Positions 1-40,172 of a stretch of DNA of 40,172 nucleotides are shown here, in pieces. Each line of letters begins with the position of its first letter. Within the stretch, counting starts at the first letter, position 1. The stretch lies in the IMG/VR virus record IMGVR_UViG_3300025132_000097, positions 1-40,172 of that record; one strand, 5' to 3'. The notes below the pieces were generated by a model. It did no database searches. It was not told where the DNA came from and saw only the letters and a program-made list of their open reading frames with translations. This DNA is from a virus. A program made the position numbers and the translations under genes.

Positions 1-1
1 A

Positions 2-31
2 GCAATCAAAGACAAATACCCTAAAGGATAA
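2..31 (+). CDS. possible C-terminal end of a gene cut by the window start
   Basis: Frame 2 reads AIKDKYPKG then TAA, ending three bases before the next start codon. Composition and spacing look like the tail of an upstream tail-region gene, but ten codons are too few to identify it. If the window is circular, this is not the frame in which the truncated gene at the right end enters, which instead would read seven more codons and stop at 22-24. Confidence 0.25.
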   Translation, partial: AIKDKYPKG

Positions 32-34
32 ATT

Positions 35-1150
35 ATGGCATTAACATTACATGGTACAGTATCAGATAACACAGTAGCTTTAGATAGAAAGACTGCTACT
101 CCATTGATTATAAATGGTGATATGGCTATAGCTCAAAGAGGTACATCTTCAACATCAACAGGTTTTCAGACTTGTGATAGAATAGAACTGAAAACTTTGA
201 ATACAGATAATTTTGCCTTTACTGTATCTCAATCTTCTACATCACCTGATGGCTTTTCAACATCACAAAAACTAGATTGCACTACTGTTGAATCATCACT
301 CGATGCAGATGAATTAGTAAGATTTGTTTACGCAATAGAGGGGCAAAATTTACAAATGTTAAAATATGGCTCGAGTGCTTCTGAAGAAGTTAGTTTATCT
401 TTTTATGTTCGTTCTAACGTAACAGGCGTTTATGCTGTTGAATTTAGATTAAATGATGCAGGTTCTAGTACAATCACAAAACAATATACAATATCTAGTG
501 CTGATACATGGGAAAGGAAAGTGTTAAACTTACCAACAAATACTGCTACTGCAATATCAAATAATAATGGTAATGGGCTAGAAATGTCTTTTTGTCTTGC
601 AGCAGGTAGTAATTTTACAACAGGTTCTTTAGGAACATCTTGGGCTAATACAGCAACAGCTAGTAGATATTCAGGACAAGCTGTAAACATAATGTCATCA
701 ACTGATAATGAGTGGTTTATAACAGGGTTACAAATGGAAGTAGGCAACTTTGATGCTAACAGCATACCTGACTTTCAGTTTGAAGATGCAGGTACAAGTC
801 TAGCTAGATGTCAGAGGTATTGCAGTTTAATTAAAGCAGATGCTACTACTACGAGGTTTGCTATGGGTTTTGCTAATTCTACCTCACAGGCAGAGGGTGT
901 GGTTTATTTCCCTACAAGCATGAGAACAGGACCTACTTTGGTTACATCAGGCACAGCTAGTGATTATGGTTGTACTGTTGCAGGTGCAATAGGGACTTGC
1001 ACATCAACACCTATTGTAGGGAATCAGTCAAACACTAATCCTTATTTTCAAGATGTATATTTTACACAATCAGGTTTGACAGCTAATGGTCCACAAGGTT
1101 TGTGTGGAAAAACAACAGATGGATTTTTAAGATTTGAGGCAGAATTGTAA
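35..1150 (+). CDS. tail-associated / receptor-binding-like structural protein
   Basis: A 371-residue protein rich in Ser, Thr, Asn and Gly with alternating beta-type sequence, as in phage tail spikes and fibre accessory proteins. The early segment with LIINGDMAIAQRGTSS (about residues 24-39) and the following jelly-roll-like region (about 45-250, including WFITGLQMEVG) resemble a family I recall from marine phage tail modules, where such domains are thought to bind carbohydrate. It lacks a signal peptide or membrane segment, consistent with assembly into the virion. The start is set by AAAGGA seven bases upstream. It shares a TAATG overlap with the next small gene and, on a circular map, follows the tail-fibre cluster. 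A role in adsorption is inferred; no catalytic motif is visible. Confidence 0.7.
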   Translation: MALTLHGTVSDNTVALDRKTATPLIINGDMAIAQRGTSSTSTGFQTCDRIELKTLNTDNFAFTVSQSSTSPDGFSTSQKLDCTTVESSLDADELVRFVYAIEGQNLQMLKYGSSASEEVSLSFYVRSNVTGVYAVEFRLNDAGSSTITKQYTISSADTWERKVLNLPTNTATAISNNNGNGLEMSFCLAAGSNFTTGSLGTSWANTATASRYSGQAVNIMSSTDNEWFITGLQMEVGNFDANSIPDFQFEDAGTSLARCQRYCSLIKADATTTRFAMGFANSTSQAEGVVYFPTSMRTGPTLVTSGTASDYGCTVAGAIGTCTSTPIVGNQSNTNPYFQDVYFTQSGLTANGPQGLCGKTTDGFLRFEAEL

Positions 1151-1326
1151 TGGCAATAGAATCAGCAAAATATTACAAAGACCATATTACAAACACAAAT
1201 GTATCAATTATATTTGTAGACAATGGTGTAACAAAATCTGTTGGTATAAATGCAACAGACAACATAGACTACCAAGCTATACAAGAATGGGTAAAAGCAG
1301 GTAACACAATAGAGGAAGCAGACTAA
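1150..1326 (+). CDS. small tail-region protein, 58 residues
   Basis: Start MAIESAKYYKDHI, end NTIEEAD. Both ends overlap neighbours as TAATG (1148-1152 and 1324-1328), so it sits in a tightly coupled operon, which is the best evidence that it is real. The sequence is soluble and slightly acidic, with a predicted beta-rich centre (VSIIFVDNGVTKSV) and a C-terminal helix. No domain is recognised. Its place between two tail-adhesin-like genes suggests a small tail accessory or chaperone, which is inference. Confidence 0.7.
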   Translation: MAIESAKYYKDHITNTNVSIIFVDNGVTKSVGINATDNIDYQAIQEWVKAGNTIEEAD

Positions 1327-1931
1327 TGGCATTAGTAATTAAAGGATCAAGTTCAGGACAAATAACATTAGATGTTCCAGCAGCTGCTGGTACAAATACT
1401 CTTACGATTCCTGCATCGACAGGTACAGTAGCTTTAACTTCAGATATAACTTCTGTGTCAGGTGCTTTTACACCGCAAGCAGATTTATTTAGATTGACTG
1501 CAGCTGTAACATCAGATAGTGGTGGTATATCTTCTAATTGGGAAAGACCAGATGATACTGCTGGAGGTATTTCTGTTGTTGGTAAAGTAGGTACAGGAAT
1601 GACTGAGTCTTCAGGTGTTTTTAAATTTCCTGCAACAGGGATATATTTAGTATCATCTATGGTATTAATTCAACCTACAAATGATAGTGATAACGTTCTT
1701 TGGTTAACATATGTTTCAGGTGATAATGGCTCTAATTATGATTCTGCTGCACAATGTTTAGGTTCAGATCCAAATACTACAGTATATTCTCAATGTTTAG
1801 TAGACTGTACAAATACAACAAATACTTGCGTAAAGTTTGGTGTTATCTCATTAGCATCAGGTGGAAGCATAGCAGGTAATACAGATTCAAACGAAACTTG
1901 TGTAAGTTTTATTAAAGTTGGTGAAACATAA
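1326..1931 (+). CDS. tail fibre / C1q-like jelly-roll structural protein
   Basis: A 201-residue protein. The N-terminus (about 1-40: MALVIKGSSSGQITLDVPAA then a short TLTIPASTGTVAL stretch) is the stereotyped attachment segment found at the start of many phage tail-fibre accessory proteins. Residues about 45-200 form an all-beta domain with GVFKFPATGIYLVSS, the pattern of C1q/TNF-like jelly rolls that trimerise and can bind host surface polymers. The start overlaps the previous stop as TAATG and the end overlaps the next gene the same way. It is likely a virion surface protein; the binding target is unknown. Confidence 0.7.
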   Translation: MALVIKGSSSGQITLDVPAAAGTNTLTIPASTGTVALTSDITSVSGAFTPQADLFRLTAAVTSDSGGISSNWERPDDTAGGISVVGKVGTGMTESSGVFKFPATGIYLVSSMVLIQPTNDSDNVLWLTYVSGDNGSNYDSAAQCLGSDPNTTVYSQCLVDCTNTTNTCVKFGVISLASGGSIAGNTDSNETCVSFIKVGET

Positions 1932-2221
1932 TGACAAAAGATTATTTACAATTAGCCTTAGCAAAGTTTAATGTAGGCAAAGCTCAATGGTATGGCTGGA
2001 AAAAAGATTTTACAGGCGATAAAAGAATGGCTTATGAAAATATTATTTTAATAGATGATACAGCAACAATGCCATCTGAGGCAGATGTTAATGCAAAAAT
2101 ACAAGAATTAAAAGATGCAGATGCACAAAAAATAACTGACAAAACAAGTGGCACAAATAAATTAAAAGCACTTGGTTTAACTGATGCAGAAATAAAAGCA
2201 TTAACTGAGAAAACATACTAA
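1931..2221 (+). CDS. small tail-module protein, 96 residues, unknown function
   Basis: Begins MTKDYLQLALAKFNVGKAQW and ends in a helical, Lys/Asp/Ala-rich region (LKALGLTDAEIKALTEKTY). The middle aligns loosely with small proteins encoded next to tail fibres that act as assembly chaperones or remain unnamed; I cannot place it in a family. It is coupled to the gene before it by TAATG, and its stop codon is immediately followed by the next ATG. No export signal is present. Confidence 0.65.
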   Translation: MTKDYLQLALAKFNVGKAQWYGWKKDFTGDKRMAYENIILIDDTATMPSEADVNAKIQELKDADAQKITDKTSGTNKLKALGLTDAEIKALTEKTY

Positions 2222-2386
2222 ATGAGAACAGTAACTAATTCACAAATACTAGATAAGCTAGAATCTCTGGAAGACAGGATTACTAAACTTGAAGAAGCTA
2301 TTAACAAAGGCAAGGGTGCTATATCTTTAATAGCTTGGCTAGGTGGTATAGCTGCAATAGTCGGAGGCTATTTCTACAACTCATGA
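2222..2386 (+). CDS. small coiled-coil plus membrane-anchor protein, 54 residues
   Basis: The first ATG after the previous stop opens a 54-residue frame. Residues about 8-28 form a heptad-like charged helix (ILDKLESLEDRITKLEEAI), followed by one hydrophobic segment at about 33-51 (ISLIAWLGGIAAIVGGYF). It ends with an ATGA overlap into the holin-like gene. A short cytoplasmic coil before a single membrane helix next to a holin fits an antiholin, pinholin-like or regulatory lysis partner. This is inference from topology and context, not homology. Confidence 0.7.
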   Translation: MRTVTNSQILDKLESLEDRITKLEEAINKGKGAISLIAWLGGIAAIVGGYFYNS

Positions 2387-2820
2387 TACCTATGGAATTA
2401 TTAAGCATGTTAGCTAGTACCGTTTTAGGCGGAGTATTATCTATCATGGCTCAGAAGTCTCAAGCAGAAGCAGAAAAACAAAAAATGTTTATGCAGCGTG
2501 CTGAGTTTGCAGCAGCACAAGTAGACAAAGCAAGAGAAGTTACTGATACATTCACTAAGAATACTAGACGATGGATTGCTTTAATAGCAGTAGTATCTAT
2601 ACTTGTTATACCTAAACTTGCACCATTTATAGATCCTGATCTAACAATTTATGTTGGTTATACAGAAGAAGTTATGCAAGGCTGGTGGATATTTGCGTCA
2701 AGCACAGACATCACACAATGGAAACCAATGACAGGTGCATTAGTAATCACACCATTAGATACACACGTGGTATCTAGCATTATAGGATTATACTTTGGCG
2801 GTTCACTTGTTAGAAAATGA
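2383..2820 (+). CDS. holin-like protein with three membrane segments
   Basis: 145 residues. Hydrophobic segments lie at about 7-23, 64-83 and 128-142, with an amphipathic Gln/Glu/Ala-rich helix between the first two and an RRWIALI entry into the second. This is the layout of the three-TM holin family known from gene transfer agents and marine phages (GTA_holin_3TM type). Holins open the inner membrane at the time of lysis. The start at 2383 is chosen because it makes an ATGA overlap with the previous gene; a longer frame opens at a TTG at 2335 but would bury 52 bases in that gene. It also overlaps the next gene by ATGA. The call rests on topology and motif memory. Confidence 0.65.
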   Translation: MIPMELLSMLASTVLGGVLSIMAQKSQAEAEKQKMFMQRAEFAAAQVDKAREVTDTFTKNTRRWIALIAVVSILVIPKLAPFIDPDLTIYVGYTEEVMQGWWIFASSTDITQWKPMTGALVITPLDTHVVSSIIGLYFGGSLVRK

Positions 2821-3395
2821 AACGATTATTACCACTAATATTACTTTGCAATGTAGCGTCAGCAGATGTAACTTCCTCTGGTGCAACAACTAACACTCAA
2901 TCAAACAATGCAGGATCTAACACTGCAATAACCGGTGGCTACGAATCTAGTACTACCTATCAATCAGGTAGTAGCTCTAACAGTACAACTTCTAATACAA
3001 CTAATAACTCAACTAATCAAGAAACTGCAGTAAATACTGCAACAGCTCCGGCTATGTCTGTATACGGACAAGACAGCTGTGTGATACCGCTATCAATAGG
3101 TATGACAGTAATTGGTTTTTCTACTAGCATGGGTACATACTACCATGACGAAGAATGTGAACGTAGAAAGAAGTCTAAATTATTAAATGGTTTAGGTATG
3201 AAGGTAGCTGCAATATCTATAATGTGCCAAGATAAAAGTGTATGGCAAGCGATGATGGATGCAGGGACCCCGTGCCCTATAGACGGATTAATCGGTGAAG
3301 AAGCAAGGAAGAAATGGAATGAAAAAGGTTTTAAGCCTGTTGTTGATGCTACCTCTACTGGCAAGCTCAGACACAACAGAAAATTTAATTACTAA
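2817..3395 (+). CDS. exported low-complexity protein with Cys-containing C-terminal domain
   Basis: 192 residues. An N-terminal signal peptide (MKRLLPLILLCNVASA, cleavage likely after Ala16) is followed by a Ser/Thr/Asn-rich linker at about 17-75 and a C-terminal domain carrying conserved-looking Cys (CVIPLS, DEECERRKK, MCQDKS, TPCPIDG). The C-terminal pattern recurs, as I recall, in unnamed proteins of marine podophages near lysis genes. Periplasmic or outer-surface location is likely; the Cys could form disulfides. The gene starts in an ATGA overlap with the holin-like gene and its last 77 bases overlap the next gene in another frame. Function is unknown; a spanin-like or host-surface role is possible but unsupported. 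Confidence 0.7.
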   Translation: MKRLLPLILLCNVASADVTSSGATTNTQSNNAGSNTAITGGYESSTTYQSGSSSNSTTSNTTNNSTNQETAVNTATAPAMSVYGQDSCVIPLSIGMTVIGFSTSMGTYYHDEECERRKKSKLLNGLGMKVAAISIMCQDKSVWQAMMDAGTPCPIDGLIGEEARKKWNEKGFKPVVDATSTGKLRHNRKFNY

Positions 3396-4548
3396 CGGTA
3401 CATTTGACAATGGCACGACAGGGTGGACATTGTCAGGTGATGCACAAAGAATAGGCGACTGTTGTCCTGGTGGTCATGACTTAGAGTTTGGTGATCTAGG
3501 AAGTATAGATCAAGATTTTAATTTACTCAGTGATACAATTACGCAGCCTATGCTAAACAACGGCATAACACTTGATTCTAGTGTTGAAGTACAAAATGGT
3601 GAAGGTGGTGTTGGTAGTTGGGCACCTAACAGAGGCGGTGCAGATACATTTAGTATTAGACTACAGATTAAAGATGAAAATCAAAACGTATTAGCTACAA
3701 CAATACAGGAGAGAACAAATGTTACAGGGATTAATGGCAAAACTTTCACAGATAGTATATCGTATACAGGCACTGGTGCTAACATTGGAAATCTTTTTAT
3801 TAGCGGGTCTGATGCTGATGCTCCTGCTAATCTTGGTGGTCCTAACGTAGATAACATATCAGTGACCATGACCTACGATCCTACAGTTTTAACTGTAGAG
3901 CAAACACAAGAGATTGCAGCAATCTTTGAAGAGATAGAAGAAGTCTTTATGCAAGAAGAATTAATCTTTGAAGAAGTTTTTGTTGAACCAATCATAGAAG
4001 AAGTTTATGTAGAATCTATACCTGAAATAATAGAGATGACTGTAGAAGAAGAATTTATAGAAGAAACTATTGTGCTAGCACCTGAAGTTATAGAAGAAGA
4101 AATTATTTTAGTTGAGCCTGAAGTACAGGTAGAAGAAGAAGTATTAATAGCGGAGGAAATATATGAAGAAGTCGAAGCTCCAATGGAGGAGGCAAGTACT
4201 GAAACAGAAGAGGTTATTGAACCAACAGAAACAGTTGAAGAAACTACAGTCGCAGACAGCGGCTCTACAGACGATGTTACGATAACAGTAGAAGACATTG
4301 CTATTAAGGTAGCTGATAAGATTAAAACAATAGACGGTCAGCTTAAAGCTACACAGATGATAGTAGCTAAAGTTATGCAGAACCGCAGTAAGATATCTTC
4401 TTATGCTGAAGTAAATGCAGAAATATTTGTACAACCAGAGATAAAAGATATTAATATAGATTCATATATAGCTAGTAGCTATGTAGATATAAGACAAATT
4501 TACTCTAACCAAACTTACGAGGATAGATTATGGACATCAAGACAATAG
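3319..4548 (+). CDS. exported protein: carbohydrate-binding-like domain plus hyperacidic Glu/Val/Ile segment
   Basis: 409 residues from the chosen ATG, which has AAGGAA eight bases upstream; a GTG at 3295 would add eight residues before the signal peptide. Residues 1-17 are a signal peptide (MKKVLSLLLMLPLLASS). Residues about 18-187 form a beta-rich domain with the NLITNGTFDNGTTGWTLSG opening typical of carbohydrate-binding jelly rolls. Residues about 193-312 are extraordinarily rich in Glu alternating with Val and Ile, in short imperfect repeats (EEVFVEPIIEEVYVESI). A mixed helical C-terminus follows (about 320-409). The 5' end overlaps the previous gene by 77 bases in another frame. Export or surface location is inferred; function unknown. 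Confidence 0.7.
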   Translation: MKKVLSLLLMLPLLASSDTTENLITNGTFDNGTTGWTLSGDAQRIGDCCPGGHDLEFGDLGSIDQDFNLLSDTITQPMLNNGITLDSSVEVQNGEGGVGSWAPNRGGADTFSIRLQIKDENQNVLATTIQERTNVTGINGKTFTDSISYTGTGANIGNLFISGSDADAPANLGGPNVDNISVTMTYDPTVLTVEQTQEIAAIFEEIEEVFMQEELIFEEVFVEPIIEEVYVESIPEIIEMTVEEEFIEETIVLAPEVIEEEIILVEPEVQVEEEVLIAEEIYEEVEAPMEEASTETEEVIEPTETVEETTVADSGSTDDVTITVEDIAIKVADKIKTIDGQLKATQMIVAKVMQNRSKISSYAEVNAEIFVQPEIKDINIDSYIASSYVDIRQIYSNQTYEDRLWTSRQ

Positions 4549-4733
4549 CAACAGGGATAGGACTAGTCATTACAATAGCATCACTATTTGTATTTCAAGG
4601 TCAGTTGATAGAAAGAGTCGAGGTACTTGAATCAAGGGTAGTAGATACTAAACCTATTGAAAAAGATATAATCGCTATCAAAAAAGATATCGAGCAACTA
4701 CAAAAGAAGAGCAGTAATCCGCTAGCACAATGA
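4530..4733 (+). CDS. small membrane-anchored coiled-coil protein, 67 residues
   Basis: One hydrophobic segment at about residues 5-23 (TIATGIGLVITIASLFVFQ) is followed by a charged heptad-like helix (about 26-62: LIERVEVLESRV, EKDIIAIKKDIEQLQKK). An N-terminal anchor with a periplasmic coiled coil is the layout of i-spanin-like proteins, although 67 residues is short for a spanin and no o-spanin lipobox partner is evident. A GAGGAT site lies seven bases before the ATG. It overlaps the previous gene by 19 bases and the next by ATGA. A lysis role is a plausible inference only. Confidence 0.65.
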   Translation: MDIKTIATGIGLVITIASLFVFQGQLIERVEVLESRVVDTKPIEKDIIAIKKDIEQLQKKSSNPLAQ

Positions 4734-5110
4734 AGCACTCTGACAAGGGCCACCTTGCAGAGGCAGTAGCCGAAGCTTGGTTGGTCAGTAAGGGTTATTG
4801 GGTGTTTAAGAATCGTGCTCCCCAGGGCCCTATAGATATGATTGCTGTTCATCAGAAGACAGGTGAAGTACTGTTTATTGATGTAAAGACTGTATCGTGG
4901 CAGGCCAATAGATATAATAAAGATGGATCTAATGCTATCAGATCTCGAATCATTAGTAAAAAAGCGCGTGAATTAGGTGTACAATTGTTATATGTAGACT
5001 TGACTAAGAATACATGTAGGATAGTAAAACGTCGTAAAGACTATATGGCAAAGCATTCAAAGACACGATATTATGGCAAAGAAGAATTTACCGAGATTGG
5101 TGATAATTAA
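4730..5110 (+). CDS. PD-(D/E)XK family endonuclease
   Basis: 126 residues. The restriction-endonuclease fold signature is readable: N-terminal helix with GHLAEAVAEAWLVSKGY (candidate Glu11 or Glu15), then GPIDMIAV (Asp36) and LFIDVKT (Asp51-Val-Lys53, the D-x-K form of the motif). This resembles YraN-like and archaeal Holliday-junction-resolvase-like nucleases. In a late operon such an enzyme could resolve branched DNA before packaging or nick at junctions; that role is inferred. It overlaps the previous gene by ATGA and the next by 38 bases. A second member of the superfamily is encoded in the early unit at 11297-11692. Confidence 0.75.
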   Translation: MKHSDKGHLAEAVAEAWLVSKGYWVFKNRAPQGPIDMIAVHQKTGEVLFIDVKTVSWQANRYNKDGSNAIRSRIISKKARELGVQLLYVDLTKNTCRIVKRRKDYMAKHSKTRYYGKEEFTEIGDN

Positions 5111-5372
5111 CTGGGAAGATGCAATCTCTCCTACCAGCGGCTGGACTAATCTACAGGATTTACGATCTAAACTAGGTGATTGTATATCAATGGGTATCAT
5201 TGTAGCTGAAGATGAAAAGACTATTACTATAGTATCACACCTATCTGGCGATGAAACACAAGTAGATATTGATGGTAGCCTTGTGCTAGATAAATCTTGG
5301 ATTAAAGAATACAAGCAACTACCATTGCCAAGATCATTTAACAGGAAGATTAAAAAATGGATTATGTCCTAG
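5073..5372 (+). CDS. hypothetical protein, 99 residues
   Basis: Starts MAKKNLPRLVIINWEDAIS inside the end of the nuclease gene (38-base overlap) and has no strong Shine-Dalgarno, so it may depend on coupling. It contains a small beta-rich core (GIIVAEDEKTITIVSHLSGDETQVD), which looks like an SH3/OB-like barrel of the type found in small phage regulatory proteins, and a basic C-terminus (RSFNRKIKKWIMS). No catalytic motif. The family is not identified with confidence. Confidence 0.6.
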   Translation: MAKKNLPRLVIINWEDAISPTSGWTNLQDLRSKLGDCISMGIIVAEDEKTITIVSHLSGDETQVDIDGSLVLDKSWIKEYKQLPLPRSFNRKIKKWIMS

Positions 5373-5512
5373 CAATATCTTTTATACTAGCTTTACTAGT
5401 AGTAGGTTATCCTAATCACTTTAGAACTTATTGGCAATCGCCAAAGATAAGTTGGGTAGAGCTTATTTTACTTTTAGCCATTCTTTCCATTGCTCTCCCA
5501 TTACTTGGGTAG
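5357..5512 (+). CDS. small protein with two membrane segments, overlapping the convergent helicase gene
   Basis: 51 residues starting MDYVLAISFILALLVVG. Hydrophobic stretches at about 4-18 and 33-50 are separated by a short polar loop (YPNHFRTYWQSPKISW). AGGAAG stands eight bases before the ATG. The gene starts inside the previous one (16-base overlap), and its last 50 bases are antisense to the 3' end of the SNF2-like helicase gene. Being last in the late unit, a lysis accessory or membrane role is possible. The good ribosome site and clean topology argue that it is real; the name is unknown. Confidence 0.6.
   Translation: MDYVLAISFILALLVVGYPNHFRTYWQSPKISWVELILLLAILSIALPLLG
5425..5453. terminator. 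hairpin between convergent transcription units
   Basis: AACTTATTGGC pairs with GCCAA plus TAAGTT (three-base AGA bulge), giving an 11-bp stem around an AATC loop. It lies between the end of the rightward gene at 5372 and the end of the leftward gene at 5463, the usual place for a bidirectional terminator. No clean U tract directly follows on either strand, although the + strand runs into T-rich sequence about 15 bases later. Confidence 0.5.
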
Positions 5513-6950
5513 CAACTTGTTTCTTATCACGTAGTGCTTTTACAATCATTTCATCTACTGTATTAAGACAGATTAAATCTACATATACAACAGGCTTTGA
5601 TTGACCTATACGATGTGCACGATCTTCTGATTGTATTCTATGCTCTAAGTTATAACTATTAGAATAGTATACTACTGAACTGGCAGCTGTTAGTGTAAGA
5701 CCAAAGCCGCCAGTCTGAGGATTGCCTATGAAAAATCTACATGCCTTGTCATTTTGAAATCGATCTACAGCCTCTTGCCTTTGGTCATTGTTGACTGCAC
5801 CGTAATATTGTACATAACTATCTTCACCGTATGCTTGATGTACAGCTTCAGATATTGCATTAATATCAGCTACGTATGTAGCCCATATGATAACTTTGTC
5901 AGGAGCCTCTGATAATACATTCATAAGCTCCTCAAGCCTATGACTTTTAACGTCTAATACTTTACCGTCGTCAGATTTAAAATGACCACAGGTTATCTGA
6001 TGCAGCCTTAACATAGATGTAAGTATGTTAGTAATGGTAAGAGACTCACCATCTAACTCTGTAAATGCTTGCTCAGATATTTCTTTATATAGTTTCTTTT
6101 GTTCAGGTGTTTGTTCAATAAATCGTTGCTCATAGATCTTATCAGGTAAGTCTAAGCAATCTTCTTTTTTACATCTGTAACTAAATGCTTTTACAGTATC
6201 AGCTAACTCATTAAGTCTTTGATAACCTACGACATGCTTAAATGATCTACTACCTTTATTCATATTAATCATGATAGCGTATCTATTTCTAAAACTATAG
6301 TAACTACTAAATCCTAACAAAGCAGGGTTAAGAAACTGACACTGTGTATATACATCTAATGGACTACGAGTAACAGGCTCACCTGTTAGTATCCTACGAT
6401 ATTTACATTTGTTACTTAACTTAAGTATATTTTTACTACGTATAGCACCTGGGTTTTTAATTGTTGTTGACTCATCAACACATACAAATGATCGAGAACA
6501 GTTGACAAAGCTTGTAATAAACTTAGTACCTTTTGCACTACTAAATGCTTCAACATTAGCTACTAATATTCTTAAATCAGGCGTTGGTGTCATGACAGCA
6601 TCTAAAGCTATACGCTCTTTCTTCTTAGGACTAGCAGACCAGTAAGCAAGCTGCGTTTGTATATGATCAGGTAGGTGTGTGGGTATTTCATTGTTAACCC
6701 AGTTAAGATAGTTACCTTTAGGAGCTACAATAAGTACGTTGTCAATTTCACCTGCGTCATAAAGATATGAGAAGGTATCAATTATAACCTTAGATTTGCC
6801 TGTTCCCATCTCCATGAACAATGCATATTCAGTCTTATCCTTAGAACGCTCCCATGCCTCCCTCTGATGATTATATGGACGGGTTTTAAATGGATATATG
6901 TTAATATGTGACATGTTATTTGCCGTCCATAATGATATGTTTAAGGTCAT
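5463..6950 (-). CDS. SNF2-like superfamily 2 helicase/ATPase
   Basis: 495 residues. SF2 motifs run in order: Q-like YNHQREAW (about 26-33), Walker A MEMGTGKSK (47-55), motif Ia VLIVAPKGNYLNW, DExx box VCVDESTTIKN (about 157-166), motif III RRILTGEPV, and a C-terminal helicase lobe with VIIWATYVADINAI, a GNPQTGGFGLTLT stretch and QSEDRAHRIGQ (arginine-finger motif VI). The HRIGQ ending marks the SNF2 group of dsDNA translocases. In phages such proteins may remodel forks or promote annealing, like T4 UvsW, a related but distinct SF2 enzyme. The start at 6950 makes a TAATG overlap with the SF1 helicase gene. It is the last gene of the leftward unit. Confidence 0.85.
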   Translation of the reverse strand: MTLNISLWTANNMSHINIYPFKTRPYNHQREAWERSKDKTEYALFMEMGTGKSKVIIDTFSYLYDAGEIDNVLIVAPKGNYLNWVNNEIPTHLPDHIQTQLAYWSASPKKKERIALDAVMTPTPDLRILVANVEAFSSAKGTKFITSFVNCSRSFVCVDESTTIKNPGAIRSKNILKLSNKCKYRRILTGEPVTRSPLDVYTQCQFLNPALLGFSSYYSFRNRYAIMINMNKGSRSFKHVVGYQRLNELADTVKAFSYRCKKEDCLDLPDKIYEQRFIEQTPEQKKLYKEISEQAFTELDGESLTITNILTSMLRLHQITCGHFKSDDGKVLDVKSHRLEELMNVLSEAPDKVIIWATYVADINAISEAVHQAYGEDSYVQYYGAVNNDQRQEAVDRFQNDKACRFFIGNPQTGGFGLTLTAASSVVYYSNSYNLEHRIQSEDRAHRIGQSKPVVYVDLICLNTVDEMIVKALRDKKQVATQVMGEQWKEWLKVK

Positions 6951-8146
6951 TATATTTCATAATAAATCCGAGACTTAGGTTGAATGATATGAATTGATAC
7001 TTTTGCACGTGTTAGGGCTACGTAGAAGACTCGATGCTCATCGTCAGGGTATCTCTCCATATATTTATAAGATCGATACGCCATGTCAGTCATAATAGCT
7101 ACATGCTCTGCTTCACCACCTTTGACACCGTGTATGGTACTGATAGTAATTCGATCTTGTCCTTTAAATCCATTCATCTCTACAACACGCTCATACTCTT
7201 TTAGTAAAAAAGTGTTTCGTGCTAGTAATAACCAAGTGCCTTGGCTCATGTCTATGTCATCTACAGCAAAGTGATAGTGTATCTCACCTTTTATTTCTGA
7301 TGGATTAAACATCTTGACAACTCGGTTTTTAATATTAGATATTACTTCTTTAGCTAGCTTGTGAGCTTCTTGCGGTACACGATAAGATTGATTTAATACT
7401 TTCTTTTCACCTTGTAGCTCTATAAAATCTTCTACAGAAGCACCAGCCCAGCGATATATTGCTTGGTCATCATCACCAGCTGCATAGACATGTTCTGCAT
7501 TGTCAGCTAAGAGATGAACTACACGCCATTGTAATTTAGATAAATCTTGTGCTTCGTCAACAATAAGAGTATGTAGCTTAGGACATAGGCCGTGGTCAAT
7601 AAACATTTCTAATAGATCTGTAAAGTCTAATAGCTTAAACTTATCTTTATATTTTTTTAAACTAGTTGATACTAGTCTAAACTCATCAATACTAATATCA
7701 TCATCTACAACTGTATCATATATATCATCGATACTCGATTCACTAATTCTTGCTAGGTTATCTAAGAACAATAGTCGATCACCAATAGGTGCTGACAAAC
7801 TATATATCTCATCATTAAGTTTATTGCCACCTACTTCTATACCTAGCATTTCACCTAAGTCTCTGTAATGATTAGGCTGCATCATGTTAGACGGTATAAT
7901 ACCTAGTTGCATAAAACATAGACTATGTATAGTACGAAAATAAGGCATATCATCTTTATCAAAATTAAAGTCACGCGCAGCTCTCATCCTAGCTTCATTA
8001 GCTGCTTTCTTTGTGAAGGCTATATAACCTATACGAATAGGGTCTACATTATCTTCTATTAAATTAGCTATGTGATTCATACAAGCTGTTGTCTTACCAG
8101 TACCAGGTGGTCCAAATATTATATTCCAATCAGAACGGGATTTCAT
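6950..8146 (-). CDS. superfamily 1 (UvrD/Dda-type) DNA helicase
   Basis: 398 residues. Motifs: Walker A GPPGTGKTT (12-20), Ia AFTKKAANEA, II DEAQD (197-201), III GDDDQAIYRWAGA (224-236), IV LLARN, V STIHGVKGGE (336-345), VI VFYVALTRAK (373-382). Its length is close to T4 Dda (about 440) and much below UvrD/PcrA (about 700), so accessory 1B/2B domains are reduced. A 5'-3' or 3'-5' polarity cannot be read from the sequence. It overlaps the primase gene by 17 bases and abuts the SF2 helicase, forming a primase-helicase-helicase cassette; it may be the replicative or fork-restart helicase, since no DnaB-like helicase is seen. Confidence 0.9.
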   Translation of the reverse strand: MKSRSDWNIIFGPPGTGKTTACMNHIANLIEDNVDPIRIGYIAFTKKAANEARMRAARDFNFDKDDMPYFRTIHSLCFMQLGIIPSNMMQPNHYRDLGEMLGIEVGGNKLNDEIYSLSAPIGDRLLFLDNLARISESSIDDIYDTVVDDDISIDEFRLVSTSLKKYKDKFKLLDFTDLLEMFIDHGLCPKLHTLIVDEAQDLSKLQWRVVHLLADNAEHVYAAGDDDQAIYRWAGASVEDFIELQGEKKVLNQSYRVPQEAHKLAKEVISNIKNRVVKMFNPSEIKGEIHYHFAVDDIDMSQGTWLLLARNTFLLKEYERVVEMNGFKGQDRITISTIHGVKGGEAEHVAIMTDMAYRSYKYMERYPDDEHRVFYVALTRAKVSIHIIQPKSRIYYEI

Positions 8147-9614
8147 CTGTCTTATCTAGCTCCTTTGGTGATTCAAATTTTCCATCATGTGTATCAATCT
8201 TTTGTATTGACCAGCAGTTTGTGCCTTTACCTTTTAAATTAAAGAAGTGATGTTCGGCACCATTGTTTTTTAATATTGCAGTTACTTGGTGTACGCGATA
8301 ATCTCTAAAATGCATACGATCAAAGTAAGCCATGAGATCTGACATTCTAAAGTAATGCTTATTGTTTTCGCACCATGGTTTACCTAGCAATAATTCATCT
8401 TTACTTCTTGCTTGTGCTCTACCATTTACAAATCTATCTATGTGCTCCATGAGTTGTCCTATTGCACTAGCATCAACAGGTGCTGGTACTATAGTTAGGT
8501 TATCCATGAGATGATTAATTAGTTTACCCCATGCTTGCTCTGACATTTTACTAGGTAACATGTTTAATTTTTCCATACACTTTTTTTGAAACCGTCTTTG
8601 GTTTTGTAAGTCATCAGTCTCTAGTTCTAGTCGACCACCGCCCTCTATATCTAGAAACCAGATCGGTGGATTACTATCAAATTTAGTTAAGCTATGTATT
8701 GTTGGCATATCATTACCGCCGTCAATGCCATGAGCTCTTAGCTTACATACAGCTGCATTGCAGAACGGAGCTATAGGTGCTTTACTACAAGTGTAATGAT
8801 AATCTTTTCTATTAGCTGACTTCATTACAGCTTGTACTTCAGTACTTGCAAGAGGTGGATCCATGTATTTTATATTATATGTATCTACATCTGCTTGCCA
8901 TGTATCAGGATTCTTCTTACGACAGTATACTGCTATATTAAATAGACCGTTGTTTCTAGTACCTTGTGGAAAACCTTGTGTAGCTAAATGCTGTATACAA
9001 GGAGGACCATCATCAAATTCTGTTTTTACTTTTATTTTAATTTTCTCTAGGTCAGACAAAGATATAGGTTTGACATGCTTTATAAATTGTTGTGCAGTCT
9101 TATCTGCATACCAGCGTTCATCACCAAAGTATGGCATGTTTATCCACTGGCCTATGTCACCACGATCTGCTAGTATTTCTGTTTGCTTTGGAAATATTTC
9201 AGAGCCACCAAAACCTAATGCTGATGCAAACTCTTTTAATTTGTCTTGTAGTAATTTGGCAGGCGCCCACTCTGAAGTGAATATATATAAGTGAACGCCA
9301 CCAGACTTAGATTTACAAGGATACAACGGAAGGGATAGTTTGCTAACTTGTTCTAGCACCTTGTTATAATCTAAATCCTTATACGTATCAACATCAATAG
9401 CTCCAAATTTACAACAGCTGTCATCATTGATTGGTATAATTCCTAAACCTTTTTTACCTTTAAGATGTAAGTCCCATTTGTCTAGTGTTACATCCTCTCT
9501 TACAGTTGTTGCCTTACCTTGCTTTTTGCCATCAGATCTTAGTGTGCCTGATAATGTATATTGGCCATGAGCACGGGTAAGCCCTGCAAATAATTCGTTA
9601 AATTCTTTATTCAT
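8130..9614 (-). CDS. archaeo-eukaryotic-type primase (AEP / TOTE-like prim-pol)
   Basis: 494 residues. Catalytic motif I is AIDVDTYKD (Asp74, Asp76); motif II SKSGGVHLY (about 103-110, His108); then SEIFPKQTEI and GQWINMPYF (about 155-163). These match the AEP domain found in TOTE systems and many marine phages. The AEP domain covers about residues 40-250; the C-terminal half has a PriCT-like helical region and a Cys-containing strip (about 275-295), with a final winged-helix-like segment near 410-470. It should make primers, replacing the DnaG-type domain of T7 gp4. Its start follows AAGGAAGG. A hairpin lies in its leader, after the SSB-like gene. Confidence 0.85.
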   Translation of the reverse strand: MNKEFNELFAGLTRAHGQYTLSGTLRSDGKKQGKATTVREDVTLDKWDLHLKGKKGLGIIPINDDSCCKFGAIDVDTYKDLDYNKVLEQVSKLSLPLYPCKSKSGGVHLYIFTSEWAPAKLLQDKLKEFASALGFGGSEIFPKQTEILADRGDIGQWINMPYFGDERWYADKTAQQFIKHVKPISLSDLEKIKIKVKTEFDDGPPCIQHLATQGFPQGTRNNGLFNIAVYCRKKNPDTWQADVDTYNIKYMDPPLASTEVQAVMKSANRKDYHYTCSKAPIAPFCNAAVCKLRAHGIDGGNDMPTIHSLTKFDSNPPIWFLDIEGGGRLELETDDLQNQRRFQKKCMEKLNMLPSKMSEQAWGKLINHLMDNLTIVPAPVDASAIGQLMEHIDRFVNGRAQARSKDELLLGKPWCENNKHYFRMSDLMAYFDRMHFRDYRVHQVTAILKNNGAEHHFFNLKGKGTNCWSIQKIDTHDGKFESPKELDKTDEIPF

Positions 9615-9628
9615 AGTCCTTCCTTAAA

Positions 9629-9657
9629 GGCGAGAGGGAATGAATAAACCTCTCGCC
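9629..9657 (-). terminator. hairpin in the primase leader, possible attenuator
   Basis: A perfect 9-bp stem GGCGAGAGG / CCTCTCGCC encloses an 11-base loop. On the transcribed (-) strand it is followed by only three T residues and then the primase ribosome site, so it resembles a weak terminator or an RNA-processing/attenuation stem. It would lower primase-helicase expression relative to the SSB-like protein upstream. Confidence 0.6.
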
Positions 9658-9670
9658 CCCTTCTAAGTGG

Positions 9671-10408
9671 TTAGAAGTGTTTTGTTTCTTCTTCCTGAAC
9701 AGGAGCAGTTGTTTTAACGTCACCTGATTGTATAGAGCCTGCAAATTCTTTTGCATTACTATACACATCCTGTTTTAGAACTTGAGATTCTAACTCAATG
9801 TTCCAGCCATACCATGAGCCTTTATCATTCTTTTCTTGAGATGATGTAAGCTTATAAACATGGCTATACCTCGCTGGTGTGTATGAATTACCTTTGGAGT
9901 CTTTCAACTTAATACCAGACATTAGAGAATTCCAACGCCTATTTTTCTTAAGTTGAGTACTCGTCATGGTAAGTAAACCACGCTCCAGACCATTCTTTGT
10001 TACTGCTAACACAAAATGATATGCAGTCTCAACGAGCCAGTTGCCTGCAGCAGAGATTAGTCTTCCGTCGGCAGAGCGTGTTGCTTTTTGCACAGCCTCA
10101 CTATCAATACTATGTTGTGCCACCAAACCACCGCCTGCATCACGTGGAGTCCACTCTACAAACTCACGCTTATATGCACATGGTATTACCTTCAGTTCGT
10201 CACAAACTTCTTCAGTCACAGTATTGAAGACCTGGCCGGCCTTTGCGCCCTCAACGCTATCTAGTTGTGGGCTCATCTTTTGTAACAATACAAAAAATGG
10301 TATAGCAACGTCTTGCTGTGTAAGATCTTCAAATCCTACATTAGCATCCTCAGCAAAATTAATCTCAGAGGGTAGTTGCTCTTTCTTATTTGTCATATCA
10401 CGAGCCAT
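9671..10408 (-). CDS. probable single-stranded DNA-binding protein (gp2.5-like role)
   Basis: 245 residues, close to T7 gp2.5 (232). The body is beta-rich with basic and aromatic residues (AYKREFVEWTPRDAGGG, SLMSGIKLKDSKGNSYTPA), and the C-terminus is a flexible acidic tail ending EEETKHF. An acidic tail with a terminal aromatic residue is the hallmark through which phage SSBs contact polymerase and helicase. Strong AAAGGAGG nine bases before the ATG and a hairpin downstream suggest high expression. The OB fold cannot be proved by eye; gene order (SSB before primase and helicase, after polymerase and nuclease) supports the call. Confidence 0.55.
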   Translation of the reverse strand: MARDMTNKKEQLPSEINFAEDANVGFEDLTQQDVAIPFFVLLQKMSPQLDSVEGAKAGQVFNTVTEEVCDELKVIPCAYKREFVEWTPRDAGGGLVAQHSIDSEAVQKATRSADGRLISAAGNWLVETAYHFVLAVTKNGLERGLLTMTSTQLKKNRRWNSLMSGIKLKDSKGNSYTPARYSHVYKLTSSQEKNDKGSWYGWNIELESQVLKQDVYSNAKEFAGSIQSGDVKTTAPVQEEETKHF

Positions 10409-10412
10409 GATA

Positions 10413-10928
10413 TTAACCTCCTTTTATTACAGTTTTCTGCCCGATATATACTCCGAGTAAGTCCAGGGGCAGGTTCTGGCCAGACTCGACTTGTTCACGC
10501 ACAAACGCTTTTAGTGTCTGTGGGTGTACACCTACTTTTGAAGTGAATGAGATACCAATCTTTGTCAGCTCTTCTTTTAGAACCTTAGCATTGCCATCTT
10601 CACCACGTCCAAAACTACATGCAACGGTATTCTTTATAAGATCTGCGTGGCCATTATCACGTAGCCACGTAAATGCTTGATCTAAGTTATCCTTAGGAAT
10701 ACTTGCATTATAAAATTGTTGAACAGATATTTTACTACCGTCAGTCAATTTTATTTCAGATAAACCTGTCTCAGCTAAAGCTTCTGGCAGATCTGTCTGT
10801 GATACTTGTTTAAACTGTTCTTTAAGTGTCGCTAAGTCGTCTTCAGTTTGCTTGATTTTGTTCTCAAGTATTAGTTGATACTCAGCTAACTTACTTACAG
10901 TCTTTAGTTGATCGTCACCTATTGACAT
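10413..10928 (-). CDS. hypothetical replication-module protein with N-terminal coiled coil
   Basis: 171 residues. Residues about 8-45 form a long charged helix (LILENKIKQTEDDLATLKEQ). The rest is mixed alpha/beta with an ITKIG-like C-terminal helix pair and the segment FTSKVGVHPQTLKAFVREQV, which recurs, as I recall, in proteins encoded beside the SSB gene in marine phages. It starts in an ATGA overlap with the gene before and ends four bases before the SSB-like start. It may be an SSB partner or recombination mediator by location only. Confidence 0.7.
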   Translation of the reverse strand: MSIGDDQLKTVSKLAEYQLILENKIKQTEDDLATLKEQFKQVSQTDLPEALAETGLSEIKLTDGSKISVQQFYNASIPKDNLDQAFTWLRDNGHADLIKNTVACSFGRGEDGNAKVLKEELTKIGISFTSKVGVHPQTLKAFVREQVESGQNLPLDLLGVYIGQKTVIKGG

Positions 10929-11239
10929 CAGTTACCTCCATTGAGATTAGCATTTATTACAAAATACTTTCTCTCTTGTTTATCCCACTTGAGTAGCCTT
11001 AGATTACCCTGACCTATATCAGCTGCAACAGCACTTGCTAATGCAATAGCTGCTGGATCACCTATCATTAATAGATAGTCGTCCATAGTATACTTACGTA
11101 AGTTAGTATATAAGCGTTTGATAGTAGGTTTAGTAGAAAAAGCAACTTGTCCTTGTGGTAAGAGTATTTCTATATCACCATACTCTGTTGCTGGTAATAA
11201 ATTAATGCCCTTTACTTCTTGTACTACATATACAGTCAT
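10928..11239 (-). CDS. hypothetical early/middle protein, 103 residues
   Basis: Starts MTVYVVQEVKGINLL after AGAAAGGAG and contains a compact alpha/beta sequence with a helix TMDDYLLMIGDPAAIALASAVAAD followed in later residues by LRLLKWDKQERKYFVI. The first 60 residues look beta-rich. No catalytic motif or family is recognised. It is the first gene after a promoter with an extended -10 (11281-11309) and overlaps the next by ATGA, so this three-gene set (this gene, the coiled-coil protein and the SSB) may be separately expressed from the polymerase block. Confidence 0.7.
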   Translation of the reverse strand: MTVYVVQEVKGINLLPATEYGDIEILLPQGQVAFSTKPTIKRLYTNLRKYTMDDYLLMIGDPAAIALASAVAADIGQGNLRLLKWDKQERKYFVINANLNGGN

Positions 11240-11280
11240 TGTATATTTCTCCTTTCTAATAAATATTATTTTATTAATTA

Positions 11281-11309
11281 ATTATATCATACAGTATTAC
11301 CAAAATGAA
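11281..11309 (-). promoter_or_regulatory. sigma70-type promoter with extended -10
   Basis: On the - strand TTCATT, a 17-base spacer and TATAAT, with TATGA directly before the -10 (extended TGN motif). It lies about 40 bases before the ATG at 11239 and nearly matches the promoter at 18381-18409. It overlaps the last codons of the nuclease gene. Confidence 0.65.
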
Positions 11310-11692
11310 ATGCTATCATTTATCTTTTGCCAATCATATGGTTTACTGTATCTTTTAAGTTCACGTATATCATCGATCAAGATTCCTGCCTTTACTTTAC
11401 GTCTTGGCTCTACACGTAGTACATCTTCGGCATCACAAATAATAATATCTTCTTTGTGTTTAGCTACAATTTTTATTCTGCCTTGTTCTTGTCCTCTATG
11501 TTTATACCAGTTAAGTTGTGACCACTCAAATAATAAGTATCTACCAACTGCTACTTTTAATTCAACCCAGGTTTCTATACCATTGTGACAGATATTTACA
11601 TCAGGTATACCAACACCTGCTATATTTTCTACACGGTTTACATGCCCATTTAATTTAGGCTGTATTGATCTCCAAAAATCTTTTTCCTTCAT
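11297..11692 (-). CDS. PD-(D/E)XK endonuclease (VRR-NUC / resolvase-like)
   Basis: 131 residues. The nuclease core reads VENIAGVGIPDVNI (Glu22, Asp31) followed by WVELKV (Glu44-Leu-Lys46), the E...D...ExK pattern of VRR-NUC and T7 endonuclease I-like enzymes. A basic C-terminus follows (EPRRKVKAGILIDD, LKRYSKPYDWQK). Expected roles are cleavage of branched replication intermediates or breakdown of host DNA. It starts by an ATGA overlap with the polymerase gene, so the two are co-translated. A related fold occurs in the late unit at 4730-5110. Confidence 0.8.
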   Translation of the reverse strand: MKEKDFWRSIQPKLNGHVNRVENIAGVGIPDVNICHNGIETWVELKVAVGRYLLFEWSQLNWYKHRGQEQGRIKIVAKHKEDIIICDAEDVLRVEPRRKVKAGILIDDIRELKRYSKPYDWQKINDSISFW

Positions 11693-13569
11693 TTTATTTC
11701 TCCCCAGTTAGGGCCAGTCTCTACATCTACTCTTAATGGTACATGTAACTTAACACAGTTTTCCATAATCTCTTGTGCCATAACCAAATCAGATGAATTA
11801 TTAAATGAGAAATCTACTTCATCGTGCACAGTAATTTGTGGAACTATACCTGCTTCATGTAATTCTATCATAGCTTTCTTTATCATGTCAGCAGATGAAC
11901 CTTGGACTAGTGCATTTAGTGCTTTGTGTGTAAAGCTACGTCTTAGTGGTCTACCTTCCCATACTCTTATTGCTTGATCGTATGACAGTGGTATCTCTTT
12001 GTTTGGCCACTTGTTTCTAGAATCTGATGGCTCCCACAGATCAAAATGTCGCTGTCTACCTAGCAGCGTTCTTATGTGTCCGCGAGTACTAGCAGCTTTG
12101 CTACACTCTTGTGCAAGTTGCCTTACAAACGGTACACGTTGATGATACTGTTCAAACAGTGGTTTAGCTTCACTCATCTCTAGTCCTAATTGTTGAGATA
12201 GCTTAAATATGCCCATACCGTAAAACATACCTAAATTGATAGTCTTAGCAGATTTTCGGGGGATGTTTGCCATATCGGATACAATCTGGTGGAAGTCAGC
12301 ATGCTCATCTGTATTAAATAAGTTAACCGCTTCTTCAGCACCTCTTAATTTTCTTAGGTATGCATAGTGCATAAGCACACGAGGTTCTTGTTGTGAATAG
12401 TCTAAGCAAGCCCAATGGCAACCATCGTCAGGAGTAAATAACGATCTTACCAATGGGCCCCAATGATCGTCACGTGCCGGTATTTGTTGTAGATTAGGAG
12501 TCGACGAACTAAACCTACCTGTACGAGTACCGTCAGAGTCTTTGCGGAGCGCATGAAACTGTGCATGTATACGGCCATTGTGATTTTGCTTTATGCAAAT
12601 ACCTTCTATAAAATCTCTTCTCATCTTACAAGTCTTACGAAACTTACCTATTAGTCGTGGTAATTCTTGTTCATGGTTGTTTAGCCAGTCAGATACAAAT
12701 GATGCATTACCTTTAGCTGTTGTTGGATACCAAATGCCTACCTTATCAAAAGCTCTTTTTAAATCATCGCCTGACCATGGTTCGACTAGCATACCACTTT
12801 CTTTTCGTATGCTTTTTAGTATATTAACTTCTTCTGTCTTATACTTTTCATTAAGCTCTTCTGCTTTATTAAGATCAATGGCTACACCTCTAAACCTCAT
12901 GTCAAGTATAACTCTTATTAATTTTGACTCTAGTTCAAATATATCCCACAGGTCTTGATTCTTTAATTTTTGTATTTGACGTAAGTAAATGTTATATGGT
13001 AAGTCAGCATCAGCTTCTGCATATGGACCTACAAATCTTGCTGGCAACTTCCACAAACCACCTTTAGGGTCTACACCGTGAGCACGGGCAGCTTCTATAA
13101 GTAAATCTTCGTTTTTATCTTCACCTAAATATCTTTTAGCAAGTACTGCTAAGCTATAGCCTTGAGGTGATTCTTCATTAATTAGTGGCTCAGCTACCTG
13201 TATGTCTCTTAGAGTTCCTTTGACTTCTATGTCATATGCTCTTAGCCATTCCATATCGTACAAAATATTGGCACCTACGTACTCTATATCGCGACCTAAG
13301 ATGTCCTTAGCCCAACGTAATACCTTTTCTTTTTCTAAATTATCTCCACCTTCATGTCCAAACGGAAAGTAGCCACAGAAGCCACAATCTGATCTTATAG
13401 AGATACCTACTAACTTGCCATCTCGTCTAACACCACCTGGTCCTAACGTCATTAAGTTAGGGTCATAAGTTTCTACATCAAACGCAATCATTGTTGCATT
13501 AGATAATGTAGGAAAGTCAGCTGGTGGTATCCACGAAGACTTTGGCGAAAACATCGTCAATTGGGACAT
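11689..13569 (-). CDS. family A DNA polymerase (Pol I-like, with 3'-5' exonuclease)
   Basis: 626 residues. The exonuclease domain has ExoI AFDVETYD (Asp31, Glu33), ExoII NILYDMEWL (Asn101, Asp105) and ExoIII YAEAD (Tyr183, Asp187). Polymerase motif A is LDYSQQEPR (Asp390), motif B RKSAKTINLGMFYGMG (Arg438, Lys442, Tyr450), motif C VHDEVD (His582-Asp583-Glu584). The residue equivalent to E. coli Pol I 762 is Leu446. There is no 5'-3' exonuclease domain, as usual in phage enzymes. AGGAG lies 11 bases before the ATG, and the gene overlaps the dCMP deaminase by 53 bases. This is the replicative polymerase of the phage. Confidence 0.95.
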   Translation of the reverse strand: MSQLTMFSPKSSWIPPADFPTLSNATMIAFDVETYDPNLMTLGPGGVRRDGKLVGISIRSDCGFCGYFPFGHEGGDNLEKEKVLRWAKDILGRDIEYVGANILYDMEWLRAYDIEVKGTLRDIQVAEPLINEESPQGYSLAVLAKRYLGEDKNEDLLIEAARAHGVDPKGGLWKLPARFVGPYAEADADLPYNIYLRQIQKLKNQDLWDIFELESKLIRVILDMRFRGVAIDLNKAEELNEKYKTEEVNILKSIRKESGMLVEPWSGDDLKRAFDKVGIWYPTTAKGNASFVSDWLNNHEQELPRLIGKFRKTCKMRRDFIEGICIKQNHNGRIHAQFHALRKDSDGTRTGRFSSSTPNLQQIPARDDHWGPLVRSLFTPDDGCHWACLDYSQQEPRVLMHYAYLRKLRGAEEAVNLFNTDEHADFHQIVSDMANIPRKSAKTINLGMFYGMGIFKLSQQLGLEMSEAKPLFEQYHQRVPFVRQLAQECSKAASTRGHIRTLLGRQRHFDLWEPSDSRNKWPNKEIPLSYDQAIRVWEGRPLRRSFTHKALNALVQGSSADMIKKAMIELHEAGIVPQITVHDEVDFSFNNSSDLVMAQEIMENCVKLHVPLRVDVETGPNWGEIK

Positions 13570-13981
13570 ATTTTATCCAACTCCTATTCCATATTTTTCT
13601 ACCTGAATTAGGATAGCTCTCTAAAAATACTATCGTCTGACAGGATGTGTTTAATAATAGCTTAGTACAAGTTACACAAGGTGCAGTTGTAATATAAGCC
13701 GTTCTAATTTGTTGAGCATCTTTACACTGCAGTATTGCGTTTTGTTCTGCATGTATTGCCTCACATAAATCTAATCCTTCTCCTGACTTGCAGGTAGCTC
13801 CTGGACATGGTTCGTCAGTACAGTGTGTTACACCTGAAGCTACACCATTATAACCTGTTGCAAGCACATGTTTATGTTTATCTACAAGTACACAACCTAC
13901 TTGACGTCTCGCACAAGTACTTCTGCGCGAGACTAACTTAGCCATAATTAAAAAATACTCAGTTGCTTTGATCTGCGACAC
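13517..13981 (-). CDS. deoxycytidylate (dCMP) deaminase
   Basis: 154 residues from a GTG start at 13981, chosen because GGAGG stands six bases before it and the known N-terminal helix (IKATEYFLIMAKLVSRRSTC) begins just after; an ATG at 14005 lacks a ribosome site. Zinc ligands are AIHAEQNA (His77, proton-shuttle Glu79) and APCVTC (Cys102, Cys105). A second Cys/His cluster (THCTDEPCPGATC) matches the extra zinc site of T4-type dCMP deaminases. It converts dCMP to dUMP. It overlaps the ThyA-family gene by 23 bases and the polymerase by 53, so it is coupled to both. Confidence 0.9.
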   Translation of the reverse strand: MSQIKATEYFLIMAKLVSRRSTCARRQVGCVLVDKHKHVLATGYNGVASGVTHCTDEPCPGATCKSGEGLDLCEAIHAEQNAILQCKDAQQIRTAYITTAPCVTCTKLLLNTSCQTIVFLESYPNSGRKIWNRSWIKYVPIDDVFAKVFVDTTS

Positions 13982-14777
13982 GCCTGTCCTCCAACTCAAA
14001 ACCATGGTTTCTAGCATATATTAAGTATTGAAAAAACTGTTCAAAGTCTACAAAACTTGCTATTGTAGGTTCTATAGTTCTTATGCATCGATCAGGATCA
14101 AATGCTGCTTCTGGTGAAGCATAGTTTAGTACTTTTTCAGCAGCCTGAACATCTCTCTCATACAAGTGCATGCTTGCAGCTGTAAGATGTAAGTCGCCAA
14201 TACCTACTGTTAAACCTAATCTTTCAAGATACAGCATCAAGTACTGTGACATCATACTAAAATTAAAGATGTCATAAGGTAGACCTAGCCATATGTCAGA
14301 TGATCTCATACTGACAAAGCAGTCTAACTTACCGTACCTGATCATCCATTGCACACTAAGAGTGCAGGGTACATCTTTTGTTTTATGTGGCTTTTCTCGC
14401 CAAATGTTTATGACCGCTTGACGTGAGTCATGGTCTTGGTGTAGTGTTTTAGCTACGTAAGCAATTTGATCTACAAACTTAGGACCATACGCCCCAAAGT
14501 ATGTAAGACCGTCATCAGAATACTTAGCTATATTTTTATTATACTTAGATATAGTTTCTACTTTATTATCACCTGACATTATCCATAAAGCTTCTGCTGC
14601 CATAAACTTATATGAAAGCTTGCGCTCTATTATAGTTATGATTGGCCACTTCATATGAACCTGTATCTTGCGTCCTAATAATTCGCGTGTATGAGCTCCT
14701 CTAGGTGCAAACGGACTACCGAATGTGTAAGCATCAGAGAGTGCTTGCAGCCACGCATTATTCGCGTAATATGACAT
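13959..14777 (-). CDS. ThyA-superfamily enzyme: thymidylate synthase or dCMP (hydroxy)methylase
   Basis: 272 residues. Conserved ThyA features: phosphate Arg26 region (APRGAHTRE), AEALWIMSGD (Glu62, equivalent to catalytic Glu58), DSRQAV (Arg119), nucleophile VPCTLSVQW (Cys138), phosphate-binding RSSD (158-161), and HLY (His204, Tyr206). The segment LGLPYDIFNF has Asp169 where E. coli TS has Asn177 in LGLPFNIASY. In the literature that Asn selects dUMP, T4 dCMP hydroxymethylase has Asp there, and the Asn-to-Asp change in L. casei TS gives dCMP methylation. The C-terminus lacks the usual closing VAI tail. I infer dCMP specificity; plain TS remains the alternative. GGAG lies nine bases upstream of the ATG. 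Confidence 0.85.
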   Translation of the reverse strand: MSYYANNAWLQALSDAYTFGSPFAPRGAHTRELLGRKIQVHMKWPIITIIERKLSYKFMAAEALWIMSGDNKVETISKYNKNIAKYSDDGLTYFGAYGPKFVDQIAYVAKTLHQDHDSRQAVINIWREKPHKTKDVPCTLSVQWMIRYGKLDCFVSMRSSDIWLGLPYDIFNFSMMSQYLMLYLERLGLTVGIGDLHLTAASMHLYERDVQAAEKVLNYASPEAAFDPDRCIRTIEPTIASFVDFEQFFQYLIYARNHGFELEDRRVADQSN

Positions 14778-15756
14778 GTTTCATTATCTCCATTAAGTTA
14801 ACTTTACCAAATCGTTTAGCATATGACGGATGAGCTAGCTCTTCATACGTAATGATGCCTTGCTCTGCCATAGCCTCTGCAGCGTGCGCCCCAAATGTAA
14901 CTACTCGTGGATCATACTGCTCAACAATTGGTTTTATATTCTTGTTTAGTGACTCATCGTGATTGTAAGCATTACACCACATAATACCTTCTTCAGGTAT
15001 TTCAGCAGCTTGCATACATTGTGTTAAGTATAAACTAGAATTCTTGTACTCGTAAAATGGCCAAAATAGCTCACGATACTTAGGATTGACTTGCTCACCT
15101 ACAAATAGGTACTTTAGCTTATCAGTATTTCCTAATATATTAAAATTAGTATATTCTAATGCAGGCTGGTATTGTAGCTCTCTTATAAGCTTTGCTTGAT
15201 CTATAGCACGCTCTGCAAATAGGTCATAATAATGCCCGTGTTCTTCTATATTATAACGTAAGTGGTCTCTTCTTTCGTGTAAGCCGCCGTTACGTATTAC
15301 AAAATCTATATAATTTTCACCTTGTTCGTGCAATTGATTGCCGTACCACAGTGACATGTACTTGTGAGTGACTTCTGCTATGTCATCATACATTTCTTCT
15401 CTATTTTCTTTTAGTCGCATAAACTTTTCACAGTGATGTGCTACATTCTCTGGTAGACAGTAAATATAGAGTGCACCATGTTTACGTGCAACTCTATCAG
15501 CCATGCGGCCTTGCAATGGCCAGGGTGATTGACTTCTGTAGCTAGTGGCATAAATAGCTTCTGATGGCCACCATCGATCAATAATTATCGGTCTATTTTG
15601 ACGTGCTGCATAACGTATAGCAGCGGTGTGGTATAAAAAAATCTTTTGAGGCCAGCGGTAACTAAGGTGTAAGTAAATACCCTTTGTCTGCTTGACTAAC
15701 TCACGCGCAAGAGTCGTCTTACCAGCACCGTCTGGCCCTTCTAATATTATTATCAT
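14758..15756 (-). CDS. dNMP (thymidylate-like) kinase fused to a uracil-DNA-glycosylase-like domain
   Basis: 332 residues. Residues 1-190 are a P-loop nucleotide kinase: ILEGPDGAGKTT (G7-T15), IIIDRWWPSEAIY (Asp60-Arg61), and a lid-like MRLKENREEM. Residues about 205-330 resemble the UDG superfamily: LFVGEQVNPK (GEQ 220-222), WPF, IMWCNAY (Asn262), VVTFGAHAAEAM and AHPSYAKRF (HPS 309-311). The kinase would convert dTMP or a modified dCMP to the diphosphate. The second domain may excise uracil, bind it, or be inactive. The start follows the MazG stop directly (TAGATG), with GGAG six bases upstream. It overlaps the ThyA-family gene by 20 bases. Confidence 0.75.
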   Translation of the reverse strand: MIIILEGPDGAGKTTLARELVKQTKGIYLHLSYRWPQKIFLYHTAAIRYAARQNRPIIIDRWWPSEAIYATSYRSQSPWPLQGRMADRVARKHGALYIYCLPENVAHHCEKFMRLKENREEMYDDIAEVTHKYMSLWYGNQLHEQGENYIDFVIRNGGLHERRDHLRYNIEEHGHYYDLFAERAIDQAKLIRELQYQPALEYTNFNILGNTDKLKYLFVGEQVNPKYRELFWPFYEYKNSSLYLTQCMQAAEIPEEGIMWCNAYNHDESLNKNIKPIVEQYDPRVVTFGAHAAEAMAEQGIITYEELAHPSYAKRFGKVNLMEIMKHVILRE

Positions 15757-16125
15757 CTAATCTCCATTAGTGAGATCTGTAAGATCAGGTTTTACCCAAC
15801 CTTCTGGTTTTGTAATGCCAGATTTAAAGTCTTGCTCTGGGTCATTACTTATCTTTTCTCTTGTTTTACGCATATTGGCCTGATGCACGCGGTCCCAACC
15901 AACCTCAAGGTCAAGACCCTGCATGCGTGCAGTACCTATTGCTAGGTATATCAAGTCAATTAAAGCGTCAAACTCTTCTGCAACATTTTTGGCTTCAGCA
16001 TACTCTTTAAGTTCTTCTTGCATATGACGCATGCGTTCATCACGCAGCTTTATTGATAAGCTACGTGGTAAACCGTCATACTTTAAGCCAAATTTGTTAA
16101 GAAAAGCATCAACATCTTTAATCAT
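15757..16125 (-). CDS. MazG-like nucleotide pyrophosphohydrolase
   Basis: 122 residues. All-alpha NTP-pyrophosphatase signature: EELKEY (Glu37, Glu38, Glu41 = EExxE) followed by EEFDALIDLIYLAIG (Glu50, Asp53, Asp57), which bind magnesium. These enzymes hydrolyse dNTPs or NTPs to monophosphates; in marine phages they are proposed to recycle nucleotides or alter ppGpp, and T4 dCTPase belongs to the same broad superfamily. The start at 16125 makes an ATGA overlap with the methyltransferase gene, with GGAGG 11 bases upstream; a TTG at 16143 is less likely. Substrate cannot be read from the sequence, but it sits beside dCMP/dTMP enzymes. Confidence 0.85.
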   Translation of the reverse strand: MIKDVDAFLNKFGLKYDGLPRSLSIKLRDERMRHMQEELKEYAEAKNVAEEFDALIDLIYLAIGTARMQGLDLEVGWDRVHQANMRKTREKISNDPEQDFKSGITKPEGWVKPDLTDLTNGD

Positions 16126-16958
16126 GGTTGTAATTGCCTCCAATCTTCTGAGCTTGACCAGCGGGTATCTACATCTTTTAGTGATGGAAATAATCTACCG
16201 TCATAGTTTGGTGTCTTCATCAGCTGCCAGATACAGTTACGTGATCTGTGTGGAAACAATGGAGCAAAGATTGTAGCTAGATAGTTAGTATCATAGTAGC
16301 TACGTAACTCTTCCCATGTTCCTTGATGAATACCAAGCTCATCTTTATAGTCTTTTATACTTGCAAATGTACCCCAATGACCTTCGATCTTAAAACCTAC
16401 ATCTTCAATCATAGCTCCTAAGGCTTGATAAGTCATTTCGTTGATGTGATTGCCAGCGGCTCCTACATCAGGGTCCCAGCAAGGTGTACTAATAAATGCA
16501 CGACCTTCTGTCTCAAGCAGCTCAAAGATCTTCATGAGCATACGTCTTGAGTGTTCAGGTGCCACATGTTCTAGCACTTCAAAGCAACTAATAATGTTAG
16601 GTGGGCCCTCTTCAAACTCTTCAGGCTTTAGATCGCAAACATCTGTATTACCTGCAAGTCTAGGTTTCCACTTAGCCTTGTCAAATTGCTTTGGCATAGT
16701 TAATTTATTGACATCGCAAGCGTAGTATACTGATGGCTGCATTCTGCTTGAGTGCATAAGCTTTGCCATAGGTATCTCTTTACCACAACCTATATCTAAG
16801 ATACGTGCTGTAGTATAACGTTTACGATCATTTAAGTATTTGACGACGTGTGTCCATCTAAGACAGTGAGCAATGTAGTCTCTGTGTAAGAAACCACGTT
16901 GCTCTGCACTGTCAATAGATAGATGTGTTTTGTCGATCTTTCTATTTGGGTTCGCCAT
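16122..16958 (-). CDS. class I SAM-dependent methyltransferase
   Basis: 278 residues from the ATG at 16958; an upstream frame to 17015 would overlap the previous gene further. Rossmann methyltransferase motifs: ARILDIGCGKEIP (motif I, about 51-63), YYACDVNKL (motif II), NIISCFEVLEHV (post-II/motif IV), GRAFISTPCW (motif V region). The CFEVLEHV form is that of small-molecule, protein or RNA methyltransferases rather than the DPPY/NPPY DNA-base enzymes, so a DNA methyltransferase is unlikely. A tryptophan-rich C-terminus follows. It heads the nucleotide-metabolism block and ends with an ATGA overlap into the MazG gene. Substrate unknown. Confidence 0.75.
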   Translation of the reverse strand: MANPNRKIDKTHLSIDSAEQRGFLHRDYIAHCLRWTHVVKYLNDRKRYTTARILDIGCGKEIPMAKLMHSSRMQPSVYYACDVNKLTMPKQFDKAKWKPRLAGNTDVCDLKPEEFEEGPPNIISCFEVLEHVAPEHSRRMLMKIFELLETEGRAFISTPCWDPDVGAAGNHINEMTYQALGAMIEDVGFKIEGHWGTFASIKDYKDELGIHQGTWEELRSYYDTNYLATIFAPLFPHRSRNCIWQLMKTPNYDGRLFPSLKDVDTRWSSSEDWRQLQP

Positions 16959-17136
16959 AACTTTCGTATAACTCCTCGTAATTTCTGAGTATATGCATGT
17001 GCGTCTCTTTGTCAATAAGTGCCATTACAGCTGCATCAGGTGAGGCCATATTTACGGTGCCTACACTTTGTACGCGCATAAAAGCATGAAATTGATTTTC
17101 AGTCACAAACTCAGTTGGTTTTAGTTTGTCGTTCAT
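16942..17136 (-). CDS. hypothetical protein, 64 residues
   Basis: Starts MNDKLKPTEFVTENQFHAF at an ATG preceded by AGAAAGGAG, which makes it preferable to the longer frame from 17184. The sequence is soluble and mixed (VQSVGTVNMASPDAAVMAL, HMHILRNYEELYESYG). It overlaps both neighbours (26 bases with the gene before, 17 with the methyltransferase). No family recognised; the position in the operon suggests a small phage accessory protein. Confidence 0.65.
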   Translation of the reverse strand: MNDKLKPTEFVTENQFHAFMRVQSVGTVNMASPDAAVMALIDKETHMHILRNYEELYESYGEPK

Positions 17137-17347
17137 TGTCTTCTCCTTTCTTGTGAGCTGTATGTAGTACCTCAATACAGCCATGTTTAATTAAAAACCC
17201 ACCGTAATACGTAAGTATACGCTCGGTCTTCTGTTTTGTCTTCAACTGATTATTGAAGGCCATACATTTAAGCAACTGTCGCTGCTCAATGGTACCGTGA
17301 CCCTCAATAATAGTCAGGAGGGCGTGAGCCTGCGTTGGCAAGTTCAC
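17111..17347 (-). CDS. hypothetical small protein, possibly winged-helix
   Basis: 78 residues from a GTG at 17347 with GGGAGG five bases upstream; the longer ATG frame (17398) would overlap the TIGR03299 gene and ignores this site. The sequence NLPTQAHALLTIIEGHGTIEQRQLLKC, split here by its likely turn, then LTYYGGFLIKHGCIEVL, reads like helix-helix-strand of a winged-helix DNA-binding fold. The C-terminus is very basic and polar (HTAHKKGEDNERQTKTN). A regulatory role is inference. Confidence 0.6.
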   Translation of the reverse strand: MNLPTQAHALLTIIEGHGTIEQRQLLKCMAFNNQLKTKQKTERILTYYGGFLIKHGCIEVLHTAHKKGEDNERQTKTN

Positions 17348-17381
17348 GTTACCTCCCTTATGTTGCTTGAATATGTAGTAC

Positions 17382-18341
17382 TTAAGCAGCCTTTGCATAT
17401 TCTAACGCCATTGTTAACGCCTTGCGTTTCTGTACTGACTTAGCGCCAAACCAAGCCGAGTTCAAAGTTGCATTGCGATCGTTACCACTAACATGATCAA
17501 CATAATACGTAACAGCGTTTAACGCTGACCACCACGTACCTTCTGACATCTTAGCGCCGGGTTGAGTAGAGATGAGCTCATGTACATTTTTAGCTGTACG
17601 GTTGAACTTATCAAGCTTACTTTTCTCCATAACAACGGTAGGTTGATATAGACGAGCAATAAACTCCTCGACCTTAGGTTCCTTGTATTTTTTCTTAGCT
17701 AAAAAGCCAGCTTGTTGTTTAAATGTATCAAGCTGTGTATTAGCTAGGCCTAGGGCAAGCTCTGCCTTACCGATCATGTCATCATTAAACTCAGTAACGT
17801 GAGCCATACGAAAACGTTGATTGGATTTAGCATCGTTGAGTGCCATAGTAAGTGTATTGTTGCAAACCACACGGATCGGTGTAAACATAATTGTTAACGC
17901 CTTACCCCAGATGTGGGGATGTGAGATTAGCAAGTGTCCTTCGACATCATCACCGCCAGGTAATGTAAAGCCTTTGCGTATATTAGCAAGACCCCATACT
18001 TGACGACCGTTGTCTAAGGAGCCTGCTGTATCCATAAACATATCGCCAGCCTTACAGAACTTATTAAAGAACTTAAAGACCTCCTTGTTTTGGATAGGTG
18101 TGTAGTTCTTACCGCAAGGACCTAGGACATTGTTATCACCTTCTCTGACTAGTAAATTGTAGTCAGGAGACATGTGATACTTGTCGTTGTCTTTGTAGTA
18201 AGCTGGCCTTTTGCTAACAACCCAGTCTAAGCCGGCTTCTTTAAGCATTTGATCAGGGGTCAGACCCTCTTTGACCTTCTTGCCTAAGCCGTGCCAAGGT
18301 GTTTTGCCTGCATAAGCCATGGTTTCTACCATGTGTGACAT
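17382..18341 (-). CDS. TIGR03299/DUF932 phage-plasmid protein
   Basis: 319 residues, the usual length of this family. Diagnostic N-terminus MSHMVETMAYAGKTPWHGLG, then the GPCGKNYTPIQNKEVFKF segment and a C-terminal AVTYYVDHVSGNDRNATLNS. The family is widespread in phages and plasmids and its biochemical function is unknown; strong expression in many phages suggests a takeover or replication role. The ATG at 18341 follows AAAGGAG; a TTG at 18362 would add seven residues. It is the first gene after the extended -10 promoter at 18381-18409, hence likely well transcribed. Confidence 0.85.
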   Translation of the reverse strand: MSHMVETMAYAGKTPWHGLGKKVKEGLTPDQMLKEAGLDWVVSKRPAYYKDNDKYHMSPDYNLLVREGDNNVLGPCGKNYTPIQNKEVFKFFNKFCKAGDMFMDTAGSLDNGRQVWGLANIRKGFTLPGGDDVEGHLLISHPHIWGKALTIMFTPIRVVCNNTLTMALNDAKSNQRFRMAHVTEFNDDMIGKAELALGLANTQLDTFKQQAGFLAKKKYKEPKVEEFIARLYQPTVVMEKSKLDKFNRTAKNVHELISTQPGAKMSEGTWWSALNAVTYYVDHVSGNDRNATLNSAWFGAKSVQKRKALTMALEYAKAA

Positions 18342-18380
18342 AACTTTCTCCTTTATTGTCAATTATTACTCTGTAATTCT

Positions 18381-18409
18381 ATTATATCATATCGTTAATC
18401 ACGAGTGAA
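18381..18409 (-). promoter_or_regulatory. sigma70-type promoter with extended -10
   Basis: On the - strand TTCACT, 17-base spacer, TATAAT, with TATGA before the -10. It starts about 40 bases before the TIGR03299 gene and overlaps the end of the ribbon-helix-helix gene. Spacing and hexamers nearly equal those at 11281-11309, so the two are likely read by the same holoenzyme. Confidence 0.7.
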
Positions 18410-18643
18410 AACAGATTTACACTGATTTACCGACACGTCGTTCATCTGATCTGATTTTTGCGTCAATAAATTCTTTTGCTCATGCTTACACTTGATAAGC
18501 ATTGCCATTAGTAGGCCTGGAATAGTCCGACACTCACGGTCTGCAGCGATTTTTAACGCCTTGTGCAGCCTTTTTGGTATGTTGAGCGTGGCTCTCTTGT
18601 CTCGTTGGTACCTAATGGCACGTTTCGTCGTCTTTTCGTCCAT
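18395..18643 (-). CDS. ribbon-helix-helix (Arc/CopG-type) DNA-binding protein
   Basis: 82 residues. After a basic N-terminus (MDEKTTKRAIRYQRDKR) comes ATLNIPKRLHKALKIAADRE, the strand-helix pattern of RHH repressors, then the second helix IPGLLMAMLIKCKHEQ. The C-terminal 25 residues are polar. AGGA stands eight bases before the ATG. It overlaps the previous gene by 32 bases. The extended -10 promoter for the next gene lies over its stop region, so autoregulation or control of the leftward unit is possible but unproven. Confidence 0.7.
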   Translation of the reverse strand: MDEKTTKRAIRYQRDKRATLNIPKRLHKALKIAADRECRTIPGLLMAMLIKCKHEQKNLLTQKSDQMNDVSVNQCKSVFTRD

Positions 18644-18827
18644 CTATGATTCCTAAGGTTGTTAATTCTCTGTGCACTAGCTCTGTAAGTAGATCTGGTG
18701 AGGCATAAATCGGTTGTGTAGTGATCAGGTTGCCATTTTCACGATACATGAGCTTAATTTTTACGTGTTCGTCGTCTTCTTTGTCATAAGAAACGTCACA
18801 ACGTACAAGTTCTACTGTATTTGCCAT
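18612..18827 (-). CDS. hypothetical early protein, 71 residues
   Basis: Starts MANTVELVRCDVSYDKEDDE after CAGGAG (six bases before the ATG); the longer frame to 18878 passes through the promoter and is rejected. Beta-rich N-terminus with acidic turn (KEDDEHVKIKLMYREN), then a helical C-terminus (SPDLLTELVHRELTTLG). No family recognised. It is first after the extended -10 at 18856-18864 and co-transcribed with the RHH protein. Confidence 0.65.
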   Translation of the reverse strand: MANTVELVRCDVSYDKEDDEHVKIKLMYRENGNLITTQPIYASPDLLTELVHRELTTLGIIDGRKDDETCH

Positions 18828-18855
18828 GTTTTTCTCCTGTTTGTTGTCATAATTC

Positions 18856-18864
18856 ATTGTAGCA
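18856..18864 (-). promoter_or_regulatory. extended -10 promoter element
   Basis: TGCTACAAT on the - strand (TG, one base, TACAAT) lies 28 bases before the ATG at 18827. No good -35 is seen at 17 bases. It is the likely start for the 71-residue gene and the RHH gene. Confidence 0.45.
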
Positions 18865-19003
18865 CGTATTGGGGTCAAAGGGCCAATATGATCTGCTGTC
18901 CTCTATATATATGATTTTTATACACTTTATTGGCCTATTGTATTTATTGGACCGTTTAACATAAAAAGAATATTTTTTTTTAAAAAGTTCCTTATATAGA
19001 GGG

Positions 19004-19282
19004 CTAATCTTCGTACCATTTCTTTCTATAATCCTCTGGAATCTTAGTCTCAGTTGAGTAGTTCCTGCTGTTGCGTCCACCCTTGCCGACTCTTTGATCA
19101 ATAACTGGGTCCCAGGCAGGATCTGGGTCGTTAACAAGTTTTTGTACAGCCCGTGTACCCTGTTCTTGTAAGTCTCGTAGGGTACACGCCTGCTCTATGT
19201 CTTCATAGTTGGTAAGATTACGATCGAGATTAGCAAAGTACTTCTCGTTACTTCTATCGTAATATTTAGGTGGTTTAGCCAT
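19004..19282 (-). CDS. hypothetical early protein, 92 residues
   Basis: Starts MAKPPKYYDRSNEKYFANLD, continues with a helical DIEQACTLRDLQEQGTRAVQ and a basic GKGGRNSRNYSTETKIP stretch, and ends EDYRKKWYED. Polar and charged, no membrane segment. AGAAGA before the ATG is a modest ribosome site. The A/T-rich stretch of about 140 bases downstream (18865-19003) carries no ORF I can support and separates this gene from the next promoter. Function unknown. Confidence 0.6.
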   Translation of the reverse strand: MAKPPKYYDRSNEKYFANLDRNLTNYEDIEQACTLRDLQEQGTRAVQKLVNDPDPAWDPVIDQRVGKGGRNSRNYSTETKIPEDYRKKWYED

Positions 19283-19298
19283 TTTTCTTCTTTTGTTG

Positions 19299-19520
19299 TT
19301 ATCTTTCGTCTGTACCGTTAATTATTTCGTCTAACTTGTTTATTGCTTTTGGATGTGTTGCCATATCTTTAGCTTCTGCAGCGTCAGACGTATAGTATGT
19401 GATAGGTGCGTAGCAAGCTCTACAGCCGATGTACCCGTCACAACCTTTTGTACTTGCATAACAGCAGAGAGTAAATTCATCCTCATCTGTTGAGTAGCAA
19501 GCTGTTGTTTCTTCTAACAT
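19299..19520 (-). CDS. small Cys-rich early protein, 73 residues
   Basis: Cysteines cluster in CYSTDEDEFTLCCYAS, KGCDGYIGCRACYAP, giving at least six Cys within about 35 residues, a pattern of zinc-ribbon or zinc-knuckle proteins. The C-terminal half is helical and acidic. AAAGGAG lies seven bases before the ATG. A promoter with an extended -10 is about 40 bases upstream. A small metal-binding, host-interacting or transcription-modifying protein is possible; no family is named. Confidence 0.65.
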   Translation of the reverse strand: MLEETTACYSTDEDEFTLCCYASTKGCDGYIGCRACYAPITYYTSDAAEAKDMATHPKAINKLDEIINGTDER

Positions 19521-19557
19521 AGTATTCTCCTTTCTTGTTAATTTGTACTATAATATA

Positions 19558-19587
19558 ATTGTATCACAGAATTTATTCGAAGGGCAA
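19558..19587 (-). promoter_or_regulatory. promoter with extended -10 for the Cys-rich gene
   Basis: On the - strand TTGCCC, an 18-base spacer, TACAAT preceded by TGA. It resembles the other leftward promoters, with a weaker -10. It lies just downstream of the terminator at 19643-19674, so it restarts transcription after that stop. Confidence 0.5.
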
Positions 19588-19642
19588 TACAGTGTTGCGT
19601 CCCTCCTGCGTCCCCCCGCTTTGGAATATAAGATCAGGTAAT

Positions 19643-19674
19643 AAAAAAGCTGCCGCACTCATAATGCGACAGCT
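19643..19674 (-). terminator. Rho-independent terminator
   Basis: On the - strand AGCTG-T-CGCA... pairs through TGCG-G-CAGCT (one mismatch) around a seven-base loop, then six T residues. It sits 11 bases after the stop of the gene ending at 19685 and is the clearest intrinsic terminator of the leftward unit. Confidence 0.8.
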
Positions 19675-19684
19675 CGTGTAGAAG

Positions 19685-20053
19685 TTACTTGCTGGATACA
19701 AGCAACTTATTGTCTACTAACGGTTTCATGTAGTAAGCAAATATATGATATGGATCTTGCTTAGTCCATTTTTTACCGTCCGTACGCTTTGCAGTTTCTG
19801 CTGCGTTTAGCTTTTCCATAGCTTGCTTTACATCATCCTTGCTGCATGGCTTGCCATATTGGATTCCATACTTGGTTATTGTTGTAGCGATACACTTCGC
19901 TTGAGGTGGCAAAGCTCTGTCCCAGTTATCAATCTTTGCATGATCAGTAAATGTAAACATAGCTACTGCTTTACGCTTAACCTCTTTTTTCGCAACTGGT
20001 TTAGCAGCGCGTACTGGAGGCTTATTAGCTTTTTGGTTTAAGTCTATTTGCAT
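19685..20053 (-). CDS. hypothetical basic early protein, 122 residues
   Basis: Starts MQIDLNQKANKPPVRAAKP at an ATG with AAAGGAG seven bases upstream; the longer frame to 20104 crosses the likely promoter. The N-terminal 40 residues are Lys/Ala/Pro-rich and disordered. A folded helical domain follows (residues about 45-120: FTDHAKIDNW, CIATTITKYGIQYGKP, DDVKQAMEKL, HIFAYYMKPLVDNKLL), which could be a winged helix. A DNA-binding role is a guess. It is bounded by its own terminator. Confidence 0.65.
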   Translation of the reverse strand: MQIDLNQKANKPPVRAAKPVAKKEVKRKAVAMFTFTDHAKIDNWDRALPPQAKCIATTITKYGIQYGKPCSKDDVKQAMEKLNAAETAKRTDGKKWTKQDPYHIFAYYMKPLVDNKLLVSSK

Positions 20054-20102
20054 AACTTTCTCCTTTCTAGTTGCGGTCAAGATTAGCTCGACCGTTAGAA
20101 CC

Positions 20103-20131
20103 ATTATAATCTGATTTAATCCGGGAGTACA
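20103..20131 (-). promoter_or_regulatory. possible promoter, -10 TATAAT only
   Basis: A consensus TATAAT on the - strand (20103-20108) about 50 bases before the ATG at 20053. The hexamer 17 bases upstream (TGTACT) is a poor -35 and there is no TG extension, so the call is tentative. Confidence 0.35.
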
Positions 20132-20174
20132 TAAGATATGTATAGATCTCGCATATTTGTTGCCGCTTGTAATG

Positions 20175-20340
20175 TTGATTAAATATCAAGTTTTATCGGG
20201 CGCAGGCGCCATGCTGTAGGGTGATCTGACTAAGGGCAAGGGTCCTAAGTGTTTGATTTATATACATATTTTAACGGACTAGGGCTATGGCTTTTGATCA
20301 GGGTAGCAGGGCCCTAAGTTATTGATTAATATACACTTTT
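20175..20340. repeat. three imperfect copies of a TTGATT-TATATACA box with shared flanks
   Basis: Copies: TTGATTAAATATCAAGTTTT (20175-20194), TTGATTTATATACATATTTT (20253-20272) and TTGATTAATATACACTTTT (20322-20340). Copies two and three also share the preceding flank, AGGGTCCTAAG and AGGGCCCTAAG with an upstream AGGG-rich stretch, so those units are about 45 bases long. Spacing is about 70-78 bases. Copy one is an inverted repeat by itself (TTGAT...ATCAA). Confidence 0.65.
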
Positions 20341-20483
20341 CTGCCGCTTCGGGTTGCCCTTTTTTTAAACCCTTCTCTGGGGACACATGGTCCTCGTCCC
20401 GCCAGCCCGCGTCCCCGCTCCTCCTGGCCTAATTTCACGCCCAACTCGGCCGGCCTGTAGCCGATACGCCGCAGCGGTGTCAT
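20319..20483 (-). CDS. possible small basic protein in GC-rich island, 54 residues
   Basis: An open frame of 54 codons starts MTPLRRIGYRPAELGVKLG and ends GRKVYINQ inside repeat copy three. The beginning looks like a helix-turn-helix segment (YRPAELGVKLG) and the end like the GRKVYI strand of excisionase-type proteins, but the middle is Arg/Gly-rich and no good ribosome site precedes the ATG. Codon choice is strongly GC-rich, unlike all neighbours. It may be a decayed or imported fragment, or a chance frame in GC-rich DNA. Confidence 0.25.
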   Translation of the reverse strand: MTPLRRIGYRPAELGVKLGQEERGRGLAGRGPCVPREGFKKRATRSGRKVYINQ

Positions 20484-20509
20484 ACTGTACGCTCTACAAT
20501 GTCATATAC

Positions 20510-20532
20510 CTAGTGCATAAGCGTGTCCTCCT
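20510..20532 (-). other. strong Shine-Dalgarno followed by a start-stop minigene
   Basis: On the - strand AGGAGG (20527-20532), eight bases, then ATG CAC TAG (20510-20518). A near-perfect ribosome site thus leads to a two-codon ORF. It may be the remnant of a lost early gene or a minigene of the lambda bar type that ties up ribosomes or tRNA. No longer frame can be joined to it by a single base shift that I could find. Confidence 0.35.
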
Positions 20533-20547
20533 GTTACCTAGTTATAG

Positions 20548-20748
20548 TTATACTGTTGCTATATGCTCAGCTACCATGCTATCTTCAACAAGATTATCAT
20601 CTCGTTGTTGACGCACAGATGCACGTAGAGCTGGATCATTATTAATGAACGCTCTAAGCTCATCAGCTGTAGCATCAGCATCTATGCCGTAAACTTCTAC
20701 CTCAGCATGTGAGGTATACCAGATTACGACCTTTTTGACTGCTGCCAT
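20548..20748 (-). CDS. hypothetical early protein, 66 residues
   Basis: Starts MAAVKKVVIWYTSHAEVEVY with CAGGAG six bases before the ATG. A beta-hairpin-like N-terminus is followed by an acidic helical region (ADATADELRAFINNDPAL) and a polar C-terminus (SVRQQRDDNLVEDSMVAEH). It is acidic overall. Third gene of the leftward transcript after two membrane micropeptides, it is a candidate early host-takeover protein. No family is recognised. Confidence 0.65.
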   Translation of the reverse strand: MAAVKKVVIWYTSHAEVEVYGIDADATADELRAFINNDPALRASVRQQRDDNLVEDSMVAEHIATV

Positions 20749-20770
20749 AATTGTCTCCTGTTATTATTAA

Positions 20771-20836
20771 TTATCCATGTATTGCAACGATTGCAATCAT
20801 GGTCCAGATTACCACGATCATTATGTGATACCACAT
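20771..20836 (-). CDS. membrane micropeptide, 21 residues
   Basis: Encodes MWYHIMIVVIWTMIAIVAIH plus Gly and stop: essentially one transmembrane helix. AGGAGGTGA, a full match to the anti-Shine-Dalgarno, stands at optimal distance (six bases after AGGAGG) from the ATG. Such a perfect ribosome site on a 22-codon frame in a promoter-proximal position is good evidence for translation. It may modify the host membrane or inhibit an envelope target; function unknown. Confidence 0.6.
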   Translation of the reverse strand: MWYHIMIVVIWTMIAIVAIHG

Positions 20837-20866
20837 AAGTCACCTCCTGTCTTTCGACATTAGTTA

Positions 20867-20947
20867 TTAGTCATCTAAGAATAGTCTTGCTACTGCGATA
20901 GCAAACAATACAAAGAATACGATCATTAGTATTAGTATTGCGTTCAT
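20867..20947 (-). CDS. membrane micropeptide, 26 residues, first gene of leftward unit
   Basis: Begins MNAILILMIVFFVLFAIAVA and ends RLFLDD: one hydrophobic helix with a charged C-terminus. AGGAGG lies six bases before the ATG. It is the most promoter-proximal leftward gene, followed 30 bases later by a second micropeptide of the same design. Unlike phage holins it lacks charged N-terminal or second segments. Function unknown. Confidence 0.6.
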   Translation of the reverse strand: MNAILILMIVFFVLFAIAVARLFLDD

Positions 20948-21124
20948 AATGTACCTCCTATATAGTTAATTAGTCTTTTTGCCACAAAGGGCCCCGGGGC
21001 GTAAATATACATCCTCAGTCTCTCTGTATACCAAGCCAGTAATTCTGTCGGGGCTATTTTTGCAACTGACATTATCCGATAATAAATATGTACAACGTAG
21101 GTAATAAATGTTATAAATACCTAT
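20948..21124. promoter_or_regulatory. divergent control region between early and late units
   Basis: The region separates the two opposed units and must hold their main promoters. It contains a 10-bp perfect palindrome GCCCCGGGGC at 20991-21000, unusual in AT-rich DNA and a candidate operator. The late side has an extended -10 (TG, T, TATAAA at 21109-21117). For the early side I see no single convincing promoter. Confidence 0.55.
21109..21117 (+). promoter_or_regulatory. extended -10 element of the late promoter
   Basis: TGTTATAAA ends eight bases before the terminase small-subunit ATG at 21125, and no Shine-Dalgarno lies between. If used, transcription would start at or next to the ATG, giving a leaderless mRNA. 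Confidence 0.4.
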
Positions 21125-21418
21125 ATGGCAGACAAAGGCGGCAAAAGACCAGGTGCAGGCAGACCTAAAGGTGCTGTTAACAAAAGATCAAAGGAACTAT
21201 CTGAAAGGCTAGATGATCTAGGCGTTGACCCTATCGAAGGTATGGCCATGATTAGTGCAGATCCTACAACAAGCCCTGAACTAAAGTTTCAGTGTTTTAA
21301 GGAACTAGCTCAATACATAGCCCCTAAACGTAAAGCCGTAGAACAACATACTACAGGAGATGTGACAATAGAAGTTGTCAACTTCCAAGACTTAGATGAA
21401 GATAAGGATTCCGTATGA
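21125..21418 (+). CDS. terminase small subunit
   Basis: 97 residues. The N-terminus GGKRPGAGRPKGAVNKRS is the AT-hook-like opening shared by many small terminase proteins of podophages, followed by a helical region (ELSERLDDLGVDPIEGMAMI, ELKFQCFKELAQYIAPKRK) and an acidic tail (NFQDLDEDKDSV). It recognises phage DNA for packaging and docks the large subunit. It is short for the family but in place, overlapping the large-subunit gene by 23 bases. In-frame upstream codons include no other start before a stop at 21098, so the ATG is fixed despite lacking a ribosome site. Confidence 0.75.
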   Translation: MADKGGKRPGAGRPKGAVNKRSKELSERLDDLGVDPIEGMAMISADPTTSPELKFQCFKELAQYIAPKRKAVEQHTTGDVTIEVVNFQDLDEDKDSV

Positions 21419-22691
21419 TTGGAAACCGCGTAACTATCAATTACCTCTCTGGAAATTTTTAGAAGACGGCGGTAAACGAGCAGTTGCCGTATGGCACCGA
21501 CGTGCTGGCAAAGATTTAGCAAGTATTAACTGGTGTGTAGTATCTGCATTAAAAAGACCAGGACTATACTGGCATTTATTTCCCACATATAACCAAGGAC
21601 GAAAGATCGCGTGGGACGGTATGACCAGGGACGGTCGCAAGTTTATTGACCACTTTCCATCAGAACTTGTAGAAAGCAAGAACAATACGGAGATGCGGTT
21701 AACATTAAAAAATGGCTCTATCTACCAAGTTGTAGGTACCGACAACGTTGACAGACTGATAGGTGCCAACCCAGTTGGAGTTATATTCTCAGAGTATTCG
21801 GTTCAAGACCCACGGGCCTGGGACTATATAAGACCGATCTTAGCAGAAAACGACGGCTGGGCCGTATTCATATATACAGCTAGGGGCCGTAACCACGGTT
21901 ACGATCTTATTACTATGGCACAACGTAATCAAAAATGGTTTAGCCAAACCCTAAGTATTGAAGATACTAATGCTGTATCACAACAAGCTATTGACGATGA
22001 ACGAGATTCTGGTATGCCAGAAGAAATGATTCAACAAGAGTTTTATTGCTCTTTTGACGCTCCGCTTGTCGGGTCTTACTATGGAAACCTTATGGCAAAA
22101 GCCTTAGCAGACCGTAGAATAACTAAGGTACCGTATGACCCCCTCCTTGATGTGCATACGTCCTGGGACCTTGGTATGGGTGACTCGACAAGTATTATCT
22201 TCTTCCAGCATCACTACAACGAAATAAGAATTATAGACTACTATGAAAATTCAGGTGAAGGTCTAGCTCACTATGCCAAAGTGCTACGTGAAAAAGAATA
22301 TGTATACGGAGACCATATTGCACCTCATGATATTAAGGTACGTGAAATGAGTACAGGTAGATCAAGGCTAGAATCTGCTCGTGAACTAGGAATTAGATTT
22401 AGAGTAACTCCTAACCTAAGAATAGATGACGGGATAGAAGCAGCTAGGACCATTATCCCTAGATGTTACTTTGACGAAGATAAGTGTAACTTACTTGTAG
22501 AAGCTATGAGACAATACCGCAAAGCTTTTGATGAAAAGAATAATACATTTAAAGATAAACCGTTACATGACTGGACAAGCCATGCCTGTGATGCTTTTAG
22601 ATACTTAGCATTAGGTATGAGAAATAAACAAGATGCAAGAATGAAAGATCTACCTCGTCAAGCTGAAGGAGACTATACAATATTAGCATAG
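21396..22691 (+). CDS. terminase large subunit (packaging ATPase-nuclease)
   Basis: 431 residues. The N-terminal motor opens with IPYDWKPRNYQLPLWKFL; Walker A is WHRRAGKD (33-40); the Walker B position reads GVIFSEYS, the SEY form common in podophage terminases; a coupling motif follows (FIYTARGRNHGYDL). The C-terminal RNase H-like nuclease has HTSWDLGMGDSTSII (first Asp) and DWTSHACDAFRYLALG (last Asp). It cuts concatemers and pumps DNA through the portal. Its gene stands before the portal, not at the genome end as in T7. The start lies inside the small-subunit gene with no strong ribosome site, so coupling is likely. Confidence 0.95.
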   Translation: MKIRIPYDWKPRNYQLPLWKFLEDGGKRAVAVWHRRAGKDLASINWCVVSALKRPGLYWHLFPTYNQGRKIAWDGMTRDGRKFIDHFPSELVESKNNTEMRLTLKNGSIYQVVGTDNVDRLIGANPVGVIFSEYSVQDPRAWDYIRPILAENDGWAVFIYTARGRNHGYDLITMAQRNQKWFSQTLSIEDTNAVSQQAIDDERDSGMPEEMIQQEFYCSFDAPLVGSYYGNLMAKALADRRITKVPYDPLLDVHTSWDLGMGDSTSIIFFQHHYNEIRIIDYYENSGEGLAHYAKVLREKEYVYGDHIAPHDIKVREMSTGRSRLESARELGIRFRVTPNLRIDDGIEAARTIIPRCYFDEDKCNLLVEAMRQYRKAFDEKNNTFKDKPLHDWTSHACDAFRYLALGMRNKQDARMKDLPRQAEGDYTILA

Positions 22692-23140
22692 TAACACGGC
22701 CTGCAGAGCCTGGAGATATACAAGAGATTATAGAGTTGGGGTATCGTATGCACCAAGAATCTCACTTCAAAGACCTTGATTTTGACCCAGAAAAACTTAA
22801 AGTACTACTAGCAAATTGTATTCAAGACCAATTTTTACAAATAGCTGAAGATAATAATCAAATAATAGGGGTGTTCATTGGCTTTATAACAGAGTACTAT
22901 TTTGGTAAGGACTTATATGCCTCTGATCTTACTTACTATGTAGATCAAACAAGAAGGGGATCAGTAGCTGCGGTCAAACTATTTAGAGACTTTGAAACAT
23001 GGGCTACGAAAAGAGGCGCAAAAAGACTAAACCCAGCTACGTCAACTGGTATTAATCCTGATAGAACTAAGAAATTTTATGAACGAATGGGATATACAGT
23101 TACAGGGCATACATACAATAAGGAGGTAAACAATGGGTAG
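22682..23140 (+). CDS. GNAT-family acetyltransferase with unusual start
   Basis: The recognisable protein begins upstream of any standard start: SIVTRPAEPGDIQEIIELGY is a typical GNAT beginning. The frame is closed by TGA at 22664; the only plausible start after AAGGAGA (22666-22672) is ATT at 22682, while ATG/GTG are absent until TTG 22736 and ATG 22748. With it the protein has 152 residues. The core has IIGVFIGFIT, the LTYYVDQTRRGSVAAVKLFR acetyl-CoA loop and a final KKFYERMGYTVTGH. It overlaps the terminase gene by 10 bases. Such phage proteins may modify a virion or host protein; substrate unknown. Confidence 0.7.
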   Translation: MSIVTRPAEPGDIQEIIELGYRMHQESHFKDLDFDPEKLKVLLANCIQDQFLQIAEDNNQIIGVFIGFITEYYFGKDLYASDLTYYVDQTRRGSVAAVKLFRDFETWATKRGAKRLNPATSTGINPDRTKKFYERMGYTVTGHTYNKEVNNG

Positions 23141-23408
23141 TGCAGTAAGATCAGTAACAAGATTAGTAACCAAACCACTTCAAGCAATCGGTATTCTACC
23201 TAAGGCTCCTAAGATGCCAGCTCCACCACCAGCTCCTAAGGCACCTACAACTATCAATGCAGCACCAGATATTGAATCTGCTCAAATGAATGTTAAAAAA
23301 CAATATGCTGCTAAACAAGGTAGACGATCTACAATCATGACTTCTCCTCAAGGACTACAATCTGAAGAGGAAATAACTAAGAAAAAACTATTAGGAACGG
23401 AGAGATAA
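23133..23408 (+). CDS. hypothetical Pro/Ala-rich head-region protein, 91 residues
   Basis: Basic N-terminus (MGSAVRSVTRLVTKPLQAIG), then a Pro-rich linker (PKAPKMPAPPPAPKAP) and a polar C-terminus (KQGRRSTIMTSPQGLQSEEE). AAGGAGG lies eight bases before the ATG. Proteins of this make-up are often encoded just before the portal in marine podophages. It could be a minor virion protein; no motif shows a function. Confidence 0.65.
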   Translation: MGSAVRSVTRLVTKPLQAIGILPKAPKMPAPPPAPKAPTTINAAPDIESAQMNVKKQYAAKQGRRSTIMTSPQGLQSEEEITKKKLLGTER

Positions 23409-23409
23409 T

Positions 23410-23481
23410 ATGCCAAAAGGACCGGGAACATATGGGAAAAAAAGAGGAAGACCAGCTAAGAAAAAAGGAGGCAAAAAGTAA
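23410..23481 (+). CDS. tiny basic peptide, 23 residues
   Basis: MPKGPGTYGKKRGRPAKKKG plus three residues, with the RGRPAKKK core of an AT hook. It starts one base after the previous stop and ends in a TAATG overlap with the next gene. This coupling and its composition suggest a real DNA- or RNA-binding peptide made in the late phase. Confidence 0.5.
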   Translation: MPKGPGTYGKKRGRPAKKKGGKK

Positions 23482-23648
23482 TGGCTAAACGTGGACTATA
23501 TGCAAACATACATGCAAAACGTAAAAGAATAAAAGCAGGCTCAGGAGAGACAATGCGTAAGAAGGGTGCTAAAGGAGCTCCTACAAAAGCTGACTTTACA
23601 AGATCTGCAACTACCGCTAAGAAAAAGCCAAAATCTAGAAAAGCATAA
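23481..23648 (+). CDS. small basic conserved protein, 55 residues
   Basis: MAKRGLYANIHAKRKRIKAG is followed by SGETMRKKGAKGAPTKADFT and a Lys-rich end. I remember close relatives with the GLYANIHAKRKRIKAGSGE phrase in many marine phages, always small and basic, without assigned function. It starts and ends by TAATG overlaps with the basic peptide and the portal gene. A DNA-binding role in packaging is inference. Confidence 0.75.
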   Translation: MAKRGLYANIHAKRKRIKAGSGETMRKKGAKGAPTKADFTRSATTAKKKPKSRKA

Positions 23649-25270
23649 TGGATACAAAAGTCGATCACATTATAAAGCGTATGGGCCAACTTGAGTCTAT
23701 GAGAGCTGTCTGGGAGCCTTTATGGCAGGACTGCACAGACTTTGTAAACCCAAGGCGCGGTGACTTCTCTATAGAACGTCACAGAGGTGATCGTACACGT
23801 TATGATAAAGTATATGATTCTACAGCACCACTAGCAAATGAACAGCTTGCAAGTGGTTTACATGGCTTTCTTACATCATCTGCAGAACAGTGGTTTAGTC
23901 TAACTATACCACAAGTCAATGATATCTTAAGTCAAGCAGTACGTAACTGGCTACAAGGTACAACAGAAACTTTATTTGATAATGTATTTAATACGCCAGA
24001 ATCTAACTTTACAACTGCAGTACATGAATTATATTTAGACTTAGGTTCATATGGTACAGCTGTTATGTATGTAGATGACCGACCAGGTAGACCTATAAAC
24101 TTTAGAACATTTCACTTAGCTGAGTGTTATATAGCTGAAGATTCTGAAGGTCGTGTAGATGTACTATATAGAAAATATAAACATACAGCTAGACAGATTG
24201 TACAAATGTACCCTGACAAGCTACCTGAAAAGTTTATTGAGACTGCATATAAACAACCTCATCAAGAGTTTACTTGTATACATGCAGTAGAACCTAGAGA
24301 TACATATTCACCTAAAACTAAGATGAGTACACAAATGCCATTTAGTAGCTGTTATGTATTAATGGAAGAAAAGATTTTATTAGATGAATCAGGATTTAAT
24401 GAATTTCCGTATATGGTACCTCGTTGGTCTAAGACCGCAGGTGAAATATATGGACGTTCCCCCGCGATGACTTGTTTACCAGATATTCGCATGGTAAACG
24501 AAATGACTAAAACCGTTATCAGAGCAGCTCAAAAGCTGACTGACCCCCCACTACTCGTCCCTGATGATGGTTTTATGCTTCCATTAAGGACCGTACCCGG
24601 GGGTCTGAATTACTATAGATCAGGTACTCAAGATAAGATTGAGCCATTAATTAATAATGCAAGACCTGATATAGGATTAGACTTTATTGAATCAAGACGT
24701 GAACATATATCTAAAACATTTCATGTTGACTGGCTACAGTTAAGACAAGACGGTCCACAAATGACCGCAACAGAAGTATTACAACGCCAAGAAGAAAAGA
24801 TGCGACTCCTAGGCCCGATGGTAGGTCGCTTACAAACAGAGTTCTTAGGACCATTGATTGATCGTGTATTTGCTATAATGGCAAGAAGACAAGCTATTGA
24901 ATCTCCACCACCAGAGATACAAGGCACAAGACTTAAAGTTGAATATGTATCACCTGTAGCGAGAGCTCAGAGGTCACAACAAGTATTTAACTTTAGTCGT
25001 TTTATGGAACAGATAATGCCGTTAGCTAATATCAGACCTGAAATATTTGATAACTTAGATGCTGATGGTGCTTTCAAATGGGCTCATGGTACACTAGACG
25101 CTCCAATGGAAACATTGATGCCAGAAGAAGGTGTAGCACAAATGAGACAACAACGACAAGAACAACAAGAAGCAGCTATGCAAGCTGAACAAGCACAACA
25201 ACTTGCAGGGGCTGCTAAAGATGCCAATTCGGCAGGACTAATAGGTGGCGAAGAAACAAACGAAACTTAA
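23648..25270 (+). CDS. portal / head-to-tail connector protein (T7 gp8-like)
   Basis: 540 residues, against 536 for T7 gp8. Family landmarks: WEPLWQDCTDFVNPRRG near the N-terminus, YDSTAPLANEQLASGLHGFL, LDLGSYGTAVMYV, RWSKTAGEIYGRSPAM, then ATEVLQRQEEKMRLLGPMVG (the clip/crown helix) and a Gln/Ala-rich C-terminal tail. Twelve copies are expected to form the ring through which DNA passes. It starts by TAATG overlap with the basic gene, and its end overlaps the next gene by 26 bases. Confidence 0.95.
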   Translation: MDTKVDHIIKRMGQLESMRAVWEPLWQDCTDFVNPRRGDFSIERHRGDRTRYDKVYDSTAPLANEQLASGLHGFLTSSAEQWFSLTIPQVNDILSQAVRNWLQGTTETLFDNVFNTPESNFTTAVHELYLDLGSYGTAVMYVDDRPGRPINFRTFHLAECYIAEDSEGRVDVLYRKYKHTARQIVQMYPDKLPEKFIETAYKQPHQEFTCIHAVEPRDTYSPKTKMSTQMPFSSCYVLMEEKILLDESGFNEFPYMVPRWSKTAGEIYGRSPAMTCLPDIRMVNEMTKTVIRAAQKLTDPPLLVPDDGFMLPLRTVPGGLNYYRSGTQDKIEPLINNARPDIGLDFIESRREHISKTFHVDWLQLRQDGPQMTATEVLQRQEEKMRLLGPMVGRLQTEFLGPLIDRVFAIMARRQAIESPPPEIQGTRLKVEYVSPVARAQRSQQVFNFSRFMEQIMPLANIRPEIFDNLDADGAFKWAHGTLDAPMETLMPEEGVAQMRQQRQEQQEAAMQAEQAQQLAGAAKDANSAGLIGGEETNET

Positions 25271-25496
25271 CGAATTACATGATGCTTATCGTGCAGTGTT
25301 TTCCACACCAGACGGAGAACGTGTACTAGAACATTTATGTAAAAGCGCTTTTATGCATGATTCAACTTATGTACAAGGCGATTCACATGAGACAGTGCAC
25401 CGTGAGGGGCAACGTCGATTAGTATTATCAATACTTAGGTTCATAGAAAAAGATCCTAAGGACATTCAACAAATGATGGAGAATAGTAATGGTTGA
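25245..25496 (+). CDS. Bbp19-like small head-region protein
   Basis: 83 residues, starting at GTG 25245 with AGGA seven bases upstream; no ATG fits. The core AYRAVFSTPDGERVLEHLCK and THREGQRRLVLSIL-like end (here VHREGQRRLVLSILRF) match a family of small proteins found between portal and scaffold genes, as in Bordetella phage BPP-1 (Bbp19). Function is unsettled. It overlaps the portal by 26 bases and the scaffold gene by eight. Confidence 0.75.
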   Translation: MAKKQTKLNELHDAYRAVFSTPDGERVLEHLCKSAFMHDSTYVQGDSHETVHREGQRRLVLSILRFIEKDPKDIQQMMENSNG

Positions 25497-26334
25497 AGAA
25501 TCAACAGGGTCCGTAGAGACAACAGAAGCTCCGGTAGAGACACCGGTAGCAGATACGGGTAGCTCAGCTGATTGGAGATCTGGAATAGATCAAGAAATAG
25601 CAGGCGACCCAAGTTTAGCAGACATTAAAGACTTAAATGGACTAGCTAAATCATATATAAATGCACAGAAGATGGTAGGAGCTGATAAAGTTGTATTACC
25701 AGGGCCTGATGCATCACCAGAAGAGATGAGCGAGTTTTATACGCGCTTAGGTCGACCTGAATCATATGAATTTGATAAGGTTGAATTACCAGAAGGTTTT
25801 GAACACTCAGAACCTATGGATCAAGCAATGAAGACACTTATGCATGAGACTGGTTTAACAAATGCTCAAGCTAATAAACTATATTCAGGTTACTTACAAT
25901 ATTTAGGTAATGAATATAAAGAAGCTGTTAGTGGTAATGAGCAAGCAAGATCAGAATGGCAAGTTCAGCTTAAAAAAGATCTAGGCAAAGCATTTGATGA
26001 GTCTGTAGACCTATCACAACGTGCTGCTAAAGAACTTGGCGGTGATGAGCTATTAAAGTGGTTTGATGAGACAGGCCAAGGTGATAATCCCATGTTTGTT
26101 AAGCTATTTGCTAAGGTTGGTAAGATGATGTCAGAAGCCGGGGCTGAACCAGGTGAAGTTAAATCATTTGAATTAACACCTGAAGCTGCCGAACAAGAGA
26201 TTGCTAGATTACAGCGTGACCCTAACTTTATGAATCAATATACTGATAAAGAAGCTCAAGGACATGCTGAAGCTATTAAGAAAATGGAATATTTATACGG
26301 TTATGCTTATCCAGAAAATGAAGAAGCTGTTTAA
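25489..26334 (+). CDS. scaffolding / capsid assembly protein (T7 gp9-like)
   Basis: 281 residues, acidic, mostly helical. An N-terminal disordered Thr/Glu/Pro stretch (about 1-25) precedes LADIKDLNGLAKSYINAQKM, GRPESYEFD and a central helical domain; the C-terminal part has NFMNQYTDKEAQGHAEAIKKM. This pattern (LAKSYINAQKM, GRPESPEGY-like) is characteristic of podophage scaffolds. It organises the capsid around the portal and leaves the head before DNA entry. It lies directly before the capsid, as in T7. Confidence 0.9.
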   Translation: MVEESTGSVETTEAPVETPVADTGSSADWRSGIDQEIAGDPSLADIKDLNGLAKSYINAQKMVGADKVVLPGPDASPEEMSEFYTRLGRPESYEFDKVELPEGFEHSEPMDQAMKTLMHETGLTNAQANKLYSGYLQYLGNEYKEAVSGNEQARSEWQVQLKKDLGKAFDESVDLSQRAAKELGGDELLKWFDETGQGDNPMFVKLFAKVGKMMSEAGAEPGEVKSFELTPEAAEQEIARLQRDPNFMNQYTDKEAQGHAEAIKKMEYLYGYAYPENEEAV

Positions 26335-26358
26335 TTATGCATAAATAAGGTATATAAT
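26330..26358 (+). promoter_or_regulatory. candidate capsid promoter
   Basis: A consensus -10 TATAAT at 26353-26358 with a weak -35 (TTTAAT at 26330-26335, 17-base spacer). A start about seven bases after the -10, near 26365, would put the first hairpin of the capsid leader exactly at the 5' end of the mRNA. Confidence 0.5.
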
Positions 26359-26364
26359 CCAAAT

Positions 26365-26427
26365 TACGGGTAGCTCATAGAGTCCGTAGCCTAAACCCAG
26401 GTATAGGGTAGTAGGGGTCCGAAAGGG
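26365..26427 (+). promoter_or_regulatory. structured RNA leader of the capsid gene
   Basis: Three consecutive hairpins. First: TACGG/CCGTA plus inner GCTC/GAGT with an ATA loop (26365-26388). Second: CTA/TAG plus ACCC/GGGT with loop AGGTATA (26391-26414). Third: GTCC/GGGT closed by a GAAA (GNRA) tetraloop (26417-26428). The capsid ribosome site AGGAGG follows at 26457-26462. Stem-loops at the 5' end of capsid mRNAs are known to stabilise T7 gene 10 message; a similar role is inferred. Confidence 0.6.
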
Positions 26428-26469
26428 TAGCCACTGCGAGAAGTTTAACTATAACAGGAGGACATTAAT

Positions 26470-27354
26470 ATGTCAACTCAAATAACGACAGCTTTTGTGC
26501 AACAGTACAAAGCTAATGTTGAGCACCTCTTGCAACAAAAAGGTTCTCGCCTACGTCCTTTCGTAAGAGTCGAATCTCAGAATGCTGAGTACGAATTTTA
26601 TGATAGAATAGGTGCTACAAATGCGCAAGAAGTGACAGGTCGTCATCAAGATACTCCACTCATTCAAGTACCACACGATAGAAGACGTGTTTCTTTACGT
26701 GACTTTGACTGGGCAGAATTGATTGATCGTACTGACCGCATAAGATTATTGATCGACCCTACTTCACCATATAGCCAAAACGCAGGTTTTGCTCTTGGTA
26801 GAAAAATGGACGAAATTATAATCGCTGGTGCTTTTGGCACAGTTTACACAGGTAAAACAGGTTCAACATCTGTAACTCATCCATCTTCACAACAAATCGC
26901 TGTGAACTATGTGGAAAGTGGTTCAGCTGCTAACTCTGGTCTTACAATTGGTAAACTAAGAAGAGCTAAACAAATACTTGATCAAAATGAAACAGATCCT
27001 GGTGATCCACGTTACATTATTGTGACAGCAAAACAGGTTAATGACTTGCTACAATCAACTGAAGTAACAAGTGCTGACTTTAACTCTGTTAAAGCTTTAG
27101 TTCAAGGGGACGTTAATTCGTTCATGGGCTTTGAGTTCGTTAGAACCGAACTTGTAGAAACAAATGCTTCGTCTCACAGACGTTGTATTGCTTACAGTAA
27201 ATCTGGTCTATTGCTTGCAGTAGGTGCAGATGTTAATGTAGACATCGGTCCAAGACGTGATAAACGTAATTCAACACAAGTATACTGCTCAGCTTCATTC
27301 GGTACAGTTCGTATGGAAGAAGAAAAAGTAGTAGAAATAATTTGCGCAGAATAG
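26470..27354 (+). CDS. major capsid protein
   Basis: 294 residues. Family landmarks are AFVQQYKANVEHLLQQKGS, FYDRIGATNAQEV, the DTPLIQVPHDRRRVSLRDFD strip and the C-terminal AYSKSGLLLAVGADV, as in the HK97-fold capsids of marine podophages (shorter than T7 gp10A at 345). It builds the icosahedral head. AGGAGG eight bases before the ATG gives strong translation; a consensus -10, a structured leader and a downstream terminator frame it and the next gene. Confidence 0.9.
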   Translation: MSTQITTAFVQQYKANVEHLLQQKGSRLRPFVRVESQNAEYEFYDRIGATNAQEVTGRHQDTPLIQVPHDRRRVSLRDFDWAELIDRTDRIRLLIDPTSPYSQNAGFALGRKMDEIIIAGAFGTVYTGKTGSTSVTHPSSQQIAVNYVESGSAANSGLTIGKLRRAKQILDQNETDPGDPRYIIVTAKQVNDLLQSTEVTSADFNSVKALVQGDVNSFMGFEFVRTELVETNASSHRRCIAYSKSGLLLAVGADVNVDIGPRRDKRNSTQVYCSASFGTVRMEEEKVVEIICAE

Positions 27355-27363
27355 GAGAAAACA

Positions 27364-27861
27364 ATGGCTGTAACAACTCAAAAATCTGTTGAACATACAA
27401 ATGCTACTGCAGATCCTATTACTACTCAAGCAAGACCGGACGAAATGCATGGAAGATTGCGTATTGCATTCTTTACACATGACCAAGACGGTGCTGGAGA
27501 TGCAACTTCATCTGTAGCTTTAACTAAGCTACCTGCTGGACGTTGCCGTATCCTGACTTCTCTATCAAGAGTATATTGTAACTGGACAACAAGTTCAGCA
27601 ACATTAGATCTTGGTTTTGATGCTTACACTAATGCTGATGGAACTGCAGTTGCTGCAGATCCTGACGGTTTAATCGACGGTTTATCTGTTGATACTGTTG
27701 GATACTTCACATTAGAGGGAGCGCTAGCTAGTATAAAAGCTACTGGCGGAACTTTCGTATTGGATAGTAAAGACGGTGTTGTAATTAGAGCAACATCACA
27801 AGATACTGCTATTGCATCAGGCGATGACCTTGTAGGTTACCTCGTCTATGTTGTAGATTAA
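27364..27861 (+). CDS. probable head decoration or minor capsid protein
   Basis: 165 residues, beta-rich, Ala/Thr/Gly/Asp-rich, without Lys-rich or membrane parts: KSVEHTNATADPITTQARPD, GRCRILTSLSRVYCNW, TLDLGFDAYTNADGT, then DDLVGYLVYVVD at the end. AGGAG seven bases before the ATG and placement in the same promoter-terminator block as the capsid suggest high copy number, hence a head-surface protein; this is inference. Confidence 0.7.
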   Translation: MAVTTQKSVEHTNATADPITTQARPDEMHGRLRIAFFTHDQDGAGDATSSVALTKLPAGRCRILTSLSRVYCNWTTSSATLDLGFDAYTNADGTAVAADPDGLIDGLSVDTVGYFTLEGALASIKATGGTFVLDSKDGVVIRATSQDTAIASGDDLVGYLVYVVD

Positions 27862-27872
27862 TAGTATAAAAA

Positions 27873-27897
27873 GGGGAGCCTTCGGGCTCCCTGGTTT
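27873..27897. terminator. terminator after the capsid block
   Basis: GGGAGCC-TTCG-GGCTCCC (27874-27891), a 7-bp GC-rich stem with a UUCG tetraloop. On the + strand TGGTTT follows, a weak U tract giving partial termination; on the - strand five T residues follow, which would be a stronger stop for antisense transcription. Its position, after capsid genes and before tail-tube A, is that of T7 terminator Tphi. Confidence 0.8.
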
Positions 27898-27906
27898 GGA
27901 GATAAC

Positions 27907-28512
27907 ATGGCAACAGCAGCAGCAGACATAGATTTAGTAAACAGAGCTTTAGCACTTTTAGGTGTTGAGGCCATAACTTCATTAGCAGATACAAGTAAAC
28001 CTGCAGCAACTGCAAGTGTATTATTTGATGATACAAGAGCTGCAGTATTTAGAGCTCATCCTTGGAATTGCTTAATTAAGCGAGTTTCATTAGCACAAGA
28101 CGCGGTAGCACCCGCTTATGGCTACACTTATAAATATGCTCTACCTGCAGATTATTTAAGACTTATAAATATAGAAAACGAATTAGAAACTTTTCAGATT
28201 GAAGATAACTTTATCTTATACGATGAAGATACATTAAACATTAGATATGTAGCACTAAATACAGATATAACTAAGTATGACCCTTTATTAAAGGATGCTT
28301 TAGCAGCAAGGCTTGCGTATGAATTAGCGCAACCTTTATTACAAAGCACAGGTGCAATGTCAGACATGTTTGCATTATATGAAACTAAATTAAAAGAAGC
28401 TAGGTATGTAGATGCACAAGAAAATTGTTATGAAACATTAGAAGCAGACTACTGGCTAGAATCAAGGCAGGGATTAAATAGACCTAATATTCAAACACCG
28501 CCAAGGAAGTAA
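27907..28512 (+). CDS. tail tubular protein A (T7 gp11-like)
   Basis: 201 residues, close to 196 in T7. The start has IDLVNRALALLGVEAITSL and the core DDTRAAVFRAHPWNCLIKR, both typical of gp11-like adaptors, then YALPADYLRLINIE and a helical end (YVDAQENCYETLEADYW). It forms the ring under the portal to which tail tube B binds. TTGGAG precedes the ATG. It is the first gene after the terminator. Confidence 0.9.
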   Translation: MATAAADIDLVNRALALLGVEAITSLADTSKPAATASVLFDDTRAAVFRAHPWNCLIKRVSLAQDAVAPAYGYTYKYALPADYLRLINIENELETFQIEDNFILYDEDTLNIRYVALNTDITKYDPLLKDALAARLAYELAQPLLQSTGAMSDMFALYETKLKEARYVDAQENCYETLEADYWLESRQGLNRPNIQTPPRK

Positions 28513-28514
28513 CA

Positions 28515-30524
28515 ATGGCTAAGGTCACTCCGATACAAACAAACTTCACAGGTGGTGAAATTAGCCCAAAGCTATTTGGCCGTGTAGATCTAGAAAAATA
28601 TACACAAAGCTGTAAGACTGTACAAAACTATATTGTATTTCCACATGGTGGATTAACTAAAAGATCAGGCACAAGATTTATAGCTGAATGTAAAGACAGC
28701 ACAAATAACAAAAGATTAATACCATTTGTATTTAGTACAACACAAGCTTATGTACTAGAGTTTGGAAATGACTACATTAGATTTTATCGTAATGAAGGTC
28801 AAATAACATCAGGCGGTTCTGCCTATGAAATATCAAGCCCTTATGGTGAAGAATACTTAGATGATTTATCATTTGTACAATCAGCAGATGTTTTATATAT
28901 AACACACCCTGAATTTCAAACACGTAAGTTAACTAGGACTGGACATACAGCATTCACTATTACAAAGTTTGAACCACAAGATGGTCCATACTTAAGTGAT
29001 AATGTAACTAGTACTACATTAACTATTAGCGATCAAAGTGTAGGTACCGGTAGAACACTGACAGCCAGCGGTAGCCTTTTTGCAGCCACTGACGTTGATC
29101 GTGTATATAGGTTAAAAGATGGTTATGGCTTAATTACAGGTTATACTAGTGCTACTGTTGTAACTGCTACAGTTGTAGTAGCAATTGGCAGTGGTTCAGC
29201 TCAAACTGATTGGGCACTAGGAGCGTGGTCAAGTACTACAGGCTGGCCGGCTTGTGCTACATTTTATCAAGACCGTTTATTTTTTGCTAATACAACAAAT
29301 CAACCAAATACAGTATTTAGTAGTAAATCAGGAGACTTTGAAAACTTTGCAGCAAATGATGTAAGTACATCTGCAGTTGCTGATGATTCAGCACTTATAT
29401 TTACATTATCGACAGATCAGGTAAATGCTATACGTTGGATGTATGGTGCAAAACAATTAGAGTTAGGTACATCAGATGGTCCATTTTTAATGTCATCAGG
29501 TTCTGATAACTTAGCACTAACACCTACAAACGTTACAGTAAATAGAGAATCAACAGACGGTGTAGCTGCACAAAAACCTGTTGGTGCTAGTAAATTTACA
29601 ATATATACAGATTCAAACAAAAGACGTCTTAGAGAACTAGGTTATAAATTAGAAGTAGATGGTTTTGTAACAAATGACTTAACTTTACTTGCAGAACATA
29701 TAACAGGCGGTTCTACAATTAAAGCATTAGCTTATGCACGATCTCCTAACAACATTGTATGGATGTTATTAGCAGATGGTACATTAAAAGGTATGACGTA
29801 TGAACGAGATCAAAATGTCGTAGCATTTCACCGTCATGTATTAGGTGGCACTAATGTAAGTATAAAATCTATTGCTAGTATACCTAACTCAACGGAAACA
29901 GAGAATCAACTATACTTAATTGTAAGCCGTACAATTAATGGTGCTACAAAACATTATGTAGAATTTTTAGAAGAAGTATTTGATACAAACGAAGGTAAGA
30001 CAGCAGAAGATGCTTTCTTTGTAGATTCAGGTTTAACATATTCAGGTTCAGCTGCTTCAACTATTTCAGGACTTACTCACTTAGAAGGTCAATCAGTAAA
30101 AGTACTAGCTAATGGTGCAACACACCCTGATGTTACAGTGTCATCAGGAGCTATTACATTAACAAGAACTACAACTAAGTGTCACATAGGTTTAGGCTAT
30201 ACAGCTTCAACTACAACATTAGATCCAGAAGTACAGACAGAAACTGGTACAGCTCAAGGTAAAGTAAAACGTATAGAACGAGCTAGTATACGAGTTGTAG
30301 ATACATACACTCTACAAGTCGGAGAAGAAGGCGGTACAATTGAAGAGATACCATTTAGATCTGCTAGTGACCCTATGGATAGTATTACCTTATTTACTGG
30401 TGATAAACGTATACTTATTAATCATCAACCAGAGCGTAAATTTAACTTAGTTATACAACATGATAAGCCACAACCATGTACGGTATTGGCCATTATGTAT
30501 GCATTGGTGGTGTCCGACAGATGA
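28515..30524 (+). CDS. tail tubular protein B (T7 gp12-like)
   Basis: 669 residues, somewhat shorter than T7 gp12 (794). Opening TNFTGGEISPKLFGRVDLEK and the following NYIVFPHGGLTKRSGTRFIA are diagnostic of the family, as is YQDRLFFANTTNQPNTVF in the middle. It forms the nozzle of the tail. The C-terminal third contains a bulky beta insertion (about 500-580) that may face outward. It starts two bases after the tail-tube A stop. Confidence 0.9.
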   Translation: MAKVTPIQTNFTGGEISPKLFGRVDLEKYTQSCKTVQNYIVFPHGGLTKRSGTRFIAECKDSTNNKRLIPFVFSTTQAYVLEFGNDYIRFYRNEGQITSGGSAYEISSPYGEEYLDDLSFVQSADVLYITHPEFQTRKLTRTGHTAFTITKFEPQDGPYLSDNVTSTTLTISDQSVGTGRTLTASGSLFAATDVDRVYRLKDGYGLITGYTSATVVTATVVVAIGSGSAQTDWALGAWSSTTGWPACATFYQDRLFFANTTNQPNTVFSSKSGDFENFAANDVSTSAVADDSALIFTLSTDQVNAIRWMYGAKQLELGTSDGPFLMSSGSDNLALTPTNVTVNRESTDGVAAQKPVGASKFTIYTDSNKRRLRELGYKLEVDGFVTNDLTLLAEHITGGSTIKALAYARSPNNIVWMLLADGTLKGMTYERDQNVVAFHRHVLGGTNVSIKSIASIPNSTETENQLYLIVSRTINGATKHYVEFLEEVFDTNEGKTAEDAFFVDSGLTYSGSAASTISGLTHLEGQSVKVLANGATHPDVTVSSGAITLTRTTTKCHIGLGYTASTTTLDPEVQTETGTAQGKVKRIERASIRVVDTYTLQVGEEGGTIEEIPFRSASDPMDSITLFTGDKRILINHQPERKFNLVIQHDKPQPCTVLAIMYALVVSDR

Positions 30525-30532
30525 TATATAAG
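30504..30532 (+). promoter_or_regulatory. possible promoter before the internal virion genes
   Basis: TTGGTG, 17-base spacer, TATAAG, about 30 bases before the ATG at 30562, overlapping the end of the tail-tube B gene. Hexamers and spacing are reasonable but AT-rich sequence makes chance matches common. Confidence 0.4.
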
Positions 30533-30561
30533 ATAATATTACATAAAAGGAGAATGTCTTA

Positions 30562-31014
30562 ATGTGTATTTCAGCGGCAATAATGGCAGCCGGCACTGTT
30601 TTAACCCTTAGTCAACAAGAGACTGAGTTACAGACTGCTGAAAATGCTATGAATTATAATCTAGCTTTAGCTGATCAAAATAAGATTATGATTGACGATC
30701 AAACAGAGTTTGCTGTAGGAAGGCACGTTGATTCCGTACAACGGGTATTAGGTAGCCAACGAGCAGGTTATGGAGCTGCTGGTGTTACAATGGAAGGTAC
30801 ACCAACTAATGTAGCTATAGATAGTGCTACACAAGGTGAAATAGATCGACTAGCAATTAAGTATGGTGGTGAAGTCAAGCAAGCAAATGTTGATTCACAA
30901 AAAGCTACTACAAGATTTAAAGGTCAATCAATTGAAGCACAAGGAGAACTTGCTATGATGCAGACAGTCTTAGGCGGTGCTGATAAAGCAGAAAAAGGAG
31001 GCTATTTCAACTGA
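30562..31014 (+). CDS. internal virion protein A (T7 gp14-like)
   Basis: 150 residues. Starts MCISAAIMAAGTVLTL, a hydrophobic segment resembling the membrane-active N-terminus of gp14, then a helical, Gln-rich body with RVLGSQRAGYGAAGVTMEGT and AIDSATQGEIDRLAIKYGGE, which are typical of the family. In T7, gp14 leaves the head first and forms a pore in the outer membrane. AAAGGAG stands ahead of the ATG. The stop overlaps the next start (TGATG). Confidence 0.8.
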   Translation: MCISAAIMAAGTVLTLSQQETELQTAENAMNYNLALADQNKIMIDDQTEFAVGRHVDSVQRVLGSQRAGYGAAGVTMEGTPTNVAIDSATQGEIDRLAIKYGGEVKQANVDSQKATTRFKGQSIEAQGELAMMQTVLGGADKAEKGGYFN

Positions 31015-32093
31015 TGCCTATAGTACCAACATATACAACTAATACTGAACAAGCTTCTAACTTTGAGGTAGAAGAGGCTAAGAATTGGGTATTTAATAAC
31101 TCAGCTAAGTTTGAGCAAATAGAAACTGACTTTGAAAAAAAGTTAAATTCTTCTATTGACCCAATTGAATATGCAAGAGATCCATCTAATTCAGATCGAG
31201 ATAATCCTAATACTTATACAAATCAAGTAAAAAACTTTATTGATGAAACATTACAAGATGATCAATTTACACCACCTAATAAACCAGCAGAAGATCTTTG
31301 GTCAGCTTACACAAGTAAATATAAAGAGCAATCTTTAACACAAGCAATTGTATCAGAATCTGCAATTAATATGAATGGCAGAAAACAAATACTTACAAAT
31401 ACTATTAATGATTACTCTAAATTAATTGAAGAAAAACCAGAAATGTACGAGTTAAAGCAAAATCAAACTATGTTTGCACTAGAAGGTTCTAGAGAGTATA
31501 TCTCAACAAATAATAAGTTTGAACTAGAAGATAAAGTTAAAAAAGATTACCATACAGCATATATGAAGGGAACTTCTAAAACACAGCCGATGAAGCTTAT
31601 GGAAGAAATATTATCTGGTAAGCATAATCAAATGAATTCTGATGAACAGAAAAAACACTATAAAGCTGCATTTAGTAATTATGTAGTACAGTCAGAAAAA
31701 AATATTAAAGAGCTAAATAATTTTATAAATGACGAAATGGCTAGAATACACTCAGGTGAAAAAAGTAATCTTGAAAATCTTACAATGGAAGATTATTTTA
31801 CAGATGAACTTGTTATGCAGCTGGCAGCAACTACACCTTGGTTTCAAAAGAATATGACAGATCCTACTAGACGAACATCTAGAGGTGAATCACAGAGAAC
31901 TGAAAGTGCCATGTATGATGGTACAGTTTATTTATATCCTACAATAAGGTGGGACGGCAGCAATCAAATAACTGATATTGAAGATTACTTTTTATATGCA
32001 TTAGATCAGGGAGATGCTCTTGCTGTTAAAGACGAAAAACAAGCTATATCAATTAGTAAAAAAATGTCGAGGTTATTAAGTTATGGCCATTAA
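31014..32093 (+). CDS. internal virion protein B, unknown fold
   Basis: 359 residues, highly charged and mostly helical, without membrane parts: VEEAKNWVFNNSAKFEQIET, PPNKPAEDLWSAYTSKYKEQ, MEDYFTDELVMQLAATTPWF. It lies where T7 has gene 15-type proteins, between gp14-like and gp16-like genes, and is coupled by TGATG at its start and an 11-base overlap at its end. A role in the ejected core is inferred from order and composition. Confidence 0.7.
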   Translation: MPIVPTYTTNTEQASNFEVEEAKNWVFNNSAKFEQIETDFEKKLNSSIDPIEYARDPSNSDRDNPNTYTNQVKNFIDETLQDDQFTPPNKPAEDLWSAYTSKYKEQSLTQAIVSESAINMNGRKQILTNTINDYSKLIEEKPEMYELKQNQTMFALEGSREYISTNNKFELEDKVKKDYHTAYMKGTSKTQPMKLMEEILSGKHNQMNSDEQKKHYKAAFSNYVVQSEKNIKELNNFINDEMARIHSGEKSNLENLTMEDYFTDELVMQLAATTPWFQKNMTDPTRRTSRGESQRTESAMYDGTVYLYPTIRWDGSNQITDIEDYFLYALDQGDALAVKDEKQAISISKKMSRLLSYGH

Positions 32094-33573
32094 AACATAT
32101 ACAGCTAGACAAAGCGTAAATATTAATGTTGGCGGAATTGGCGGCGGCGCTCAGATGTCAGGAGTTTCAGGCGGCGGTAGTCTAGGTAATACTATTATGG
32201 ATATAGGTGCTAGGTTATTAAATGCAAAAAAAGATGCTGAGTTAAATAAGACAGCTGCTAACAATGTAACAAAATTAACTAATAAAATTTCAGATGAAGA
32301 ATTTAGAGTGGATCTTGATCGAGACTTAACAGATTTACCAACAAAAGTTATGGAAGCCGGTGGAGATGCTTATAGTGCTACACTAGACTTTGCAAAAAAA
32401 TATGACTTAGACTTTGGAGATAAAGATACTGCAGCAAAAATTATGCAGTTAAGTTTGACTCAATATCAAAGTAAATCAAGCCAATATAAAAATGACAGAA
32501 CAGGTTTTATCTTATCATATCCTGGGGCAAAAGAAGCAATGGGAAACTTAGTCCCTGAAGATAAAGAATATCACGATAAACTTAGAGCTTTAGCAAAACA
32601 GCACGGTGTTAAACTACAAAATGGTTTTGATAATAACTTTATATCTCAAGAAAATACAAGGTATGGTACATTAGTCGGTACACAAAAATATGAATATCTA
32701 CTTAACTTGCAAAAGACTATGGGCCCAGAAGTTTTTGAAGAATTTTTATATGCTATAAGTGATACTAAAAATTCTAGCTTAGATATTACAGACAGGCTTG
32801 GTATAACCATGCCTGAAGATTTTGCTAAAGTATTTTATGGTGCTACGGCTACAAGTGAAGATATTAAAGCAATTGAAGAACTAAGTAATATAACAAATGC
32901 AGCTAAAGCACTAACTTCAGACTTACTACCAGGTTTAACAGCTGGTACAATGCAAGACTCTGATGTTTTTACACAAAAAATGAAGCAGCTTATCTTTAAA
33001 TATATGGGTAATGGTTTTTCAGCTGAAGATGCAGCACAACAAGTGCTTAGTCACATAAAAAGAGATAAAGAATTTACAAATAACCCAATGTCTTTTGTAG
33101 GAGTAATTGATACAGCTTACTTAAATCAAAGATTTAAAAATTTTCCTGGCTACACGCAAGATGTAATTGACTTTACAAAGTCTTTACACTTTGATGAAGT
33201 TAAAGGACATTTATTTGAAATGGTTTATCCTCAAATGATTAAAAATGTTCCTGCAATAAGAGCTGAGGTAGAATCAGAAATGGCCGGCGGTTCACAAGAT
33301 GTAATAGACAAAGAAATTGAATCACGAACTAAGACAAAGCTAAAAAGTGCCTTTATACAAAACATGAGAGTTGTTAATCACGAAGACGGACGAAAAGGTT
33401 TTACAATACAGATTAAAGATTTATATAACTATGAGACTCACTACAACAAAAATGGAGAACCATTAGTTATACCATATGAAGCAGTTGCAGGTAGAAACTT
33501 TTATCAAGATGCTGTATTTTCAGAAAGAGGTAAACCTACATTTTATGATCTTGGAGCACCATTTAGAGAATGA
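32083..33573 (+). CDS. internal virion protein C (gp15-like by position)
   Basis: 496 residues. A Gly-rich N-terminus (SVNINVGGIGGGAQMSGVSG) is followed by long helices (DIGARLLNAKKDAELNKTAA, FDEVKGHLFEMVYPQMIKN). The Gly-rich start may be flexible for passage through the tail. Its length is less than T7 gp15 (747). It overlaps the previous gene by 11 bases and the next by ATGA. Predicted to be ejected with DNA and form part of the trans-envelope channel; no enzymatic motif. Confidence 0.7.
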   Translation: MAIKTYTARQSVNINVGGIGGGAQMSGVSGGGSLGNTIMDIGARLLNAKKDAELNKTAANNVTKLTNKISDEEFRVDLDRDLTDLPTKVMEAGGDAYSATLDFAKKYDLDFGDKDTAAKIMQLSLTQYQSKSSQYKNDRTGFILSYPGAKEAMGNLVPEDKEYHDKLRALAKQHGVKLQNGFDNNFISQENTRYGTLVGTQKYEYLLNLQKTMGPEVFEEFLYAISDTKNSSLDITDRLGITMPEDFAKVFYGATATSEDIKAIEELSNITNAAKALTSDLLPGLTAGTMQDSDVFTQKMKQLIFKYMGNGFSAEDAAQQVLSHIKRDKEFTNNPMSFVGVIDTAYLNQRFKNFPGYTQDVIDFTKSLHFDEVKGHLFEMVYPQMIKNVPAIRAEVESEMAGGSQDVIDKEIESRTKTKLKSAFIQNMRVVNHEDGRKGFTIQIKDLYNYETHYNKNGEPLVIPYEAVAGRNFYQDAVFSERGKPTFYDLGAPFRE

Positions 33574-35360
33574 ATTTTTTACAAGTTAAAAAGAAACATG
33601 TTGATACTGAAGGTTATGGCAGACTTTATGATCGTCTAGACATAGGCTCTACAGCTGTTTCAGATGCTGCATGGGACAGAGGCTGGAACTTTACAGGTAC
33701 TGATTCATTAAAAAGAATGTACAAAGATTCTATACTTCAGAGCTTTGAACAAAAGACAATGAATGGTAATTCATTAAGTAATCAAGAGGTTAGTCACTTA
33801 CTTGATTTAGATGAAACAACAAGCCTTAGTGAATTTAATATAATAGATGAAGCAGAAGCTCGTAATGAAATTAAAGATGCAGGCTTAATGCAGCACTTAG
33901 AAATAGATGGTCCGATCTCTAATATACGTTTATCTAATTTAATTAAACGTAAAAAAAGATCTATGGAAAATGACTGGGTACTAAGGCAAGCTGAAGGTAC
34001 ACAATTTTTAAGAGGCTTAGGTATTGAAATGTTTGCAGCAGTTGTAGACCCTTTAAACATACCTCTTATGTTTACAGCAGCTCTTAATAAACCTAAATGG
34101 TTTATTGAACGCTTAAAATCTTCTAGTAGACTAAGTGCTAACGTTCAATTAGGTGCTTATACTGGTGCTGCTGCTTCTGCAGCTTTAGAGGTACCAATTT
34201 ATGCTCAAGCACGACAAGATCAGTTAGACTATACGGCAGTTAACTCAGTTATTAATATTGCATTTGGTGGTATATTTTCAGGTGCTCTTGGTACCTTAGG
34301 CCATGCAACAGGTATGGATGCTAGATTAATATCTGATATTGTAGCTCCTAGAGATAAAGCCGGCGTAATAAGAAATGCACCATATAGAGGTGGCGGTTTA
34401 GGAGACCCTGATGAAGTTGCTAAAGCTAAGCTACACAAAGCCGCAAAAGATATAGAAGATGGTAAAGATGTAGATGTAGGACCAATTGACGAATTAGTAG
34501 ATTTACAAATTTCAAGATCTGACTTTGATCGAGCTCATAAAGCATATGATGACATATTACAAATTAATGTAAAAATAAATAAAGCTGAAACTAATTTTAA
34601 TAAAAAAGAGTTTCCTACTGATAAACAAGTAGAAGCACATAGTAAATTAATAGATAAACTAGAAAAACAAAAAGCAGCTTTGTTAGATGGAGCAGGTCCT
34701 AACTATAATGCTATAGCAGGAATAATTAGAAAATTTTCAGAGCACGAAAATGTTGTAATATCAAATCCACCTGGTAAATTTACAAAGACAGTAGACGGTA
34801 AAGAAAAGACAGTTAACATTGAAGAACTAACTGGCACAGAAAAAGAAATAGCATTAAAAAATGAAAAATTAAAACGAGAAAAAATTAAGCAGTCAGAAGA
34901 GCAGCTTGTAGAAATGTTAAATAAATTAAAAAAAGATGGCGGTGAAATTGACGAGATTTTAGCTATGTTTGACCCAGAGCATAAGTTTATGGCAACTGAC
35001 GGTCTTAGAGCTCCTGATGCAGTTAAAGGCGATCATCGATCTAAAAAAGGCGAGATGCTTAGAGAAAAAATTATAAACTTAGCTAATGATACAGGTGATG
35101 ACGGTCTTGTAGGTCCAAGGCAACAAAAAGCTAACAACGATGCAGATGAATATAGATCTAGTGAAAATCAAGAAGATAAAGGCTTAGATGCAGAAACAGA
35201 AAATAACATTGCTATTCTTACAGATTTAGTAGGAGAGAAAAAAGTAGCTTCAATATTAGAAGATGTTACTATCATTAATAATACATTCGATCTTACAATA
35301 GGTAGTAAAGATGTTAATAATGTTTTAAGAAAAATTATGAAGTGTAAGGAGATATCATGA
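33570..35360 (+). CDS. internal virion protein D, helical, with hydrophobic central part
   Basis: 596 residues. N-terminal region with RGWNFTGTDSLKRMYKDSIL; a hydrophobic Ala/Gly-rich stretch at about 155-260 (FLRGLGIEMFAAVVDPLNIP, AAASAALEVPIY, VINIAFGGIFSGALGTLGHA) that could insert in a membrane; and a charged coiled-coil C-terminal half (about 310-470). Similar membrane-plus-coil mixtures occur in gp16-like ejection proteins. ATGA overlaps on both sides. No transglycosylase motif is visible at the N-terminus. Confidence 0.75.
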   Translation: MNFLQVKKKHVDTEGYGRLYDRLDIGSTAVSDAAWDRGWNFTGTDSLKRMYKDSILQSFEQKTMNGNSLSNQEVSHLLDLDETTSLSEFNIIDEAEARNEIKDAGLMQHLEIDGPISNIRLSNLIKRKKRSMENDWVLRQAEGTQFLRGLGIEMFAAVVDPLNIPLMFTAALNKPKWFIERLKSSSRLSANVQLGAYTGAAASAALEVPIYAQARQDQLDYTAVNSVINIAFGGIFSGALGTLGHATGMDARLISDIVAPRDKAGVIRNAPYRGGGLGDPDEVAKAKLHKAAKDIEDGKDVDVGPIDELVDLQISRSDFDRAHKAYDDILQINVKINKAETNFNKKEFPTDKQVEAHSKLIDKLEKQKAALLDGAGPNYNAIAGIIRKFSEHENVVISNPPGKFTKTVDGKEKTVNIEELTGTEKEIALKNEKLKREKIKQSEEQLVEMLNKLKKDGGEIDEILAMFDPEHKFMATDGLRAPDAVKGDHRSKKGEMLREKIINLANDTGDDGLVGPRQQKANNDADEYRSSENQEDKGLDAETENNIAILTDLVGEKKVASILEDVTIINNTFDLTIGSKDVNNVLRKIMKCKEIS

Positions 35361-38161
35361 CAGCTTGTAATTCTTTATCATTTAAAGAAGAACTTAGAAA
35401 GTTAATAACTAGAGAAAAGTTACAAAAACAAAACTTACAGCTAAGTGACAACAAGATAGATGATTTAATTGATAGCATTGTAGAAATTACAATGGCTAAA
35501 AATTCTCAAAAATTAAAGTTTCCTAGAACAGACGCTGAGCTAACAAAAGAAGTTTTAGCTGAGTTAGAGATTGCTAGAAAACAGGAAATAAAAGCAATAC
35601 TACATGATGAAATAGTAGTTGAATCTGCAATAGAGAGGCTTGCTAATACTGAAGATCCTGTAGGTGCATTACAATCTTTCTTAGTAGGTACAGTACGAAC
35701 ATTTAGTAAAACTGGTGGTATAGCAAAACAAAAAGGTTCTAAGCTGTCTATAGATACTATGCAAGTTACTGAAAAAGAACAAGCAGTTGGTTTGCTTCAA
35801 GATGACTTAGAAAATAATAATGTCTTAGAAATTTTTAGAGATGAAAAGATGGAAGAGACAATTTTAGATGTAGGTTTTAAAGTATTAAAAGACCCTACAT
35901 TTAAACCAACAGGCCCAAAAGAACAAGCTGCAGCAAAAATTGCTAAGATCTTAATTAAGCAGTGGGAAGCAAGATCAAATGTATCTAAAGCCAATGGAGC
36001 TTACAAGGGAAGAGCTGAAGATGCTTTTGAAGAAATATTTGGACTACAAGGCCACGATCAAGCTACTCTATATAAAGCAGATAAAGATGAATGGAAAAAA
36101 TTTATGAGAGATAATATGGATACAGAAAATGCTGTATTTATAGATGCAGAAGGTGCAATAGATACTCGTATTGATGATACTAATATAGATAAATACCTAG
36201 ATGAACTTTGGGATACTATTACAACTGGTAGAAATATGATTTACAGTGGCGACTCATATGCTTTTGGAAATAGTGGTACTAATATGTTTGTAAGACGAAT
36301 GCAAAATATTGTTAGAAAAGCTTTTAAAGGTAAACGTAACTTAGCTGCAAAAGAATCTACACCTGCACAAATAAAGTTTAAATCTGGTAAAGCAGCAAAA
36401 GAATATAAAGATAAATATATTAAAAGATCGGTAGTTGAATCTGTTTATAATCAAGTAACAGGCCAAGCCAATAATAATGTATTGCTTAGAGAGCTAGGTA
36501 CTAATCCTAGAGATCAGCTTAAAAGAATTTATAGTAGAATGCAGAGTGTAGTTAAATCAAGAATTAAAGCAGCTCGTGAAAAACAAAGTAAGACTACTGA
36601 TAAAAAAGAAAAAGCAGAATTAGAAAAAGAAATACTATTTCAAACAAAAAGATTAAGAACATTAGATACTGGTGGAGAAGATTTCAATAGATCTACAAGA
36701 TTACAGTTTGCAGAACTTGACGGCTCTGCTAATATTATGGATAGCGGACCTAGAGCTAATGTACTAGCTCATGCTTCTAGATCTTTAAGACTCATACAAA
36801 CTATGTCAAAACTAGGCCAAGCTACAATTTCAGCCTTTGGTGATATTGCCTTTCAAGTAGGAGCTTTAACAAATTCAGGTATGTCAGGGTTTGAAGCTTT
36901 AGGTAGAACTTTTGGCAACTTATTTGATGGCTTTGGTGGTCAATCAAAAATAAGAAGAAAATATGCTAACTCTTTAGGTGTCGGTGTTCAGATGTTTAAA
37001 GGTTCTTTATTTGCTAAAGTAGGAGTAGGTGAAAATAACTTTCCTGGTCTATTAAGTAGAATGCAAAATCAATTCTTTAAATTTAACTTGATGTCTTGGT
37101 GGAACGATTCTCATGCCATAGGAATGTCATTTAGTTTTATGCACCATATGTCAAGCCACAAAAATAAAGCATTTAAAGATTTAATGCCAGAGGTTAGAAA
37201 AACATTAGAAGATTATAGGCTTGGTGAAAAAGAGTGGGATATACTTAGAAAGTATGGTATACAAAAAATGGAAGCCGAAGAATTAATGACTGTACAAGAT
37301 ATAAGGTACGAAGGTGATGTTAAAAAAGATATTGATGACATCATAGATTCTAGATCAGATAGCGAGTTTAAGGATATTACTACAGTTATTAAAGGTGAAA
37401 CTAAACGATATAAATATAATAAAGCAGAGTACCTAAGTACAATTAGAAGAAGATTTACAACAATGGTAAATGATACATCAAGAACAGGTATTATGATTCC
37501 TGGTGCTTGGGAACAAGCTGTTGTAAAACAAGGCACAAAAGCAGGAACTGGTTTAGGTGAGCTTGTTCGACAAGCAATGTTATTTAAAACATTTCCAATA
37601 ACTGTTGTTAGAAAAGCTTTACTTAATAAAGTTTATTCTCAATCGTACGCTGGTAAATCAAACTTTTCAGGTATGTTTACACTAGTTGCAGGTTCTGCAA
37701 TATTAGGTGCTTTGGCAATACAAACAAAAGAAGTACTTAAAGGTCGTGAACCAAGAAAAATGCTTGATAAGGATACCATATTTGATGGCAAATTTGTACT
37801 AGATTCAATACTACAAGGTGGTGCTTTAGGGTTGTACGGAGATTTGCTAGTTGGTAGTCGTGTTGGTGGTCGTGGTCCTATTGAACAGATAGCGGGACCT
37901 GGGCTTGTGACGTTAAGTGATGTGCTACAAGGACTACAAAATACAGTTAATGACCCTAGTAAGGGACCTAGAGAGATAACAAAGCTGATCAAAAATAACA
38001 TGCCTTATCAAAATTTGTTCTACGGTAAGGCTATTCAGGACTATTTACTGTACAATTTCGTCATAGAATTGTCAAATCCAGGGTATCTTCGTAGAGAAGA
38101 ACAGCGTATAATGAGGGACAGAGGGCAGCAATACTTTGCCCCTAGGATGTTACAAGAATGA
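35357..38161 (+). CDS. large internal virion / ejection protein E (gp16-like C-terminal part)
   Basis: 934 residues. Charged helical N-terminal half (ELRKLITREKLQKQNLQLSD, VLAELEIARKQEIKAILHDE), then helices with Ala/Gly (LIQTMSKLGQATISAFGDIA) and a C-terminal domain with AMLFKTFPITVVRKALLNKV and VAGSAILGALAIQ, features I recall from large ejection proteins of marine podophages. With the preceding gene it seems to replace the single 1318-residue gp16 of T7. Start and end overlap neighbours by ATGA. Confidence 0.8.
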   Translation: MTACNSLSFKEELRKLITREKLQKQNLQLSDNKIDDLIDSIVEITMAKNSQKLKFPRTDAELTKEVLAELEIARKQEIKAILHDEIVVESAIERLANTEDPVGALQSFLVGTVRTFSKTGGIAKQKGSKLSIDTMQVTEKEQAVGLLQDDLENNNVLEIFRDEKMEETILDVGFKVLKDPTFKPTGPKEQAAAKIAKILIKQWEARSNVSKANGAYKGRAEDAFEEIFGLQGHDQATLYKADKDEWKKFMRDNMDTENAVFIDAEGAIDTRIDDTNIDKYLDELWDTITTGRNMIYSGDSYAFGNSGTNMFVRRMQNIVRKAFKGKRNLAAKESTPAQIKFKSGKAAKEYKDKYIKRSVVESVYNQVTGQANNNVLLRELGTNPRDQLKRIYSRMQSVVKSRIKAAREKQSKTTDKKEKAELEKEILFQTKRLRTLDTGGEDFNRSTRLQFAELDGSANIMDSGPRANVLAHASRSLRLIQTMSKLGQATISAFGDIAFQVGALTNSGMSGFEALGRTFGNLFDGFGGQSKIRRKYANSLGVGVQMFKGSLFAKVGVGENNFPGLLSRMQNQFFKFNLMSWWNDSHAIGMSFSFMHHMSSHKNKAFKDLMPEVRKTLEDYRLGEKEWDILRKYGIQKMEAEELMTVQDIRYEGDVKKDIDDIIDSRSDSEFKDITTVIKGETKRYKYNKAEYLSTIRRRFTTMVNDTSRTGIMIPGAWEQAVVKQGTKAGTGLGELVRQAMLFKTFPITVVRKALLNKVYSQSYAGKSNFSGMFTLVAGSAILGALAIQTKEVLKGREPRKMLDKDTIFDGKFVLDSILQGGALGLYGDLLVGSRVGGRGPIEQIAGPGLVTLSDVLQGLQNTVNDPSKGPREITKLIKNNMPYQNLFYGKAIQDYLLYNFVIELSNPGYLRREEQRIMRDRGQQYFAPRMLQE

Positions 38162-39840
38162 CAATAGGAAGTTCGTTAGGTCGCGTAGTATATACAGGGA
38201 ATAGCAGTACGACTGCCTTTGCCTTTAACGCTCCAGTGGCTGCTGACACAGAGATTAAAGTATTTACAGTTGTAATAGCAACTGGTGTACAGACCCTACA
38301 AACAAAAGGTGGTAGCGGTACTTATGATTACTCAGTGTCTATAAATTCCGGTACTAAATTTGCTACTGTCACTTTAAACAACGCACCACCAGATACAATA
38401 AGAGTCGTTATTATACGTAACGTACCAATTACACAAACAACAGATTACGTAGCAGGAGATCCTTTTCCTGCTGAAACACATGAAGCTGCACTAGACAAAT
38501 TAACAACGTTAGCAACTCAGATCTCTGAAGTTGCTGATCGATCAGTCAAGGTTCAAGAATCATCGGCTACATCTAACATTAGTATGTCAGAACTTGTAGC
38601 TGATAAAGTAGTAAAAGTTAACTCAGCAGCTGATGGCTTGGAAATGGGGCCAACAACTGCAAACCTAGATACCTTAGCAGGTATTACATCAGACATTACA
38701 ACTGTCGCAGGAATTTCCTCTAACGTCACTTCGGTCGCAGGTAATGCGACTAACATAAACGCTGTAGCTGCCGATGCTACTGACATCGGAGCTGTAGCGG
38801 CTAAAGCAACTGAGATCGGAAGATTAGGAACCTCAGATGCTGTAGCTGATATGGCCTTACTAGCAACGACTGATGTTATTGCTGATATGGCACTGCTTGC
38901 AACAACTGATGTGATTGCTGATATGGCTTTACTAGCAACAACTGATGTGATTGCTGATATGAATACATTAGCAACATCTGACATTGTATCTGACATTAAT
39001 ACATTAGCAACCTCAGATATAGTAAGTGACTTAAATACATTAGCAACATCTGACATAGTTTCAGATATCAATACTTTAGCAACATCTGACATAGTTTCAG
39101 ATCTTAATACTTTAGCAACAAGTGACATTGTAACAGATTTAAACATACTAGGTACCTCAGCAAACGTAACTAACATGGCAACACTTGGTGCTTCAGGGGT
39201 TGTTGGAAATATAGCTACAGTTGCAGGCGCAGTAGCTAATGTTAATACAGTAGCTACTAATATATCAGGGGTCAATAGTTTTGCAGATAGATATAGAGTA
39301 GATTCTAGTGACCCATCTAGCTCACTAGATGCTGGTGATTTAGCTTTTAATACATCATCAAATGTTTTAAAATATTATAATGGTTCTGCGTGGGTAAGTA
39401 TAGATAATACTACGGCCCTAGGATCTGAGGTCACTGGTACTTTACCAGTAGCTAACGGTGGTACTGGAGCTACAAGCTTAACAGCAAATGGAGCTTTGAT
39501 TGGTAATGGCACAGGAGCAGTTACAGCTGTTGATATGTCTACTAAAGGACATTTATTAGCAGGTGATGGATCTGGAAACCCATCAACACTTTCAGTTGGT
39601 ACCAATACACATGTATTAACAGCTGATAGCAGTACAGCAACAGGATTAAAATGGGCGGCAGCTGCGGCTGCTGGGGCAACAGGATCTGGTGGAGATGAAG
39701 TATTCGTTGAAAACGAAAGAGTAGTTACAACCAACTATACTTTATCTACTGGCAAATCTGCTATGTGTGTTGGACCACTTACCATTAACAGCGGAGTTAC
39801 AGTAAGTATACCATCGGGAGAGAGGCTCGTAATATTATGA
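38158..39840 (+). CDS. tail fibre protein with T7 gp17-like N-terminus and 12-residue repeats
   Basis: 560 residues. The N-terminal 140 residues (RVVYTGNSSTTAFAFNAPVA, RVVIIRNVPITQTTDYVAGD, LDKLTTLATQISEVADRSVK) match the tail-attachment domain of T7-like fibres. A shaft at about 170-360 contains repeats of the form NTLATSDIVSDL (12 residues). A collagen/knob-like Gly/Thr-rich domain follows (about 415-500: VANGGTGATSLTANGALIGN), then an end segment with LTINSGVTVSIPSGERLVIL. It should bind the host surface; the tip may be completed by the following genes. Confidence 0.9.
   Translation: MTIGSSLGRVVYTGNSSTTAFAFNAPVAADTEIKVFTVVIATGVQTLQTKGGSGTYDYSVSINSGTKFATVTLNNAPPDTIRVVIIRNVPITQTTDYVAGDPFPAETHEAALDKLTTLATQISEVADRSVKVQESSATSNISMSELVADKVVKVNSAADGLEMGPTTANLDTLAGITSDITTVAGISSNVTSVAGNATNINAVAADATDIGAVAAKATEIGRLGTSDAVADMALLATTDVIADMALLATTDVIADMALLATTDVIADMNTLATSDIVSDINTLATSDIVSDLNTLATSDIVSDINTLATSDIVSDLNTLATSDIVTDLNILGTSANVTNMATLGASGVVGNIATVAGAVANVNTVATNISGVNSFADRYRVDSSDPSSSLDAGDLAFNTSSNVLKYYNGSAWVSIDNTTALGSEVTGTLPVANGGTGATSLTANGALIGNGTGAVTAVDMSTKGHLLAGDGSGNPSTLSVGTNTHVLTADSSTATGLKWAAAAAAGATGSGGDEVFVENERVVTTNYTLSTGKSAMCVGPLTINSGVTVSIPSGERLVIL
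38854..39141 (+). repeat. eight tandem 36-bp repeats in the tail-fibre shaft
   Basis: Eight units of 36 bases encode 12-residue repeats: three of the type ALLATTDVIADM and five of the type NTLATSDIVSD(I/L). Two degenerate units follow (39142-39213) and one precedes (38818-38853). Codons differ between units, so the protein pattern rather than a very recent duplication is maintained, though units at 39034-39105 are nearly identical. Confidence 0.85.
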
Positions 39841-40172
39841 CAATTAAAATTAATGCAGATACATCAGACGGATTAAAGTTTGTATCAGATACAAGTGGTG
39901 CTATAGATTTACAGTCGAATGGCACAACAAAAGCATCATTAGATGCAAGTGGTAATCTTAATTCTGTTGGAAAACTGTCATCGACAGCACAATCACAGGT
40001 AGAAGCTGTTAATACACCTGCTCAAGTTACAGTAAATAGTGCAACAGCAACATCACTAGCTAGTGTATCAATCACAACGACTGGAAAACCTGTAATGCTT
40101 ACAGCTTGTGGAGAATCAAATCCAGGACAAACAGGGGGTTGGTTTTATTACAGACTTTATAGAGGTAGTACA
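39837..40172 (+). CDS. tail-fibre-associated structural protein, cut by the window end
   Basis: 112 codons, open to the last base. The start is an ATGA overlap with the tail-fibre stop. The N-terminus MTIKINADTSDGLKFVSDTS, DASGNLNSVGK and the following SATATSLASVSITTTGKPVM reflect a common module of phage fibre accessory proteins: a short attachment segment and a C1q-like jelly roll (FYYRLYRGST near the cut). Typical relatives continue for tens of residues. Joined to base 1, the frame would end after seven codons, which looks premature for the domain. Confidence 0.8.
   Translation, partial: MTIKINADTSDGLKFVSDTSGAIDLQSNGTTKASLDASGNLNSVGKLSSTAQSQVEAVNTPAQVTVNSATATSLASVSITTTGKPVMLTACGESNPGQTGGWFYYRLYRGST

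Follow-up and report, generated by a model that had tools for sequence, protein, structure and literature searches.

The micropeptide genes A and B

The window analysed here is a marine IMG/VR virus record of 40172 bases. Judged from its portal, terminase, capsid and tail genes, it is a podovirus and distant kin of the HTVC010P-type pelagiphages. No relative of its terminase was found in GTDB genomes, which thus point to no host. The structural genes run rightward from position 21125, and a leftward gene set, which includes genes for primase, DNA polymerase, thymidylate synthase and helicases, extends from 20947 to 5463. Two micropeptide genes, A and B, form the start of this leftward set and of its first operon, where the following features are found.

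20954..20959, minus strand: ribosome site AGGAGG of A, with the 6-nt spacer TACATT
20867..20947, minus strand: gene of micropeptide A, 26 aa, MNAILILMIVFFVLFAIAVARLFLDD
20843..20848, minus strand: ribosome site AGGAGG of B, within the full AGGAGGTGA, with the 6-nt spacer TGACTT
20771..20836, minus strand: gene of micropeptide B, 21 aa, MWYHIMIVVIWTMIAIVAIHG
20548..20748, minus strand: gene that follows B in the operon, 66 aa, with AGGAG 6 nt ahead and a homologue in lineage L005

The frames of 26 and 21 residues to which a sequence-only reading of this DNA had drawn attention, each of them essentially one helix, were recovered on the minus strand just as described, and the same is true of AGGAGG six bases ahead of both and of the full AGGAGGTGA on one of them, which is B. 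Each peptide forms a single hydrophobic helix as judged by Kyte-Doolittle hydropathy only. Counted from the divergent region preceding the small-terminase-like gene (21125, plus strand), A and B are the first leftward frames with a ribosome site; one leader frame lacking such a site, with its ATG at 21072, lies upstream of A.

This leader frame (21072-20944, minus strand; MSVAKIAPTELL...) corresponds to MSDGKMAP-like frames of 13-14 aa in near relatives, and its ATG is absent in L018-L020. The leader ahead of A also contains a palindromic GC-rich block (20989-20999; CCCCGGGGCCC on the minus strand) that is kept in nearly all aligned relatives.

Taken by itself, the AGGAGG motif shows no more than mild enrichment: the window has 15 occurrences, with 9.4 expected. 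Both strands together hold 212 ATG frames of 18-35 aa, eight of which are strongly hydrophobic. AGGAGG at a distance of 4-9 nt precedes just two of the 212, namely A and B, and both belong to the hydrophobic eight. If the two properties are independent, the probability of this coincidence is 28/22366 = 0.0013, an approximate value given that starts are nested. Among 60 simulated first-order Markov sequences not a single AGGAGG-led hydrophobic frame arose, and AGGAGG-led frames of any kind occurred with a mean of 0.23. The earlier claim that such a double site is unlikely by chance is thus supported. Genes of 21-26 codons escape gene callers, and small proteins of phages are a source of new host effects (PMC11323111).

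Searches with A and B of Pfam, NCBIfam and PHROGs at E 10, as well as profile searches of the PDB, yielded nothing credible. Comparison by tblastn with 50,697 phage records gave one match at chance level for A (E 4) and none for B. The two peptides represent new families of a known kind. The start of B, MWY, is reminiscent of CydX (Pfam YbgT/YccB) or CcoS (FixS), both small oxidase subunits. Mimicry of these proteins was rejected on the grounds that no Pfam or NCBIfam match was obtained at E 10; profile filters are weak for peptides of 21-30 aa.

Conservation and cassette exchange

Relatives were drawn from a terminase scan of IMG/VR, which provided 62 related contigs, and seven close lineages were examined (the window, L002, L005, L006, L009, L010 and L012). 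All seven contain a member of A or B behind AGGAGG, separated from it by 5-7 nt, as compared with 8 nt in L019, which is more distant. Without exception, the members found have an open, hydrophobic frame behind the ribosome site. Related phages thus keep both the peptides and the sites, which is the check that the sequence-only reading had proposed, and the outcome it had named as contrary, sites retained with frames lost, is absent for A and B. At the third AGGAGG of the operon the site is kept without a long frame, and relatives have a two- or three-codon minigene at this place.

Family A comprises forms of 26, 26, 30 and 29 aa with the common residues V10, A16-I17-A18, A20 and F23. Its profile, run against nine larger records, matched three at E ~1e-15, all of them with members that had been in its training set. 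Family B comprises forms of 21 and 25 aa which share W11, I14, I16 and A18; homology of the 25-aa forms to the 21-aa forms is plausible, albeit not proven. The A genes of L012 and L013 differ by two silent changes and by nothing else. When random substitution was simulated, selection for an open hydrophobic frame was favoured significantly in B alone (P 0.017), and less so in the other pairs (0.09 and 0.17); 21-30 codons are too few for a formal dN/dS analysis. No member of either family was revealed by DNA pattern scans of IMG/VR in phages below about 84% terminase identity, and all matches of these scans were located in contigs already fetched by terminase. As far as these scans reach, A and B are confined to near relatives.

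Gene B is identical letter for letter in the window, L009 and L010. The block that the window shares with L009 or L010 consists of 12 nt upstream, which correspond exactly to AGGAGGTGACTT, together with the 66-nt frame and the 4 nt that come next. Outside this block the flanking sequences show no relationship (ungapped identity 26-39%). Moreover, the genes downstream of A and of B vary from phage to phage. Small cassettes made up of a ribosome site plus a frame are swapped between phages in the operon-head region, and the exact recurrence of a 66-nt gene together with precisely its ribosome site is a clean natural sign of an exchange unit. Identity of B between unrelated flanks, combined with variable downstream genes, argues that the peptide acts in trans and makes a leader peptide unlikely. 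Taken together, A and B are very probably genuine genes.

Possible functions of A and B

On balance, we think it probable that A and B are genuine membrane micropeptide genes carried as swapped cassettes, and that their products most likely are early modulators of the host acting in its inner membrane. They would be made soon after infection, a timing read from gene order alone, would insert into the host inner membrane, and once inserted might alter how a host membrane protein, or the membrane itself, functions. A and B share with phage early small membrane proteins, a descriptive kind, a short frame with a ribosome site of its own and a predicted transmembrane helix, and they are conserved as protein. 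A role in host takeover is plausible in view of their position and of the way known early modules behave, for instance the one in Bacillus phage SPO1. The genes of the SPO1 host-takeover module are mostly small, have strong ribosome sites and are transcribed early, and eight of them attenuate host growth (PMC6873191). The A/B region resembles this module in clustering mostly small genes behind strong ribosome sites, in its variable content and, putatively, in early transcription. By contrast, the SPO1 genes are larger and have been tested experimentally, whereas for A and B, with 21-26 aa, we infer both the early timing and the effect on the host. Among bacterial proteins, YohP (27 aa) is similar to A and B in that the whole protein is approximately one transmembrane segment (PMC7549839), but A and B are phage-borne, exchanged as cassettes and match no family.

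Another function that must be considered is that of membrane toxins resembling those of type I systems, whose helix would insert into and depolarise the inner membrane and thereby arrest the host or exclude other phages. E. coli IbsC (19 aa) and ShoB (26 aa), which depolarise the membrane, resemble A and B in their size class of 19-26 aa and in consisting of one hydrophobic helix (PMC8309996). IbsC is still toxic with only 15 residues if 10 or more of these are hydrophobic, and like B it has no positive charge at its C-terminus (PMC8309996). A and B likewise fall within the general range of type I toxins (hydrophobic, about 19-60 aa), although any hydrophobic helix has this appearance. In contrast to the ibsC and shoB loci, however, no antisense RNA or antitoxin was seen in a consensus scan, where promoter-like sites on the opposite strand did not exceed chance. 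A lytic phage would not need an antitoxin. A and B also differ in lying in a phage operon with several small genes and in showing no sequence match to these toxins. We regard a toxin function as unlikely, yet as the most serious competitor of early host modulation.

The strong sites close to the 5' end of the operon, together with a minigene of likely cis function in the same operon, would also be compatible with A and B acting in cis on the operon mRNA, either as leader peptides or as docking sites for ribosomes, and thereby tuning its translation or stability, the peptide itself being irrelevant. This does not readily account for the letter-for-letter identity of B despite unrelated flanks and different downstream genes, nor for the hydrophobicity of the frames, which persists as the sequence changes, and we consider such a cis function improbable. 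Still less probable are miniature holins acting in lysis. Single hydrophobic helices may oligomerise, but A and B stand first on the side that carries the replication genes rather than belonging to a late lysis cassette, and holin-like frames of 54, 161 and 67 aa are present among the rightward genes (2222-2386, 2335-2820 and 4530-4733, plus strand). Finally, chance frames behind chance AGGAGG motifs, a notion that the very short frames and their absence from curated databases may invite, are contradicted by enrichment, conservation and exact cassette boundaries and hardly deserve credence.

A minigene with two hairpins, and neighbouring repeats

Downstream of the 66-aa gene, the operon contains the third AGGAGG and associated elements.

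20527..20532, minus strand: the operon's third AGGAGG, 8 nt ahead of the minigene
20510..20518, minus strand: two-codon minigene ATG CAC TAG (MH*); MH*, MD* or MIV* in relatives
20467..20476, minus strand: hairpin 1, CGC-UNCG-GCG, with a compensatory change in L014
20451..20463, minus strand: hairpin 2, CGGC-UAYAG-GCCG, with a compensatory change in three of four pairs

The third AGGAGG leads nothing but AUG-CAC-UAG. In an alignment of nine close sequences, ATG and TAG of the minigene are invariant, the codon between them is CAC or GAC, and the ribosome site is located 5 to 8 nt upstream. L018, L019 and L020 have the minigene ATG ATT GTA TAA behind GAGGTGAT. With 0.08 such minigenes expected by chance in the window, its occurrence is uncommon but not rare, and its significance derives from conservation rather than from rarity in the window.

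Both hairpins lie approximately forty bases past the minigene and are present in most relatives. Across the nine sequences, 99 of 99 cells pair and four pairs have changed on both sides. None of 500 shuffles matched this covariation and slid versions of the hairpins failed, with the proviso that nine is a small number of sequences and that shuffles take no account of relatedness. A covariance model built on the nine matched L019, L021 and L020, relatives at 84% terminase identity outside the training set, at E ~1e-14. Hairpin 2 is intact in these matches, and hairpin 1 is formed by other sequence with a five-base loop, e.g. CCA-UAUUG-UGG in L019. L018 has kept the minigene and has no hairpins. 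No match was obtained when Rfam was searched with the minigene-hairpin element (20532-20430, minus strand). Folded as a whole, the 373-nt intergenic region showed no gain in stability over shuffles (z 0.92), and covariation support within it is limited to the 5' part with the two hairpins. A 54-aa frame (MTPLRR...; 20483-20319) was rejected as a gene on account of its length, which varies from 13 to 54 aa across relatives. Coding by this frame was also discarded as the main cause of conservation: in L014 an arginine is replaced with cysteine by the very change that preserves hairpin 1.

The bar locus of phage lambda contains a two-codon minigene with a fixed last codon, AUA, whose tRNA is sequestered. 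The minigene described here has the strong ribosome site and the two-codon frame of this type, but its last codon is not fixed (CAC, GAC, AUU-GUA), and sequestration of one tRNA as in lambda bar is therefore unlikely. For the minigenes of axe-txe and LEE1 a cis effect of ribosome binding has been described (PMC8708949), and such an effect is the better guess here, although it is unproven. What the minigene has in common with those of lambda bar, axe-txe (mg2) and LEE1 is a ribosome site, AUG, one codon and a stop, situated in phage DNA or an mRNA leader. It differs from them in its variable codon (CAC, GAC, AUU-GUA), in having UAG or UAA as stop, and in the two covarying hairpins that follow it at the operon end.

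It is tempting to speculate, with rather less confidence than we place in A and B as host modulators, that the operon couples trans-acting micropeptides with a new RNA element, consisting of a minimal minigene and two covarying hairpins, in which a ribosome event controls the transcript. Ribosome binding followed by instant termination, rather than the peptide or the codon, would then determine how stable the transcript is or where it ends. If functional as RNA, the minigene would be a conserved natural two-codon gene whose signal is the ribosome event and not its product. Within the operon this element may exceed the peptides in novelty, and it is the part least expected by a specialist.

A conserved repeat is located beside the operon and is not part of the peptide genes.

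20302..20343, minus strand: conserved repeat copy 1, GTGTATATTAATCAATAACTTAGGGCCC
20233..20274, minus strand: conserved repeat copy 2, ATGTATATAAATCAAACACTTAGGACCC
18932-18891, minus strand: diverged repeat copy

The repeat resembles AAAGTGTATATAAATCAANNACTTAGGRCCC and occurs in two near-perfect copies and one diverged copy. It is kept in relatives, with the outlying copy as CAATAAAGTGTATAAAAATCATATATATAGRG. It looks like a phage-specific promoter, an origin element or protein-binding DNA; of the window genes that were searched, none was identified as coding for a phage RNA polymerase. A strong hairpin resembling an intrinsic terminator, with 13 pairs and then a T run, directly follows a 139-aa gene (19675-19647, minus strand). 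On the rightward side, a 55-aa frame (23454-23648, plus strand) belongs to phrog_16028, a family of unknown function. It overlaps a DNA segment of 150-170 nt with 73-77% identity in Pelagibacter and cyanobacterial phages.
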